Below, piece by piece: positions 1 to 64,000 of a stretch of 64,000 nt of DNA. The translations under genes and the position numbers were made by a program. Origin of the DNA: Clostridia bacterium DTU025. GTDB lineage: Bacteria > Bacillota > DTU025. The stretch is from positions 82,390 through 146,389 of the forward strand of contig LFSP01000037.1 in NCBI GenBank assembly GCA_001513145.1. The letters are read 5' to 3'. The notes under the pieces were generated by a model, which had not been told where the DNA came from, searched no databases, and worked only from the letters and a program-made list of their open reading frames with translations. The stretch's first letter is position 1. The number at the start of each line of letters is the position of its first letter.

Positions 1-469
1 TGTCGCCGGTGGCGCCCGCCACGGCGACGCCGATGCGGTTCACCTGGCCGAAGAACTCCTCCTGGGTGAGGTCCACGCGGAAGCCGGGGATGGACTCCAG
101 CTTGTCGATGGTGCCGCCGGTGTGGCCCAGGCCACGGCCGGACATCTTGGCCACTTTGGCACCGGCGGCGGCCACCATGGGCGCCAGCACCAGCGTGGTG
201 GTGTCGCCGACGCCGCCGGTGGAGTGCTTGTCGACTTTGACGCCGCGGATGGACGAGAGGTCGACGGTGGAGCCGGAGCGCGCCATGGCCAGGGTCATGG
301 CGGTGGTTTCCTCCGGGGTCATGCCGCGGAAGTATATGGCCATGCAGAGGGCGGCCATCTGGTAGTCGGGCACCTCACCTGAAACCATGCCCTCGATGAG
401 GTACGTGATCTCTTCGGCGCTGAGCTCCTGGCCGTCTCGCTTCTTCATTATGAGGTCGGGGACTCTCAT
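1..469 (-). CDS. pdp: Pyrimidine-nucleoside phosphorylase, N-terminal part (runs off the window edge)
   Basis: Reverse-strand translation [66 protein letters not shown]...[10 protein letters not shown] matches the pyrimidine/thymidine phosphorylase signature; follows deoB. Confidence 0.93.
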
Positions 470-514
470 GGCTTCACTTCCTCCCCTATTGAGCTGACGT
501 AGGGCCGGGCTTCG

Positions 515-1708
515 TCATGGCACCATGCCCATGAAGCTCTGGCCGTAAAGGTTCCACTGGAGGCCCAGGAAATGGGCGATGCTGGCACCCAGGTCGGCGA
601 AGGTTCGCCTCTCGCCCAGCCAGACGCCGGCGGGCTTTGACGGGCTCGGCTCGCGCGGGCAGTACAGCAGCAGCGGGACGCTCTCCCTTGAGTGGTCCGT
701 GCTGGGGGTTGTGGGGTCGTTGCCGTGGTCGGCGCAGATGGCCACGAGGTCCCCCGGCCCCAGCAGGTCCAAGAGCTCGGGTAGGCGCGCGTCGAAGTGC
801 TCCAGGCCGGCGGCGAAGGCCTCAGGATCGTTGCGGTGGCCCCACTTCATGTCGAAGTCCACCAGGTTGGCGAAGATCAAGCCGTCGTGGCCGGCCCTGA
901 GGAAATCGAGCATGGCGTCGAACACGGCGTCGTTGCCGGCCACGTGGGACGATCGGGTGATGCCCTTGCCAGCAAAGATGTCGTCGATCTTGCCGCAGGC
1001 CATCACGTCCATGCCGGCGGCGGAGACGACGTCAAGGAGAGTGGGACCGGGCGGTTCGAGGGAGAAGTCGCGGCGCGCGCCGGTGCGGACGTAGTTGCCG
1101 GAGGTGCCGATGAAGGGCCTGGCGATGACCCGCCCGACACCGTGCGGGGGCTTCAGTATCCTGCGAGCAGTCTGGCACATGGCGTAGAGCTCCTGGAGGG
1201 GGATGACCTCCTCGTGGGCGGCTATCTGAAACACCGAGTCGGCAGAGGTATACACGATGGGCCGACCCGTGCGCACGTGCTCGTCGCCGAGCTTCTGGAT
1301 GATCTCCGTGCCTGAGGCCGGGTAATTGCCCAGCACCCTGCGGCCTATGGCCGCCTCAAACTCCTGGATAATCTCGGTTGGAAAGCCGCGCGGGTACGTG
1401 GGAAAGGGCTGATCCAGCTTGACGCCGGCCAGCTCCCAGTGGCCGGTGGTGGTATCCTTGCCGGCAGACGCAGGGTGCATCCGGGCGTAGCTGGCCTCCG
1501 GACGGGCCGTCGGCCGGACTCCGGCTATCTCCACCCCGCATTCCCGGGCAAGGTTTCCGAGGCCCATACGCTCCATGTTGGGAAGGTGCAAGCCTCCCAC
1601 TGCCTTCGCCGTGTTTGCCAGGGTGTTGCTGCCTGTATCGCCGTACTGCGCGGCGTCGGGCGCTTCGCCCAGTCCGACGCCGTCAAGCACCACTATTACC
1701 GCCCTCAT
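515..1708 (-). CDS. deoB: Phosphopentomutase (start trimmed from the ORF track to [18 protein letters not shown])
   Basis: [53 protein letters not shown] metal-site motifs. Confidence 0.95.
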
Positions 1709-1842
1709 GCTAGATGCCCTCCTCCGATAAGCGGATAAGCGAACGCGCATGGTTTATTGGAAGTCGGGAATTGGAAATCGGGAAGCTGTGCGGATCACGC
1801 TCCGCGACACGCGGATTGAAAGCCTCGGTTTGGTGCAGTCGG

Positions 1843-2754
1843 TCAGGCGCGCGGATGACATCTATTGTACGTATCCCTCAGCTTAGCCTGGGTCAGGTGC
1901 GTATAGACCTGCGTGGTCCTGATGTCGGCATGCCCCAGAAGCTCCTGCACCGACCTGAGATCGGCGCCGTTCTCCAGCATGTGGGTGGCGAACGAGTGCC
2001 GGAGCGTGTGCGGCGAGGTGATCCGCCTGTCGATGCCGGCGGCCAGTGCCGCCCTCTTGACTATCTTCCAGACTGCCTGGCGCGAGAGGGCAGTGCCTCG
2101 CCTGCTCACGAACAGGCTGGAATCGCCACCTGCGGTGGCGAGCTGGCGGCGCCCCAGGGCGAGGTACTCGTTGACGGCGCGGATCGCCGCCTGGCCTACA
2201 GGGACGATCCGCTCCTTGTCGCCCTTGCCGATGCACCTTACGTAGCCCAGCTCAAGATCGACGTCGTGTACTCTCAGCCCCACCAGCTCCGACACGCGCA
2301 GCCCTGACGCGTACATCAGCTCCAGCATGGCCCTGTCGCGGACGCCCTCAGGGTCGGACCACGTTACGGCGGATATGAGCCTGTCCACCTCCTGGACGCT
2401 GAGCACCCTGGGAAGGCGCATCACCTGCCTGGGGCTTTCCAGGTTGCTGGTGGGATCGGCGACGACTAATCCTCTGGACGTCAGGTAAGCGTATAGCCCA
2501 CGCAGCGCCGTGAGGCGTCGAGCGGCCGAGGCGGGCGCTCCTCCGGAGTCGATGGTGTCGGCGATGAACCCAGCCACCACCCACTGCTTGGCGCTGAGCA
2601 CGTCGGCCTCCTCAGGCTGGTCGCTGCCCCGCAGGGTCTGCGCGGCAAAGCCGGCGAATTGGGCAAGGTCGCGGGCGTACGCCTCAAGGGTGTTCTGGCT
2701 CAGGCCACGTTCCACCGCCAGGTGGCCCAGGTAGTCATCGATGCATTCAAGCAC
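1843..2754 (-). CDS. xerD: Site-specific tyrosine recombinase XerD
   Basis: Phage integrase fold with SAM-like N-terminus; HTLRHSFATHMLENGADLRSVQELLGHADIRTTQVYTH catalytic motifs; neighbour of deoB/spoIIM as in other Firmicutes. Confidence 0.93.
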   Translation of the reverse strand: MLECIDDYLGHLAVERGLSQNTLEAYARDLAQFAGFAAQTLRGSDQPEEADVLSAKQWVVAGFIADTIDSGGAPASAARRLTALRGLYAYLTSRGLVVADPTSNLESPRQVMRLPRVLSVQEVDRLISAVTWSDPEGVRDRAMLELMYASGLRVSELVGLRVHDVDLELGYVRCIGKGDKERIVPVGQAAIRAVNEYLALGRRQLATAGGDSSLFVSRRGTALSRQAVWKIVKRAALAAGIDRRITSPHTLRHSFATHMLENGADLRSVQELLGHADIRTTQVYTHLTQAKLRDTYNRCHPRA

Positions 2755-3404
2755 TGAACTTCACCGCCATCGGTGGTGCAGGCGCGTTGCCGAGGCCCGT
2801 TGGGCGCCGCCCGTTGGGCGCCTCGGGCGGCTCGGGCGCCTCGCACGGCGGAATCCTGTCACCGTAGCTACGACCCCAGAGCCCGCGTCGGCGGGGCTCA
2901 CGTCCCCCGGGCACCTGGCACGGGGGGGGGAATCCTCATCGCTGAGGAGCAAATTCTCGATTCTCTACTCGATTGAGACAGAACCCCCGATTGCACCCTC
3001 ACTATTGTGGAAGGCCTCGATGGCCCCCGAATCGCTTAAGGCCCGCGCCGCAGGCGCTCAGCAGGCAACCGCTTCTAGCTGGGGCTTTGCGGCCGTTCCG
3101 CCGAGAAGTCGAGCCTTCCCCTCCATGAACCGCTGCGAAGGCCGCTCCGCACGCCCCATTTTCGCAGATCCCCTCATTGGAGTGGTCCGATTTTCGCCCT
3201 TGGGCCCATGGGAGTCGAAAACTCGCCCAACTCGTCCTCACAGATGGGGAATGCGGTTCGACTGGTGCCAAAGGAGGGAAAGGAGGGATTTGAATCCGAT
3301 CGCTCCCCAAGCCTATGGAAACCGTCAAAGCCGGCGCATCGCCCCACGTCTGCCTGATGATGACGTTCGACGCGCCCTGCCTCACTCCCTCTTAGTGCAC
3401 GGCC

Positions 3405-4100
3405 TCAGCCCAGCCTTGACGCCAGTATCACCAGCGCCGGAGACACGTAAGCCTGCACCGCGCTGGCAGCTGCCAGGCTCAGGGCACACTGCGGCATCGT
3501 GGCTGCCAGACCCCGCAAGGAATCTCCTGGCGACACGTCGAGGCCCGCGAGCTTCCTGCCTATGACGGTGGTGGAGAATCGAAGGGAACCGGCGCACGCT
3601 GTAACCAGGGCGGGGGCGGCTATCAGGTTGTGGGGCATGACTGAAGCCAGTGCCAGCGCGACTCCGGGAAGCCCTAGCTCCCTCACGATGAAGCAGACGG
3701 TGAACCCCACGGAGAACCCCCTCACCGTCACCACCACCAGAGATCCCAGCGCTCCCAACACGCTGAGCCCGCCCAGCCAGATGAGGATCAGCGAACCCAT
3801 GTTGGCACGCAGGCTTGCCCAGAAAGCCCCTAAGTGGCTCTTCGGCATCTCAGTTCTGAGCTCGGCGAACCCTGCCTCAAGATAGCCCAGCACCAAATCG
3901 GACGATTCCGAATGGAAAGCCGCGTACGCCGCCCCGGCGCAGACGCCAGCCATCAGGGCCAGCACCACCAGCGCGAAAAGCGGCATGCCCCCGCCTGCGC
4001 CAGCGCCTGCACCTCCGTACCTAAGCCGGCGCGGATGCCACCCGGGGCGCACCAGCTGCCGCGAGCGCCTGCGCGGCCTCATGCGTGTCGGCCAGCTCAT
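3405..4100 (-). CDS. spoIIM: Stage II sporulation protein M-like integral membrane protein
   Basis: Multi-pass protein with SHLGAFWASLRANMGSLILIWLGGLSVLG...VRGFSVGFTVCFIVRELG...PHNLIAAPAL; next to xerD. Start uncertain. Confidence 0.85.
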   Translation of the reverse strand: MSWPTRMRPRRRSRQLVRPGWHPRRLRYGGAGAGAGGGMPLFALVVLALMAGVCAGAAYAAFHSESSDLVLGYLEAGFAELRTEMPKSHLGAFWASLRANMGSLILIWLGGLSVLGALGSLVVVTVRGFSVGFTVCFIVRELGLPGVALALASVMPHNLIAAPALVTACAGSLRFSTTVIGRKLAGLDVSPGDSLRGLAATMPQCALSLAAASAVQAYVSPALVILASRLG

Positions 4101-4158
4101 ATCGGTCTCTCCCCTTCCCCAGACATGCCTATGCCCGGGTAGGGAGCACGATTACAGG

Positions 4159-5361
4159 CTAGTCTTCCAGGGATACTCTGCCGTAGGCGCCTCCGCCGCC
4201 AGCGTCCAGACGGAGCGCTCCGGACCTGGCATCGATGATGCGCCCTGCCAGCGTGTCTCCCACCACCCGGGCGAGGCGCTCGAACGGGGCATCATGAAGC
4301 GCGGCGAGTTCCGAGCCGAACTCCCTGACCAGCGCCTTGATGCGCGCGGGGCCTATGCCGGGGATGAACTGAAGGGGCACCTGGTACCGGTATTCCGGCC
4401 GGTGCGGCGGACTGTGCGGAGTCGGGTGGTCGGCGATCTCGGCTAGCCTGTCGGCGACGCCCACCACCACCCTGTGGCTGGCGCACTTAGGGCATACGCG
4501 GGGCTCTCCGGGCTGCACGCTGAACCTGGCGCCACAGGTGTCACATCCGGACAGATGGTACTTGCCAAGCCTCGGGTCGAGGCCATAGTTGAGGCGAACG
4601 CCGCGCCCGTCCCTCCTGGCAAGGGCCAGGGCCAGCTCGCTGAAGGTGGGCCTTTCCATGTCCATGACGTTGAACTCTCGACCGATCCTGGGTAGCGAGT
4701 GTGCGTCGGAGTTCGATAGGAATGTGAACTGGGCCAGCTCCGCTATGGTATCTGCCATCGCCGTATCAGCTGAAAGCCCCAGCTCGATGGCGTTCACAAG
4801 CTCCAGGCCATCTTCGCTCATGGCCTGCTCAATTCTGGGCACACACGCCCCCAGTACGCCTTTGTGCGGGGTGAACACGTGCGATGGCACGAACAGGCCG
4901 TCAAGGTCGTGCGTGAGCTTCGCCAGCTCCGTCGGCGACATCCGGACATGCTGCGTGCTGAGGTCTATGTTGCTGACGAGCCTCTTGACCTCCGACGAGA
5001 AATCCTGCATTGCGCGGATGCTCGGCATGAAGCACATATAGTGTGCGGAACACCCCTCAGGCAGGCTGGCTTCGAGCTCTGCCCCGATGATAACGGTGGA
5101 CTCTTCGGCTGCGCCTTCAGAGTACGCAATGCCCCCTCCCTCCAGCTCGGACATGTGCCCTGAATCCAGGAGCTCCGAAATGTCGCGGAGCACGCGGGGA
5201 GAGGCGCAGTCCACGATGCCAACCATCTGGACCCCGGCGGAGCTGTGGGCGCGCTGCGCGATGTTCTTGAACACCAGGTCTCTCGCGGCGCTTATCTTCA
5301 CCGGCTCTCCGCGGGAGTCCCTTCCAATATGTACATGCAGGTCCACGCGATACTGCTTCAA
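4159..5361 (-). CDS. Endonuclease Q (EndoQ)-like PHP-domain protein with Cys4 zinc motif and helix-hairpin-helix
   Basis: YRVDLHVHIGRDSRGEPVKISAARDLVFKNI, SNSDAHSL, CDTCGARFSVQPGEPRVCPKC, LQFIPGIGPARIKALVREFG. Confidence 0.8.
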   Translation of the reverse strand: MKQYRVDLHVHIGRDSRGEPVKISAARDLVFKNIAQRAHSSAGVQMVGIVDCASPRVLRDISELLDSGHMSELEGGGIAYSEGAAEESTVIIGAELEASLPEGCSAHYMCFMPSIRAMQDFSSEVKRLVSNIDLSTQHVRMSPTELAKLTHDLDGLFVPSHVFTPHKGVLGACVPRIEQAMSEDGLELVNAIELGLSADTAMADTIAELAQFTFLSNSDAHSLPRIGREFNVMDMERPTFSELALALARRDGRGVRLNYGLDPRLGKYHLSGCDTCGARFSVQPGEPRVCPKCASHRVVVGVADRLAEIADHPTPHSPPHRPEYRYQVPLQFIPGIGPARIKALVREFGSELAALHDAPFERLARVVGDTLAGRIIDARSGALRLDAGGGGAYGRVSLED

Positions 5362-5385
5362 CTCGGCCCTCCAAACATCGTTTGC

Positions 5386-6678
5386 TCAATCACTGGCCTG
5401 GGCGGCCTCGCCACGGCCGACGCGGCATCCGACGGCCAGCGAGGCGGCATAGGCCCCTGCCGCGCTGGCGGTCAGGAAGAACTCCGGCTCCTGGGCGCTG
5501 TCGCGCCCCATCGTGGAGAGCTCCAGGCCAGCGGCTTGGGCCTCTCGAAGGCCCCCCTCGCCCGGGTGCAGCGCCAGCCGGTGTCCTATTCCGCTCAACG
5601 CCGGTTCCAGCGCCTCGACGGCCCGCTCAAGGAAAGCGGGGTCCATGTCGTCCGCCAGCACGACAGTGCACGGGAGGCAGCACACGTCCCGCAGCACGGT
5701 AATGGTGTGGTGGCTGACCGGAGTGTGTCGACCGCGTGGATCACCTCGGGACAGCCTCGGGGCCATGATCGCCTGCCCTCGCAGCCGCGTCGCTGCGTCC
5801 AGCGCCGGGCCTTGCTCGATGGCGGTGGTTCCGAAGCGGGTTCCGGTGCCCACGACGCCTGGGCCCATGCAGACGATCGCCACGTCGCACTTGACCACCT
5901 GCTTTGCGATGATCAGCGCCGAATGGACGTTCACGGCTTCATGGTCGCCCCCGAAGGCGTGGCCGGCGGTTATCACCGACGATACCAAGCCCACCCGCAC
6001 CAGCCGGCTCACAGTCCTGCTCAATGCCGCTGGCAGCGCGCCGCCATCAGTCATTATGTACGCCAGGCGCAGTGCGCCTTCCGTCGCCCCGGCCCCATCC
6101 CCAACCCCACATCCCACGCGTTCCGCAGCCGACACCGCCGGCACCGCCGACGGAACCACAGCAGCAGACGCCGCCGACGCCGATGCCGACGCCGCCGACG
6201 CCACCCACGCCGCTCCAGCAGCAGCCGGCGCCAGCATCGAGTGCAGCTCGCACACGACCACTGGCATGCCGTCGAGCCCGCTGAACGCCTCAATCGCCTC
6301 AAGGCAAGCGGCGCTCTCCTCCGCCGCCCCGCACGCGATCTGCATCGGCGTGTACCTCAGCTTCATGATGTGCCCGCCTGGCGTGCCCTCAAGCTCCTTG
6401 CGCCCGTCGGCCCACATCACGAAGTGGGAACCACCGCTGCCCAGGCCAAGCCGGACAGCGGTGGTGTTCACGATAACCCTCTGGCCGCCCGCCACGCGGC
6501 CGGTGATGTCGGGATAGCATATGGCCGGGCACTCCGGCTCAGATTCTGTCTGAACCACCACCCGCTGAATGTGCGCAGAGTCCTCTTCCACGCGGAGCAC
6601 TACTGCCGGTTCGGCGATGAGCACCGCTGCACCTCCTGGCGCCTGGCGCGCGAGATCGCACGCTCTCAGTATGCCCAT
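5386..6678 (-). CDS. DUF3866 family protein with Ala/Ser-rich low-complexity insertion
   Basis: ICYPDITGRVAGGQRVIVNTTAVRLGLGSGGSHFVMW, RLAYIMTDGGALPAALSRTV, VAIVCMGPGVVGTGTRFG; adjacent to the EndoQ-like gene. Confidence 0.75.
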   Translation of the reverse strand: MGILRACDLARQAPGGAAVLIAEPAVVLRVEEDSAHIQRVVVQTESEPECPAICYPDITGRVAGGQRVIVNTTAVRLGLGSGGSHFVMWADGRKELEGTPGGHIMKLRYTPMQIACGAAEESAACLEAIEAFSGLDGMPVVVCELHSMLAPAAAGAAWVASAASASASAASAAVVPSAVPAVSAAERVGCGVGDGAGATEGALRLAYIMTDGGALPAALSRTVSRLVRVGLVSSVITAGHAFGGDHEAVNVHSALIIAKQVVKCDVAIVCMGPGVVGTGTRFGTTAIEQGPALDAATRLRGQAIMAPRLSRGDPRGRHTPVSHHTITVLRDVCCLPCTVVLADDMDPAFLERAVEALEPALSGIGHRLALHPGEGGLREAQAAGLELSTMGRDSAQEPEFFLTASAAGAYAASLAVGCRVGRGEAAQASD

Positions 6679-6705
6679 AGGTGCCTCCCAACCAGCCGAG
6701 CCCTC

Positions 6706-7242
6706 CTACTTCACCAGCTCCGCGCCGCGCTTCAGCGCCTCGAGGTTCAACGGGATCAGATCGTGCCTGCGCGCCGGCAGCACCTCAGCAAGGCACTGGC
6801 CCACTGTCTCAAACGACACCGTGCCCCTGGCCTTGATGTATGCCCCCAGCACCACCATGTTGGCAACCTTGTCTGAACCCACCTCTTCGCCCAGCTCGTT
6901 CGCGGGCACCGCTATAACGCGAATGTCCGTCCTCTCCGGCGCCCTGTCTATCAGAGAGCTGTTGTATATCAACAGACCCCCAGGCTGCACCATGGGCTCG
7001 AACCTGTCCAGGGACGGGCGGTTCATCACTATGGCCGTGGTTGGCTCCGTCACGATGGGCGACGCGATGGGCTCGTCCGAGACCACCACCGAGCAGTTGG
7101 CCGTGCCCCCGCGCATCTCTGGGCCGTACGACGGGATCCACGACACGTTCTTGCCCTCGTGCATTCCGGCGTACGACAGGATCTGCCCCATCACCATGAC
7201 GCCCTGGCCACCGAATCCGGCGATGATGAGCTCCTCAACCAT
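6706..7242 (-). CDS. 2-oxoacid:ferredoxin oxidoreductase gamma subunit
   Basis: MVEELIIAGFGGQGVMVMGQILSYAGMHEGKNVSWIPSYGPEMRGGTANCSVVVSDEPIASP; start trimmed to 7242. Confidence 0.92.
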   Translation of the reverse strand: MVEELIIAGFGGQGVMVMGQILSYAGMHEGKNVSWIPSYGPEMRGGTANCSVVVSDEPIASPIVTEPTTAIVMNRPSLDRFEPMVQPGGLLIYNSSLIDRAPERTDIRVIAVPANELGEEVGSDKVANMVVLGAYIKARGTVSFETVGQCLAEVLPARRHDLIPLNLEALKRGAELVK

Positions 7243-8008
7243 TGGCCTGCCCCCTCTCCGGCGTCTCCGGCATCTCCGGCGTCCTGAACTCGCCAAGGGG
7301 ATAGTACGGTATCATGTTCTTCTCCACCCAGGCCATGGCGTCCACCGGCGACATCCCCCAGTTGGTGGGGCATGTCGACAGGCACTCCACCAACGAGAAA
7401 CCTTCTCCGGCCGCCTGCACCTGGAAGGCCTTCTTGATGGCCCGCCCTGCCCTGGCTATGTGCGCCGGGCTCGTGGTGGACACCCTCGCCACATACGTGG
7501 CGCCCGGTATCGTGGCCAACATCTCCGCGATCCTCAGCGGCTGCCCTGCCAGCGCCGGCTGCCGGCCCCGCGGCGACGTGGTGGTCTTCTGCCCCACCAG
7601 CGTGGTGGGGGCCATCTGTCCGCCGGTCATCCCGTAGATGGCGTTGTTCACGAATATCACCGTGATGTTCTCGCTGCGCATGGCGGCGTGCACGATCTCG
7701 GCAGTGCCTATCGATGCCAGGTCGCCGTCTCCCTGATAGGTGAAGACGATGGCATCAGGCACCGCCCGCCGTATCCCCGTGGCTACCGCAGGCGCCCTGC
7801 CGTGGGCCGCCTGCTGGAAGTCGCAGTCGAAGTAATCGTAGGAGAACACCGAGCACCCCACCGATGCCACTCCAACCGCGCGGTCGCGCAGGCCGAGCTC
7901 GTCGATGGCGTCTGCCACCAGCTTGTGTATGATGCCGTGGGTGCATCCCGGGCAGTAGTGCGTCGGCACCGGCCGCAGCGACTTCGGAACCGCGTAAACC
8001 TGCTTCAT
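7235..8008 (-). CDS. 2-oxoacid:ferredoxin oxidoreductase beta subunit (TPP-binding)
   Basis: THYCPGCTHGIIHKL...VGVASVGCSVFSYDYFDCDFQQAAHGRAPAVATGI..QGDGDLASIGTAEIVHAA. Confidence 0.93.
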   Translation of the reverse strand: MKQVYAVPKSLRPVPTHYCPGCTHGIIHKLVADAIDELGLRDRAVGVASVGCSVFSYDYFDCDFQQAAHGRAPAVATGIRRAVPDAIVFTYQGDGDLASIGTAEIVHAAMRSENITVIFVNNAIYGMTGGQMAPTTLVGQKTTTSPRGRQPALAGQPLRIAEMLATIPGATYVARVSTTSPAHIARAGRAIKKAFQVQAAGEGFSLVECLSTCPTNWGMSPVDAMAWVEKNMIPYYPLGEFRTPEMPETPERGQANG

Positions 8009-8009
8009 C

Positions 8010-9116
8010 TCAGCTGATCCCCTCCCTTGTCGCTTGGTCCGCAGCCCCGTGCCTTGCCAGCGCGGCCGCCCTCTCCACTATATCGGCCGCCTTCGGGACC
8101 ACTCCTCCGGTGGTGCCCAGGAAGTCCACTGGCGCGGCCCCTGCCACCGCGATCCTCACGTCGTCCACCATCTGGCCGAGGCTCATCTCCACGGTCAGCA
8201 CCGCCTTGACCTGCCTGGCCCTTTCGCCGAGCGCCTTGTACGGGAACGGCGACACCGTTATCGGCCTGAAGAGCCCCGCGCGCACGCCTGCCGTCCGGAG
8301 TTTCTCCACCGCCGATCTGCACACCCTTGACGTGGTGCCGTACGCCACCAGGAGCACCTCTGCGTCGTCCGTCCGCACCTCCTCGTAGCGCGTCTCGGCT
8401 GCCTCCGCCCTCTTGAACTGCTCCTGAAGCCGCAGGTTATGCTTGTAGAGCTCCTCGGGCTTGAGATAGATGGAGCTCACGATCCTTGGCGCGCGTCCGC
8501 CCCTGGCGCCGCGCGTGGCCCACTCCGGCTCCGGCCGCTGGGGTGCGTTTTCCGGCTCCGATCCCTCCGGGAAGCTCACGGGCTCCATCATCTGCCCCAG
8601 CACGCCGTCGCCCAGGATCATCACTGGAATGCGGTAACGCTCCGCCACGTCGTAGGCGCCAAGCGTTAGGTCGACCATCTCCTGTACCGACGCAGGGGCG
8701 TACACTATCAGGCGGTAGTCGCCATGCCCCCCGCCTTTCGTGGCCTGGAAATAGTCGCTCTGAGCCGGCGCGATGCCGCCGAGACCCGGTCCTCCCCTGA
8801 CCATGTTCACTATGAGACAGGGAAGCTGCGCCCCGGCCAGATACGAGATGCCTTCCTGTTTCAGACTGATCCCGGGGCTCGACGACGACGTCATCACCCT
8901 CGCCCCTGCCCCGGCCGCTCCGTACACCATGTTGATGGCCGCCACTTCGCTCTCGGCCTGCACGAAGGTGCCGCCCACCTCAGGCAGCCTGCGCGACATG
9001 TATTCCGGTATCTCGTTCTGCGGAGTGATGGGATACCCGAAGAAGAACCTGCATCCCGCCCTGATCGCAGCCTCCGCAACGGCCTCGTTGCCTTTGAAGA
9101 GCTTTCGTCCTGCCAT
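8010..9116 (-). CDS. 2-oxoacid:ferredoxin oxidoreductase alpha subunit
   Basis: KGNEAVAEAAIRAGCRFFFGYPITPQNEIPEYMSRRLPEVGGTFVQAESEVAAINMVYGAAGAGARVMTSSSSPGISLKQEG. Confidence 0.93.
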   Translation of the reverse strand: MAGRKLFKGNEAVAEAAIRAGCRFFFGYPITPQNEIPEYMSRRLPEVGGTFVQAESEVAAINMVYGAAGAGARVMTSSSSPGISLKQEGISYLAGAQLPCLIVNMVRGGPGLGGIAPAQSDYFQATKGGGHGDYRLIVYAPASVQEMVDLTLGAYDVAERYRIPVMILGDGVLGQMMEPVSFPEGSEPENAPQRPEPEWATRGARGGRAPRIVSSIYLKPEELYKHNLRLQEQFKRAEAAETRYEEVRTDDAEVLLVAYGTTSRVCRSAVEKLRTAGVRAGLFRPITVSPFPYKALGERARQVKAVLTVEMSLGQMVDDVRIAVAGAAPVDFLGTTGGVVPKAADIVERAAALARHGAADQATREGIS

Positions 9117-9129
9117 GCGTCACGCCTCC

Positions 9130-9336
9130 TCAGGGTTTGAATACTTCGATGACGGCATCCGGGCACACTCGTCCGCAGATGCCGCACGAGATGCAGCTCG
9201 CCTCGTCAACGAGCTCGGCGGGGTGGTATCCCCTGGAGTTGATGCGGTCCGCCATGGCAAGCGCGCTCTTCGGGCAGAAGTGCACGCACAGCCCGCATCC
9301 CTTGCACTTGGCTTCGTCGATTACTACCTTCTTCAC
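9130..9336 (-). CDS. 2x[4Fe-4S] ferredoxin-type delta subunit
   Basis: [12 protein letters not shown] and [12 protein letters not shown] clusters; first gene of the alpha/beta/gamma block. Confidence 0.93.
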
Positions 9337-9358
9337 GGACTACCTCCTAACACCAGCC

Positions 9359-10474
9359 TCAGGCAGTACCCGAGGCGGAACTCGGGCGCGCCGACATCCT
9401 CTTCGGCCTCTCATGGCCGGCAAGCACCCTCAGGCCCGCCTCAGCCAGCGCCCGCATCTCCTCCTCGCCCGGGTACACCATCACTGGGGCAATGAACTTC
9501 ACGCGCTGGGAGATCCACTCCACCAGCCTCGAGCAGTGGGCCGCCCCTCCCGTCAGGACTATGGCGTCCACACGGCCAGCCAGCGCGCACGCCACCCTGC
9601 CGATCTCCTTGGCCACCTGGTAGGCCATGGCCTCAAGGCACAGTGCCGCGTGTTGGTCGCCGGCGTCGATGGCGGCATCGACATCCCTCAGGGAGTTCGT
9701 GCCCAGGTAGGCCACGAGCCCGCCCTTGCCGTTGATCAGCTTCAGGATCTCCTCCTTCGTGTACCTGCCAGAAAAACATAGCCGCACCAACCCAGTGGCG
9801 GGCAGCAGACCGGACCGCTCCGGCGAGAACGGACCCTCGCCCTTCAGGGCGTTTGCCACCTCCACCACCCGGCCGCGCCTGTGGCCGCCCACGCTGATGC
9901 CGCCGCCGAGGTGCGCCACGATGAGGTTGATCTCCTCGTACTTCTTGCCCAGGTCGGCGGCGGCCCGCCTGGCCACGGCCTTCTGGTTGAGGGCATGGAA
10001 GATGCACACCCTGGGCGCCTCCGGAAGGCCGGTGTACCTCGACACGTCGTCAAGCTCATCGGTGGTGACCGGATCCGCTATGAACGCCGGAATCCCCAAC
10101 GGCTCGGCCACCCTCCGCGCCAATAGCCCACCCAGGCTCGACGCGTGCCCACCACCTGATGAGCGAAGCAGCGACACCAGCTCCTCGTCCACCACGTAGG
10201 TGCCGCCCTCCGAGGGCGGAAGCACCCCGCCCCTTCCCATCACCGCGCTGAGCGACGACGGACGTATGCCGCTGGCCTCCAGGAACCGCATCACGTGCTC
10301 GTACCGGAGCTCCAGCTGATGGAAGATGCTGGGGAACTGCGCCAGCATCTCGGCGTCGTGGGCCAGGTTACGGGATGCCACCATCTCATCATCATTGAAG
10401 ACGGCTACCTTCGTCGAAGTGGAGCCGGGGTTGATGACCAGCTGAACGAACACCCGCGCCGTCTCCCCCTTCAC
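9359..10474 (-). CDS. buk: Butyrate kinase (copy 1)
   Basis: VINPGSTSTKVAVFND, VAHLGGGISVGGHRRGRVVE, PERSGLLP, CFSGRYTKEE; GTG start overlaps the ptb stop (GTGA). Confidence 0.93.
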   Translation of the reverse strand: MKGETARVFVQLVINPGSTSTKVAVFNDDEMVASRNLAHDAEMLAQFPSIFHQLELRYEHVMRFLEASGIRPSSLSAVMGRGGVLPPSEGGTYVVDEELVSLLRSSGGGHASSLGGLLARRVAEPLGIPAFIADPVTTDELDDVSRYTGLPEAPRVCIFHALNQKAVARRAAADLGKKYEEINLIVAHLGGGISVGGHRRGRVVEVANALKGEGPFSPERSGLLPATGLVRLCFSGRYTKEEILKLINGKGGLVAYLGTNSLRDVDAAIDAGDQHAALCLEAMAYQVAKEIGRVACALAGRVDAIVLTGGAAHCSRLVEWISQRVKFIAPVMVYPGEEEMRALAEAGLRVLAGHERPKRMSARPSSASGTA

Positions 10475-11367
10475 GACGCCACTATGGCAAGCGCCAGCGA
10501 AAGCATGCGCGCCCTGGGCGAGTCAGACCTGGACGTTAGCACCACCGGGGCCCGCGCCCCCGCGATGACGGCGGCCGTGTCCACGTCACCGAAGTACACC
10601 ATGGTCTTGTAGATCACGTTTCCCGCGGCGATGTCAGGCGCCAGCAGTATGTCGGCCCTGCCAGCCACAGGCCCGCCCACGCCCTTATGCCTGGCGGACT
10701 CCATCGACACGGCATTGTCAAGCCCCAGCGGCCCGTCGACGATGCAGCCCTTGATCTGCTTGCGGTCGGACATCTTAGCCAGCGCTGCCGCCTCGATGGT
10801 CTCAGGCATGTCCGGGTTCACCGTCTCCACCGCCGCGACACAGGCAACCTTCGGCTCGGCATTGCCCAGCCTGTGCGCTACGTCCACCGCGTTCTGTATT
10901 ATCTGAACCTTCTGTTCCAGCGTCGGCGCTATGTTCATGGCCCCGTCGGTCAGGTATATCATCCTGTCGTACCGGGGGTTCTTGAACACGGCCACGTGGC
11001 TGAGGAGCCTGTTGGTGCGCAGTCCGATCTCCTTGTCAAGCACCGCCCTGAGGAAGTCGGCGGTGGGCACCAGGCCCTTCATCAGGATCCCCGCCTCGCC
11101 CGAGCTCACCTTGGCCACTGCCTTCCGCGCCGCCTGAGCGGGGTCGGGCTCGTGGACGATCTCAACTCCTGACAGGTCAAGGCCGATCTCGGCAGCCATG
11201 GCGTTCACCTGGGCCTCATCGCCCACCAGGACGAACCTGCCCATGCCCTCCGCCTGGGCCATGCCCACAGCCTCCAGCACTTCCTTGTCGTGAGCCGCTG
11301 CCACCGCCACCTTCGCCTCTGACCGCGCCTTGGCCTGACTAATCAGTTCAACGAAATCGGTGATCAT
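10471..11367 (-). CDS. ptb: Phosphate butyryltransferase
   Basis: MITDFVELISQAKARSEAKVAVAAAHDKEVLEAV, ILMKGLVPTADFLRAVLDKEIGLRTNRLLSHVAVF; start trimmed to 11367 (ATGA overlap with upstream buk). Confidence 0.93.
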   Translation of the reverse strand: MITDFVELISQAKARSEAKVAVAAAHDKEVLEAVGMAQAEGMGRFVLVGDEAQVNAMAAEIGLDLSGVEIVHEPDPAQAARKAVAKVSSGEAGILMKGLVPTADFLRAVLDKEIGLRTNRLLSHVAVFKNPRYDRMIYLTDGAMNIAPTLEQKVQIIQNAVDVAHRLGNAEPKVACVAAVETVNPDMPETIEAAALAKMSDRKQIKGCIVDGPLGLDNAVSMESARHKGVGGPVAGRADILLAPDIAAGNVIYKTMVYFGDVDTAAVIAGARAPVVLTSRSDSPRARMLSLALAIVAS

Positions 11368-12479
11368 CGCGGTTCCCCTCCTACAACAGCAGAATAGTCT
11401 TTGGCCTCTTCCAGCCCGTTCAGCACACGCAGCGCCCCCATGGCCAGCGCCTGCATCTCGTTCTCCCCGGGATACACGTAAACCGGAGCGATGAAACGGC
11501 AACGCTCGGTGACGTAATCCACAAGGCGCTGCCAGTGTGCCAGCCCGCCCGTGATGGCCACGGCGTCCACGTTGCCGCTGAGCACAGCTGCCATGGCTCC
11601 GATCTCCTTGGCTATACCGTAGAACATGGCCTCAGCCACCCGAAGCGCGTGTTCGTCGCCTTCTTGGATCATCCGCTCCACGTCACGGGCGTCAGCGGTG
11701 CCCAGGTGCGCCTTGAGCCCGGAGGCCCTGGTGAGCCTGTGTATGAGCTGGTCCTCAGTGTACTTGCCGGAGAAGCACATGTCCACTATCACGCTTGCGC
11801 AGATGGATCCCGCTCGCTCCGGCGAGAACGGACCCTCGTCATCGGCCCCGTTCACGTCCACCATCCTGCCGGCCCGCACCGCTGCGATGGAGATGCCGCT
11901 GCCCAGGTGGGCAACGACCATGTTGAGGTCCTGAAGGTCACGCCCCAGCTCCTGAGCCACCCTGTGGGCGGTGCTGCGAACTGACAGGGCGTGCAGCCGC
12001 GACTGTCGGGGCACTTGAGGCAGGCCTGAAAGGCGCGCCTCAGGGTCGAACTCGTCAACAGTGATGGGATCAAGGAGGTATGCCCGAATGCCCAGACGCC
12101 GGGCGATGTTGAAAGCGATCGGCGGGGAGAAGTTCGCCGCGTGATGCAGCGCCGGACGATGCAGCAGGTCATCCACCACCCTCTCGTCGATGAGGTATAC
12201 GCCGCCAGGCATTGACCTGAGGGCCCCTCCCCGGGCCACCACGGCGCACAGCCGTTCCGGCGCCTCGTCATGCTTCGCCAGGCAGTCCTCTACGGCGGCC
12301 GTCCTGAACCTTAGGTGCTCCTCTGGACTGGTCAGTGGGGCCAGCTCATCCGGCAAGTGCTCAAGCGTTTCAGACCACACCACGTTCTCGTCGTTATACA
12401 CGGCCAGCTTGGTCGAAGCTGACCCGGTGTTTATCACCAGGATTCGATGCCCGGCCCTGGCAGGGCTCAAGGGCCTCAC
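11364..12479 (-). CDS. buk: Butyrate kinase (copy 2)
   Basis: ILVINTGSASTKLAVYNDENVVWSE, VAHLGSGISIAAVRAGRMVDVNG, SPERAGSI, CFSGKYTEDQL. Confidence 0.93.
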   Translation of the reverse strand: MRPLSPARAGHRILVINTGSASTKLAVYNDENVVWSETLEHLPDELAPLTSPEEHLRFRTAAVEDCLAKHDEAPERLCAVVARGGALRSMPGGVYLIDERVVDDLLHRPALHHAANFSPPIAFNIARRLGIRAYLLDPITVDEFDPEARLSGLPQVPRQSRLHALSVRSTAHRVAQELGRDLQDLNMVVAHLGSGISIAAVRAGRMVDVNGADDEGPFSPERAGSICASVIVDMCFSGKYTEDQLIHRLTRASGLKAHLGTADARDVERMIQEGDEHALRVAEAMFYGIAKEIGAMAAVLSGNVDAVAITGGLAHWQRLVDYVTERCRFIAPVYVYPGENEMQALAMGALRVLNGLEEAKDYSAVVGGEPR

Positions 12480-12552
12480 CGCCTTTCGTCGTCACGCATG
12501 CACAGAATCTATATTCTACTCCGCCGCACAAACTCCCTTCACAAATGAGAAT

Positions 12553-12571
12553 AGCCGGAGCAAGTCCGGCT
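12553..12571 (-). terminator. Probable rho-independent terminator downstream of pnp
   Basis: Minus strand AGCCGGA-CTTGC-TCCGGCT followed by ATTCTCATTTGT. Confidence 0.5.
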
Positions 12572-12606
12572 GTTGCACATCGTTTCAGTATGCTGTTTTT
12601 CCGGCG

Positions 12607-14814
12607 CTACCTGCGGAACCGACCGCCAGGTCCTCCAGGCCGCTTCGGACCGCCCGGGCTGGACGAACGCGGGCCGCCTGGGCCTCCAGTCCTCGGAGGC
12701 CTGCCGGGCGCTCCGTCGCCAAGCCCCTCTGGCTTCGGAAGCAGGTCCTTGCGGGAGAGGTTTATCCTCCCTTGGCTGTCGATCTCGCATACTCTCACCG
12801 TGACCTCGTCTCCGACGTTCAGCACGTCCTCGACGGAGTTCACCCTTTCCCAAGAAAGCTGCGAGATGTGCACCAGACCTTCCTTGCCAGGCAAGATCTC
12901 CACGAAGGCGCCGAAAGGCATTATCCTGCTGACCCTGCCGGTGTACACCTCTCCGGCCTGCGGGTCGTGCACCAGTTCCATGATCATGCCCACGGCCTTC
13001 TTCGCCATCTCCTCGTTGGTCGACGCAATGAACACACGGCCGTCGTCCTCGATGTCGATCTTGGTTCCGGTGGCGTCGATGATCTTGCGGATCATCTTGC
13101 CTCCAGGGCCGATCACGTCCCTGATCTTGTCGGGGTCGATGGTGATGGTGAGCATCCTGGGCGCGTAAGGCGACAGCTCAGGCCTGGGCGCAGGCAGGGT
13201 CTCCAGCATCCTGCCGAGGATGAAGAGCCGTCCCCTGCGAGCCTGCTCCAGAGCTTCCTCAAGTATCTCCCTGGAGATGCCCTTGACCTTGATGTCCATC
13301 TGGATGGCGGTCACCCCGTCAGTGGTGCCGGCCACCTTGAAGTCCATGTCGCCCAGATGGTCCTCGATGCCCTGGATATCCGTGAGGATGGTGAAGTTGT
13401 CCCCGTACTTCACCAGACCCATGGCCACTCCGGCTACGGGCTTGCGAATGGGCACGCCTGCGTCCATCAGCGCCAGGGTGCTGCCGCATACCGATGCCTG
13501 GCTCGTGGATCCGTTGGATTCGATGGTCTCCGTCACCAGCCTTATGGTGTACGGGAACTCCTCCTCCGGCGGGATCATCGGCAGCAACGCGCGTTCAGCC
13601 AGCGCGCCGTGGCCGATCTCCCTGCGACCAGGCCCCCTCATGGGCCTGACCTCACCGACGCTGTAGCCAGGGAAGTTGTAGTGATGCATGTAGCGCTTGG
13701 ACTCAATGAGCCCGAGATCGTCGATGATCTGCATGTCGCCGACGGCACCCAGCGTGCACGCGGTTATCACCTGAGTCTGGCCCCTACGGAACATGGCGGA
13801 TCCGTGCACCCGCGGCAGGATTCCAACCTCGCAGGTAATGGGCCGGATCTCATCCAGGGCCCTGCCGTCAGGCCTGACGTGCTCTACCGTGATCATGCGG
13901 CGCACGATCTCCTTGAGCATATCATCGAGGACGGCGCCGATGTCCTTGACAGGCACCTCTTCCCCCATGAGCTCGGCGAAATGCGCCAGGGTTTCCTCCC
14001 TCACGGCGTCAAGCCTCTGCTCTCGCTCCACCTTGTCGGGGTTGCGTACAGCCTGCTCCAGGCGCTCATAGGCGAACTCCCTGACCTTCTGAGCCAGATC
14101 CGGATCGGGCTGGAAGATCTTGAACTCGCGTTTCGGCACCCCAACGGCCTCGATGATGGTCCTCTGGAACTCGATGATTCGCTTGATCTCCTCGTGGCCG
14201 AACATGATCGCCTCGAGGACCTTGCTCTCAGGCAGCTCGTTGGCGCCAGCCTCCACCATCAGCACCGCGTCGTATGTACCGGCAACCACCAGCGACAGGC
14301 TGGACTTCTCGGTCTGCTCGGCGTCGGGGTTCAGCACCAGCTCCCCGTCGACCAATCCCACCTTCACGCCGGCGATGGGGCCCTCGAACGGTATGTCGGA
14401 GATACACAGGGCCACCGACGCCCCATTCATGGCCAGCACAGATGGCTCGACCCCAGGCTCCACCGACATCACCGTGGCGACCACCTGAACGTCGTTGCGG
14501 AAGCCCTGAGGGAACAGCGGCCTGATGGGCCTGTCGATCTGCCGCGCCGCCAGGATCGCAGCCTCGCTGGGCCGTCCTTCCCTCTTGATGAACCCTCCGG
14601 GGATCTTGCCCACGGCGTACAGGCGCTCCTCGTAGTCCACCAGCAGAGGGAAGAAGTCTATGCCCTCCCTGGGCTCACGGGAAGCTGTGGCCGTGACCAA
14701 CACCACGGTCTCTCCGTATCTGCACAGCACCGAGCCACCGGCCTGCTGCGCATAGTGGCCCGTCTCGAACACGAGCTTACGTCCGGCCACAGTTGTTTCG
14801 AAAACTTGATGCAT
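12607..14814 (-). CDS. pnp: Polyribonucleotide nucleotidyltransferase (PNPase)
   Basis: Two RNase PH cores, KH ([29 protein letters not shown]) and S1 ([33 protein letters not shown]) domains; Gly/Pro/Arg-rich tail. Confidence 0.98.
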
Positions 14815-14865
14815 CTAGTCACCTACCTTCTTGTGATAGCGGGTTTCAGTGCGAGTGCAAGCACA

Positions 14866-14892
14866 GAGAGCGGGACCGCATCGCCCGCTCTC
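14866..14892 (-). promoter_or_regulatory. rpsO-pnp intercistronic stem-loop
   Basis: Minus strand GAGAGCGGG-N9-CCCGCTCTC, perfect 9-bp stem, directly 5' of pnp. Confidence 0.6.
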
Positions 14893-14905
14893 ACCCATAA
14901 CGTAC

Positions 14906-15175
14906 CTACTTCCGCAGACCGAGCTGGTCGATGATGACCCTGTACCTCTGGATGTCGGTCTTCTTCAGGTAATCCAGCAGAGCTCTGCGGCGTCCGACCA
15001 TCTTGAGAAGCCCGCGGCGCGAATGGTGGTCCTTCTTGTGCACCCTTAGGTGCTCCGTCAGGTAGTTTATCCGTTCGGTCAAGATAGCCACCTGAACCTC
15101 GGGCGAACCGGTGTCGGTATCGTGGATGCGGTACTGGTCAATGATTTCTCTCTTGCGTTCCTGGTTAAGAGCCAT
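14906..15175 (-). CDS. rpsO: 30S ribosomal protein S15
   Basis: [72 protein letters not shown]. Confidence 0.98.
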
Positions 15176-15289
15176 CGTGTGTACCTCCTGTCAGGTAATT
15201 GCCCCTTACCAAGAAGACCGTCGGAGGGGTCGGTAATCGTAGTAAAGGGTTGGCAAGCTATTCGGAACCTATGCGCCAGCTTGCGATGT

Positions 15290-16270
15290 TCATTCTAGCA
15301 TACGCCCTTGGAGCTGTAAACCGGCGCCGCAGGCGTCCGAGCCCACAAGCTCCACGGCGCGTACGATGTCGGCACGTATCTGAGCCACCAGCTCCGCCCG
15401 GTCGGAGAAGACCATCTCAGGGCGGAGGCGCTGGACGAACTGCACCGTCATGCGCTGGTTGTGGAAATCGCCGCTGGCCCCCACCAGGTGAGCCTCGACG
15501 CGCACCCCGCGGGCCTCATCGGAGAAGGTCGGCCTTGTGCCTATGTTGCACACTGCTGGCCAGTGCGCCCCATCCTGCGTGCGCACAACACAGGCGTACA
15601 CGCCTCTCGCCGGAAGGGCAATGCCCTTCGCGGTTCGCAGGTTCGCGGTGGGGATGCCCATGCCCGCGCCCACGCCCCGACCGTGCTCCACCACGCCGTC
15701 GACGGCATGGGGCCTGCCCAGCATTCGCGCGGCCCTCTCCACATCGCCCAGCGCCACCGCCTCCCGTATGGCGGTGCTTGACACGGGAACACCGTCCACC
15801 TTGACCTGGGGGACCACCGTGACACCGAATCCAAGCTCAACGCCGAGCTGCACCAGAAGGACCGGGGTTCCCTGGCCCATGCGCCCGAAGGTGTAGTCAT
15901 ATCCCACCACCACGTGCTCGGCTCCCAACTGCTCCGCCAGGACAGCTCTGGCGAACTCCTGCGGCGAGCAGGCGGCGAACTCAGGCTCGAAGCGGCGCAC
16001 CACCACCTGGTCCACCCCGGCCTCCTCGAAGAGCTCCAGCTTCCTCTGCAGCGAAACAAGGTACAGCGGCCGCCTCTGGGGTGCCAGCACCTCGATGGGG
16101 TTGACATCGAACGTGAAGGCTCCGGCGGGCAACCCCTTCTCCCGCGCCTGCCGCTGCGCCGCCCTGAGTAGCGCCACGTGCCCTCTGTGCACGCCGTCGA
16201 AGGTGCCCAGCGCCCATACGGCGCGCGGAGTCACCGAACCCAGCCCTTCACTTGCGAAAACGATGTTCAT
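15290..16270 (-). CDS. ribF: Bifunctional riboflavin kinase/FMN adenylyltransferase
   Basis: VWALGTFDGVHRGHVALLR, GRGVGAGMGIPTANL, RGVYACVV, NIGTRPTF. Confidence 0.96.
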   Translation of the reverse strand: MNIVFASEGLGSVTPRAVWALGTFDGVHRGHVALLRAAQRQAREKGLPAGAFTFDVNPIEVLAPQRRPLYLVSLQRKLELFEEAGVDQVVVRRFEPEFAACSPQEFARAVLAEQLGAEHVVVGYDYTFGRMGQGTPVLLVQLGVELGFGVTVVPQVKVDGVPVSSTAIREAVALGDVERAARMLGRPHAVDGVVEHGRGVGAGMGIPTANLRTAKGIALPARGVYACVVRTQDGAHWPAVCNIGTRPTFSDEARGVRVEAHLVGASGDFHNQRMTVQFVQRLRPEMVFSDRAELVAQIRADIVRAVELVGSDACGAGLQLQGRMLE

Positions 16271-17226
16271 GAGCCCTCAGCCTCTCTCCCCAGAACCACC
16301 TTGGGATGCAGCGCAACTCCGTCGTCGCACGCGGCTCCCCCAGGCTCGGCCCATGCCACTGCCGCCAGACTGCCGTCAGGGTCAAACAGCGCCGTCCAGC
16401 CGCGGCCGCTGGCACCGGCGCCCGTGACCCTGCCTGCGTCGGCACGTATGACGTTGCCGTTCAGCGCCCTGACGGTCTCCAAGTCGTTCATCATCAGTCG
16501 AGGCAGGTGCGCCACCCCTCTCGCCATGGGATGCAGCACTGCCCCGTAATCCGCTGTCTCTGCGGCCGCGGCCACGGCTTCGATGGTGGCGCATTCCTCA
16601 AGCGAGAAGCCTGAGGCTCTGGTACGCACCAGGCTGCCCATGTGGCCCGGCACTCCCAGGGACGCGCAGATGTCTTCGCACAGAGTTCGTATGTACGTGC
16701 CTTTCGAGCACTCCACGGCGATCCGCACCGACGAGCCACTGACGATAGGCTCAGGCCAGGCATCCAGGTCCACAGGGACGATGCCGTACACGGTGACTCT
16801 CCTGGCCTCGCGCTCCACGGTGATGCCCTCCCTGGCAAGCTCGTAGAGGCGTCGGCCCTCGTAGTGCACGGCGGATACCATGGGAGGAACCTGCATGATC
16901 TCGCCGGTGAACTTATGTAAGGCATCGACGACCGCCTCACGGGGGATGGTGAACCCGTCCATCCGCGCCACCACCTGGCCGTGGGAGTCGCCGGTGGTGG
17001 TGGCGGAGCCGAATACGATCTCAGCCTCGTACGCCTTGGGCATGTCCATCAGGAACCTGGAAAGCCGCGTGGCCCTGCCCAGGCACAACACCAGCACGCC
17101 TGTGGCCTCAGGGTCCAGCGTGCCGGTGTGACCCACGCTGCGCTCTCGCGTGAGCCTGCGCACCCTGGCCACCACGTCGTGGGACGTGAAGCCTGCCGGC
17201 TTGTAAAGGGCCATCAGTCCGTCCAC
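16267..17226 (-). CDS. truB: tRNA pseudouridine(55) synthase
   Basis: LMALYKPAGFTSHDVVARVRRLTRERSVGHTGTLDPEATGVLVLCLGRATRL; start may be 17214. Confidence 0.97.
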   Translation of the reverse strand: MDGLMALYKPAGFTSHDVVARVRRLTRERSVGHTGTLDPEATGVLVLCLGRATRLSRFLMDMPKAYEAEIVFGSATTTGDSHGQVVARMDGFTIPREAVVDALHKFTGEIMQVPPMVSAVHYEGRRLYELAREGITVEREARRVTVYGIVPVDLDAWPEPIVSGSSVRIAVECSKGTYIRTLCEDICASLGVPGHMGSLVRTRASGFSLEECATIEAVAAAAETADYGAVLHPMARGVAHLPRLMMNDLETVRALNGNVIRADAGRVTGAGASGRGWTALFDPDGSLAAVAWAEPGGAACDDGVALHPKVVLGREAEGS

Positions 17227-18206
17227 TGGTGGCCGGCCTCCCGGAGCGCCTTTCTCACCTCAGCCATCACCGCGGCTTTGGCCTGCTCGAGACCTCCCCT
17301 GAACGTGAGGCCAGATGCCCGAACGTGCCCTCCACCGCCCAACGCCAGCGCTATCCTGGACACGTCCACGTCACGGTTGGACCTGAGCCCCACCCTGATC
17401 TCATCGGAGCCGATCTCCTTGTAAACCACGGCCACCTCCACACCCGCCACCGACCTTGCATATGAGATGAACCCCTCTGTCTCCGACTCAGTAAGGGAAT
17501 AGCGCCTCATGAGGTCAGCGGTGATGTCCATGGACGCCATCAGACCGGAGCAGTGGAATTCCATGCTGAGTATCGCCTCGGCCATGCCCGCAAGGGACTG
17601 GTACGACCTGGTGTCGTACACGCTCTGGCTTATCTGCCAGGGGCTTGCCCCCGCCTCGGTGAGGGCGGCGGCCACACGAAACGTGTAGGCCGTGGTGTTG
17701 GAGTACCTAAAGGAGCCGGTGTCGGTGATCACCCCCGCCAGCAGGCAAGTGGCCGTCTCCGGGCCCAGGGCGATGCCCATCCGCTCCAGAAGGCCGAACA
17801 CCATCTCCGAGGTGGATGCGGCTGCCACGTCCACCCAGTTGATGTCGGCGAAGCCTGTGTTGGTGGGATGGTGATCCACGTTCGCCATCAGGCCGCTTGC
17901 CTGCACCGCACCGGCGCAGCGGCCCACCCGGTCCAGGGAGCCGCAGTCCAGCACCACCGCAAGGGCGTGCTGCCCCGCCGCGGCCGCGCAGTCCCCCGCC
18001 ATGATCTCGTCGGCGCCTGGCAGGAACCTGAGGTTCGCCGGCACCTCGTCGGAGAGCACCGCAATGACCATCTTCCCGGCGCTCTCAAGGGCGTGCTTCA
18101 GGCCCAGCATCGAGCCGATGGCGTCGCCGTCCGGCTGCACGTGGGTTGTCACTATGATACTTGGAGACTGCTCAATGGCCTCGACCAGCCGCTGCGGAAC
18201 GTTCAT
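17214..18206 (-). CDS. nrnA: DHH-family bifunctional oligoribonuclease/PAP phosphatase NrnA
   Basis: THVQPDGDAIGSMLGLKHAL, NVDHHPTNTGFADINWVD, ITDTGSFRYSNT, GGGGHVRASG. Confidence 0.93.
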   Translation of the reverse strand: MNVPQRLVEAIEQSPSIIVTTHVQPDGDAIGSMLGLKHALESAGKMVIAVLSDEVPANLRFLPGADEIMAGDCAAAAGQHALAVVLDCGSLDRVGRCAGAVQASGLMANVDHHPTNTGFADINWVDVAAASTSEMVFGLLERMGIALGPETATCLLAGVITDTGSFRYSNTTAYTFRVAAALTEAGASPWQISQSVYDTRSYQSLAGMAEAILSMEFHCSGLMASMDITADLMRRYSLTESETEGFISYARSVAGVEVAVVYKEIGSDEIRVGLRSNRDVDVSRIALALGGGGHVRASGLTFRGGLEQAKAAVMAEVRKALREAGHQWTD

Positions 18207-18556
18207 CAGCGGTCCTCCTGCTTGATCCTGGACAGCACTTCCATGATACGCGCCCCGTGTTCCAGGGAGGTGTCGTGCACAAAATGGATCTCAGGCGTGA
18301 GCCTCAGCTGGATCCTCCTGCCTATCTCAGACCGGATGTAGCCCTTGGCGCTCTCCAGGGCGCGCATGGTCTTGGCCTTCGCCTCTTCGTCACCGAGGAT
18401 GCTCACGTAGACCTTCACGTGCTGCATGTCACCGCTGACCTCGACGTCCACCACTGTGGCGAACCCGAGCCTGGGATCCTTCAGGTCTTTCTGGAGTATG
18501 CTTGATATCTCCTCACGCATCGTGGCCCTTACCCTGTCGAGCCTGCGGTTGGCCAT
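18206..18556 (-). CDS. rbfA: 30S ribosome-binding factor A
   Basis: RRLDRVRATMREEISSILQKDLKDPRLGFATVVDVEVSGDMQHVKVYVSILG. Confidence 0.95.
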   Translation of the reverse strand: MANRRLDRVRATMREEISSILQKDLKDPRLGFATVVDVEVSGDMQHVKVYVSILGDEEAKAKTMRALESAKGYIRSEIGRRIQLRLTPEIHFVHDTSLEHGARIMEVLSRIKQEDR

Positions 18557-18668
18557 TGAACCACACCTCCATCAGGCAGTACATGTGTAAGTAGCTGCGC
18601 CAAGGCAGCGCGGGGAGCCGTTCGACGATGAAACGACTCCCGCCTGCATACAGGTGCGTGCTCACGGG

Positions 18669-18690
18669 CTCCCTGAAGGCCTTCAGGGAG
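18669..18690. repeat. 22-bp perfect palindrome CTCCCTGAAGGCCTTCAGGGAG just 3' of infB
   Basis: Read directly; sequence equals its own reverse complement. Confidence 0.9.
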
Positions 18691-18695
18691 ACTCG

Positions 18696-21488
18696 TTACA
18701 GCTGGCGCCTTACTTCTTCCTTGCCGTATGCCTCAATGACGTCGCCCACGCGCACGTCGTTCCAGCCTTCGATGCCGATCCCGCACTCGAACCCGGCCGC
18801 CACCTCGCGCACGTCGTCTTTGAACCGCTTGAGCGACGCCAGCTTACCCTCATGCACCACGACCCCGTCGCGGAGCACTCTCACCCTGGCCGTCCTGGCT
18901 ATCCTGCCGTCGGTCACGTATGACCCTGCGACCATGCCCGCCTTGGGCACCTTGAACGTGGCCCTGACCTCGGCATGGCCCGTCACGACCTCGCGGAACT
19001 CAGGCTCCAGGAGGCCAACCATGGCCTTCTTCACGTCGTCGATGACGTCGTAGATCACTCGATAGAGCCTCACGTCGACGCCCTCGATCTCGGCCGTGGC
19101 GGCTCCCGCCGCGTCGGGCCTGACGTTGAACCCGATGACCACCGCGTTGGACGCGGAGGCCAGCATCACGTCTGATTCACTTACGGCCCCAACGCCGGAG
19201 TGGATCACGTCCACCTTCACCTCATCGGTGGAGAGTTGCTCCACAGCCTGCCTCAACGCCTCGGCGGAACCCTGCACGTCCGCCTTGATGATGAGCCTGA
19301 GCTCCTTGACCCCCTCCTTGATCTGGGAGAACAGGTCCTCAAGGCTCATCTTCCTGGTGGTCTCGGCCATCTCGGCTGCGCGCTTGCGGTCAGCCCGGCG
19401 CTCGGCAACCAGCTTGGCCTCGCGTTCGTCGGTGACCACTTGGAACACGTCGCCTGCCTCCGGCACGGCGCCAAGGCCCAAGACCTCCACGGGCATGGAC
19501 GGGGTGGCCTCCTCGATGGGCTCGCCCCTGTAGTTGGCCATGGCCCTGACCCTTCCGAAGATCTCGCCCACCAGGAAGCTGTCGCCTATCCTGAGGGTGC
19601 CCTTATTGATCAGGACCGTGGCGACGGGCCCCCTGCCCCTATCCAGCTTGGCCTCGATGACCGTACCCATGGCGGGCCTGTTGGGGTTGGCCTTAAGGTC
19701 CCGCATGTCGGCAACGAGCAGGATCATCTCCAGAAGGTCGTTGATGCCCATCTTCTGGACGGCCGAGACTTCCACCATCACGGTGTCGCCGCCCCACTCC
19801 TCCGGCACCAGGCCCTGTTCGGACAGCTCCCGTTTGACCCTGTCGGGCTGCGCCGTCGGCTTGTCTATCTTGTTGATTGCCACCACTATCGGAACCTTCG
19901 CGTCCTTGGCGTGGTTGATGGCCTCCCTGGTCTGGGGCATAACCCCGTCATCCGCCGCCACCACCAGAACCGCCACATCGGTGACCTGTGCGCCGCGGGC
20001 TCTCATGGCTGTGAAGGCCTCGTGGCCAGGAGTGTCAAGGAACGTGATTTTCCTGCCGTTCAGCTCCACCTGGTACGCGCCTATGTGCTGCGTGATCCCG
20101 CCGGCTTCCGTGGCAGTGACGTTCGTCTGCCTGATGGCATCAAGAAGCGACGTCTTGCCGTGGTCCACGTGGCCCATGATGGTCACCACAGGGGGCCTCG
20201 GAAGCAGGCTCTCCGGCGGATCCTCGACGTCGGCGATGGCCACCTCGCGCTCCTCACGCTCCGATCTGAGCTCGGCCTCGAACCCCATCTCCGTGGCGAG
20301 GATCTGTGCCACGTCGCCGTCGATCTCGCTGTTGATGCTGGCCATCACGCCCAGTCTAATGAGCTTGCCCATGACCTCGTTCACCGGCAGTCCCAGCTTG
20401 TTGGCGAGCTCCCGCACGGTGAGGGATGCCTCGATCTCCACCTTGCGCACCTTCTGCTGGCGTTCGCGCTTGCGGGTGGTGCGCCTGATCTCGATGTCGT
20501 CGACGGAGTCGAGGTCGCCCACCTTCACGCGGCGCTCGATCAGCTTGGCATCGCCAAGCGGCGCCGACGTGGGAGCCTTCTTTCTCCCGCGCTTACTGGC
20601 CTTGCGCTCGCCCCTGCCACCGTCCAGATCGTCATCGCCGCGACCATAGCGTTTGTCGCGGGTCCATCCGGGTTTCCCCCTTCCGGCCACGCCCTTGGGG
20701 GCGCTGCCCGCGGTCGTCGCAGTCGAAGGCTTAGGCGGGATCGCCGCAGGCCCTCTCGTCGCCTGGCGCTGCGCTGGCCCTGCGCCCTGCGCCCCGGCGG
20801 GGCGCGGTGGGAACTGGCCGCGCTCCGGCCTGCCCCCTACGGGCCTGTCTGGCCTGCCGGCGGGATACCCGCCTGCATGAGGCGTGACAGCCCCCGGCGC
20901 CGCGCCGCCCGGCCTCGCAGGCGCCTGAGCGCTGCGCTGCCCGGGCTGGCCATACCTTGGAGGCATCCCCTGGGAACGAGGCCTCGCCCGCGATGGTATG
21001 AAAGGATACGACGGATCCAGAGGCTGGCTCGGCTGCGCCTGCCTGGGGCCCTGCTGGCCCGCCTGTGGACGACTTATCGATGATTGCCGCGCCCTGTCAT
21101 CATGGCGCTGGGGTGCTCCTGCAGGATGTCCGGCAGCAGGCCTCTGCGGGGGCCTCTGTTGCGGAGCGGGCGGCTGTGGACGAGCCTGCTGACGCACGGT
21201 AGGCTCAGCCTGTGCGGGCCTTGCCTGCGTTGAGGCAGGCTGCTGGGCGCTGGGCGCGCGACCTGCCGCCTGCCGGTCCCCCGATGCGGCCGGCTGCGCC
21301 TGGTCCTTGCCTGGCTGCGCTCCACGCGCTTCGGGACCGTACTTCCTCATCACGTAACGAGCCGCGTTCTCGTCGATCGCGCTCATGTGGTTCTTGGCCT
21401 TCACTCCCAAGTCGTTCAGGAGCGCGACCAGATCCTTGCTTGGCATGTTAAGCTCTTTTGCCAGCTCAAACACTCTCACTTTTGCCAT
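18696..21488 (-). CDS. infB: Translation initiation factor IF-2 with long Pro/Ala/Gln/Gly-rich N-terminal region
   Basis: IF2_[74 protein letters not shown]. Confidence 0.98.
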
Positions 21489-21589
21489 AGTGTGTCACCC
21501 CCGTGGCCTGCATAGAGCTGCACTGCACTTCGGCGCTTCTCCAAAGGCAGGCAGCTGACATGGGCTATGCAGCGCTGCAGAAGCACCTA

Positions 21590-21865
21590 CTATCGCGTGG
21601 TCTCGCTCAAAGCGGCCTCCAAATCTTTGATAATGCTCTCAGGCACTTCGACTTCAAGCGCGCGCGCGAGCCTGCCGCCTTTGATGGCCCTGGCCAGGCA
21701 TTCGCTGCTCTTGCACACGTAAGCGCCCCTTCCAGACTTCTTTCCGGTGGCATCCAGCACGACCTGGCCGTCGGGAGTGCGCACGACTCGCATGAACTGG
21801 CGCTTGTCGCCAACCGTGCCGCATCCGACGCAGGTGCGCTGAGGCACTTTCCTGACCTTAGGCAT
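21590..21865 (-). CDS. ylxR: YlxR (RnpM) family RNA-binding protein
   Basis: RTCVGCGTVGDKRQFMRVVRTPDGQVVLDATGKKSGRGAYVCKSSECLARAIKGGRLARAL. Confidence 0.93.
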   Translation of the reverse strand: MPKVRKVPQRTCVGCGTVGDKRQFMRVVRTPDGQVVLDATGKKSGRGAYVCKSSECLARAIKGGRLARALEVEVPESIIKDLEAALSETTR

Positions 21866-21877
21866 GTCGACGCACCT

Positions 21878-22963
21878 CTAGAAGTCGATCTCGAACCGGG
21901 GTATGGCCCCCAGTCCGACCTGGGATTCGCTCTTGATGTCGATCTTCCACCCCGTGATCTTGGCAGCAAGGCGGGCGTTTTGTCCCTCGCGTCCGATGGC
22001 CAGCGACAGCTGGTAGTCTGGCACCACCACCAGCGCGATCTTGCTCAGGAAATCCGGCCTCACCTCTACCACCCTGGCGGGGCTCAGCGCGTTGGATATG
22101 AACGTCGCGTAGTCCTCGCTCCACGGTATGACGTCGATCTTCTCGCCTGCCAGCTCGCTGACGATGGCCTGTATGCGTGCGCCCCTGGGCCCCACGCACG
22201 ACCCCACAGGGTCCACGTTGGGGTCGTGGGCCACCACAGCCACCTTCGACCTGGCCCCAGCTTCCCTCGCGATGGCCTTTATCTCCACTACGCCTTCGGC
22301 TATCTCCGGAACCTCCAGTTCCAGCAGGCGCTTGAGCAGCCCCGGATGGGTGCGGGACACCAGCACCATCGGGCCTCTCGTGGTCTTCCTTACCTCTATA
22401 ACGTACAGTTTCAGGCGCTGGCCGGTGACATAATTGTCCACCGCCATCTGCTCCTGCGGAGGGAGCGTCGCCTCCGTCTTGCCCAGGTCTATGATGACGT
22501 TCCTCTGCTCGACCCTGCTGACGGTGCCGGTGACGACATCCCCTTCCCTGCTGGAGAACTGCTCGTAGAGCATGCCCCTCTCGGCCTCTCGGATCCTCTG
22601 TACCACCACTTGCTTCGCCGCTTGGGCGGCGATGCGGCCGAACTCCTTGGGAGTCACCTCGGTCTCCACCACGTCTCCCGGTGCGTACATGGGATCCAGC
22701 TGCCTGGCCTCCTCAACGGAGATCTCGGCCTTGGGGTCGGCCACCTCCTCCACCACGGTGCGCCTGTTCATCACCAACACCTTGCCGGTATCGGGATCGA
22801 TCCCCACCCGTACGTTCTGGGCAGAACCATAGTGCCTCTTGAACGCCTGAACCAGAGCGGCCTCAATGGCTTCAAGAAGGACCTCTTTGCTTATGCCGCG
22901 CTCCCTCTGAAGGTCGTCGAGGGCACGCACTATCTCCAGTCCATCGTTAGGATTCATCGTCAA
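21878..22963 (-). CDS. nusA: Transcription termination/antitermination protein NusA
   Basis: S1 and KH domains; DPNVDPVGSCVGPRGARIQAIVSELAGEKIDVIPWSEDYATFISNALSPA. Confidence 0.97.
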   Translation of the reverse strand: MTMNPNDGLEIVRALDDLQRERGISKEVLLEAIEAALVQAFKRHYGSAQNVRVGIDPDTGKVLVMNRRTVVEEVADPKAEISVEEARQLDPMYAPGDVVETEVTPKEFGRIAAQAAKQVVVQRIREAERGMLYEQFSSREGDVVTGTVSRVEQRNVIIDLGKTEATLPPQEQMAVDNYVTGQRLKLYVIEVRKTTRGPMVLVSRTHPGLLKRLLELEVPEIAEGVVEIKAIAREAGARSKVAVVAHDPNVDPVGSCVGPRGARIQAIVSELAGEKIDVIPWSEDYATFISNALSPARVVEVRPDFLSKIALVVVPDYQLSLAIGREGQNARLAAKITGWKIDIKSESQVGLGAIPRFEIDF

Positions 22964-23429
22964 GAACCTCCTCGACGGGCACCGCCAGCCTGGCGTGGGC
23001 TATCTTCGACATCGGGATGCTGTACTGGGTGCCGTCGACCTCAATCTTCACGTTTTCGCCATCAACCCCCAGAAGACGCCCCTCAAACCGCCTTCTTCCC
23101 CGGAATTCCGAGAACGTGCTCACCAGAGCCCATCTTCCTGCAAAGTCCCTAAACTCCTGAAGGCTCTTCAGGGGTTTCTCGCCAGACGATGACACCTCCA
23201 GTATGTAGCTCTGCGGGATGAAGTCCTCCTCGTCCAGCACCGCGCCGACGACCTCCGAAAGGTCGGCGCAGTCGTCGATGGCCACGCCCCCTGCCTTGTC
23301 GATGTAGATCCTCAGGTACCAATGGCCCGAATCCTGCACGAACTCGGTGTCCACCACTTTCAGGCCCAGCGAGCTGGCCGAGGAGCGGGCGATCTCACTG
23401 GCTCTGGCCTCAATACGGCGACGATCCAT
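22947..23429 (-). CDS. rimP: Ribosome maturation factor RimP
   Basis: LGLKVVDTEFVQDSGHWYLRIYIDKAGGVAIDDCADLSEVVGAVLDEEDFIPQSYILEVSSSGEKPLK; upstream of nusA. Confidence 0.94.
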   Translation of the reverse strand: MDRRRIEARASEIARSSASSLGLKVVDTEFVQDSGHWYLRIYIDKAGGVAIDDCADLSEVVGAVLDEEDFIPQSYILEVSSSGEKPLKSLQEFRDFAGRWALVSTFSEFRGRRRFEGRLLGVDGENVKIEVDGTQYSIPMSKIAHARLAVPVEEVLDDES

Positions 23430-23458
23430 TGGGCTCAGCCCTCCTAACTACTGAAAGA

Positions 23459-23476
23459 GCAGGGCTTTGGCCCTGC
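23459..23476 (-). promoter_or_regulatory. Leader hairpin 2 upstream of rimP
   Basis: Minus strand GCAGGGC-CAAA-GCCCTGC followed by TCTTTC, about 30 nt before the rimP start. Confidence 0.6.
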
Positions 23477-23495
23477 GATGGTCAAACATGACGAA

Positions 23496-23515
23496 AGAGT
23501 GGGCAAACCCACTCT
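23496..23515 (-). terminator. Leader hairpin 1 / terminator-like element between polC and rimP
   Basis: Minus strand AGAGTGGG-TTTG-CCCACTCT followed by TTCGTCATGTTT. Confidence 0.55.
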
Positions 23516-23566
23516 CCCAACCAACAGCTGGAACCAGCGCCTTCGCATGCATTCCTCGCACAACCT

Positions 23567-23596
23567 AATATACCACATGCCGCGTTTGCGGCGCAA
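23567..23596 (-). promoter_or_regulatory. Candidate sigma-A promoter for the rimP-nusA-ylxR-infB operon
   Basis: Minus strand TTGCGC-N18-TATATT. Confidence 0.5.
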
Positions 23597-23618
23597 TAGG
23601 CAGCTCAGGCTATGACGC

Positions 23619-26600
23619 TCAGAACAGCGACAGCTGATCAGTGTCGGGAAGGTCGCCGATGGCTCCCATCTCCGCTAGGGCGTCCACCTGCGAACGGGTG
23701 AGCCGAGTCCTATCCCGTAGATCCTGTTTCGAGGTGAACGCCCTCTCCTGCCTGGCCTCCACGACGCTCTCCGCCGCGGCGACTCCCAGACCCGGCACCG
23801 CCGCAAGGGGGGTGCGGATCGCAGGCCCCTCGACGGCGAAGGCTCTCGCCTCGGACCGGACTATGTCGACTGGAAGGATCCCTATCCCCCTGAGTACTGC
23901 CTCCGCAGCTACCTCGTATATGGTGGCGAGCTCCCTGTCTCTCGCGGAGGCGTCAGGCTTCTCGTCTGCGGACTGGCTTGCCGCCAGGAGTTCCTGAGCA
24001 GACATGAACGCAATGCGCGGGTCGAAGTCGGACGCGCGGATGCTGAAGTACACGGCGTAGAACTGCACAGGGTGGTGCACCTTGTAATACGCTATCCGGA
24101 AGGCCATCATGACGTACGCCGCCGCGTGCGCCTTCGGGAACATGTACTTTATCTTGTTGCACGAGTCCAGGTACCATTCTGGAACCGCGTGCTCCCGCAT
24201 GAGGCGGGCGTCGTCCTCGGTGAGGCCCTTGCCCTTCCTCACGCGCTCCATGATCCTGAAGGCATCGCTGGGCGCCAGACCCCAGCCTATCAGCGCGTTC
24301 ATTATGTCGTCGCGGCACGCGATGACCTGCCCCAACCTGGCCTTTCCGGACCTTATGAGGTCCTGGGCGTTGTTCAGCCACACGTCCGTGCCGTGCGACA
24401 GCCCGCTTATCCTGATGAGCTCGCCAAAGGTTGTAGGCCTGGTCTCCTCCAGCATCCCCCGTACGAACCTGGTGCCGAACTCCGGAATGCCCACCGTGCC
24501 CACGGTGAATCCCGAAGACGTGTCCAACCCCAGCGACTCTGGCCCGGAGAACAGCGCCATAGTGGCTGGGTCATCCATGGGGATGTTCTTCGACGGCAGC
24601 CCCGTCAGGTCCTCAAGCATCTTGATGGCCGTGGGGTCATCGTGGCCCAGAAGGTCCAGCTTGAGCAGACAATCGTGGATGGTCCTGTACTCGAAATGCG
24701 TCGTGACCACGTCGGAGCCTTTGTCGTTGGCCGGGCGCTGTATAGGCGTGAACTCGTGCACGTCCCTGCCCTTCGGCACGATCATCAGCCCGCCGGGGTG
24801 CTGGCCGGTGGTGCGCTTCACCCCTGAGCAGCCGCGGGCCAGCCTAAGCTGCTCGGCATGGCGGAGCGTCAGACCCCTCTTCTCAGCGTACAACTTCACG
24901 TATCCGAAGGCCGTCTTCTCAGCGATGGTGGCGATGGTGCCCGCCCTGAACACGTGGTCGGCGCCGAACAGCTCCTCCGCGTACTTGTGTATGGTCGACT
25001 GGTACTCCCCTGAGAAGTTCAGGTCGATGTCGGGCACCTTGTCACCGTCGAACCCCATGAAAGTCTCGAAGGGGATGCTCTGCCCGTCCTTCACCATGTC
25101 CGCGCCGCAGTCGGGGCATGCGGCATCAGGAAGGTCGTAACCCGACTCCACAGCGATCCCGTGGTCGAACAGACTGAACCTGCACTTCGGGCAGCGATAG
25201 TGCGGCGGCAGCGGGTTCACCTCGGTGATGCCGCACATGGTGGCCACCAGCGACGATCCAACCGATCCCCTGGAGCCCACCGGGTACCCGTCTGATACCG
25301 ACTTGTGCACCAGTCTGGCAGCGATGTCGTAGTTCACCGCGTAACCATTGCCGATTATGGCCTCAAGCTCTTTCTCCAGCCTGGCCCTGACCACTTCCGG
25401 CAGCGGATCGCCGTATAGCTCACGCGCCCTGGCGTAAGCGTTGCTCCTGACGGCCTCCTCGGCCCCGTCGATCCTGGGGATAGCAAGCTCCTTCGGAACC
25501 GGGCAGAGCTGCTCAACCATGTCGCACACCCTGAGCGGGTTCACCAGCACCACCTCATTGCACGCCTCCTCGCCCAGGAAGGCGAACTCCTCCATCATCT
25601 CATCGGTGGTGCGGAAGTAGAGAGGCGCCTGCTTATCCGCGTCGACGTAGTCCTGCTTGGCCATGAGGATACGCCTGTACACCTCATCGGCAGGGTCAAG
25701 GAAGTGCACGTCCCCGGTGGCCACCACCGGGATGCCTAGCTGAGAGCCGATTCGGTATATTCTGGCGATGATTCTCTCTATGTCCTGAAGACTGCCCAGC
25801 TTACCGCTGCGCACCAGGAACTCGTCGTTTCTCGGAGGCATGATCTCCAGGTAGTCATAGAAAGACGCGATCCTGGAAAGCTCGGCGTCGTCGGCGCCCT
25901 GCAGCACGGCCCTGTAAACCTCGCCTGCGGCGCACGCCGAACCGATGAGCAGGTGCTGCCTGGCGGCAACCAGTTCGCTGCGGAGGATCCTAGGGTGCCT
26001 GTAGAAATGGTTCAGGTGCGACCAGGAGACAAGCCTATAGAGCGCCTGCAGGCCCTCACGGTTCATGGCCAGGATCGTCACGTGGTACGTGGGCGCGTCG
26101 TCGACGGCCGAGTCGGCTAGGTATCCCTCAATGCCGTACACGACCTTCACGCCATGCTTCTTACCTGCGGAGTACGCCTCCGGGAAGGACTGCACCACGC
26201 CGTGATCCGTGATGGCTATGGCAGGATGGCCCCACAGGGCCGCCCTCCTCACCGCCGCCTCCACGTCGCACACCGAGTCCATGGCGCTCATCTTGGTATG
26301 AAGGTGCAGCTCCACACGCTTCACCGGGGCGTTGTCGGCCCTCTGTGGGGGCGAGTACGGCACCACGTCCTGCACCGAGAGGACCGGCTCCCGAGCGTAC
26401 TGGTCGTACTGCATATCGCCGCGTATCGCCACCCATGTTCCGTCCTTGAGGTCAAGGAGCGGATCGTCGGGGTCGCAGAAGCACTTGCACGCCACCGAGT
26501 CGGTGCGGTCTGTGATGTTGAAGGTGAGGATGGTGCAGCCTGACTTGGTGGAGCGCCGCTCCACCCCAAACACCTCGCCTGCGCACACCACCTTGCGGTC

Positions 26601-27398
26601 CGCCTCGCCCAGCGACGAAATGGGCTGCGGCGCGACGGTGAACATCCTGCCCCTGATGGCACCGGGATCCGGCTTTCGCGCCCTGCGCCTGCGCCTGCGC
26701 TCCGGCACTTCGCCGTCGCCTGCCGCGGATCCGTCGCCACCTGCGCCCTTCGCGGCGTCGGCGTCACGCGATGGCACGTTCACCCTCGCCTGAAGGCAGG
26801 CCGCTTCCTCCGCCTCCTCCGCAGGCGTAACCTCCGGTTCCTCCGGTTCCTCGAACTCGCCTATCTCTATCGACACGCGCGGCGGGTCTGACTGACACGT
26901 ACACGCGAAGGCGGCTGCCACCACCTGGACGCAGCCTCGTTCCAAGAGCTTGTCGCGCTGCACGTCGCTGGGCACTTCCAGCAGCACTTCGTCGCCGCGA
27001 GCCCTGCACCTAGCCTGAGCCAGCCAGATCCACAGCGCCGGATTCTCCCGAGCGATCCTCTCCCTGACGCTGGGCCATGCTGCCTCGAAGGCCGAGGGCT
27101 CCGGCACAGGGTCGATCTCGCGCCCCGAGAACACCAGTCTGACGCAGCCGTCTACCCCGGCGGCGTCTGCGATGGCCCGCTGGATGGCTTCGGCGCATCC
27201 CGGATCCACGTCCGCCGGGGCGCAGATGTGAACCGTCCAGTCTCCAGAATCAGCGCAGATACAAACCTTCTGTACGGCGCAGCCGGCCGGAACTCCAGAG
27301 GGCATCTGTCGCCCGGCGCGGCGGAACACGTTCTCCAAGCTTGAGCATTGGTCTGACGGCACTACCACGAACACTTGAGACAACCAGGTCACTCCCAA
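23619..27398 (-). CDS. polC: DNA polymerase III alpha subunit, PolC type, apparently lacking the inserted 3'-5' exonuclease domain
   Basis: OB region, PHP motifs VELHLHTKMSAMD...AITDHGVVQSFPEAY, Pol motifs DGDKVPDIDLNFSGEYQ, RTTGQHPGG, KAHAAAYVMMAFRIAYYK; C-terminal QLSLF clamp-binding motif. 1259 aa. Confidence 0.96.
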   Translation of the reverse strand: MGVTWLSQVFVVVPSDQCSSLENVFRRAGRQMPSGVPAGCAVQKVCICADSGDWTVHICAPADVDPGCAEAIQRAIADAAGVDGCVRLVFSGREIDPVPEPSAFEAAWPSVRERIARENPALWIWLAQARCRARGDEVLLEVPSDVQRDKLLERGCVQVVAAAFACTCQSDPPRVSIEIGEFEEPEEPEVTPAEEAEEAACLQARVNVPSRDADAAKGAGGDGSAAGDGEVPERRRRRRARKPDPGAIRGRMFTVAPQPISSLGEADRKVVCAGEVFGVERRSTKSGCTILTFNITDRTDSVACKCFCDPDDPLLDLKDGTWVAIRGDMQYDQYAREPVLSVQDVVPYSPPQRADNAPVKRVELHLHTKMSAMDSVCDVEAAVRRAALWGHPAIAITDHGVVQSFPEAYSAGKKHGVKVVYGIEGYLADSAVDDAPTYHVTILAMNREGLQALYRLVSWSHLNHFYRHPRILRSELVAARQHLLIGSACAAGEVYRAVLQGADDAELSRIASFYDYLEIMPPRNDEFLVRSGKLGSLQDIERIIARIYRIGSQLGIPVVATGDVHFLDPADEVYRRILMAKQDYVDADKQAPLYFRTTDEMMEEFAFLGEEACNEVVLVNPLRVCDMVEQLCPVPKELAIPRIDGAEEAVRSNAYARARELYGDPLPEVVRARLEKELEAIIGNGYAVNYDIAARLVHKSVSDGYPVGSRGSVGSSLVATMCGITEVNPLPPHYRCPKCRFSLFDHGIAVESGYDLPDAACPDCGADMVKDGQSIPFETFMGFDGDKVPDIDLNFSGEYQSTIHKYAEELFGADHVFRAGTIATIAEKTAFGYVKLYAEKRGLTLRHAEQLRLARGCSGVKRTTGQHPGGLMIVPKGRDVHEFTPIQRPANDKGSDVVTTHFEYRTIHDCLLKLDLLGHDDPTAIKMLEDLTGLPSKNIPMDDPATMALFSGPESLGLDTSSGFTVGTVGIPEFGTRFVRGMLEETRPTTFGELIRISGLSHGTDVWLNNAQDLIRSGKARLGQVIACRDDIMNALIGWGLAPSDAFRIMERVRKGKGLTEDDARLMREHAVPEWYLDSCNKIKYMFPKAHAAAYVMMAFRIAYYKVHHPVQFYAVYFSIRASDFDPRIAFMSAQELLAASQSADEKPDASARDRELATIYEVAAEAVLRGIGILPVDIVRSEARAFAVEGPAIRTPLAAVPGLGVAAAESVVEARQERAFTSKQDLRDRTRLTRSQVDALAEMGAIGDLPDTDQLSLF

Positions 27399-28018
27399 TG
27401 AACCAGGGACTTGACGACCTCCCAGTACATCTTGGCCCGCTCCGTGACGCCCTTCACGGCGCCCATCTTCTCCTCTTTCATCACGTGGGTCAGGTGCGGG
27501 AGCTTCACCTCAACCACCTTCAGGCCCAGGTTCTTGGCCCGCCGGGTGAGGACAGCCTCCACCCCGAAGCGGGAGATATCGAGCTCAAGGCCTGCCAGGG
27601 CCTCTCGCCTCACTGCCCTCTGGCCCGAGAGCCACGGCGTGATGGCCTGCGCCAGGTCTGTGGCCACGCGGCCGTCGTCGAACAGGCCGACGCTCATGTC
27701 GGCGCTCCCCGACATCACCGGCTCAAGAAGCGCCATGATGTGGTCTTCGGTGAGCCCGATGAGATCGGCGTCGAGCAGCAGTATGATCTCGCCATCGGCC
27801 GCCTCCACTCCGCGGGCGACCGCTCCCCCCTTGCCGACGTTGCACGGTAGGCTAACCACGGTGGCGCCGTGGGACTTGGCTACCTCAGCGGTGTCGTCCT
27901 GGGAGCCGTCGTCCACCACTATGACTTGGTGCACGGCCGTGCAGCGTACGAGGGCGCTAACCACATGGCCAACCCGGGGTCCCTCGTTATACGCCGGGAC
28001 CACGGCCGATACTGTCAC
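27389..28018 (-). CDS. Family 2 glycosyltransferase
   Basis: [21 protein letters not shown]...[21 protein letters not shown]...LLLDADLIG. Confidence 0.9.
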
Positions 28019-29774
28019 CGTGCCGCACCTCCCCGGGCTGAAGCAGTGCGAGCTCCGTCTGAACCAGGTCGCACACGCGCTTGGCCGCCTTGTCCAGATC
28101 GATCATGGCTACCTCTCCTGCGCGTCGCAAGGCCACCTCCACCTTATTCTGAGCCAGGCCCTTCGCTCCTATGGTTACCTTTATCGGGAAGCCTATCAGG
28201 TCGGCGTCCTTGAACTTCACTCCAGGCCTCTCGTCGCGGTCGTCCAACACCACCTCGACGCCCATTGACAGGAGCTCGCTATACAGCCGCTCCGCCGCCT
28301 CCATGTGCGTTGCCTCGGTCACGTTCACGGGAACCATCACGACCTGGTAAGGCGCCACCGACATCGGCCAGATGATGCCGTCCTGGTCGTGGTGTTCCTC
28401 TATGATCGCCGCCACGCAGCGGGTGATGCCTATGCCGTAGCAGCCCATCAGCATGAGGCGCTCCTGCCCCTCTTCGTCCAGGAACTTGCAGTTCAGCGAC
28501 GAGCTGTACTTCGTACCCAGCTTGAACAGGTGGCCCACCTCGATGCCGCGGGCTCCCTCAAGAGGAGCTCCGCACTTGGGGCATGCGTCGCCGGCGACCA
28601 CGGTGCGGATATCGGCCACCTGGTCCGCCTCGAAGTCAACTCCGTAGCTTACCCCGACGATGTGGGCGTCGGCCTGGTTGGCCCCGACCACCCCGTCGGT
28701 GACCCCGACGACTTCATGGTCAGCTATGGTGCGCACGTTGCGACGCAGGCCTATGGGCCCGGCGAAGCCCACCGGCGCTCCGGTGACCTCCTCGATGACC
28801 TCAGCCGGCGCCAGTTCCAGCTCGGCGCAGCCCAATACCCTCCTGAGCTTGATGTCGTTGACGTCCCTGTCGCCGCGGATCATGGCGGCCACTGGCTCCC
28901 CGTCTGCCAGGTAGATCATGGTCTTCACCATCTGCTTCGGGCTGACCCCGAGGAAGCCGATGAGCTGGTCGATGGTGCGGATCCCGGGAGTGGGCACGGT
29001 GCGAGCCTGGCCATCTCGCGCCTCGCTCTGCGCGGGGCGCTGGGGCACCGCTGCCTCTGCCCGCTCGTCGTTGGCTGCGTATCCGCACTTGTCGCAGAAC
29101 ACTATTCCCGCCTCGCCCACATCCGAGACCACCATGAACTCGTGGTTCACTGACCCTCCGATGGCCCCTGCGTCGGCCTCAACCACCTTGTACGTAAGCC
29201 CCATCCTTGAGAAGGCCCTGCAGTACGCGGTGTACATCTTCCTGTAGCTGACGTCGAGGCCCTCCTCGTCCCGGTCGAAGCTGTACGCGTCCTTCATGAT
29301 GAACTCGCGGGCACGCATCACGCCGAACCGCGGCCGTATCTCGTCGCGGAACTTCGTCTGTATCTGGTACACGATCTGCGGCAGCTGCCGGTACGACCGC
29401 ACCTCGTCGCGGACGGTGATGGTGGTAATCTCCTCGTGGGTGGGCGCCAGGCACATCTCGCGGCCGCCCCTGTCCTTCAGGCGGAACATCTCGCTGCCGT
29501 AATCGAAGTACCTGCCGCTCTGCTTCCATATCTCCGCAGGCTGTATCGCCGGGAACAGCGCCTCCTGTGCCCCCTGCCCGTCCATCTCCTGCCTGACGAT
29601 GGTCTCGACCTTCCGGATGGCCCGGTATCCCAAAGGCAGGTATGAGTACACGCCCGAAACGGTCTTTCGCATCAGACCCGCCCGCAGCATCAGCTGATGG
29701 CTGGGGATCTCCGCTTCGGAAGGCACTTCCCTCAGCGTTGGAGCAAACATCTGCGACATCCTCATGCGTATCAC
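27987..29774 (-). CDS. proS: Proline-tRNA ligase (start probably 29756)
   Basis: [63 protein letters not shown] editing domain and class II aaRS motifs. Confidence 0.97.
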
Positions 29775-30856
29775 AACTCCTTACTCCCGGGCTGAACCCG
29801 CTTGGCCGCGGCCTCCTGGTAAACCGCCTCCATCAGCGCGTCAACCATGTGGGCGCTATCTACTCTCTTCACGATCTGTCCCCGGCGGAACACCAGTCCG
29901 CACCCTCTGCCGCACGCCAGCCCCACGTCGGCGTCGGCCGCCTCGCCCGGCCCGTTCACCTCGCACCCCATCACCGCCACAACCAGCGGCACGTCCAGGT
30001 GCTGAATCTTGGCGCGGACCTCCTCAGCTATGGCCTCTATGTCGGCCCTCGACCTTGCGCACGTGGGGCACGCCACCAAAGTGGGGCCGAAACTCCTCAG
30101 GCCCACGGCGGAGAGTATCTCTCGCCCTGCCTGCACTTCTGCTATTGGATCCCCTGTGAGACTGACCCTGATGGTATCGCCGATGCCCTCCGAAAGCAGG
30201 ATCCCGATGCCCACCGCAGACTTGACCAGTCCTCCTGGAGGGGGGCCTGCCTCCGTTATCCCGACGTGCAGCGGGTAGTGCACCCGCTGGGCCAAGACGC
30301 GGTAGGCCTCAACGGTGCGGGGAACGTCAGACGCCTTCATGGACACGACGATGCTCTCGAACCCGGCCTTCTCCAGGAGGCCAACGTGCCACAGCGCCGC
30401 CTCAGCCATGGCCCTGGGAGTGCGCCCGTAGGCCTCCACCAGGCGCCTGGGGAGGGAGCCGGCGTTCACGCCCACGCGGATGGGAACGCCTCTGTCGTTG
30501 GCAGCCCTGGCAAGCTCGGCCACGCGAGCCTCCGAGCCTATGTTGCCGGGGTTGATGCGCAGCTTATGTATGCCGGCCTCGAGCGCCATCAGCGCCAGCC
30601 TGTAGTCGAAGTGGATGTCGGCCACCAGCGGCACCGACGTTGCCGCGAGTATTTCCGGCAGGGCCTCGGCGGCCTCCTGGTCCGGCACAGCCAACCTCAC
30701 TATCTCGCAGCCCGCCGCCGCGAGTTGATTCACCTGCTCTGCGGTGGCGGCCGCGTCCCGCGTATCGGCTGTGGTCATGGACTGAACGCTCACCGGGGCT
30801 CCGCCGCCGATGGTCACGTCTCCCACTCTTACACCTATGGTAGCACGTCGGGGCAC
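29771..30856 (-). CDS. ispG: 4-hydroxy-3-methylbut-2-en-1-yl diphosphate synthase
   Basis: [47 protein letters not shown]...[12 protein letters not shown] Fe-S motif. Confidence 0.96.
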
Positions 30857-30869
30857 GATATCACCACCG

Positions 30870-31919
30870 TCAGAGCCTGGGCACTATCATCCTCGAAATG
30901 TCGCTCACCGTGGCGTACACCATCAGCAGCACCAGTAGGGCCAGGCCCACGAACCTCAGAACCCCCTCGAACTCGGGCTGAAGCGGGCTTCCCTTGATCC
31001 CCTCCAGGACCAGCAGAAGCACCCAACCGCCGTCAAGGATCGGCACTGGCATCAGGTTCACCAGCCCGAGGCTGATGGATATCAGCGCTATCAGCATCGC
31101 CAGACTGGCGATGCCTGCCCTGGCAGCCTGAGCCGACATCCCGGCGATACCCAAAGGCCCCGACACGTCAGCCTCTGCTCTGCCGGTGAGGGCGGCTATC
31201 AGCATGGATACGGTGCTGTCGACGACTCCGATGGTGTATGCCACCGCCTCCGCCGCGGTGCCGCGCACTCCGCCCTTCACGGGCCGCTCCGCCAGCCCCA
31301 CGCCGATCCTGCCCACCTGGGCGTCTGGATCGTACTCAGGAACCACCGTTATGCTCACCCGCGTCTGGCCCCGCAGCACCTCCACCTCCACGGGCCGGTC
31401 CCAGCTGGTGGAGACTGCGCTCACGAAACCCGCCACGCCAGCCACGGGCTTGCCGTTGACAGTGAGTATCGTGTCGCCCGCGGCGAACCCGGCTCGCTGC
31501 GCCGGACTGTCGGAAAACACCTCAGTGATGCTGGCCATGGGCACGCCATAGGCGCCGAACAGCACGATCAGGATGACCACCGCCAGCACGAAGTTCATGA
31601 TGGGCCCGGCGGTGACGATGAATATCCTCTTCCAGATGGGCTTGCCGTGAAAGCTCTTGGGATTCCTGGCAGACGCCTTACGGTCGGCGCCTTCCTCGTC
31701 GTCCAGCCCCACCAGACGGCACATCCCCCCGAGAGGCAAGAGCCTGATGGAGTACACCGTCTCTCCTCGCTTCACCGACCATATCTTCGGGCCGAACCCC
31801 AAAGCGAACTCGTGAACCCCCACGCCGGAAAGCCTCGCCGCCAGGAAGTGCCCCAGCTCGTGCACGAAGACGACGATGCCGAGGACGACTATGAATGAGA
31901 GGGCGTACAAGCGCCACAC
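30870..31919 (-). CDS. rseP: RseP-like site-2 membrane metalloprotease with PDZ domain
   Basis: FVHELGHFLAARLSGVGVHEFALGFGPKIWS; PDZ region; NLMPVPILDGGWVLLLVLE. Confidence 0.95.
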   Translation of the reverse strand: MWRLYALSFIVVLGIVVFVHELGHFLAARLSGVGVHEFALGFGPKIWSVKRGETVYSIRLLPLGGMCRLVGLDDEEGADRKASARNPKSFHGKPIWKRIFIVTAGPIMNFVLAVVILIVLFGAYGVPMASITEVFSDSPAQRAGFAAGDTILTVNGKPVAGVAGFVSAVSTSWDRPVEVEVLRGQTRVSITVVPEYDPDAQVGRIGVGLAERPVKGGVRGTAAEAVAYTIGVVDSTVSMLIAALTGRAEADVSGPLGIAGMSAQAARAGIASLAMLIALISISLGLVNLMPVPILDGGWVLLLVLEGIKGSPLQPEFEGVLRFVGLALLVLLMVYATVSDISRMIVPRL

Positions 31920-33052
31920 CTGCCTCGCACGTATTCTCTGGCCCAGGAGTCTGCCGAGAGGATCTGGCCCAGCGTGGGCCGGGGCACCGGAGCCGCGCTC
32001 CTCATGGCGTCAGCCACGAGAGGAGCGATGTCGCGGAACTCGATTCTGCCCTCAAGGAAGAGCCTCACCGCTTCCTCGTTGGCGGCGGACATCACAGCCG
32101 GCGCGACTCCACCCAGCTCCAGGGCGATGTGCCCGAATCCGGCCCCCGGGAACCGCCGAAGGTCAGGAGGCTCGAAGGTGAGCTCAAGCTTTGACGCGAA
32201 GCTCATCGGCTGCACCGGCGACGGAAAGCGCTCCGGGTACGTCAGCGCGTACTGGATGGCGCCTCGCATGTCGGCGGAGCCCAGCTGGGCTACGATGGAG
32301 CCGTCCACGAGCTCCACCATGGAGTGGACGACGCTCTGTCGATGGACCACCACCTCGATCTGGTCGGGGGTGACGTCGAACAGCCAGCGCGCCTCCACCA
32401 CTTCCAGCGCCTTGTTGATCATGGTGGCGGAGTCGACGGAGATCTTCGGGCCCATGCGCCAGTTAGGATGGGCAAGCGCCTCCTCCACGGTGATGCCTGA
32501 GAAGTCAGCGCGATCCCGGAAGGGCCCGCCGGAGGCGGTAAGGATTATCCTCCTGAGCGCCTTTCTATCCTGGCCGGCAAGACACTGCCACACCGCCGAA
32601 TGCTCGCTGTCAACTGGGCGGATGGTGGCGCCACGCCTGGATGCCGCCTCTAGCACTAACGCGCCTGCAGCCACAAGAGTTTCCTTGTTCGCGAGAGCAA
32701 CGTCCCGCCCTGCCTCGATGGCGGCGAGCGTCGGCTCGATTCCGGCGGCCCCCACAAGTGCGTTCACAACGATGTCGGCGCCGTCGTCGGCCGCCGCCTC
32801 CGTAACCCCGCGGGCTCCGAAGAACACCTTGATGCCCGGGTCGAGCTTGGCAAACTCCTGGCGCGCCTGCTCTTCCAGGGACGCGTCACCGACAGCCACT
32901 AGGGCGGGCCTGAACTCCCGGGACTGCTGAACCAGGAGTTCCAGGTTCCTGTAGGCGGCTAGGGCCCGGACCTTAATGCCCAGGCGCTTGGCGACATCCA
33001 GTGTCTGCCGCCCGATGGACCCGGTTGAACCCAGCACTGAGATGGCTTTCAT
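31889..33052 (-). CDS. dxr: 1-deoxy-D-xylulose-5-phosphate reductoisomerase
   Basis: ISVLGSTGSIGRQTLDVAKRL; VRPVDSEHSAVWQCL-type motif; TASGGPFRD; MGPKISVDSATMINKALEVVEARWLF. Confidence 0.97.
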   Translation of the reverse strand: MKAISVLGSTGSIGRQTLDVAKRLGIKVRALAAYRNLELLVQQSREFRPALVAVGDASLEEQARQEFAKLDPGIKVFFGARGVTEAAADDGADIVVNALVGAAGIEPTLAAIEAGRDVALANKETLVAAGALVLEAASRRGATIRPVDSEHSAVWQCLAGQDRKALRRIILTASGGPFRDRADFSGITVEEALAHPNWRMGPKISVDSATMINKALEVVEARWLFDVTPDQIEVVVHRQSVVHSMVELVDGSIVAQLGSADMRGAIQYALTYPERFPSPVQPMSFASKLELTFEPPDLRRFPGAGFGHIALELGGVAPAVMSAANEEAVRLFLEGRIEFRDIAPLVADAMRSAAPVPRPTLGQILSADSWAREYVRGRCGACTPSHS

Positions 33053-33055
33053 TGG

Positions 33056-34111
33056 CTACTCCTCGTCTTCAACGGGAAACATCGGCAGGATCACCGATTG
33101 GTATACGGCCTTCAGGAATATCACCGACAGGGGCCCCGCCACCAAACCAACGGCTCCGAACAGCTTGGATCCCATGTACAGGGCAAGCAGCGTCACCAGT
33201 GGATGAAGGTCGAGGTTCTTCTGCATGATCCGAAGCTCCGCCACCTGGCGCACCGCCAGCGCGATCACGTGGATCACCAGGAGGCCCACTGCGTAGCCGT
33301 AGTTCTTCATTATAATGTGGTAGCCAATCCAGGGCAAGTATATGGCAGACGGCCCGATCATGGGCAGGAGGTCGAGAAGCCCGCACCCCAGCGCCAGGAG
33401 CCACGCATAATTCGTCCTGACCAGGCTCAATCCAATGAGGTTGGCGACGACCGTGATGGCCACCAGCACGATCCTGGAACGAAGGTAGCGAACGAAACCG
33501 GTGAGCAGCTCCGTCCTGACCCGGCCCAGCCTGTGCCGCCATCGGAGCGGAATCGACTCGAACATCCCCTCTGAGAACTGGTAGAAGTCTTTGGATATGA
33601 AGAACGTCGCCAGCAGGCTTATGAGCATCATCAGTACGAAGCTGGGGAACAGCGCCAGCCAGCCGCCGACGGTGGCCACGGCGCTCTCAAGGAAGGTCAC
33701 GATGGTCCTCTGCTGCTCGCTGATGTAGCTCGCGATGGGCTGTGGCAGGCCCTCCACGAAGAGCACCGCCCGGGAGAACAGGCTCTCGATGGCCTTGGTT
33801 ATCGCTGCAGACAGGCCGCCCACGTTCCGCGAGAGCTGATCGATCTCGTGGGCTATCTCGGCCACGCTCAGCGATAGCGCCGTTATGAGCAGACCGCTCA
33901 CGACTATGAGGGCGAGGAAGACCGCGAGGCCCCTGGGCATCCTCAGCTTCCGGTGGGCAAAGGAAACCACAGGGTCGATCAGGATGGCAAGGAAGACGGC
34001 CATCACGAAGGGTGTCACCAGGGGCAAGAGGAACCTGACGCTCAGGTAAGTGACAACAACCGCCACCGACAGGGCGATGAAGGCTTTGGTGTGGTTGGTC
34101 AAGCTCCTCAC
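33056..34111 (-). CDS. AI-2E family transporter / YtvI-like permease
   Basis: Multi-pass protein; LPLVTPFVMAVFLAILIDPVVSF..., DLLPMIGPSAIYLPW..., NLDLHPLVTLLALYMGSKLFGAVGLVAGPLSVI. Confidence 0.85.
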   Translation of the reverse strand: MRSLTNHTKAFIALSVAVVVTYLSVRFLLPLVTPFVMAVFLAILIDPVVSFAHRKLRMPRGLAVFLALIVVSGLLITALSLSVAEIAHEIDQLSRNVGGLSAAITKAIESLFSRAVLFVEGLPQPIASYISEQQRTIVTFLESAVATVGGWLALFPSFVLMMLISLLATFFISKDFYQFSEGMFESIPLRWRHRLGRVRTELLTGFVRYLRSRIVLVAITVVANLIGLSLVRTNYAWLLALGCGLLDLLPMIGPSAIYLPWIGYHIIMKNYGYAVGLLVIHVIALAVRQVAELRIMQKNLDLHPLVTLLALYMGSKLFGAVGLVAGPLSVIFLKAVYQSVILPMFPVEDEE

Positions 34112-34113
34112 CT

Positions 34114-34977
34114 CTATCCACCGAACAGGTTAGGTAGTGCCCTCACGAAGAAGTAGTATGCGGCGGGGGCCGCAAAGACCAGCGAATCGAACCTGTCCAG
34201 CATGCCGCCGTGCCCTGGGAACAGGCTCCCTGAGTCCTTCACGCCGACATCGCGCTTCAGCGCAGATTCCGCAAGGTCGCCGACCTGCCCGGAAGTGGCC
34301 ACCACAACCGCGGACGCCACAGAAAGAGGCCATGACACAGTATACCATAGCCCCGTCGCGTCGCCCAAGGCCTTGAAGGCCAACGCCCCTGCAACGGCCC
34401 ACACATAGCCACCGATGCAGCCTTCCACGCTCTTCTTAGGGCTCAGGGCCGGGGCCAGCCTGCGCCTGCCCAGACGGCAGCCGATGAAGAACGCCCCCAT
34501 ATCGCACATCCACACCAGCACCACCACCAAGAGCGCCAGCCCCATCCCAGGGTCCGGCGCTGGCTGGGCCAGACTGGCGGCCGCCGCCCCACCGGCGCCT
34601 GCGGCGCGGATTAGCACCAGCCTGCTCACGGTGAAGCCGGTGTAGAGCGGGCCGAAGGCCGCCTGAGCCGTGCGCCGCATCGCATCCTGGGGGCTCCCGC
34701 TGAGCACCTGCAGCGCAAGGGGTAGGAGCACGCTGGCCGCCACAAGGGGCACCGTCTGCCCCCCTCCGACGGCGGCGTCCGCCACGAAGCCCAACGACAG
34801 CGCGACGGTGACGGCGGTGAGCGGCGTGTTGCCTGAAATCGATGATATGCGCGAGTACTCCAGGGCACTTACGCCGGCGATGATGGCGCACAGGATAGCG
34901 GATGGAATCTTGCCCGCCACCAACAGGGCAAGGACTACCGGGGCCCCCAGCAAGCCCACTATCACTCGAGCGATCAA
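34114..34977 (-). CDS. cdsA: Phosphatidate cytidylyltransferase
   Basis: CDMGAFFIGCRLGRRRLAPALSPKKSVEGCIGG ... SGQVGDLAESALKRDVGVKDSGSLFPGHGGMLDRFDSL. Confidence 0.96.
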   Translation of the reverse strand: MIARVIVGLLGAPVVLALLVAGKIPSAILCAIIAGVSALEYSRISSISGNTPLTAVTVALSLGFVADAAVGGGQTVPLVAASVLLPLALQVLSGSPQDAMRRTAQAAFGPLYTGFTVSRLVLIRAAGAGGAAAASLAQPAPDPGMGLALLVVVLVWMCDMGAFFIGCRLGRRRLAPALSPKKSVEGCIGGYVWAVAGALAFKALGDATGLWYTVSWPLSVASAVVVATSGQVGDLAESALKRDVGVKDSGSLFPGHGGMLDRFDSLVFAAPAAYYFFVRALPNLFGG

Positions 34978-35702
34978 CGATCCTCCCCCCCGATGCTCTT
35001 TCCGGAGAGGGCGCCGAAACGTCGGTCGCGGCGGGAATACTCCGCCAGGGCCTCCTTCAGATGATCCGGCGTGAAATCGGGCCAGAGCACCGGAGTGACG
35101 TACAGCTCCGAGTAGGCCGACTGCCAGAGCAGGAAGTTGCTCAGCCGCATGTCCCCGCCGGTTCGAATCACCAGATCCGGGTCGGGCTGACCGGCGGTGG
35201 AGAGCATGGAGGCGAAGAGCTCCTCGTCGATGCCGTTCGGATCCAGTTTCCCCTGCGCCGCCTCGGTCGCCAGCCGCCTTGCCGCCTGAAGGATATCCCA
35301 GCGCCCGCCGTAATCTATGGCCACGTTCACCACCGTATCACTGGCATGGGCGGTGATCCTCTGGGCCTCCATGATGACGTGTTTGGCCGAGGCCGAAAGC
35401 CGCTCCATGCTGCCTATGGCCCTGATGCGGATCCCGACATCTGCGAGCTTCTGGGCTTCGGCGGCAAAGAACTGCTCCATCAGCGAAAACAGGCCGCGCA
35501 CTTCCGACTCAGGACGTTTCCAGTTCTCCGTGGAGAACGCGAAAAGCGTGAGGTGCCGCAGGCCCAGGTCCCGGGCGGCCAGGGCTATCCTCCTGGCGGC
35601 CTCGGTGCCCCGCCGGTGCCCCTCCAGGCGGGGAAGCCCTCGCCCCTCCGCCCAGCGCCCGTTTCCGTCCATGATTATGGCAACGTGAGAAGCGCGCACT
35701 CG
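34974..35702 (-). CDS. uppS: Isoprenyl (undecaprenyl) diphosphate synthase
   Basis: VAIIMDGNGRWAEGRGLPRLEGHRRGTEAARRI; LVIRTGGDMRLSNFLLWQSAYSELYVTPVLWPDF. GTG start chosen at 35702. Confidence 0.96.
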   Translation of the reverse strand, partial: RVRASHVAIIMDGNGRWAEGRGLPRLEGHRRGTEAARRIALAARDLGLRHLTLFAFSTENWKRPESEVRGLFSLMEQFFAAEAQKLADVGIRIRAIGSMERLSASAKHVIMEAQRITAHASDTVVNVAIDYGGRWDILQAARRLATEAAQGKLDPNGIDEELFASMLSTAGQPDPDLVIRTGGDMRLSNFLLWQSAYSELYVTPVLWPDFTPDHLKEALAEYSRRDRRFGALSGKSIGGEDR

Positions 35703-35737
35703 GATACCTCCTAGTCCTCTGCAGGGCACATGTGACA

Positions 35738-35759
35738 AACCCCCTCTGATGAGGGGGTT
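35738..35759 (-). terminator. Terminator between frr and uppS
   Basis: Minus strand AACCCCCTC-ATCA-GAGGGGGTT followed by TGTC; perfect 9-bp stem. Confidence 0.65.
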
Positions 35760-35778
35760 GGGCCCAACGGGTTGGCGC

Positions 35779-36336
35779 CTACACCTGCATGATCTCGACT
35801 TCTTTGTCCGCCAGGAGCTTGTCGACCTCTCCTATGTACTTATCGGTGAGCTTCTGAACCTCATCCTGTGCCCGCTTGAGGTCGTCTTCGGTGATGGTGC
35901 CCTCTTTCTCCATGGCCCTGAACCTCTCAATGGCATCCCTTCGGACGTTCCTGATGGCCACCCGTTTCTCCTCGGCCATCTTGCGCACCAGCTTCACCAG
36001 GTCACGGCGGCGTTCCTCGGTCAAGTGCGGTATCACCAGCCTGATGACGTTGCCGTCGTTGGTGGGAACCAGGCCCAGGTCCGACTTCTGGATCGCCCTC
36101 TCGATCTTGCCCAGCACCGACTTGTCCCATGGGGTGATCACCAGAAGGCGAGGTTCGGGAGCGGAGACCGACGCCAGCTGGTTCAGAGGAGTCGGCGTAT
36201 CGTAGTAGTCCACCACGATCCGGTCCAGCAGAGCGGGGTTAGCCCGGCCGGTGCGTACCGTGGCGAAATCCTTCACGGCTGCTTCCACCGTATCCTTCAT
36301 CTTGCCCTCGGCCTTGACCATCTCATCCTTGTACAA
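35779..36336 (-). CDS. frr: Ribosome recycling factor (TTG start chosen)
   Basis: FATVRTGRANPALLDRIVVDYYDTPTPLNQLASVSAPEPRLLVITPWDKSVLGKIERAIQKSDLGLVPTNDGNVIRL. Confidence 0.97.
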   Translation of the reverse strand: MYKDEMVKAEGKMKDTVEAAVKDFATVRTGRANPALLDRIVVDYYDTPTPLNQLASVSAPEPRLLVITPWDKSVLGKIERAIQKSDLGLVPTNDGNVIRLVIPHLTEERRRDLVKLVRKMAEEKRVAIRNVRRDAIERFRAMEKEGTITEDDLKRAQDEVQKLTDKYIGEVDKLLADKEVEIMQV

Positions 36337-36338
36337 GC

Positions 36339-37094
<756 letters not shown>

Positions 37095-37132
37095 TTATCC
37101 TGCATCTTGACTGCAAGCCCCTTGATAACAAA

Positions 37133-37158
37133 GAAGAGAACACCGCAGTGTTCTCTTC
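37133..37158 (-). terminator. Rho-independent terminator/attenuator between tsf and pyrH
   Basis: Minus strand GAAGAGAACAC-TGCG-GTGTTCTCTTC followed by TTTGTTATC; perfect 11-bp stem. Confidence 0.8.
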
Positions 37159-37172
37159 CCTGCTCATCTTCA

Positions 37173-37772
37173 TTATAGGGTTTCGCCGCGCTCGAACCGG
37201 ACGAACCGCCTCACCGTGATGTTCTCGCCCAGCTTGCTGATGGCCTCGCGGACGAGGTCTCCCACGGTCTTCTCAGGCTCGCGGATGAAGGGCTGATCCA
37301 GCAGGCACACCTGCTGGAAGAACTTCTCCATACGCCCCTCGGCGATCTTAGTAGCGATCTTCTCCGGCTTGCCCTCGTTCACGGCCTGGGCCAGATAGAT
37401 CTTCCGCTCAGCCTCGACCATCTCCTCGGGAACCTGATCCCGCGAAACGTACTTCGGGTTCGCTGCGGCCACCTGCATCGCCAGATCGTGCACGAGCGCC
37501 TGGAACTGGGCGTTCTTGGCCACGAAGTCGGTCTCGCAGTTGACCTCAATGAGCACTCCGATCTTGCCACCCATGTGGATGTAAGCATCGATGATGCCCT
37601 CGGCGGTCTCACGACCAGCCCTCTTGGCCGCGGCGGCCAGCCCCTTCTCCCTCAGGTACAGTACGGCCTTGTCGAAGTCGCCGGCGCACTCCACCAGTGC
37701 CCGCTTGCAGTCCATCATGCCGGCGCCGGTGGTCTCGCGAAGCTCCTTAACCTTCGTTGCTGAAATCTCCAT
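37173..37772 (-). CDS. tsf: Translation elongation factor Ts
   Basis: MEISATKVKELRETTGAGMMDCKRALVECAGDFDKAVLYLREKGLAAAAKRAGR...EVNCETDFVAKN; start trimmed to 37772. Confidence 0.98.
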   Translation of the reverse strand: MEISATKVKELRETTGAGMMDCKRALVECAGDFDKAVLYLREKGLAAAAKRAGRETAEGIIDAYIHMGGKIGVLIEVNCETDFVAKNAQFQALVHDLAMQVAAANPKYVSRDQVPEEMVEAERKIYLAQAVNEGKPEKIATKIAEGRMEKFFQQVCLLDQPFIREPEKTVGDLVREAISKLGENITVRRFVRFERGETL

Positions 37773-37791
37773 TGAACGGATCCCCCCGTAT

Positions 37792-38583
37792 CTATTCGTT
37801 GCCCGTCTCGTCTTGGGCGTTGTCGGTGTACGACTCGCTGAAGTCGCCTTCCACCTCAAGCTCCTCAGGTCCAGCTTCCTCTTCAGCCGAAGCCTGGTCG
37901 AGGCCTTCCCTGCCCTCGATCACGGCGTCGGCCATCTTGGATGTCAGAAGCCTCACTGCACGAATAGCATCGTCATTGCCTGGGATCACGTAGTCAACCT
38001 CGTCAGGATCGCAGTTGGTGTCGACTATGGCGACTATGGGGATGTTCAGCCTGCGGGCTTCCGCCACCGCTATCTTCTCTTTGCGCGGATCGACGACGAA
38101 CACCGCGCTGGGGGGCTCCTTCATGTCGCGTATGCCCTGAAGGCGCTGCTGCAGCTTATCGCGCTCGGCCATGAGCTTCAGCACTTCCTTCTTGGGGAGC
38201 GCCTGGAAGGAACCGTCCTCCTCCATCCTCTCGAGGGCCTTCAGCCGCTCCACCCTCTTGCGGATGGTGCTGAAGTTGGTGAGCATTCCGCCCAGCCAAC
38301 GCTCGTTCACCCAGTGCATTCCGCAGCGCTGCGCCTCCTCGGCTACAGCGTCGCGAGCCTGCTTCTTGGTGCCGACAAACAGAACGGTTCCGCCTTCGCT
38401 GGCGACTGACTTGATGAAGTTGTAGGCCTCGTCGACCTTTCGTACGGTCTTCTGGAGGTCGATGATGTAGATGCCGTTCCTGGAGGTAAAGATGTACTGC
38501 TTCATCTTCGGGTTCCAACGCCTGGTCTGATGCCCGAAGTGTACACCCGCCTCCAGCAGCTGCTTCATGGTTACCACTGCCAT
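37792..38583 (-). CDS. rpsB: 30S ribosomal protein S2
   Basis: [41 protein letters not shown]. Confidence 0.98.
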
Positions 38584-38703
38584 GACGTATCACCTCCCTC
38601 CCGCAGCGGTTCAACCTCCGGCCCCGTCAACTCCGAGCCACACCAGCTTCTGAGCCGGCACCGCAACTCGAATCGGGGGCCGTGTGTAATTCGCACAAGC
38701 GTT

Positions 38704-38732
38704 AGTATAGCATACGAGCCAAGCCCTGGCAA
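38704..38732 (-). promoter_or_regulatory. Candidate sigma-A promoter for rpsB-tsf
   Basis: Minus strand TTGCCA-N17-TATACT. Confidence 0.7.
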
Positions 38733-38762
38733 TCCAGTCCGATGGCGACAGGCCGCAAGAAA

Positions 38763-38809
38763 CCGCAGGATGCCGGATGCGAAGGCATCGTCGATCCAGC
38801 CTCCTGCGG
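38763..38809 (-). terminator. Terminator-like hairpin downstream of codY
   Basis: Minus strand CCGCAGGA...TCCTGCGG 8-bp outer stem followed by TTTCTTG. Confidence 0.5.
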
Positions 38810-38815
38810 CGCCGC

Positions 38816-39601
38816 CTATCGTGCCCTGAGCCGCTCCAGCTCGTCGAAGAGCTTGTCGTTGAGCACGCGTATGTAGGTGCCCTTCATCCCTAGCGACCTC
38901 GACTCGATCACCCCTGCGCTCTCGAACTTCCGCAGTGCGTTCACAATCACGGACCTGGTTATCCCCACCCTGTCCGCGATCTTCGACGCCACTAGCAGCC
39001 CCTCGTCTCCAGAGAGCTCTTCGAAGATGTGCTCCACAGCCTCCTGCTCGGAGTACGACAGGGTATCCAGGGCCATCTGCACGGCGTTGCGCTTGCGCGC
39101 CTCCTCGTCGTGGCGCTCGCTGCGCGACCTGAGTATCTCCATCCCCACTAACGTGGCGGCGTACTCGGCCACCACCAGGTCGTCCTCGTCGTGCAGGCGC
39201 CCGTCGCTTACCAGCGCCAGGCTGGCCAGCCTCTCCCCGCCGCCGTACACCGGGACCATCGTCACGGCGCTCTGCTCCGATCCGCCCACAAGCTCGTCCT
39301 GGAAGACGCCCAGCGCAGCCACGGCGGGCAGGCCGATGACGGTGTCGAACACCCTCAGCAGGCTGTCATTGGTCTCCTTCGGCAGAAACCCCGTTTCAAA
39401 GGCTTCTGCAAGACCTGCGCCGTTTTCGCTCAAGTGCTTCAAAGAATGGGCCAGGAGCTTCCCGTTCTTGGCGATGATGAAGACGTCGCTCTCGGTGACC
39501 TCCGACAACACCTCTGCCAGCTCCGAAAGGTCAAGCGACCGGCCGGACGAGTTCTGGACAAGCCGATTAACTCTGCGCGTGCGTTCCAACAGAGAACCCA
39601 C
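38816..39601 (-). CDS. codY: GTP-sensing pleiotropic transcriptional regulator CodY
   Basis: LLERTRRVNRLVQ...(GAF) ...LSYSEQEAVEHIFEELSGDEGLLVASKIADRVGITRSVIVNALRKFESAGVIESRSLGMKGTYIRVLN. Confidence 0.96.
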   Translation of the reverse strand: MGSLLERTRRVNRLVQNSSGRSLDLSELAEVLSEVTESDVFIIAKNGKLLAHSLKHLSENGAGLAEAFETGFLPKETNDSLLRVFDTVIGLPAVAALGVFQDELVGGSEQSAVTMVPVYGGGERLASLALVSDGRLHDEDDLVVAEYAATLVGMEILRSRSERHDEEARKRNAVQMALDTLSYSEQEAVEHIFEELSGDEGLLVASKIADRVGITRSVIVNALRKFESAGVIESRSLGMKGTYIRVLNDKLFDELERLRAR

Positions 39602-39699
39602 GTTGCGACCTCCCCTCGTGTAATTCCCTCACCAGTGACCATCTTTAGTATTCTCCAAAGATTCCACGCTCTAAACGGTGAGCCGACGCAAAGCGCGGG

Positions 39700-40599
39700 T
39701 CATGCACGGGGGTGGGTGTTGCGGTATATGCGGTACAGACGCTCCCTCGATACGCTCGTGTAAATCTGCGTCGTCGATATGTCAGCGTGCCCCAGGAGCT
39801 CCTGGACGATACGGAGGTCGGCGCCTCCGTCGGTTAGATGGGTGGCGAACGAATGCCGAAGCGAGTGGGGGCTGAACTCCGAAGGCAGGCCCGCCTTGCG
39901 CAGGTACTTCTTGAGCATCCTCTGCACCGACCTACCGCTGAGCCTGCTGCCCCTGTTGTTCACGAAGAGCGCCCGGCACTCAGGGTCGGGCCGAAAGTGC
40001 TCCCTTCCCCGCTCCAGGTACTCGCGGATGCACGTCGCCGCTTGCCTGCCCACAGGCGCGATGCGCTCGCGAGCGCCTTTGCCCATCACCCTGACGCTGA
40101 GGGTCTCGGGCGAGTAGTCTTCGATGTTCAGGCCAACCAGCTCCGAGAGGCGTATCCCGGACGAGTACATGAGCTCCAGTATGGCCCTGTCCCGCAGGGC
40201 CTGCGGGCCGGATCCGCCTGCGGCGCTGAGGAGCCTGTCCACCTCCTGAGGCCTAGCCGCCCTGGGGAGACGCCGAGCCCTCCTGGCGGGGCGCAGCGCG
40301 TACGCGGGGTTGGACTCAATGCGCCCCTCGCGGGCCAGGTAACGGAGGTACGCCCTCACCGCGCTGAGCCTCCTGGCTATGCTGGACTGGGCGGCCCCCC
40401 TCGCCTGCAGCGACGCCAGGTATTTCCTGAGCGTCGACTGGCTTATCCGACATGGTTCGTCAGCGGGGATGCCAAGGTACTCGCAGAAGCTCAGAAACTG
40501 CGAGACGTCCCTGCCGTAAGAGTCCACGGTTCTCGGCGACAGGGCCCGCTCGCTCCTCAAGTAATGAATGAAGCCGTCTATGTCGCTCAACTGCGGCAC
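39700..40599 (-). CDS. xerC: Site-specific tyrosine recombinase XerC
   Basis: HSLRHSFATHLTDGGADLRIVQELLGHADISTTQIYTSVSRERL; located between trmFO and codY. Confidence 0.93.
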   Translation of the reverse strand: MPQLSDIDGFIHYLRSERALSPRTVDSYGRDVSQFLSFCEYLGIPADEPCRISQSTLRKYLASLQARGAAQSSIARRLSAVRAYLRYLAREGRIESNPAYALRPARRARRLPRAARPQEVDRLLSAAGGSGPQALRDRAILELMYSSGIRLSELVGLNIEDYSPETLSVRVMGKGARERIAPVGRQAATCIREYLERGREHFRPDPECRALFVNNRGSRLSGRSVQRMLKKYLRKAGLPSEFSPHSLRHSFATHLTDGGADLRIVQELLGHADISTTQIYTSVSRERLYRIYRNTHPRA

Positions 40600-40660
40600 C
40601 CCCTCTGACGCAACCAGGCACGAACTGATATCGGGCCGCTACTTCCTTGCCGCCCACCGC

Positions 40661-41977
40661 CTACCGCAGGCGCTTCAGCGTCTCGCTGAAACTGACCTGG
40701 GCCAGCTGGATCTGGCAGCGGCGCCTCTCTTCCTTTCGTTTCGCTTCCAGACAGGGCGGAAGCAGGCCGAAGCTCATGCCCTTTGGCTGATAGTCGCCTG
40801 CAGGCGGAGGCGACGACGCGTGCTGGCACAACGCCCCCAGGCAGCAACCGGGCGGCCACACAACGGGCCCGCGCCCGGTGGCCAGCCTGGCCGCGTTGAT
40901 CCCGGCCACGATGCCGGTGGCCGCGGACTCCATGTACCCCTCGACCCCGGTGATCTGCCCTGCGAACAGGATGCGGCCATCCCGCTTCAGTTGCAGGGTG
41001 GGAAGGAGGTGAGCCGGCCCGTTGATGTAGGTGTTCCTGTGCATGACACCGTACCGCACGAACTCGGCGTTCTGTAGCCCTGGGATCATGCGGAAGACCT
41101 TCCTCTGCTCGGGCCACGTCAGCCTGGTCTGGAAGCCCACCAGGTTCAGAAGCGTGCCCTCCCTGTTCTCCTTTCGGAGCTGCGCCACGGCGTAAGGACG
41201 CTGGCCCGTACGCGGGTCCAACAGGCCAACCGGCTTCAGAGGCCCGTAACGAAGCGTATCAACCCCGCGGCCTGCCAGCTCCTCCACGGGCATGCACGCC
41301 TCGAACAGCTTCATGCTCTCGAACCCGTGAAGCGGCACCCGTTCCGCCTTCACAAGGGCCTCGCAAAAGGCCAGGTAATCCTCCCGGTCCATGGGGCAGT
41401 TGGCGTAATCCGCCTCACCACGCCCGTACCGCGAAGCCCAGAAGGCTACGGACCAGTCCACCGAATCGGCCTCGATTATCGGCGACGCGGCGTCGAAGAA
41501 GAACAGGTGCTCTTCGCCGAGGAGGTCCGCAAGATGCCTCGAGAGGCTCTCGGAGGTCAGCGGCCCTGTGGCCACCACCACTATCCCCTCCTTCGGGATC
41601 TCGGTAGCCTCCCTGCGAACCACGCTTACCCTCGGATGCGCCTCAAGCGCCGCGGTGATGCACGCCGAGAACCGGTGCCTGTCAACTGCCAGCGCCTGCC
41701 CGGCAGGCACCCGCCAGCGGGTAGCGCACTGAAGCACCAGCGACCCCAGGGCGCGCATCTCGCCCTTCAACAGGCCAGGGGCGGTCTCTTCCCTGTCGGA
41801 ACCCAGCGAGTTGCTGCACACCAGCTCCGCGAAATGTCCAGTGGAGTGGGCCGGCGTGGTCGCCTGCGGCCTCATCTCCACCAGTGTGACGTCGATGCCC
41901 GCCTGGGCTACCTGCCACGCAGCCTCCGAGCCGGCCAGCCCGGCGCCGATCACCGTGACGGCGCTGGCGGCGCTCAC
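40661..41977 (-). CDS. trmFO: Methylenetetrahydrofolate-tRNA-(uracil-5-)-methyltransferase TrmFO (GTG start)
   Basis: VTVIGAGLAGSEAAWQVAQAGIDVTLVEMRPQATTPAHSTGHFAELVCSNSLGSD; start overlaps topA stop (GTGA). Confidence 0.96.
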   Translation of the reverse strand: MSAASAVTVIGAGLAGSEAAWQVAQAGIDVTLVEMRPQATTPAHSTGHFAELVCSNSLGSDREETAPGLLKGEMRALGSLVLQCATRWRVPAGQALAVDRHRFSACITAALEAHPRVSVVRREATEIPKEGIVVVATGPLTSESLSRHLADLLGEEHLFFFDAASPIIEADSVDWSVAFWASRYGRGEADYANCPMDREDYLAFCEALVKAERVPLHGFESMKLFEACMPVEELAGRGVDTLRYGPLKPVGLLDPRTGQRPYAVAQLRKENREGTLLNLVGFQTRLTWPEQRKVFRMIPGLQNAEFVRYGVMHRNTYINGPAHLLPTLQLKRDGRILFAGQITGVEGYMESAATGIVAGINAARLATGRGPVVWPPGCCLGALCQHASSPPPAGDYQPKGMSFGLLPPCLEAKRKEERRRCQIQLAQVSFSETLKRLR

Positions 41978-44079
41978 CTGCCCTCGCCTCCGGCCTCGTC
42001 GACCCAGCGGTGTGCGCACTCGGGATTGGCGCAGGTGTACTGCGTGCCGGCCTTCACCTTGGAGGCCGTGGTGAAGCTGCCGCATTTCGGGCACGCCACC
42101 CCGGAAGGCGGATTCCAGGACGCGAAGTCGCACTGCGGGTAGTTGGCGCACCCATAGAACCTGCGCCCCCTCTTGGATCGCCGTTCGAGGATGTCGCCTC
42201 CGCACTTGGGGCAGACGGCGTTCACCTTATTGGCGATGCTGCGCCTGTAGGTGCAGTGGGGATACCTGGGGCAGGCGATGAACTTGCCGTAACGCCCGCT
42301 CTTGATCACCAGGTTCGCCTGCCCGCACTCGGGGCATACCTCGTCGGTGGGCTCGTCGGCGATGACCACGCGCTCCGCCTCAACGTCGGCGGCGGCCAGC
42401 GCAGCAGCCAGTGGCTTGTAGAAGGAGTCCGTGACCTCGACCCAGTTGGACGAGCCCTCGGCCACCTTGTCCAGCTGGTCCTCGATCTTGGCGGTGAACT
42501 TCAGGTCCACCACCGATGGGAAGTACTGGGCCAAGAGGTCGCACACCGCCAGTCCCACCGCAGTGGGCTTGAAGCGCTTGTTCTCAAGCGTGGCATAGTC
42601 ACGCTTTCGCAGCGTCTCGATGATAGGCGCGTACGTGCTGGGCCTGCCGATGCCGTTCTCCTCAAGCACCTTCACCAGGCTGGCCTCGGTATACCGCGGT
42701 GGAGGCTGGGTGAAGTGCTGCTCAGGCGAAAGCTCCACAAGGTGCAGGGCCTGCCCTTCAGCCAGCTCCGGCAGGCGCTGCTCGGCATCATCTTCGGAAT
42801 CCTCGTCGCGCTCCTCGGTGTACACTGCCGTGAAGCCTGGGAACTTCATCACGCTGCCGGTGGCCCGGAACAGGTGGTCTCCAGCCTGTATATCCACGGT
42901 GATGGCATCGAACAGCGCATCCGACATCTGACTGGCCAGGAACCTCAGCCAGATCAGCCTATAGAGCCTCAGCTGGTCGCGGGTTAGGCTACCTGCCAGG
43001 GACTCGGGGGTGCGCCTGATGTCAGTGGGGCGAATGGCCTCGTGGGCGTCCTGGGAGCCCCTCCTGGCCCGGTATGCCCTGGGCCTTTCGGGCACAGCGG
43101 GACCGTTATCGAACTTGTAGTGGTCAACGGCGAAACTGCGCGCCGCAGCCTGCGCCTCCGCGGCCACCCTGAACGAGTCGGTTCTCATGTAGGTGATCAG
43201 GCCCACATGGCCCTCGCCCGCCACGTTCACTCCCTCGTAGAGCTCCTGCGCCACCTTCATGGTACGGCGCGCGGAGAAGCCCAGCCTCCTGAAGGCCTCC
43301 TGTTGGAGGGTGCTGGTGGTGAACGGCGGCGCCGGGCGCCGGGCCTGCTCCTTGACGCTGACGGACCTCACAGTGTAGCTGGAGTCCTTGAGGCTTTCGA
43401 CGATGGCCTGCACCTCTTCCGCGCTGAGCTTCTTGTTCGTGGAGGTGACGTATCGAGCGCGGAACTTGCGGCCGCGGGCTGTCGGGGCCAACACCGCAGA
43501 GAGGGTCCAGTACTCCTGCGGGACGAACGCCTGTATCTCCCGCTCCCTGTCTGCGATGAGCTTGAGGGCCGACGACTGAACGCGCCCGGCGGAAAGGCCC
43601 CTCCGGACCTTTCTCCATAGGAACGGACTTAGGTTGTATCCCACCAGCCTGTCAAGGACGCGCCTTGCCTGCTGGGCGTCTACCCTGTTCATGTCGATGG
43701 GACGCGCCGAGGCCAGAGCCGACTTCACCGCCGACTCAGTTATCTCGTTGAACTCGATCCGGCACGGGGCTTCGGGGTCGAGCTTGAGGATATGAGCAAG
43801 ATGCCAGGATATAGCTTCGCCTTCTCTGTCAGGGTCTGTGGCGAGGAGCACCTTGTCGGCTTTCTTAGCCGCCTCCCTCAGCTCCTTGATGACGCTGCCC
43901 TTGCCACGGATGTTTATGTACTTGGGCGCGTATCCGTCCTCCACATTCACCCCCAGGGTGCTCTTGGGAAGATCCCGCACGTGCCCGTACGATGCCTTCA
44001 CGCTGTACTTGCGTCCAAGAAACTTAGAGAGAGTCTTGACCTTAGTGGGCGACTCCACTATCACGAGGGTGTTCCCCAT
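41974..44079 (-). CDS. topA: DNA topoisomerase I
   Basis: MGNTLVIVESPTKVKTLSKFLGRKYSVKASYGHVRDLPKS, ATDPDREGEAISWHL, GLITYMRTDSFRV, C-terminal Cys4 zinc motifs. Confidence 0.97.
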   Translation of the reverse strand: MGNTLVIVESPTKVKTLSKFLGRKYSVKASYGHVRDLPKSTLGVNVEDGYAPKYINIRGKGSVIKELREAAKKADKVLLATDPDREGEAISWHLAHILKLDPEAPCRIEFNEITESAVKSALASARPIDMNRVDAQQARRVLDRLVGYNLSPFLWRKVRRGLSAGRVQSSALKLIADREREIQAFVPQEYWTLSAVLAPTARGRKFRARYVTSTNKKLSAEEVQAIVESLKDSSYTVRSVSVKEQARRPAPPFTTSTLQQEAFRRLGFSARRTMKVAQELYEGVNVAGEGHVGLITYMRTDSFRVAAEAQAAARSFAVDHYKFDNGPAVPERPRAYRARRGSQDAHEAIRPTDIRRTPESLAGSLTRDQLRLYRLIWLRFLASQMSDALFDAITVDIQAGDHLFRATGSVMKFPGFTAVYTEERDEDSEDDAEQRLPELAEGQALHLVELSPEQHFTQPPPRYTEASLVKVLEENGIGRPSTYAPIIETLRKRDYATLENKRFKPTAVGLAVCDLLAQYFPSVVDLKFTAKIEDQLDKVAEGSSNWVEVTDSFYKPLAAALAAADVEAERVVIADEPTDEVCPECGQANLVIKSGRYGKFIACPRYPHCTYRRSIANKVNAVCPKCGGDILERRSKRGRRFYGCANYPQCDFASWNPPSGVACPKCGSFTTASKVKAGTQYTCANPECAHRWVDEAGGEGR

Positions 44080-44135
44080 CCAAATACCTCCAACACAGAG
44101 TGTCGTAAACAGTGTAACCCAGCCCACATACCTGG

Positions 44136-45311
44136 TCAACCTGGACGCCGGCTGAACCTGAGCCCCTCTAGCCTCACCACAAGGCCGATAAGCTCGAGTT
44201 TGGACAGGCTGGCGAATACTCGCTTTGCAGGCAGTCCCGTGGCCGCCTGCACATCCTCGAAGCTTGTCCCGTCGCCCACGGCCTCGTACACCAGCGCATC
44301 GTCATGGCTGAGCTCTCGTTGGCCGGGGCGGTAGCCGGGACGTCGGCCGTGAGCGTAGGGCTCGGGGCGCTTCAGCTGATGGCCGATGTCCGTCAGGTCG
44401 CTGATGACCTTGTCGACAGAGAATATGGGGCACGCACCCTCGGCCATCAGGCCCACCGGCCCCCTGGCGGTATGGCGGGTGATGTCGCCGGGAACCACGT
44501 AGACGAAGCGGTTCTGGTGCAGCGCCAGCGTGGCCGTGATTAGCGCACCGCTGACCTCCGCCGCCTCCACCAGTATGCACGCAGCGGACATGCCGCTTAT
44601 CACCCTGTTGCGTGCGGGGAACGTGCCGCTGGAGGCCGGAAACCCGATGGGAAACGTCGATATCACACAGCCTGAGGCCATCACTTCCCTCACGATGCCG
44701 GAAAGGCGCACCGTCATCGGAGCACCTATCCCGCACCCAAGCACCCCCGCGGTGTAGCCTCCTGCGGCGATAGCCCCACGATGTGAAGCGGCGTCAATGC
44801 CACGGGCGAGGCCGCTCACGATGGCGGCGCCGGCACGGGCCAGCTCGTACGCGAAGCGCCACGCCACCGATACGCCGTACTCTGAGGCCCTGCGGGAGCC
44901 GACCATGCTGATCCACACAGGCGACTGCGGCGGTTTACGCCCGGCCATGTACAGGATAGGCGGGGCATCGGGCAGGTGAACCAGTAGCTCAGGGTAGAAC
45001 TCAGAGCCCAGGGTGACCACGTGTGCCCGGTGCGCTGAGGCTTTCCGAAGCTCCTCCCGGCCTGCAGCGACCGCGTCGTCATGCCGCATCGCCCAGGAGA
45101 AGGCGGAGTCAGGAAGCCAGGTGGGCCTCGCCGTACCTGCCTTCAGCATGTTGAAGAACTCCAGTGCACTCCCGTGCTCCTGCAACATGTACAGGAAATG
45201 CCTGGGGCCCATGCCAGGAGCCATGTTCCAGAACACCCAGGCCGCGAACTCGTCGCCCTCAGGCGGCCGAACGTCGCTCCACCGGATATGTATCCCCAGC
45301 TTGTGGCTCAA
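44136..45311 (-). CDS. dprA: DNA-processing protein DprA
   Basis: VGSRRASEYGVSVAWRFAYELARAGAAIVSGLARGIDAASHRGAIAAGG...GTFPARNRVISGMS. Confidence 0.93.
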   Translation of the reverse strand: MSHKLGIHIRWSDVRPPEGDEFAAWVFWNMAPGMGPRHFLYMLQEHGSALEFFNMLKAGTARPTWLPDSAFSWAMRHDDAVAAGREELRKASAHRAHVVTLGSEFYPELLVHLPDAPPILYMAGRKPPQSPVWISMVGSRRASEYGVSVAWRFAYELARAGAAIVSGLARGIDAASHRGAIAAGGYTAGVLGCGIGAPMTVRLSGIVREVMASGCVISTFPIGFPASSGTFPARNRVISGMSAACILVEAAEVSGALITATLALHQNRFVYVVPGDITRHTARGPVGLMAEGACPIFSVDKVISDLTDIGHQLKRPEPYAHGRRPGYRPGQRELSHDDALVYEAVGDGTSFEDVQAATGLPAKRVFASLSKLELIGLVVRLEGLRFSRRPG

Positions 45312-46849
45312 CGTTCCACCCCTCCGAAAAACGTGGCGCGGTATCCCAAGGCCTCCAACACGTGTTCCTCGCGGATCTCCGATGAACCGTCGAGGTCGGC
45401 GATGGTTCGCGCCACCTTGATCATGCTGTGGTATGCCCTGACTGACATGCCGAATCGGTCGACAGCACTGGAAAGGAGCGCGGCCGCATGCCTGCCGGAG
45501 CTCAGCAGGCGCCGAACCTGGCCAGGCGCCACGTGGGAGTTGGTAGCTCCCTCGCGGCCGTACCGCTCAGCCTGTATCGCCCGGGCAGACTCGATCCGCC
45601 TGCGCACGGCCTCGGTCGTTCGGCTGGCCGAGACCACCGTGAGCCGAGCCGACTCGCGCCTGGGCACCTCCACGCGGATATCGATCCTGTCGGCGGTGGG
45701 CCCGCCAAGACGGCGGCGGTAAGAGGCCAGGGTTGACGGGCTGCACGTGCACTCCTCCGGCCTGTAACCGTGCATACCGCACGGACACGGGTTCGCGCAG
45801 GCCACCATGATGAAATCAGCGGGATACGACACGGCGGAGCCTGCCCTCATGAGCCTTACGACGCGCTTCTCCATGGGCTCGGCCAATGACCGGATCACGG
45901 CTGGCGCGAACTGCGCGAGCTCGTCAAGGAAAAGGATGCCCGTGTGCGCCAGGGTCACTTCGCCTGGCACTGGAGGCACGCCTCCGCCCAACATGCCTGC
46001 GACGGTGGTGGTGTGGTTGGGCTGCCTGAAGGGCCTGCGGCGGGAGCACACGCTGGCGACGTCCTCACCGGCGATGCTTCGGATGGAGGCTGTGGCCAGC
46101 CACTCGCTGTCGGAAAGGGGAGGCATCACATCTGCCGCGCACGACGCCAGCATGGTCTTGCCTGTGCCCGGCGGACCCACCAGAAGAACGTGGTGCCCGC
46201 CGGCGATGGCAACCTCCATGGCGCGCACCGCCGCATCCTGACCCAATACGTGCGCGACGTCCAGCATCGGTTCGGTCGAAGCTTCCGGCGCCGGATCGCC
46301 GGCGCCGGGGCCCGCTGGCTCAGGCAGACGCGGCATCTGCCCCGACCTCAGAAACCGCACCGCCTGCACCAGGTCGGCAACAGGCACCACCGTGACGCCA
46401 GGCACGAGACACGCCTCCCGGCAGTTGGCCGCCGGGACCACCACGTGGCTCAGACCGGCCGATGCCGCGGCTATGCAGGCGGGGATGACGCCCTTCACCG
46501 GCATCACCCTGCCGTCCAGGGCGAGCTCTCCCACCAGGGCGCATCGTTCTGTGGCACCGGCGGGAAGTTGCCCCGAAGCCGCCAGCACTGAGACGGCCAT
46601 CGGCAGGTCAAGGCCCACTCCGAGCTTGTGCTGCCAGGCCGGTGAGAGGTTAATGGTGAGCCGCGCCAGGGGGAACTGGAAACCGGCGTTGCGGAGAGCC
46701 GGCCGTATCCTGCTGGTGGCCTCCCTCACGCTGGCATCAGGAAGGCCCACGATCTCAACGCACGGAAGGCCACGGTGATGGTCGCACTCCACTGCGACCA
46801 TGAGGCCAGCCACACCCTTCACCGCGCAGCCCCACGCTCGCCCAAGCAC
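45308..46849 (-). CDS. comM: YifB/ComM-family Mg-chelatase-like AAA+ ATPase (GTG start estimated)
   Basis: CAVKGVAGLMVAVECDHHRGLPCVEIVGLPDASVREATSRI, LVGPPGTGKTMLA, Mg_chelatase C-terminal region. Confidence 0.94.
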   Translation of the reverse strand: MLGRAWGCAVKGVAGLMVAVECDHHRGLPCVEIVGLPDASVREATSRIRPALRNAGFQFPLARLTINLSPAWQHKLGVGLDLPMAVSVLAASGQLPAGATERCALVGELALDGRVMPVKGVIPACIAAASAGLSHVVVPAANCREACLVPGVTVVPVADLVQAVRFLRSGQMPRLPEPAGPGAGDPAPEASTEPMLDVAHVLGQDAAVRAMEVAIAGGHHVLLVGPPGTGKTMLASCAADVMPPLSDSEWLATASIRSIAGEDVASVCSRRRPFRQPNHTTTVAGMLGGGVPPVPGEVTLAHTGILFLDELAQFAPAVIRSLAEPMEKRVVRLMRAGSAVSYPADFIMVACANPCPCGMHGYRPEECTCSPSTLASYRRRLGGPTADRIDIRVEVPRRESARLTVVSASRTTEAVRRRIESARAIQAERYGREGATNSHVAPGQVRRLLSSGRHAAALLSSAVDRFGMSVRAYHSMIKVARTIADLDGSSEIREEHVLEALGYRATFFGGVER

Positions 46850-46872
46850 CGCCGATGCACCGCCATCTCCGG

Positions 46873-47265
46873 CTACCCGGTGATGTTGGGAACGTGGACG
46901 AGCTCGACCCCTATGAGCCTCCGCTCGGATACTCCGCGGGCGCGTATGCCCACGACGTCCACGCGCACCGATGCGAAGCCCCACTTGATGGCCGCAAGCC
47001 GCGCGGCCCTGGAGAGCCTCTCGGCTTTGGCCGGCGTGATCTGCTCGATGGGGCTTCCGAAGGCCGAGGAGAGCCTCGTTTTGACCTCCACCACCACCAA
47101 GGCGTCACCTTGGCGCGCCAGGATGTCCACCTCGCAGCCTGCCAGCTTCAGGTTCCTCCCCAGGATCTGAAACCCCGCGGCCTCAAGATGCTTGGCAGCC
47201 AGCGCCTCGCCCAAGGCCCCGGCCAATTGCGTCACCCGGCTTCCCATGTACACCACCAGTACCAC
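46873..47265 (-). CDS. UPF0102/YraN-family putative endonuclease
   Basis: GEALAAKHLEAAGFQILGRNLKLAGCEVDILARQGDALVVVEVKTR. Confidence 0.93.
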   Translation of the reverse strand: MVLVVYMGSRVTQLAGALGEALAAKHLEAAGFQILGRNLKLAGCEVDILARQGDALVVVEVKTRLSSAFGSPIEQITPAKAERLSRAARLAAIKWGFASVRVDVVGIRARGVSERRLIGVELVHVPNITG

Positions 47266-47330
47266 CGGTAATTGCCATGTGAACCATCATTCTGCCAAAG
47301 AGTGTTGAATTCCTGCCCACAGACGACAAA

Positions 47331-47348
47331 ATCGCCCTTTCGGGCGAT
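47331..47348 (-). terminator. Rho-independent terminator immediately 3' of rnhB
   Basis: Minus strand ATCGCCC-GAAA-GGGCGAT followed by TTTGTCGT. Confidence 0.8.
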
Positions 47349-47349
47349 C

Positions 47350-47991
47350 TCACCCCACCCCTCTGAACGTCAACCGGTGGATACTGCAAGGCCCCAGGCG
47401 CCTCAGCGCCTCCAGGTGCTGGGGCGTGGGATACCCTTTGTGCTGGGCGAATCCGTAACCCGGGTAGAGTCTGTCCATCTCCGTCATGAGCTCATCCCTG
47501 GTCACCTTTGCCAGGATTGACGCCGCGGCCACGCACTGGCTGCGGCAGTCTCCGCCCACCACCGCGATGCACCTTGCACCCACGTCGATGGTGTCGCGCC
47601 CGTCCACCAGGACCAGGTCAGGCGCGATCCTCAACCCCCGCACCGCCCTGACCATGGCCGTGAGGGTTGCCCGGCGGATATTCAGCGCGTCGATCTCACC
47701 GGGCTCCGCCATCCCCAGGTTCCAGGCCAAGGCCTGTTCCCTTATGACGGCGGAGAGCCTGGCCCGCACGGCTGGCGTCAACCGCTTACTATCGTTCACC
47801 TCAGGCAGGCATAGCCCTGCCGGGAGGATCACCGCAGCGGCTACCACAGGCCCGGCCAGCGGGCCCCGCCCAGCCTCGTCCACCCCGGCAACGTGTATGC
47901 AGCGACCGTCGCGCACAGCCTCATCGAACTCTGCTCTGTAGGCCCTCTCGGCCCGCGGGGCTCTCTCGGCATTGTTTGCCAGGCGGCTCAT
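47350..47991 (-). CDS. rnhB: Ribonuclease HII
   Basis: HVAGVDEAGRGPLAGPVVAAAVILPAG, NDSKRLT, VLVDGRD, AASILAKVTRDELM. Confidence 0.96.
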   Translation of the reverse strand: MSRLANNAERAPRAERAYRAEFDEAVRDGRCIHVAGVDEAGRGPLAGPVVAAAVILPAGLCLPEVNDSKRLTPAVRARLSAVIREQALAWNLGMAEPGEIDALNIRRATLTAMVRAVRGLRIAPDLVLVDGRDTIDVGARCIAVVGGDCRSQCVAAASILAKVTRDELMTEMDRLYPGYGFAQHKGYPTPQHLEALRRLGPCSIHRLTFRGVG

Positions 47992-48884
47992 CGCTCCCCA
48001 CCTGGCCGTTCCAACGTGATCCTCCCGAGCTTTCCGCCGCGCAGCTCTCTGAGGAAAATCAGCGCAGCCCTGGCAGTGTCAACAGCCCCGCCAGGCGCCA
48101 GAAGCCCCCGCGCCTTCCCCACAGCCTCCAGGATGACGTGGGGGTCGCTCAGGTCATCCTGCACAGAGTACTTCTCCCTGAAGCCGCGGTACCCCGCCTC
48201 ATCCAACACCGGGAAGAGCCATCGACACACCTCCTCAGCGTCGAACAGCGTGTCGTCGACGCACCCGAGTGCGCACAGCTTCATCCACGTCGCTTGATCG
48301 TCAACGCGGGTGGGCATGATGCCAGGGGTGTCCAGAAGCTCCAGGTCGGGGCCTACCACGATCCACTGCTTGGCGCGGGTAACGCCTGGCTTGTCTCCCA
48401 CCCTGGCGCCAGCGCGGCGCGACACCCTGTTGATGAAGGACGACTTGCCCACGTTCGGCATGCCGACCACGGCCGACCGAAACCTCCTTCGCAGCCCGCC
48501 ACCCTTGCCGCTTCCGCCGCCTCGGCCGGACCGGCTCGAGCCGGACCTGGCGGCAGTGACCGCCGCGCGCATCGCCGCCTGGATCCCTGCCCCAGTCTGG
48601 CTGTTGGTGGCGACGGCGATCCCGCCGGCGGCCCGAACGTGCCGTCTCCAGGCCTCCGTAGTCGCCTCATCTGCCAGGTCAGCCTTGTTCAGGGCCACCA
48701 CCAACGGCAGTCTGCCCGCTATCACCGCCAGAGCCGGGTTCGACGTGGCCGTCGGCGCACGGCTGTCTACTATCTCGATGACCACGTCGATGAGCTTCAA
48801 CATGGCCGCCAGCTCCGCCTCGGCTTTGGCCATGTGCCCTGGATACCACGACTGGGCCAACTCGAACCCTCCTTTCGGCATCAC
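47988..48884 (-). CDS. rbgA: Ribosome biogenesis GTPase RbgA (YlqF)
   Basis: WYPGHMAKAEAELAAMLKLIDVVIEIVDSRAPTATSNP, NKADL, VVGMPNVGKSSFIN, DTPGIM (circularly permuted GTPase). Confidence 0.95.
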   Translation of the reverse strand: MMPKGGFELAQSWYPGHMAKAEAELAAMLKLIDVVIEIVDSRAPTATSNPALAVIAGRLPLVVALNKADLADEATTEAWRRHVRAAGGIAVATNSQTGAGIQAAMRAAVTAARSGSSRSGRGGGSGKGGGLRRRFRSAVVGMPNVGKSSFINRVSRRAGARVGDKPGVTRAKQWIVVGPDLELLDTPGIMPTRVDDQATWMKLCALGCVDDTLFDAEEVCRWLFPVLDEAGYRGFREKYSVQDDLSDPHVILEAVGKARGLLAPGGAVDTARAALIFLRELRGGKLGRITLERPGGER

Positions 48885-48985
48885 AGAGGTTCACCGGTAC
48901 GCGACGCCGCCGGTGATGAGCATCTCACCACCGGACGAGTCGGGACCTGCGATCCTGCAGTCTGTTTCCCCTCGGCGTTGCTTTG

Positions 48986-49345
48986 TTACTGGGTCGCGAC
49001 TTCGCGCTTGCGCTCGCGGACCTTTGCCCGCTTGCCCACACGGCCGCGGAGGTAGTACAGCTTAGCCCTACGCACTCTGCCCTGCCGCGCCACTTCGATC
49101 CTCTCGATCTTGGGCGAATGAAGAGGGAAGACCCTTTCCACGCCCACGCCGCCGGAGAGCTTGCGCACGGTAAACGTCTCGCTGACGCCCTTGCCGCGCC
49201 GGGAGATGACAGTGCCCTCGAACACCTGGATGCGTTCGCGGTTGCCTTCCACGACTTTCACGTGCACCCTGACGGTGTCGCCAGGGCCGAACTCAGGAAT
49301 GTCCTGACGCAACTGTTCGGCTTCTATTCTATCGATGATGTTCAC
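48986..49345 (-). CDS. rplS: 50S ribosomal protein L19
   Basis: [70 protein letters not shown]. Confidence 0.98.
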
Positions 49346-50115
49346 TGCTGTTCACTCCTCATGATGGACTTGAGAATGCGCTTATCTTCGTCTGTCAGCT
49401 CAGCAGTCTCCAGAAGGTCCGGCCTGCGAAGCAGGGTCCGCCTAAGCGCCTCCGTGCGCCGCCACACCCTGATACGCTCGTGATCGCCTGAAAGCAGCAC
49501 CTCCGGCACCTCCATGCCCCTCCAGTTTCGGGGCCTCGTGTAGTGCGGGTAGTCCAGGATCCCGTTCCAGAATGAATCCTCCGTGGCGCTGTCTGCATCC
49601 CCCAGAACCCCGGGTATCAGGCGGACAGTGGCGTCCACTATCACCATGGCCGGCAACTCGCCACCGGTCAGGACGTAGTCTCCGATGGATACCTCGTCCG
49701 TGAAGATGCCGCTGACTCGCTCGTCGATTCCCTCGTAATGGCCACACACTATGATCAGGTGCTCCTCTTGCGCGAACTCCCTGGCCATCTCTTGGGAGAA
49801 CCTCTTCCCGGCAGGGGTCGTCAGGATCACCCTGGCCGTGCCGCCCCCGGCGCCCTCGGCACCCTCGGTACCTTCAGCACCTTCCTTCGGCAGCACGCTC
49901 TGCACCGCCGCCCATACGGGCTCGGCCATCATCACCATGCCGGGGCCGCCGCCGAAGGGGTAGTCGTCCACACACCTGTGCTTATCCTGCGTGAAGTCGC
50001 GGATGTCATGTATCCTCAGCTCCACCAGGCCCTTCTCCTGCGCCCTGCCGATCATGCTCTCCGACATGGGGCCGTGGAACATGCCGGGGAAAATGGTGAG
50101 CACATCAATGCGCAT
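49342..50115 (-). CDS. trmD: tRNA (guanine-N1)-methyltransferase
   Basis: [63 protein letters not shown]. Confidence 0.97.
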
Positions 50116-50122
50116 AGCGGGA

Positions 50123-50641
50123 TCACCTCAACCCTGGCCGACGCTCTACAACCACTCGACGGTTCTCCAGGTCGATGTCCACCACGTAGCTCTTGACCAT
50201 CGGCACCAGATATTCGGGACCGCCATCTGCCGCTTCCACCACCAACACATCGTTGGCGGGGCGGTCCAGCACCTCGATGACCTGCCCCAGCAGGTTCCCT
50301 TCCTGGTCGTAGCAGTCCAGTCCCACCAGCATGAAGTGGTAGTACTCGCCCTCAGGCAGTTGCGGCAGGGTGCTTGCGGGCACCATCAGCTCGGCGCCTC
50401 TCAGCCGCTCCGCCGCGCCTGCGTCGGCCACTTCTTCCAGCTTCACTATGGCGAGGCCCTTAGACACGTTGGCTTTCTGCCACTCCACGGCGGCCTTCCA
50501 TGCCGGGGCGGCCCCCGCCTGCACCATCACCCATTGCACGTGGCGAAACCTGTGCGGGTCGCCGTTGGCCGGCGCCACCTTGAGCTCGCCCTTCACACCG
50601 TGCACGCCTACGACGGTACCCACAACGACCAGGTCGTCCAT
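50123..50641 (-). CDS. rimM: Ribosome maturation factor RimM
   Basis: [19 protein letters not shown] ... [20 protein letters not shown] ... [21 protein letters not shown]. Confidence 0.95.
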
Positions 50642-50651
50642 GGCTATGCGC

Positions 50652-50921
50652 TCACTCCACTATCTCAACAGTGGCCTTTTTTCCCTGGCGCGCCGCTATG
50701 GCCTTGACAACCGTCCGCATGGCCCTGGCTACGCGCCCGTGTCTGCCGATGACCTTACCCATATCGTCGGGAGCCACCCTAACCTCGAGGATCACGGACC
50801 CGTCCGCATCGATCTGCTTCACTCTGACCATTTCCGGCTGGTCTACCAGGTTGGCGGCCATATACGATACCAAAGAACTGAGCTCTACCCGATTCCGCCG
50901 GCTACTTGCCATCGGCCCCAC
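50652..50921 (-). CDS. khpA: KH-domain RNA-binding protein KhpA (YlqC)
   Basis: [43 protein letters not shown]; between rpsP and rimM. Confidence 0.93.
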
Positions 50922-51186
50922 CGGCTGCGTCCTTCTTCAGGGCGTCCATCACGCCTGCCTTAACCAGAAGATCCTTTGCCGTGTCAGATGGCTGAGCTCC
51001 CTTTCGAATCCAGTCGACAGTCTTCTCCACGTTCACCACTAGCTCCGCCGGCTCGGTTCTGGGGTTGTAGTGACCCACTACATCAATGAACCGCCCATCC
51101 CTGGGCGAACGGGAGTCGGCTACCACCAGACGGTAGCTGGGCTGCTTCTTCGCACCTGTTCTCATAAGTCTGATACGAACGGCCAT
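50902..51186 (-). CDS. rpsP: 30S ribosomal protein S16
   Basis: [46 protein letters not shown]. Confidence 0.98.
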
Positions 51187-51214
51187 GTTGTTGAATGCAC
51201 CTCCGAAGTGTTGT

Positions 51215-52558
51215 TCATGGCATGAAAGGCATCTTTCCCAGGGGCCCTCTGCGCCTTGACGCGTCGCTGATCTGCTTGATCATCTTCCTGGTCTGCTCGA
51301 ACTGCTTGAGGAGCGCATTTACGTCCTGCACCTTCGTGCCGCTGCCCGCGGCGATCCGCCTCTTGCGCGACCCGTCGATCATGGACGGGTTCCTCCGCTC
51401 CTCCGGAGTCATCGACCTGATTATCGCCTCGACCTTGCCGAGCTCCTTCTCGCTGACCTGCAGGTCCTTCAGGGCCTTGGCCTTGCCCAGGCCCGGAATC
51501 ATGCCCAAGAGCTGGTCCAGCGGACCCATCTTCCGCACATCCTGCAGCTGATTGAGGAAGTCCTCCAGCGTGAACTGCTGCTTGCGGAGCTTCTCCTCCA
51601 TCTTGCGGGCCTGCTCGGCGTCGAAAGCCTCCTGCGCCCGCTCGATGATGGTGAGCACGTCGCCCATGCCCAGGATGCGCGATGACATCCTGTCGGGATG
51701 GAACTGCTCCAAAGCGTCGAGCTTCTCGCCGGTGGCCACGAACTTGATGGGCTTGCCCGTCACTGCCCTCACCGACAGCGCCGCGCCGCCCCTGGCGTCG
51801 CCGTCCAACTTCGTCAGGACCACGCCATCGATGCCCATCCGCTGGTTGAACGTGGTGGCCACATTGACGGCGTCCTGCCCGGTCATGGCATCTACTACCA
51901 GCAAGACCTCATGCGGTAAGACCCTGGCTCGTATCCGCTCCAGCTCCACCATCATCTCGTCATCTATGTGAAGGCGTCCGGCCGTGTCAAGGATCACAGT
52001 GTCGTAGCCGAAGGACTTCGCCCTCTCCATCGCTCCAGCCGCAATGTCGGCCGGGTCGACCTTATCGCCCAGGGTGAAGACCTCGATGTTCAGCTGGGAG
52101 CCAAGCACCTGCAACTGTCTGATGGCTGCGGGCCGGTAGACGTCCGCCGCCGCAAGGAGCGGCTTCCTGCCCTGCCTCCTCAAGAGGGCGGCGAGTTTGC
52201 CGCAGGTGGTGGTCTTGCCCGACCCCTGCAGCCCCACCAGCATGATCAGGGTCGGGGGTTTCGGCGCGAAAGTGATCTTCGAAGACTGCCCGCCCATCAA
52301 GTCGGTGAGCTCTTCGTGGACGATCTTGATGACCTGCTGCGCAGGGGTGAGGCTTGCCAACACTTCCTCGCCCACCGCCCTTGCGCGGACACGGGCTACA
52401 AAGTCCTTCACGACCTTGAAGTTGACATCGGCCTCCAACAGAGCCATACGAACCTCTTTCAGCGCAAGGTCCACGTCCTTCTCCGTGAGCTTGCCCCGGT
52501 TCCTGAGATTCTTGAAAACGCCCTGAAGCTTTGCCGAGAGGTTCTCGAACACCGGCAC
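51215..52558 (-). CDS. ffh: Signal recognition particle protein Ffh
   Basis: [72 protein letters not shown] domain. Confidence 0.98.
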
Positions 52559-52610
52559 TCACCTGCCTTCTGTTCACCTAGTTCACGGGCTTCCGCTGCG
52601 CGGCCCGCAC

Positions 52611-53009
52611 CTACAGGAGGTCCGGCTCTGAAAGCAGCCCTTCAAGCGCCTCCTCGACGCTCTCCAGCACAGCCCCGGCCTGCGCGCAGTTACCCTTGGC
52701 CAGGTGATCACGGGCCTCACGTAGACGGGCGGCGGAGTTAGCAAGACGACGATGAAGCTCCTCGCTGCGGGCGACAAGCCCGAACTGAGCCTCGTAGCCC
52801 TCCATCGCGCGCTCCGCCCTTACCAGCGTGTCATACACCGCCTGCCGGGAGATCCCCTGAGCTTCCGCTATCTCGCCGAGCGACAGGTCGTTCAGGAAGT
52901 AGTCGGTGGCGATCTCCCGCTGCTTGTCGGTGAGCAACACGCTGTACCTGTCCAGGAGCGCGCTCATGCGCAGCATCTTCTCCAGCATGCAGCACGCACC
53001 TCCACACAC
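52611..53009 (-). CDS. ylxM: YlxM/p13-family HTH protein (start uncertain)
   Basis: LLDRYSVLLTDKQREIATDYFLNDLSLGEIAEAQGISRQAVYDTLVRAERAMEGYE; upstream of ffh. Confidence 0.93.
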   Translation of the reverse strand: MCGGACCMLEKMLRMSALLDRYSVLLTDKQREIATDYFLNDLSLGEIAEAQGISRQAVYDTLVRAERAMEGYEAQFGLVARSEELHRRLANSAARLREARDHLAKGNCAQAGAVLESVEEALEGLLSEPDLL

Positions 53010-53051
53010 CCGGATTGGTGTTAAGGCGCAGGCCTTTACATCGTAAGTGAC

Positions 53052-53080
53052 AGTATACCCCGGTGGTACGGTGGTGTCAA
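53052..53080 (-). promoter_or_regulatory. Near-consensus sigma-A promoter for ylxM-ffh operon
   Basis: Minus strand TTGACA-N17-TATACT. Confidence 0.8.
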
Positions 53081-53220
53081 GGGGAGTACGTTGACTGAAG
53101 CGGAGTGCTGGTAGCGCTGGTATTACGGTGGAGGCGCGGCGACGAGACGGCGCGGTGGCAGGTGTAGCGTTGTGACCAGTTTTCCCATCACGGAAACCAG
53201 GCTGAGCACTTCGCCTCCCG

Positions 53221-53940
53221 ATCGAGGAGCAGCTTAGGGCTTGCTCCTACATACGGAGGAGCACCCCTCGACTTGCTCCTCTAGAACGAGGAATACGGCG
53301 ATCCGAGAAGTGCGGTGGTCACGTCGCATGAACACGCCTCGCTGGGCCAGCGCTTCTAGCTGGAGGTTTGATCTGTCGCTTCCGGTCCATGGGACCTTGT
53401 GATCGCCGCCCCCGTTGGCGGCAGGCCCCAACACTGATCTGCACAGGCGATTCTCCTACACTTCGAGGAGCACTCTGCGGCTTGCTCCTCCAAACGGAGG
53501 GGCACTCCTCGACTTGCCCCTCCAAAGAGAGGAACACGGCGATCCGAAAGGCGCAGCGACTGCGCCTCCTGAGCACGCCTCGCTGGCCCACCGCTTCTAG
53601 CTGGGGTTCGATCTGTCACTTCCGGTCCATGGGACCTTGTGATCGCCGGCTGCGTTGGCGGCAGGCCCCAAGACTGATCTCCACAGGCGATTCTCCTACA
53701 CTTCGAGGAGCACTCTGCGGCTTGCTCCTCCAAACGGAGGGGCACTCCTCGACTTGCTCCTCCAAAGAGAGGAACACGGCGATCCGAAAGGCGCAGCGAC
53801 CGCGCCTCCTGAACACGCCTCGCTGGCCCACCGCTTCTAGCCGAGGGGGAGCCTCAACCTCTGAGCCATCGGGATCTGCGATCAACCACTCGCATTGTGG
53901 CAAGTGCCGAAGCCCACCTTCGGTGGGGGTTTTCCCCCCG
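53221..53940. repeat. Non-coding tandem array, 240-bp period, nearly 3 copies (third diverges after about 140 bp)
   Basis: 53221, 53461 and 53701 align with exactly 240-bp spacing; e.g. TTCCGGTCCATGGGACCTTGTGATCGCC ends at matching offsets in units 1 and 2; units 2 and 3 are nearly identical over about 140 bp. Confidence 0.95.
53907..53938 (+). terminator. Plus-strand terminator-like overlapping hairpins
   Basis: CCGAAG-CCCAC-CTTCGG overlaps CCCACC-TTC-GGTGGG, then GGTTTT; also GGGGG-TTTT-CCCCC. Confidence 0.4.
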
Positions 53941-53951
53941 CATTGAGCGGC

Positions 53952-53993
53952 GAGGCGGGTGTGCTCCTCTCTACGTAGGAGCACACCCGCCTC
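53952..53993. repeat. 17-bp perfect inverted repeat (long hairpin)
   Basis: GAGGCGGGTGTGCTCCT-CTCTACGT-AGGAGCACACCCGCCTC. Confidence 0.95.
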
Positions 53994-54122
53994 TGCGCCA
54001 CGAAAAAGAGGAGAACCTCGCTCGCACCTGTCCTTATGCCTAGCTCCCCCGGCCGAGCCCTCTGTCGTTGGTCCTACCCTTGGCCCCGCGACGCCGCCTC
54101 TGTTGTGCCGGCACGCCACCCA

Positions 54123-55049
54123 CTAGTGCGAGACCAAGCTCGATGCAAACTCCCTGGGATCGAAGGGCCTCAGATCGTCCACGCCCTCGCCTACGCCCAC
54201 GTACTTGACAGGTATGCCGAACTCGCTGCATATCGCCACAACTATCCCGCCCCTGGCAGTGCCGTCCAGCTTAGTCAGCACGATGCCTGTGAGCTCCACC
54301 GCCTCATTGAACACCCTGGCCTGAGCTATGGCGTTCTGCCCGGTGGTAGCGTCCACCACCAGCAATACCTCGTGGGGAGCGCCGGTTCCGGCCCGCCCCA
54401 GCACCCGCTTGATCTTCTTCAGCTCCTCCATGAGGTTGCTCTTGGTGTGGAGCCTCCCCGCGGTGTCCACGATGAGATAGTCGACGCCCCGGGCTCTAGC
54501 GGCTTCGAACGCATCGAAGGCCACCGCTGCCGGATCCGAACCTTCTTGGTGCTTAATGACCGGGGCTCCGACCCGCCGTCCCCACACCTCCAGCTGCTCT
54601 ATGGCGGCCGCCCTGAAGGTGTCCGCCGCAGCCAGCATCACGCCGTGCCCCCCCTTGCTCAGCATCGACGCAATCTTCCCCGCCGACGTGGTTTTCCCGG
54701 TGCCGTTCACCCCTACCATCATGATGACAGTGGGACCCTGCTCAGCCTTGGCAAGCTCGGGACGCAGGCTGTCGGCCCCGAGGATGCGCAGTATCTCCTC
54801 CTCGATAAGGCCTGTAGCCGTGTTGGAGTCAACGGGCTGCCCCTCCTCGGCCCTCTTCCGCAACGCTTCCATGATGGACTCAGTGGCCTTCACGCCAAGG
54901 TCCGACTGGATGAGAACTGCCTCGAGCTCTTCCAGGGCCTCCTCGTCGATGCGGGCCTTCCCAGTGAAAACCTGCTCGATCTTGCCTATAAGGGCCTCCC
55001 TCGTCTTTGTTAGCCCGGCACGGATTGCAGAAAACAACGACGGCGACAT
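54123..55049 (-). CDS. ftsY: SRP receptor FtsY
   Basis: MMVGVNGTGKTTSAGKIASMLSKGGHGVMLAAADTFRAAAIEQLEVWGRRVG, DTAGRLHTKSNLMEELKKIKRV, TKLDGTARGGIVVAI. Confidence 0.97.
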   Translation of the reverse strand: MSPSLFSAIRAGLTKTREALIGKIEQVFTGKARIDEEALEELEAVLIQSDLGVKATESIMEALRKRAEEGQPVDSNTATGLIEEEILRILGADSLRPELAKAEQGPTVIMMVGVNGTGKTTSAGKIASMLSKGGHGVMLAAADTFRAAAIEQLEVWGRRVGAPVIKHQEGSDPAAVAFDAFEAARARGVDYLIVDTAGRLHTKSNLMEELKKIKRVLGRAGTGAPHEVLLVVDATTGQNAIAQARVFNEAVELTGIVLTKLDGTARGGIVVAICSEFGIPVKYVGVGEGVDDLRPFDPREFASSLVSH

Positions 55050-55087
55050 GGGACTACCTCCGCTTAGCCTACGCTAATGTACCTACG

Positions 55088-58000
55088 CTAATGTGAGGGC
55101 GCGACCAGGCTGAACACCTTCGATACGCCCTGCTCCTCCATGGTGACGCCGTACAGCACGTCGGCGCACTCCATGGTTCTCTTCCTGTGAGTGACGATTA
55201 TGACCTGAACTGTCCGTGCTATTGACCTCAGCATCTCGACGAACCTAGCGAGGTTGGCTTCATCCAGGGCTGCGTCTATCTCGTCGAACACGCAAACCGG
55301 ACTGGGCTTCACGCGCATTATCGCAAAGAGAAGCGCGATCGCAACCAGCGACTTCTCCCCGCCTGAAAGCAGCGACATCCGGGTCAGGCGCTTCCCAGGC
55401 GGCTGGCAGACGATCTCGATGCCGCATTCCAGCGAACGCGACGGGTCCTCCAGCACCAGGTCTGCGGTGCCTCCTCCGAAGATCTCAGTGAATATGTCGC
55501 TGAACTCCACCCTGAGCTGCTCGAAAGTGGCATGGAACTGCTCTGTGCACGCTCTGTCGCATTCGCGGATAACCTGGATAAGGGACTCCTGCGCCTCCTC
55601 CAGGTCCTGAAGCTGCGCGGTGAGGAACTGGTATCGCTCTCCAAGGGCGGCCGCCTCCTCCGGAGCGGTGTGGTTTATGGGCCCCATCGCCTCCATCTCG
55701 GCACGCAGAGCATCGATCCGCTCACACATGTCGTCTCGGTTCAACGCCGACGGCGGACGGTTCAGGGCGGCCTGCACATCCATGTCGTATGCGTCCTCAA
55801 GGCGCTCACGGGCGGACTCGAACTCCGCCGCACGCCTGGCCTCCTCCACGCTGGCTTCACGCAGCTTCTCGGCCAGGGACGACTCAGCCCTTCGGGCCGA
55901 CCTCACTTCCCGCTCGGCCGTGGCGGCGGCCTGAGTCGCTTCGGCCCTCGCAGCCAGGGCATGGTCGAGCCTGTCTCTGTCCTCCTCGTAACGCGCCGCC
56001 GCTACCGCCGCGGCCGCCTCCGCCTCAGCCACCTCTGACTCCAGGCGCGCCAGATCCTCGCGGGCGGCGGCGAGCTCAGCCTGAAGCCTGGCCACATTGG
56101 CGCCGCGCTCGGCTAGGCGCCTTTCCGCCCTGGCGAGATCCGCACGGCTCGATGACAGTCTCTCCACCGCAGCAGCCAGACGGCCCGAAGCGGCCGCGTT
56201 CAGTCTGGAGCACTCGTCCTCCAGCCGACGTTGCCTGGCGGTGAGCTCCGTCAGCCGGGCCACCTCAGATTCCAGTTCCTTCTGCCTCTCGGCTGACGCT
56301 GCCAAGGCGCTGTCGATGTCCTCCAAGACGGCAGCAGCCGCCTCGCCGGACAACTGGTCCAGCTCCAGCTGGAGATCTGAGAGCGCCTCCCTCACAGCCG
56401 CAGCCTGCAGCGTTACCGTCTCCAGGCGCCGTGCGGCCTCAGCTTGGGCATTGCGCGCTGCGGCCACGGCGTCCTCCGCATCGGCGACAGCCTTCTGCGA
56501 CGCCTGCAGAGCCACCTGCGTCCTCTCACGCTCCGCCGCAGCTTCCGCAGCTTGAGTCCTTGCCTGCTGGAGCTCCTCTCCGAGCTCCTTAAGCCTTCTG
56601 ACTCTTCCTATTAGCCCTGACTGCCTGTCGTTGCGCTCTCCTCCGGTGATGGCGCCAGCTCCCGATATGAGGTCACCATCTAGCGTGGCCATGCGCAGAC
56701 GGCACCCCGCCCGCGCAAGCCGGATGCCTGACTCCAGCGTGTCCACCACCAGAACCCTGCCCAGCAGGTAGTCCACGACTTTGCGGTAGGCGGGATCGGC
56801 TTGCACTAGGTCCGCCGCTAGCCCCACAACTCCGCTGGCATATGCCTGCCCTCGCCCTTGCCCGAAGCCTGGGATCTCCGACGCCGCAGCACGCTGTGGG
56901 CGCAGGATGTCCAGGGGAAGGAAGGTGGCCCTGCCCGCCCTCTGGCGCTTCAGCTCCTCCACGGCGCGTCTGGCCACGTCAGCGGTGGACGCCACGATGT
57001 TCTGGACCGCTGACCCCAGCGCAGCCTCTATGGCAGCCTCATACTCCTTCGGCGCCGTGACGAGCTCCGCCACCGCCCCCAAGAGGCCCGCCTTCTTCCA
57101 GGAGTCGTCCGCAAGCAGAGTCCGCACTGCGCGGCCGTACCCCTCGTAGTCGCGCTGGATCGCAGCCAGGCTGCTGTAGGATGCCTCCAGCGATGCGAGC
57201 ATCGCGTTGCACCTGCTCACCGCCGCCTCCGCCGCCCTCATTCGGGCCTGAGCCTGTTGGTGCTTGTCCAGGCATGATCGGTGGTGAGCCGCCGCCTCGT
57301 CGATGCGGCGCTTGGCGTCAGCCACCGCTACCGCGGCGGCTGACCCCGCCCGCTCCAGCTCAGCGAGCTCCGCCTGCTTGGTCTGCACCTGCAGTGTAAG
57401 GCGTTCCGCCCGGGCCTGCCTGTTTCGGGCCTCCGCCTCGCGGGCCGCCTTGGCCGACCTCAGGTCGGCGCAGGTGGAGAGCACCTCAAAGAGCCTGGCT
57501 TTCGCCTGGTCCAGGGCTGACTCCGCCGCCTCCCTCTCCTGCCTGGCCCTGGAGGCCTCCACCCTGACCTGAGCCATCTCCGCCTGCGCGGCCTCGTGCT
57601 CCGCCCGGCACTCGGCGAAAGCCTCCGTCGCTTGTACGCGCTGCCCCTCGGCTTCGGCCAGCTGTACCTTTGCGTCCTCAAGTTCCGACTCCAGTTCTGT
57701 GCAGCGCTGCGTGGCGGCCTCCAGTCGCTCCCTGGCCAGCTGATACATGCCTGCCCGGCGCTCAGCCTCTGCCCTCGCCTCGCCCAGGGCGGAATGAAGC
57801 GCGTCGGCGCGGCTCTCTGCGTCAGCCGCGGCCACTCGGGCAGCCTCCGCAGCGGCCTCCGCCTGGGCGCACGACGCCGCCGCCGCGTGTATCCGATCGG
57901 TCATGGCCTCTATCTGGCGCTGCGCCTCGGTGCGCGCAGCGTTCGCCCTGGCGAGGTCATGGCAGAGTAGGTCCAGCTCCAGCTGACGCAGTTCGTCCGA

Positions 58001-58654
58001 CAGCCCTCGCCAGGCCACCGCCTGGTCCGCCTGCGCGCGCAACACAGGGAGCTGCCGCGCGATCTCGGCGGCGACATCGCTCACCCTGAGCTGATCAGCT
58101 CTTACCTCCACCAGCCGGCGCTCGGCGTCCCTCTTGCGAAGGCGGTACTTGGTGATCCCGGCAGCCTCGTCGAACACCGCCCGCCTGTCCTCCGGCCGGG
58201 CCGATAGCACAGCGTCTATTTTCCCCTGCTCCACAACGGAGTACGCCTCTCGGCCCAGGCCCGTGCCGGAGAATAGGTCTTGCACGTCCCGCAGACGGCA
58301 CTGCACGCCGTTGAGCAGGTACTCGGATTCGCCGGACCTATACACCCTTCGTGCGACGGTGACCTCGTCATAGTCTACATTGAGAAAATGATCGGAGTTG
58401 TCGAACACCAGCACGACCTCGGCGTAGCCCAACGGCCGCCTGCCAGCGGCGCCGGAGAAGATCACGTCCTGCATCCGCGATCCTCTGAGGATGCGCGGGC
58501 TCTGCTCGCCCATGGCCCATCTGATGGCATCGGAAATGTTGCTCTTTCCAACGCCATTGGGGCCCACGATGCCGGCTATGCCCTGCTTGAACTCAAGCTC
58601 CACACGGCCGGCAAAGGACTTGAACCCGTACATCGACATCTTTTTCAGGTACAA
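55088..58654 (-). CDS. smc: Chromosome partition protein SMC (TTG start estimated)
   Basis: GFKSFAGRVELEFKQGIAGIVGPNGVGKSNISDAIRWAMGEQSPRILRG; long coiled coils, hinge; LSGGEKSLVAIALLFAIMRVKPSPVCVFDEIDAALDEAN. Confidence 0.97.
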   Translation of the reverse strand: MYLKKMSMYGFKSFAGRVELEFKQGIAGIVGPNGVGKSNISDAIRWAMGEQSPRILRGSRMQDVIFSGAAGRRPLGYAEVVLVFDNSDHFLNVDYDEVTVARRVYRSGESEYLLNGVQCRLRDVQDLFSGTGLGREAYSVVEQGKIDAVLSARPEDRRAVFDEAAGITKYRLRKRDAERRLVEVRADQLRVSDVAAEIARQLPVLRAQADQAVAWRGLSDELRQLELDLLCHDLARANAARTEAQRQIEAMTDRIHAAAASCAQAEAAAEAARVAAADAESRADALHSALGEARAEAERRAGMYQLARERLEAATQRCTELESELEDAKVQLAEAEGQRVQATEAFAECRAEHEAAQAEMAQVRVEASRARQEREAAESALDQAKARLFEVLSTCADLRSAKAAREAEARNRQARAERLTLQVQTKQAELAELERAGSAAAVAVADAKRRIDEAAAHHRSCLDKHQQAQARMRAAEAAVSRCNAMLASLEASYSSLAAIQRDYEGYGRAVRTLLADDSWKKAGLLGAVAELVTAPKEYEAAIEAALGSAVQNIVASTADVARRAVEELKRQRAGRATFLPLDILRPQRAAASEIPGFGQGRGQAYASGVVGLAADLVQADPAYRKVVDYLLGRVLVVDTLESGIRLARAGCRLRMATLDGDLISGAGAITGGERNDRQSGLIGRVRRLKELGEELQQARTQAAEAAAERERTQVALQASQKAVADAEDAVAAARNAQAEAARRLETVTLQAAAVREALSDLQLELDQLSGEAAAAVLEDIDSALAASAERQKELESEVARLTELTARQRRLEDECSRLNAAASGRLAAAVERLSSSRADLARAERRLAERGANVARLQAELAAAREDLARLESEVAEAEAAAAVAAARYEEDRDRLDHALAARAEATQAAATAEREVRSARRAESSLAEKLREASVEEARRAAEFESARERLEDAYDMDVQAALNRPPSALNRDDMCERIDALRAEMEAMGPINHTAPEEAAALGERYQFLTAQLQDLEEAQESLIQVIRECDRACTEQFHATFEQLRVEFSDIFTEIFGGGTADLVLEDPSRSLECGIEIVCQPPGKRLTRMSLLSGGEKSLVAIALLFAIMRVKPSPVCVFDEIDAALDEANLARFVEMLRSIARTVQVIIVTHRKRTMECADVLYGVTMEEQGVSKVFSLVAPSH

Positions 58655-58667
58655 CGCCGAACCTCCC

Positions 58668-58698
58668 AAAAAGCCGGGCCGGACATGGCCGGCCCGGC
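58668..58698 (-). terminator. Rho-independent terminator between rnc and smc
   Basis: Minus strand GCCGGGCCGG-CCATGT-CCGGCCCGGC-TTTTTGGG; perfect 10-bp stem. Confidence 0.85.
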
Positions 58699-58732
58699 GT
58701 GACGCTTGGTGGATTGCCGCTACGACATGGCG

Positions 58733-59419
58733 CTACTCGAGAGACTCCAGAGACTCAAGGGATTCCAAAGCTGCCCTGGCGGCGTTCTGCTCGGCATCGC
58801 GCCGGCTGGATCCGACGCCTATCGACGCTGGGCGGCCATTGATGACGGCCTGAACGGTGAACACAGGCGCATGCGGCGGGCCCTCCACAGACAGCGTGGT
58901 GTACGACACGGTCCCGGCTCCGCCTGCCTGAACACGCTCCTGCAGGGCTGTCTTGTAGTCAGCAAGCGGCTCGGATATCGCCTGCGCTATCTCCCGCTCC
59001 ATCCATCGCATGATGAAGCCGCGCGCAGCGTCGAAGCCTCCGTCGATGAACACCGCCCCTATCACGGCCTCCATCGCGCCAGCCAGGTTGCGCCGCTTAT
59101 TTCGTCCACCGCTCAGCTCCTCGCCGTGGCTGAGCCTCAGCATATCGCCGAGTCGCAGCCTCCTAGCGACGCGAGCAAGGGTGCGGCCGCTCAGCACTTG
59201 CGCGCTGACCTTCGACATAGCTCCCTCGGAGGCGTCGGGCATCATCCGCATCAGCGCCTCCGCCACCACCGCCTTCAGCACGGCATCGCCAAGGTACTCC
59301 AGGCGTTCGTTGGAGGCATGCCGGCCCAGTCCGTGCTCCGAGCTGTAGGAACTGTGGGTCAGGGCTTGTTCAAGCAGCTCCGGCCTGGAGAACTCGTATC
59401 CGACGCCTTCAGCGCACAC
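58733..59419 (-). CDS. rnc: Ribonuclease III
   Basis: LLEQALTHSSYSSEHGLGRHASNERLEYLGDAVLKAVVAEAL; C-terminal dsRBD. Confidence 0.96.
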   Translation of the reverse strand: MCAEGVGYEFSRPELLEQALTHSSYSSEHGLGRHASNERLEYLGDAVLKAVVAEALMRMMPDASEGAMSKVSAQVLSGRTLARVARRLRLGDMLRLSHGEELSGGRNKRRNLAGAMEAVIGAVFIDGGFDAARGFIMRWMEREIAQAISEPLADYKTALQERVQAGGAGTVSYTTLSVEGPPHAPVFTVQAVINGRPASIGVGSSRRDAEQNAARAALESLESLESLE

Positions 59420-59666
59420 GCTCGGCTATGTACGACACAGCCTGCCCCACTGTGCGAAGCTGGTCGAAGTCGTCCTCCGATACTCTCATGTTGAACTCCT
59501 CTTCCAGCTCGTAGACGATCTCCGTGAGATAGAGTGAGTCGGCTCCAAGGTCGTCCACGAAGCTGGCGTCTGGAGTCACGTCCTCCTCAGGTATGCCAAG
59601 CTTATCGGCGACGATCTCGCGCACTTTGGCCAGGATCTCTGCCTCGGTCATTACCGGCACCTCCAT
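59409..59666 (-). CDS. acpP: Acyl carrier protein (start probably 59651)
   Basis: MTEAEILAKVREIVADKLGIPEEDVTPDASFVDDLGADSLYLTEIVYELEEEFNMRVSEDDFDQLRTVGQAVSYI; between plsX and rnc. Confidence 0.92.
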   Translation of the reverse strand: MEVPVMTEAEILAKVREIVADKLGIPEEDVTPDASFVDDLGADSLYLTEIVYELEEEFNMRVSEDDFDQLRTVGQAVSYIAERVR

Positions 59667-59709
59667 GTGCGTTGTTCAACGACAGTGTAACTCAAGGCCA
59701 GCAGGGGCT

Positions 59710-60747
59710 TCAAGAGCCGCCGGTCTCGCCGCCTCCTGCATTCTCCGCCCTGAACTGGGCAGCCGCCCGCTTCATGCTCTGAACCACGCCGGCTTCGACC
59801 AGCCTGGCCGTGACGGCGATGGCGCTGGCGAACGCCTTCCTGCTGGAGCTGCCGTGGGCTTTCACCACCAGCCCGGCAAGGCCCAACAGCGGTGCGCCGC
59901 CGTACTCAGAATAGTCCATCCGAGCCTTCACGCTCTTCAGGGCGGGTTTCAGAAGCAGCGCTCCCATCTTGGCGCGGAAGTTGCGCTCCACCTCCTGGCG
60001 GATCATCTGAAACACCGCCTGCCCCAGCCCCTCCATGAGCTTGAGGGCGACGTTCCCCGTGAAGCCATCTGACACGATGACGTCCACGTCGCCGCTTTGG
60101 ATGGTTCTGGCCTCAATGTTGCCGACGAAGTCCAATCCTGACTTCGACAGGAGCTCGAAAGCCTGACGATGCACCGCGGTGCCCTTGCTTGGCTCGGTGC
60201 CGTTGGAAAGCAGCCCCACGCTGGGGCGCTGGATGCCGAAGAGCGCAGCCGCGTAAGCGCTTCCCAATGCGGCGAACTGCAGCAGGTGTTCGGGCTTGCA
60301 CTCCGGGTTCGCCCCGACGTCCAGAAACAGGCACGGCCTCTTCAACGTCGGCACAGGCGTGGCCAGAGCAGGCCTGGCTATGCCGGGGATCCTGCCCACC
60401 ACCAGCGGCCCCGCTGCCACCAGCGCCCCGGTGCTGCCGGCGCTGACCAGAGCGGCAGCCCTGCCCTCCCGAACCAGTCTGGCTCCCACCACTATGGAGG
60501 AGTCGCGCTTGTGCCTCACCGCCGTGAGGGGATCCTCATCCATGGTGATGGACTCGGATGCGTGGACGACGCTGATCCGCTGCCCAAGGTCGGCCCCGAT
60601 CCCGAGGCTCGAGAGCTCCTTCGCGATCACCGCCTCGTCTCCCACGAGGGCAATGCGTGCACTGCAGCGCCTGAGGGCTTCGACGGCTCCCGGCACCGCC
60701 TCAAGCGGACCGTAGTCACCGCCCATGGCGTCCACTGCGATTATCAT
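59710..60747 (-). CDS. plsX: Phosphate acyltransferase PlsX
   Basis: MIIAVDAMGGDYGPLEAVPGAVEAL ... LLDVGANPECKPEHLLQFA ... LSNGTEPSKGT; start trimmed to 60747. Confidence 0.96.
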   Translation of the reverse strand: MIIAVDAMGGDYGPLEAVPGAVEALRRCSARIALVGDEAVIAKELSSLGIGADLGQRISVVHASESITMDEDPLTAVRHKRDSSIVVGARLVREGRAAALVSAGSTGALVAAGPLVVGRIPGIARPALATPVPTLKRPCLFLDVGANPECKPEHLLQFAALGSAYAAALFGIQRPSVGLLSNGTEPSKGTAVHRQAFELLSKSGLDFVGNIEARTIQSGDVDVIVSDGFTGNVALKLMEGLGQAVFQMIRQEVERNFRAKMGALLLKPALKSVKARMDYSEYGGAPLLGLAGLVVKAHGSSSRKAFASAIAVTARLVEAGVVQSMKRAAAQFRAENAGGGETGGS

Positions 60748-60770
60748 TGCTGAACGCGCACCCCCCAACA

Positions 60771-60832
60771 AAAGCTTAGAGCGGGTTCAACCGAACGACG
60801 CCACGCTCGGACGAATCCGCTCAACAAGCTTT
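60771..60832 (-). promoter_or_regulatory. Large inverted repeat between rpmF and plsX
   Basis: AAAGCTT/AAGCTTT and GAGCGGGTTC/GAATCCGCTC nested stems (one mismatch); minus strand ends in ...AAGCTTTTGTT. Confidence 0.6.
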
Positions 60833-60843
60833 CATAGCCACGT

Positions 60844-61035
60844 TTACTCTGACACCGCAACGGCCGCGCGGCCGCGGTAGTGACCACATTCCGGGCATGC
60901 AGTGTGGGGAAGCCTCGGCTTCTTGCACTGCGGGCACTCTACAGTCGCCACCGGCTCGGCCTTCCAGTTCGCGCGGCGCTTGCGGGTACGGGACTTCCCA
61001 AACTTCTGCTTCGGATTACCCATAGCCTCGGTCAA
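60844..61035 (-). CDS. rpmF: 50S ribosomal protein L32 (start probably 61023)
   Basis: MGNPKQKFGKSRTRKRRANWKAEPVATVECPQCKKPRLPHTACPECGHYRGRAAV. Confidence 0.97.
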   Translation of the reverse strand: MTEAMGNPKQKFGKSRTRKRRANWKAEPVATVECPQCKKPRLPHTACPECGHYRGRAAVAVSE

Positions 61036-61169
61036 GCCGCGGGCTCATCGCCTCGCAGGCCAGACCTTTACACCCCCTGTTCAATGACTCAAGCTTTCAC
61101 ATTTTACTACTTGCGCGTCCCCCAGGCAAGGGGCACACGTCGCTCGCCCTGTTGGCCTCGCCTCCTGGC

Positions 61170-61688
61170 CTACTCCTTCAAGTCGCGCAGCAACAGTCCC
61201 AGGCCCCAGTCGTCCTGAGGCGGGCACTGGCACGACGCCTTGTTCCGATCCGCCCCGCACTGGGGGCACAGACCCTTGCATTCCTCGCTGCACAGGAGCT
61301 TGATAGGCAACTGTAGCAGGAAGCCCTGCTCTATCGACTCGCGCAGGTCTATTTCGTCGTCCAAGCCGTACGGCCTCGCGTCGTCGTCCAGCACTTCCTT
61401 GGCGGGCGCCTCGTCCACACGGTAGAAGGTCTCGAGCAGCTCCACCGTGAGGGGCATCGAGTACTCCTCCAGGCATCGGTCGCAGGTGAGCACCGACTCC
61501 GCCTGGGCCGTGCCGGTCACAAGGATGTGCTTTCCTGCGTTAGTGGCCTGCCCCTCGAACCTCACAGGTCCTGGGAACTTCATCTCACTCCTGGTAAGAT
61601 CGATGGGGTCCAACGTGCCCTCGAGCTCCAAAGGCATGCTGCTGCCTTTCTCGAGACGAAGGCTCTCCACACTGAATGAAAAGGCCAA
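61170..61688 (-). CDS. YceD/DUF177 family protein
   Basis: LTCDRCLEEYSMPLTVELLETFY ... DLRESIEQGFLLQLPIKLLCSEECKGLCPQCGADRNKASCQC; upstream of rpmF. Confidence 0.93.
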   Translation of the reverse strand: MAFSFSVESLRLEKGSSMPLELEGTLDPIDLTRSEMKFPGPVRFEGQATNAGKHILVTGTAQAESVLTCDRCLEEYSMPLTVELLETFYRVDEAPAKEVLDDDARPYGLDDEIDLRESIEQGFLLQLPIKLLCSEECKGLCPQCGADRNKASCQCPPQDDWGLGLLLRDLKE

Positions 61689-61704
61689 GTGGATACACCC
61701 CGTT

Positions 61705-62922
61705 CTATGAGACTGCTCCGGCGGCCTTCACGATCTCCGCGGTGTCTCGTGCTATCGTGATCTCCTCGTTGGTGGGGATGCACAGCACCGCCACGCGGGA
61801 CGCAGGCGTGGAGATCACCTGTTCCACCCCTCGCACCTGGTTCTTCTCTGGGTCCAGCTCCACACCGAAGACGCCCAGCCTCTTGCAGATTCGCTCGCGC
61901 ATCTCGGGGGAGTTCTCGCCTATGCCAGCGGTGAACACGATCGCGTCAAGGGCGCCCATGGCCACTGCGTACGCCCCGATGTACTTCGCCACCCTGTAGG
62001 CGAAGACGTCCAGCGCCAGCTGCGCCAGCTCGTTTCCGTCGAGAGCAGCCTGTTCTAGGTCGCGGAAGTCGTTGGATGCTCCTCCAGACAGCCCAAGCAC
62101 GCCAGACTTCTTGTTGAGGTAGCCCAGCACCACCTCCGCCGGTGACTTCTCCAGCTTCTCACAGAGAAAAGAGACTATGGCCGGATCGATATCTCCGCTC
62201 CTGGTGCCCATGGGCACGCCCTCGAGCGGAGTGAACCCCATGGTGGTATCGATGGAGATCCCGTGTTTCACTGCGGCAAGGCTCGAGCCGTTGCCCAAGT
62301 GGCATGTGACTACGCACAACTCCTCCTTGGGCCTGCTGAGTACCTGCGCCGCCCGGGCTGACACGTATCTGTGAGACGTGCCGTGGAACCCGTAGCGCCT
62401 GACGCCGTACTTCCTGTACAGCTCGTAAGGTAGGGCGTACATGTAGGCTTCCCTGGGCATCGTCTGATGAAACGCCGTATCGAACACGCCCACCATGGGC
62501 AGGTTCGGCATGAGACGGCGGCAAGCCTGAACGCCCATGATGTTCGGAGGGTTGTGCAGGGGCGCAAGGTCCTGGCACTCGTCCAGAGCCTTCATGACTT
62601 CGTCGTCGATAAGCACCGAACCGGCGAACTTCTCTCCGCCGTGCACCACCCGGTGCCCCACCGCCGAGACCTCGGAAAGGTCAGAGATTACGCCGATCTC
62701 GGCGTCGGTGAGGGCGGCGAACACGTGCTTTAGGGCCTCCTCGTGGTCCTTGGCCTCAACGTTGTACGTGATCTTGTCGCGCCCCTCGGGCCGGTGCACG
62801 ATGAAGGCGTCGGGACTGCCGACCCGCTCCACGTTGCCCTTGGCCATGCACACCTCCTTGTCCATGTCGAACAGCTGGTACTTCAGCGACGAGCTGCCAC
62901 AGTTGATCACCAGAATCTTCAT
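61705..62922 (-). CDS. ackA: Acetate kinase
   Basis: [90 protein letters not shown]. Confidence 0.98.
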
Positions 62923-62941
62923 ACGGTAATACCTCCTCCAG

Positions 62942-62974
62942 TTCAAAACAAAGACATGGCTGACGCCACGTCTT
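62942..62974 (-). terminator. Terminator upstream of ackA
   Basis: Minus strand AAGACGTGGC-GTCA-GCCATGTCTT (one G-T wobble) followed by TGTTTTG. Confidence 0.65.
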
Positions 62975-63025
62975 GACACCCTACGTCTGTTGGCGCCCTG
63001 CCGGCCTTGCGGCTCAGCCGCGAGG

Positions 63026-63904
63026 TCACTTGCCCACTGCGGCCCGCACCATGTTCTGATGCGCTGCGTCTACGGAGTTGCTGCCGTGGGTGCGACTTCC
63101 AAGGAAGTGCACGCAGAAATGGCCGGGGAAGCCGTTGTCAGCTATGGCCTCTCCGCCGTGGGGCATGCCGTTGATGGAGGCGGCCATGCGCCTCCCACCT
63201 GCCACCACCACCACCGCGCGCCGCTCCCAGCTCCACGTGCCGCCGTAGATTCGCTTCATGGTGGCGGTGTCCTCGCGGGTGAGGGGCTCCGCGTCCGCAT
63301 GGTTGTGGCCCCCGCGGCGCTGGACCTGGAAGGAGAGGCCAGTCTTCACATCGATGATGGTGGCCCTGTGAGTGAAGACGTTCCTTGCCTCCGACCAGCT
63401 CACCAGCTCCGCTCCTCCCCTGCTTGAGGCCGAACGGGAAGCAGCGCCCTGCACCGGGATGAGGAGCTCCTGGCCAGGCTTGATGCGGTCGGGCTGCGAT
63501 AGCCCCGACGCTTCGGCGATCTCCCGAACGGTGCATCCGTGGCGTCGGGCGATGCCGTAGAGGGTGTCGCCGGGCACCACCACGTACTTCCGCACCGCGG
63601 AGGAGCAGGCGTCCATCAGCGCGCTCCATGTGCGCGGGCCGACTATCCCGTCTGCCTCCAGGGATGCCTCCTTCTGGAACCTCAGCACGGCCTGTTCAGT
63701 CTCGTTTCCGAAGATGCCGTCGACTTTACCGGAGTAGTACCCCGCAATAGACAGGTACTCCTGCAGCTCGCACACAACCTCACCGCGGTCACCCTTCCTC
63801 AGTACCTGGCTCGCACCAAACCCAGGGAAAGCGGCCACAATCACAAGCAAACACGCAAAGGCCAGTACCGCAAGAGATGACGCTGCTCTACTCCGTAATC
63901 CCAT
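63026..63904 (-). CDS. Secreted peptidoglycan-binding (PG_binding_1) + LysM protein with uncharacterised C-terminal domain
   Basis: Signal-like N-terminus; [103 protein letters not shown]-terminal [29 protein letters not shown].... Confidence 0.88.
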
Positions 63905-64000
63905 GCCAAGAGGCTCCCTTCGTAGGTCAAAGCTCACCAGACGTGGTATTCTACTCCCTCCGCGCATTTCCTTCAGCATAGGCTCGGCTCACGTCAAATA

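Follow-up and report, generated by a model that had tools for sequence, protein, structure and literature searches.

An exonuclease (Exo) domain is frequently presented as a hallmark of PolC, and the initial annotation of the stretch of DNA analysed here (64,000 nucleotides from Clostridia bacterium DTU025, referred to as the window) proposed that its polC gene lacks this domain. The locus raises the question of whether this absence is real and, if so, how such a polymerase could edit misincorporated 3' ends. The gene and its surroundings comprise the following features:

23619..27398, minus strand: polC, an Exo-less PolC-type DNA polymerase III alpha of 1259 aa (ORF, Pfam, NCBIfam)
26364..26591, minus strand: OB-fold domain (Pfam, aa 270-345), preceding PHP in the typical PolC order
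26127..26312, minus strand: first half of PHP, aa 363-424, with ligands H365, H367, D374, H399 and E424 (Pfam and site alignment)
26085..26126, minus strand: 14-residue linker GYLADSAVDDAPTY, aa 425-438, at the Exo insertion site of Bacillus-type PolC
25539..26084, minus strand: second half of PHP, aa 439-620, with ligands H439, C489, D563 and H565 (Pfam and site alignment)
24228..25451, minus strand: Pol3 palm/thumb/finger core, aa 650-1057, with catalytic PDIDLNFSG (Pfam)
23622..23636, minus strand: C-terminal QLSLF, aa 1255-1259, which we take to be a clamp-binding-like motif (sequence)
27987..33052, minus strand: proS, ispG, rseP and dxr, upstream of polC (names inferred from sequence)
21878..23429, minus strand: nusA and rimP, downstream of polC (names inferred from sequence)

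The affiliation of the protein with PolC is clear from profile searches, in which the NCBIfam models NF001688 and TIGR01405 reached 1444 bits (cut-off 873) and 1341 bits (cut-off 1043), respectively, and DnaE models scored 240 bits at most, far under the PolC models. Pfam places PHP at residues 363-512, Pol3 alpha at 650-918, the finger domain at 922-1057 and HhH at 1171-1250, while the OB domain (270-345) scores below threshold with 25.4 bits against a cut-off of 27 bits. The protein therefore shows the domain arrangement that defines PolC, with OB before PHP, a Pol3 core and a C-terminal (HhH)2. An RNase_T/DnaQ domain was found nowhere in the 1259-aa ORF by Pfam, and in the genome search the TIGR01405 match is broken exactly at the Exo site (query residues 5-174 and 378-1211, with 175-377 missing). 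Together with the short junction between E424 and H439, these results bear out the claim that the Exo domain is missing. The linker had been described as about 10 residues long and devoid of a DxE motif; no such motif is present between the two ligands, but the length is 14 residues, standing where Exo-bearing PolC has about 195-215. Among the PolCs compared, linkers measure 13-34 aa in Exo-less enzymes and 198-217 aa in Exo-bearing ones, and the 14 residues also fall inside the range of the DnaE loops at this position (9-29 aa). All nine PHP ligands (HHDHEHCDH) are present in the site alignment, so the flanking metal motifs are indeed intact; however, the aspartate that serves as third ligand is D374 (motif HTKMSAMD) and not the one of the ITDH motif. 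The polymerase motifs are likewise intact, which supports a clean absence over decay, and an AlphaFold model of residues 355-1080 (726 residues, pLDDT 84) adopts a PolC-like fold whose best PDB match is PolC 3f2c (TM 0.92). The translations give the locus order dxr-rseP-ispG-proS-(glycosyltransferase)-polC-rimP-nusA, a canonical polC neighbourhood that identifies the gene as the polC orthologue rather than an additional copy. From the intact motifs and this location, we infer that the enzyme is still replicative.

An assembly or frameshift error that removed about 550 bp would mimic such a domain loss, and the distribution of the window genome (G000, a 2.0 Mb MAG of 96.7% completeness encoding PolC and two DnaE proteins) over 52 contigs speaks for this reading. 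However, the same short linker is found in the independent MAGs UBA1393, THP_Bin_8 and STF2_119, whose proteins share 61-69% identity, and every PolC with a readable junction in families f1-f3 matches TIGR01405 up to 172-175 and resumes at 378-380. As none of the PolCs in this GTDB order whose junction can be resolved carries Exo, the identical junctions of the orthologues rule out the deletion that the initial annotation had considered, and the probability of an artefact is negligible. At the same site, the Exo-less PolC of G076 (L187) carries an 85-residue low-complexity linker.

The initial annotation implied that this architecture is novel, but Exo-less PolC was already described by Timinskas et al. 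(2013; PMC3919608), who reported it for 6% of PolCs and 16% within systems combining PolC and DnaE1, occurring only in Clostridia and Negativicutes besides one extra copy in Thermotogae. The window PolC belongs to this published variant; new are the survey frequencies and the comparison of PHP and Exo states. A sample of 300 genomes drawn across the GTDB phylum contained PolC in 214. The Exo domain is carried by 86 of these 214 genomes (the profile being matched through Exo) and clearly missing in at least 73, which represent 34 families. Of the remaining 55, the majority are probably Exo-less, though at least three look like fragmented copies of Exo-bearing PolC. In this species sampling of the phylum, Exo-less enzymes account for at least one third of PolCs and probably for more than half.

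The direction of change was approached with a FastTree phylogeny of 166 PolCs from which the insert columns had been removed. The Exo state changes nine times on this tree, and three of these changes are forced by well-supported branches. The insertion site is identical in every Exo-bearing PolC, which favours a single insertion followed by several losses, although the tree alone cannot orient the changes. The term "excision" used in the initial annotation fits such losses from an Exo-bearing ancestor, with the same caveat about gain versus loss. For the window lineage, comparison establishes the absence, and we infer its direction: the Exo domain would have been lost in the ancestor of the whole order, leaving a short DnaE-like loop.

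The state of the PHP site was compared between both groups. The full ligand set is present in 91/91 Exo-less PolCs and in 65/75 Exo-bearing PolCs (Fisher p = 0.00025, not corrected for the tree). The other 10 Exo-bearing enzymes have incomplete ligands, mostly through a D-to-N exchange as in the PolC of G. kaustophilus; an N in place of D563 is found in this enzyme and in PolC 9qpc. Ligand loss happens only twice on the tree, and an independent-pairs test gave an uninformative p = 1, so that a tree-corrected complementarity of PHP and Exo was rejected and the association is neither tree-robust nor strong independent evidence. Moreover, the PHP motif is intact in most sampled Exo-bearing PolCs too, and its conservation need not mean editing.

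Proofreading by the PHP domain is nevertheless probably the best mechanism for the window PolC. In the explanation that we favour as a whole, with a probability of about 0.62, a single orthologous Exo-less PolC acts as replicase and its 3' ends are edited by its own PHP domain. Misincorporated 3' ends would be removed in cis by the trinuclear metal site of PHP, as in M. tuberculosis DnaE1, and MutS-type mismatch repair may back up this editing. The DnaE1 of this genome also carries the remaining PHP ligands, with its two N-terminal histidines encoded ahead of an in-frame stop that must be recoded; an intact DEDDh exonuclease that could act in trans was not detected in the window genome. DnaE enzymes with all nine ligands have PHP exonuclease activity, and in the Exo-carrying PolC of G. 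kaustophilus, one PHP ligand is mutated and PHP exonuclease is reported to be absent (PMC5636811), a combination that fits PHP editing in Exo-less enzymes. Additionally, S. aureus PolC polymerises rapidly when engineered to lack NTD and Exo (PMC3656037), which makes loss of Exo compatible with replication. A PolC without any proofreading, in which PHP has a structural or other job and fidelity results from base selection and mismatch repair, appears unlikely: the window genome contains two MutS-family genes and the PHP domain of E. coli DnaE is inactive (PMC5636811), but the nine-residue site is kept in every one of the Exo-less PolCs compared.

A third option is proofreading in trans, performed together with PolC or DnaE1 by a separate DEDDh exonuclease of about 205-212 aa (PRK09182-like). 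The search of the window genome for stand-alone exonucleases and a second dnaE, as proposed in the initial annotation, returned both DnaE proteins but only one RNase_T match, a 126-aa ORF that ends soon after motif II and is devoid of motif III:

G000:C26, L005:1471-1851: truncated DEDDh exonuclease gene, intact in the relatives G001 (L110) and G005 (L108)

The copies of these two relatives retain the DVETTG, HN..FD and HRAMDD motifs, and RNase_T proteins occur in other Exo-less genomes, some of them close to PolC Exo (G025, G013), which favours proofreading in trans. Against it, the copy in the window genome is a relic that stops after motif II, an intact DEDDh exonuclease was not found in this genome (though a dnaQ may be missing from the 97%-complete MAG), and DNA_pol_A_exo1 gave no match there. 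Likewise, no RNase_T domain was detected (E <= 0.001) in 21 Exo-less genomes that represent 11 families and all reach at least 90% completeness, including G008 and G009 of the same order (97-98% complete). Among the three sources of fidelity that the initial annotation had listed, namely PHP, a separate DnaQ-like protein or none, the stand-alone exonuclease is thus improbable, its only DEDDh homologue being truncated, and PHP proofreading is favoured. Two side observations concern related proteins. The second DnaE of the window genome (G000:C18:55078-55842; L002, L224) is close to the error-prone DnaE2 model and, at one PHP ligand, reads TNNVH instead of TNDVH. Separately encoded proteins of about 180-325 aa (G025:C7:43919-44467, G013:C78:16810-17439, G029:C20:4044-4568 and G038:C53:419-973) give strong matches to the Exo section of the PolC profile, and some of these genomes have an Exo-less PolC; they may represent a PolC Exo domain turned into a separate subunit.

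The dnaE1 gene of the window genome is interrupted by an in-frame TAG between HLHLHTQYSLL and DGAC (stop at C18 23073-23075, minus strand):

G000:C18:23073-23102, minus strand: dnaE1 stop region (L214; relatives L215-L220, L222, L223 and L239-L242)

The gene starts with GTG AGG GAG TTC GTT CAT CTG CAT CTG CAT ACG CAG TAC TCC CTC CTG TAG GTG GAC GGG GCG TGC, which translates to VREFVHLHLHTQYSLL-stop-V-DGAC. The stop splits the PHP ligands, with the first two histidines before it and the aspartate after it, and the frame that follows is the original one. The same interruption is found in 13 species of two sister orders, comprising 8/8 genomes of f1, G008 of f2 and 4/4 sister-order genomes examined (G012 and G282 of f4, G261 and G303 of f109), while dnaE1 of G009 (f3) contains no stop. 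In the DnaE1 tree, the 13 carriers and G009 form a clade with 99% SH-aLRT support, which implies either a single origin followed by one reversal or two separate origins, and the identity among carrier proteins, down to 58%, indicates that the stop is old. The codon is TAG in four species (G000, G012, G282, G261) and TGA in nine. The preceding TAC TCC CTC CTG is invariant in 9/9 f1/f2 species and earlier codons vary synonymously, a hint of selection at the nucleotide level. Immediately ahead of the start codon, the 13 carriers share an unusually long conserved Shine-Dalgarno-like stretch, GGGGGTGGTC / GGAGGTGATC.

These data also bear on the possibility that the main replicase, with proofreading, is DnaE1 and that PolC has an accessory role. 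The remaining PHP ligands are kept in dnaE1, and the sampled f4 and f109 genomes, 4 of the 13 carriers, gave no PolC match and have DnaE1 as the only replicase found. For the window genome, this arrangement is quite improbable, as polC occupies its canonical locus with intact motifs and the in-frame stop would limit dnaE1 expression unless recoding is efficient.

How the stop may be passed was considered from the codons around it. The codon that follows is CTT (2), CTA (2), CTG (2), TTG, ATG (3), GTG (2) or CCG. Take-off and landing codons are identical in 4/13 species (CTT/CTT twice, CTG/CTG twice), share the first two bases in 2/13 (CTT/CTA) and two of three bases in the other seven. This CTN-stop-NTN geometry resembles the stop hops of ribosomes on synthetic constructs, whose product is two residues shorter than that of readthrough and for which natural occurrences were not known (Atkins et al., 2016; PMC5009743); none was found in the later literature searched. 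Our tentative preference is a natural stop hop, in which peptidyl-tRNA-Leu would jump from CUN over the stop to the next codon and translation would resume at DGAC, yielding SLLDG and restoring the PHP metal site of DnaE1. This spacing is exactly the SLLDG that was read without variation in other DnaE1s. Programmed readthrough is a somewhat less probable rival and would add two residues to this motif. Two observations speak against the hop: take-off and landing codons are identical in only four species, and a special 5' RNA hairpin is not supported, as folding did not exceed that of synonymous shuffles, one species excepted. Some other route past the stop is unlikely. Reinitiation was rejected as a general explanation, since the stop is followed by CTT or CTA in four species and by CCG in another, and selenocysteine insertion was rejected on the TAG of four species, though tRNA-Sec (anticodon tca) is present in G000, G008 and G012 (L292, L290, L291). 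Global stop reassignment is unlikely, as most of the long ORFs in the window terminate with TGA and TAG (a tally of ORFs, not annotation). Ribosomal protein L9 suppresses hopping in E. coli, and its loss was discarded with L9 present in 13/13 carriers; in G004 (C99:21062-21452), the L9 gene is split into two frames, which may be a sequencing error. Under the stop hop, the fidelity of the lineage would rest on a PHP-only PolC and a DnaE1 dependent on recoding.

The PolC observation is thus right and real, but old, and PHP-only proofreading is its most likely consequence. A 2026 survey of complete genomes describes three active proofreaders in most Clostridia, a picture with which our counts sit uneasily, given that some genomes with an Exo-less PolC have no detectable DEDDh exonuclease at all; PHP-only proofreading by PolC is directly testable. 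The dnaE1 stop, possibly more important than the PolC finding, would in 13 species represent either the first stop hop known from nature or an unusual case of programmed readthrough affecting a housekeeping gene.

Among known systems, the closest are the Exo-less variants of Timinskas et al. (2013; PMC3919608), which share OB, PHP, Pol3 and (HhH)2, the lack of Exo and a DnaE1 partner with the window PolC; nothing defining differs, except that the loss is order-wide here and the phylum frequency lies far above 6-16%. Canonical PolC (B. subtilis; G. kaustophilus 3F2B) has the same domain order and aligns structurally at 57% identity (TM 0.92), whereas the window enzyme is without Exo and keeps D563 where G. 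kaustophilus has N. In the engineered, active S. aureus/G. kaustophilus PolC without NTD and Exo, the Exo domain was removed at the same loop (PMC3656037); the window PolC is, in contrast, natural and retains an N-terminal region, and its PHP site is intact. Finally, the PHP exonuclease of M. tuberculosis DnaE1 has the identical HHDHEHCDH set, with its E ligand likewise followed by a short loop (PMC5636811), whereas the window protein is a member of the PolC family whose ligands are known from its sequence and whose PHP exonuclease is putative.
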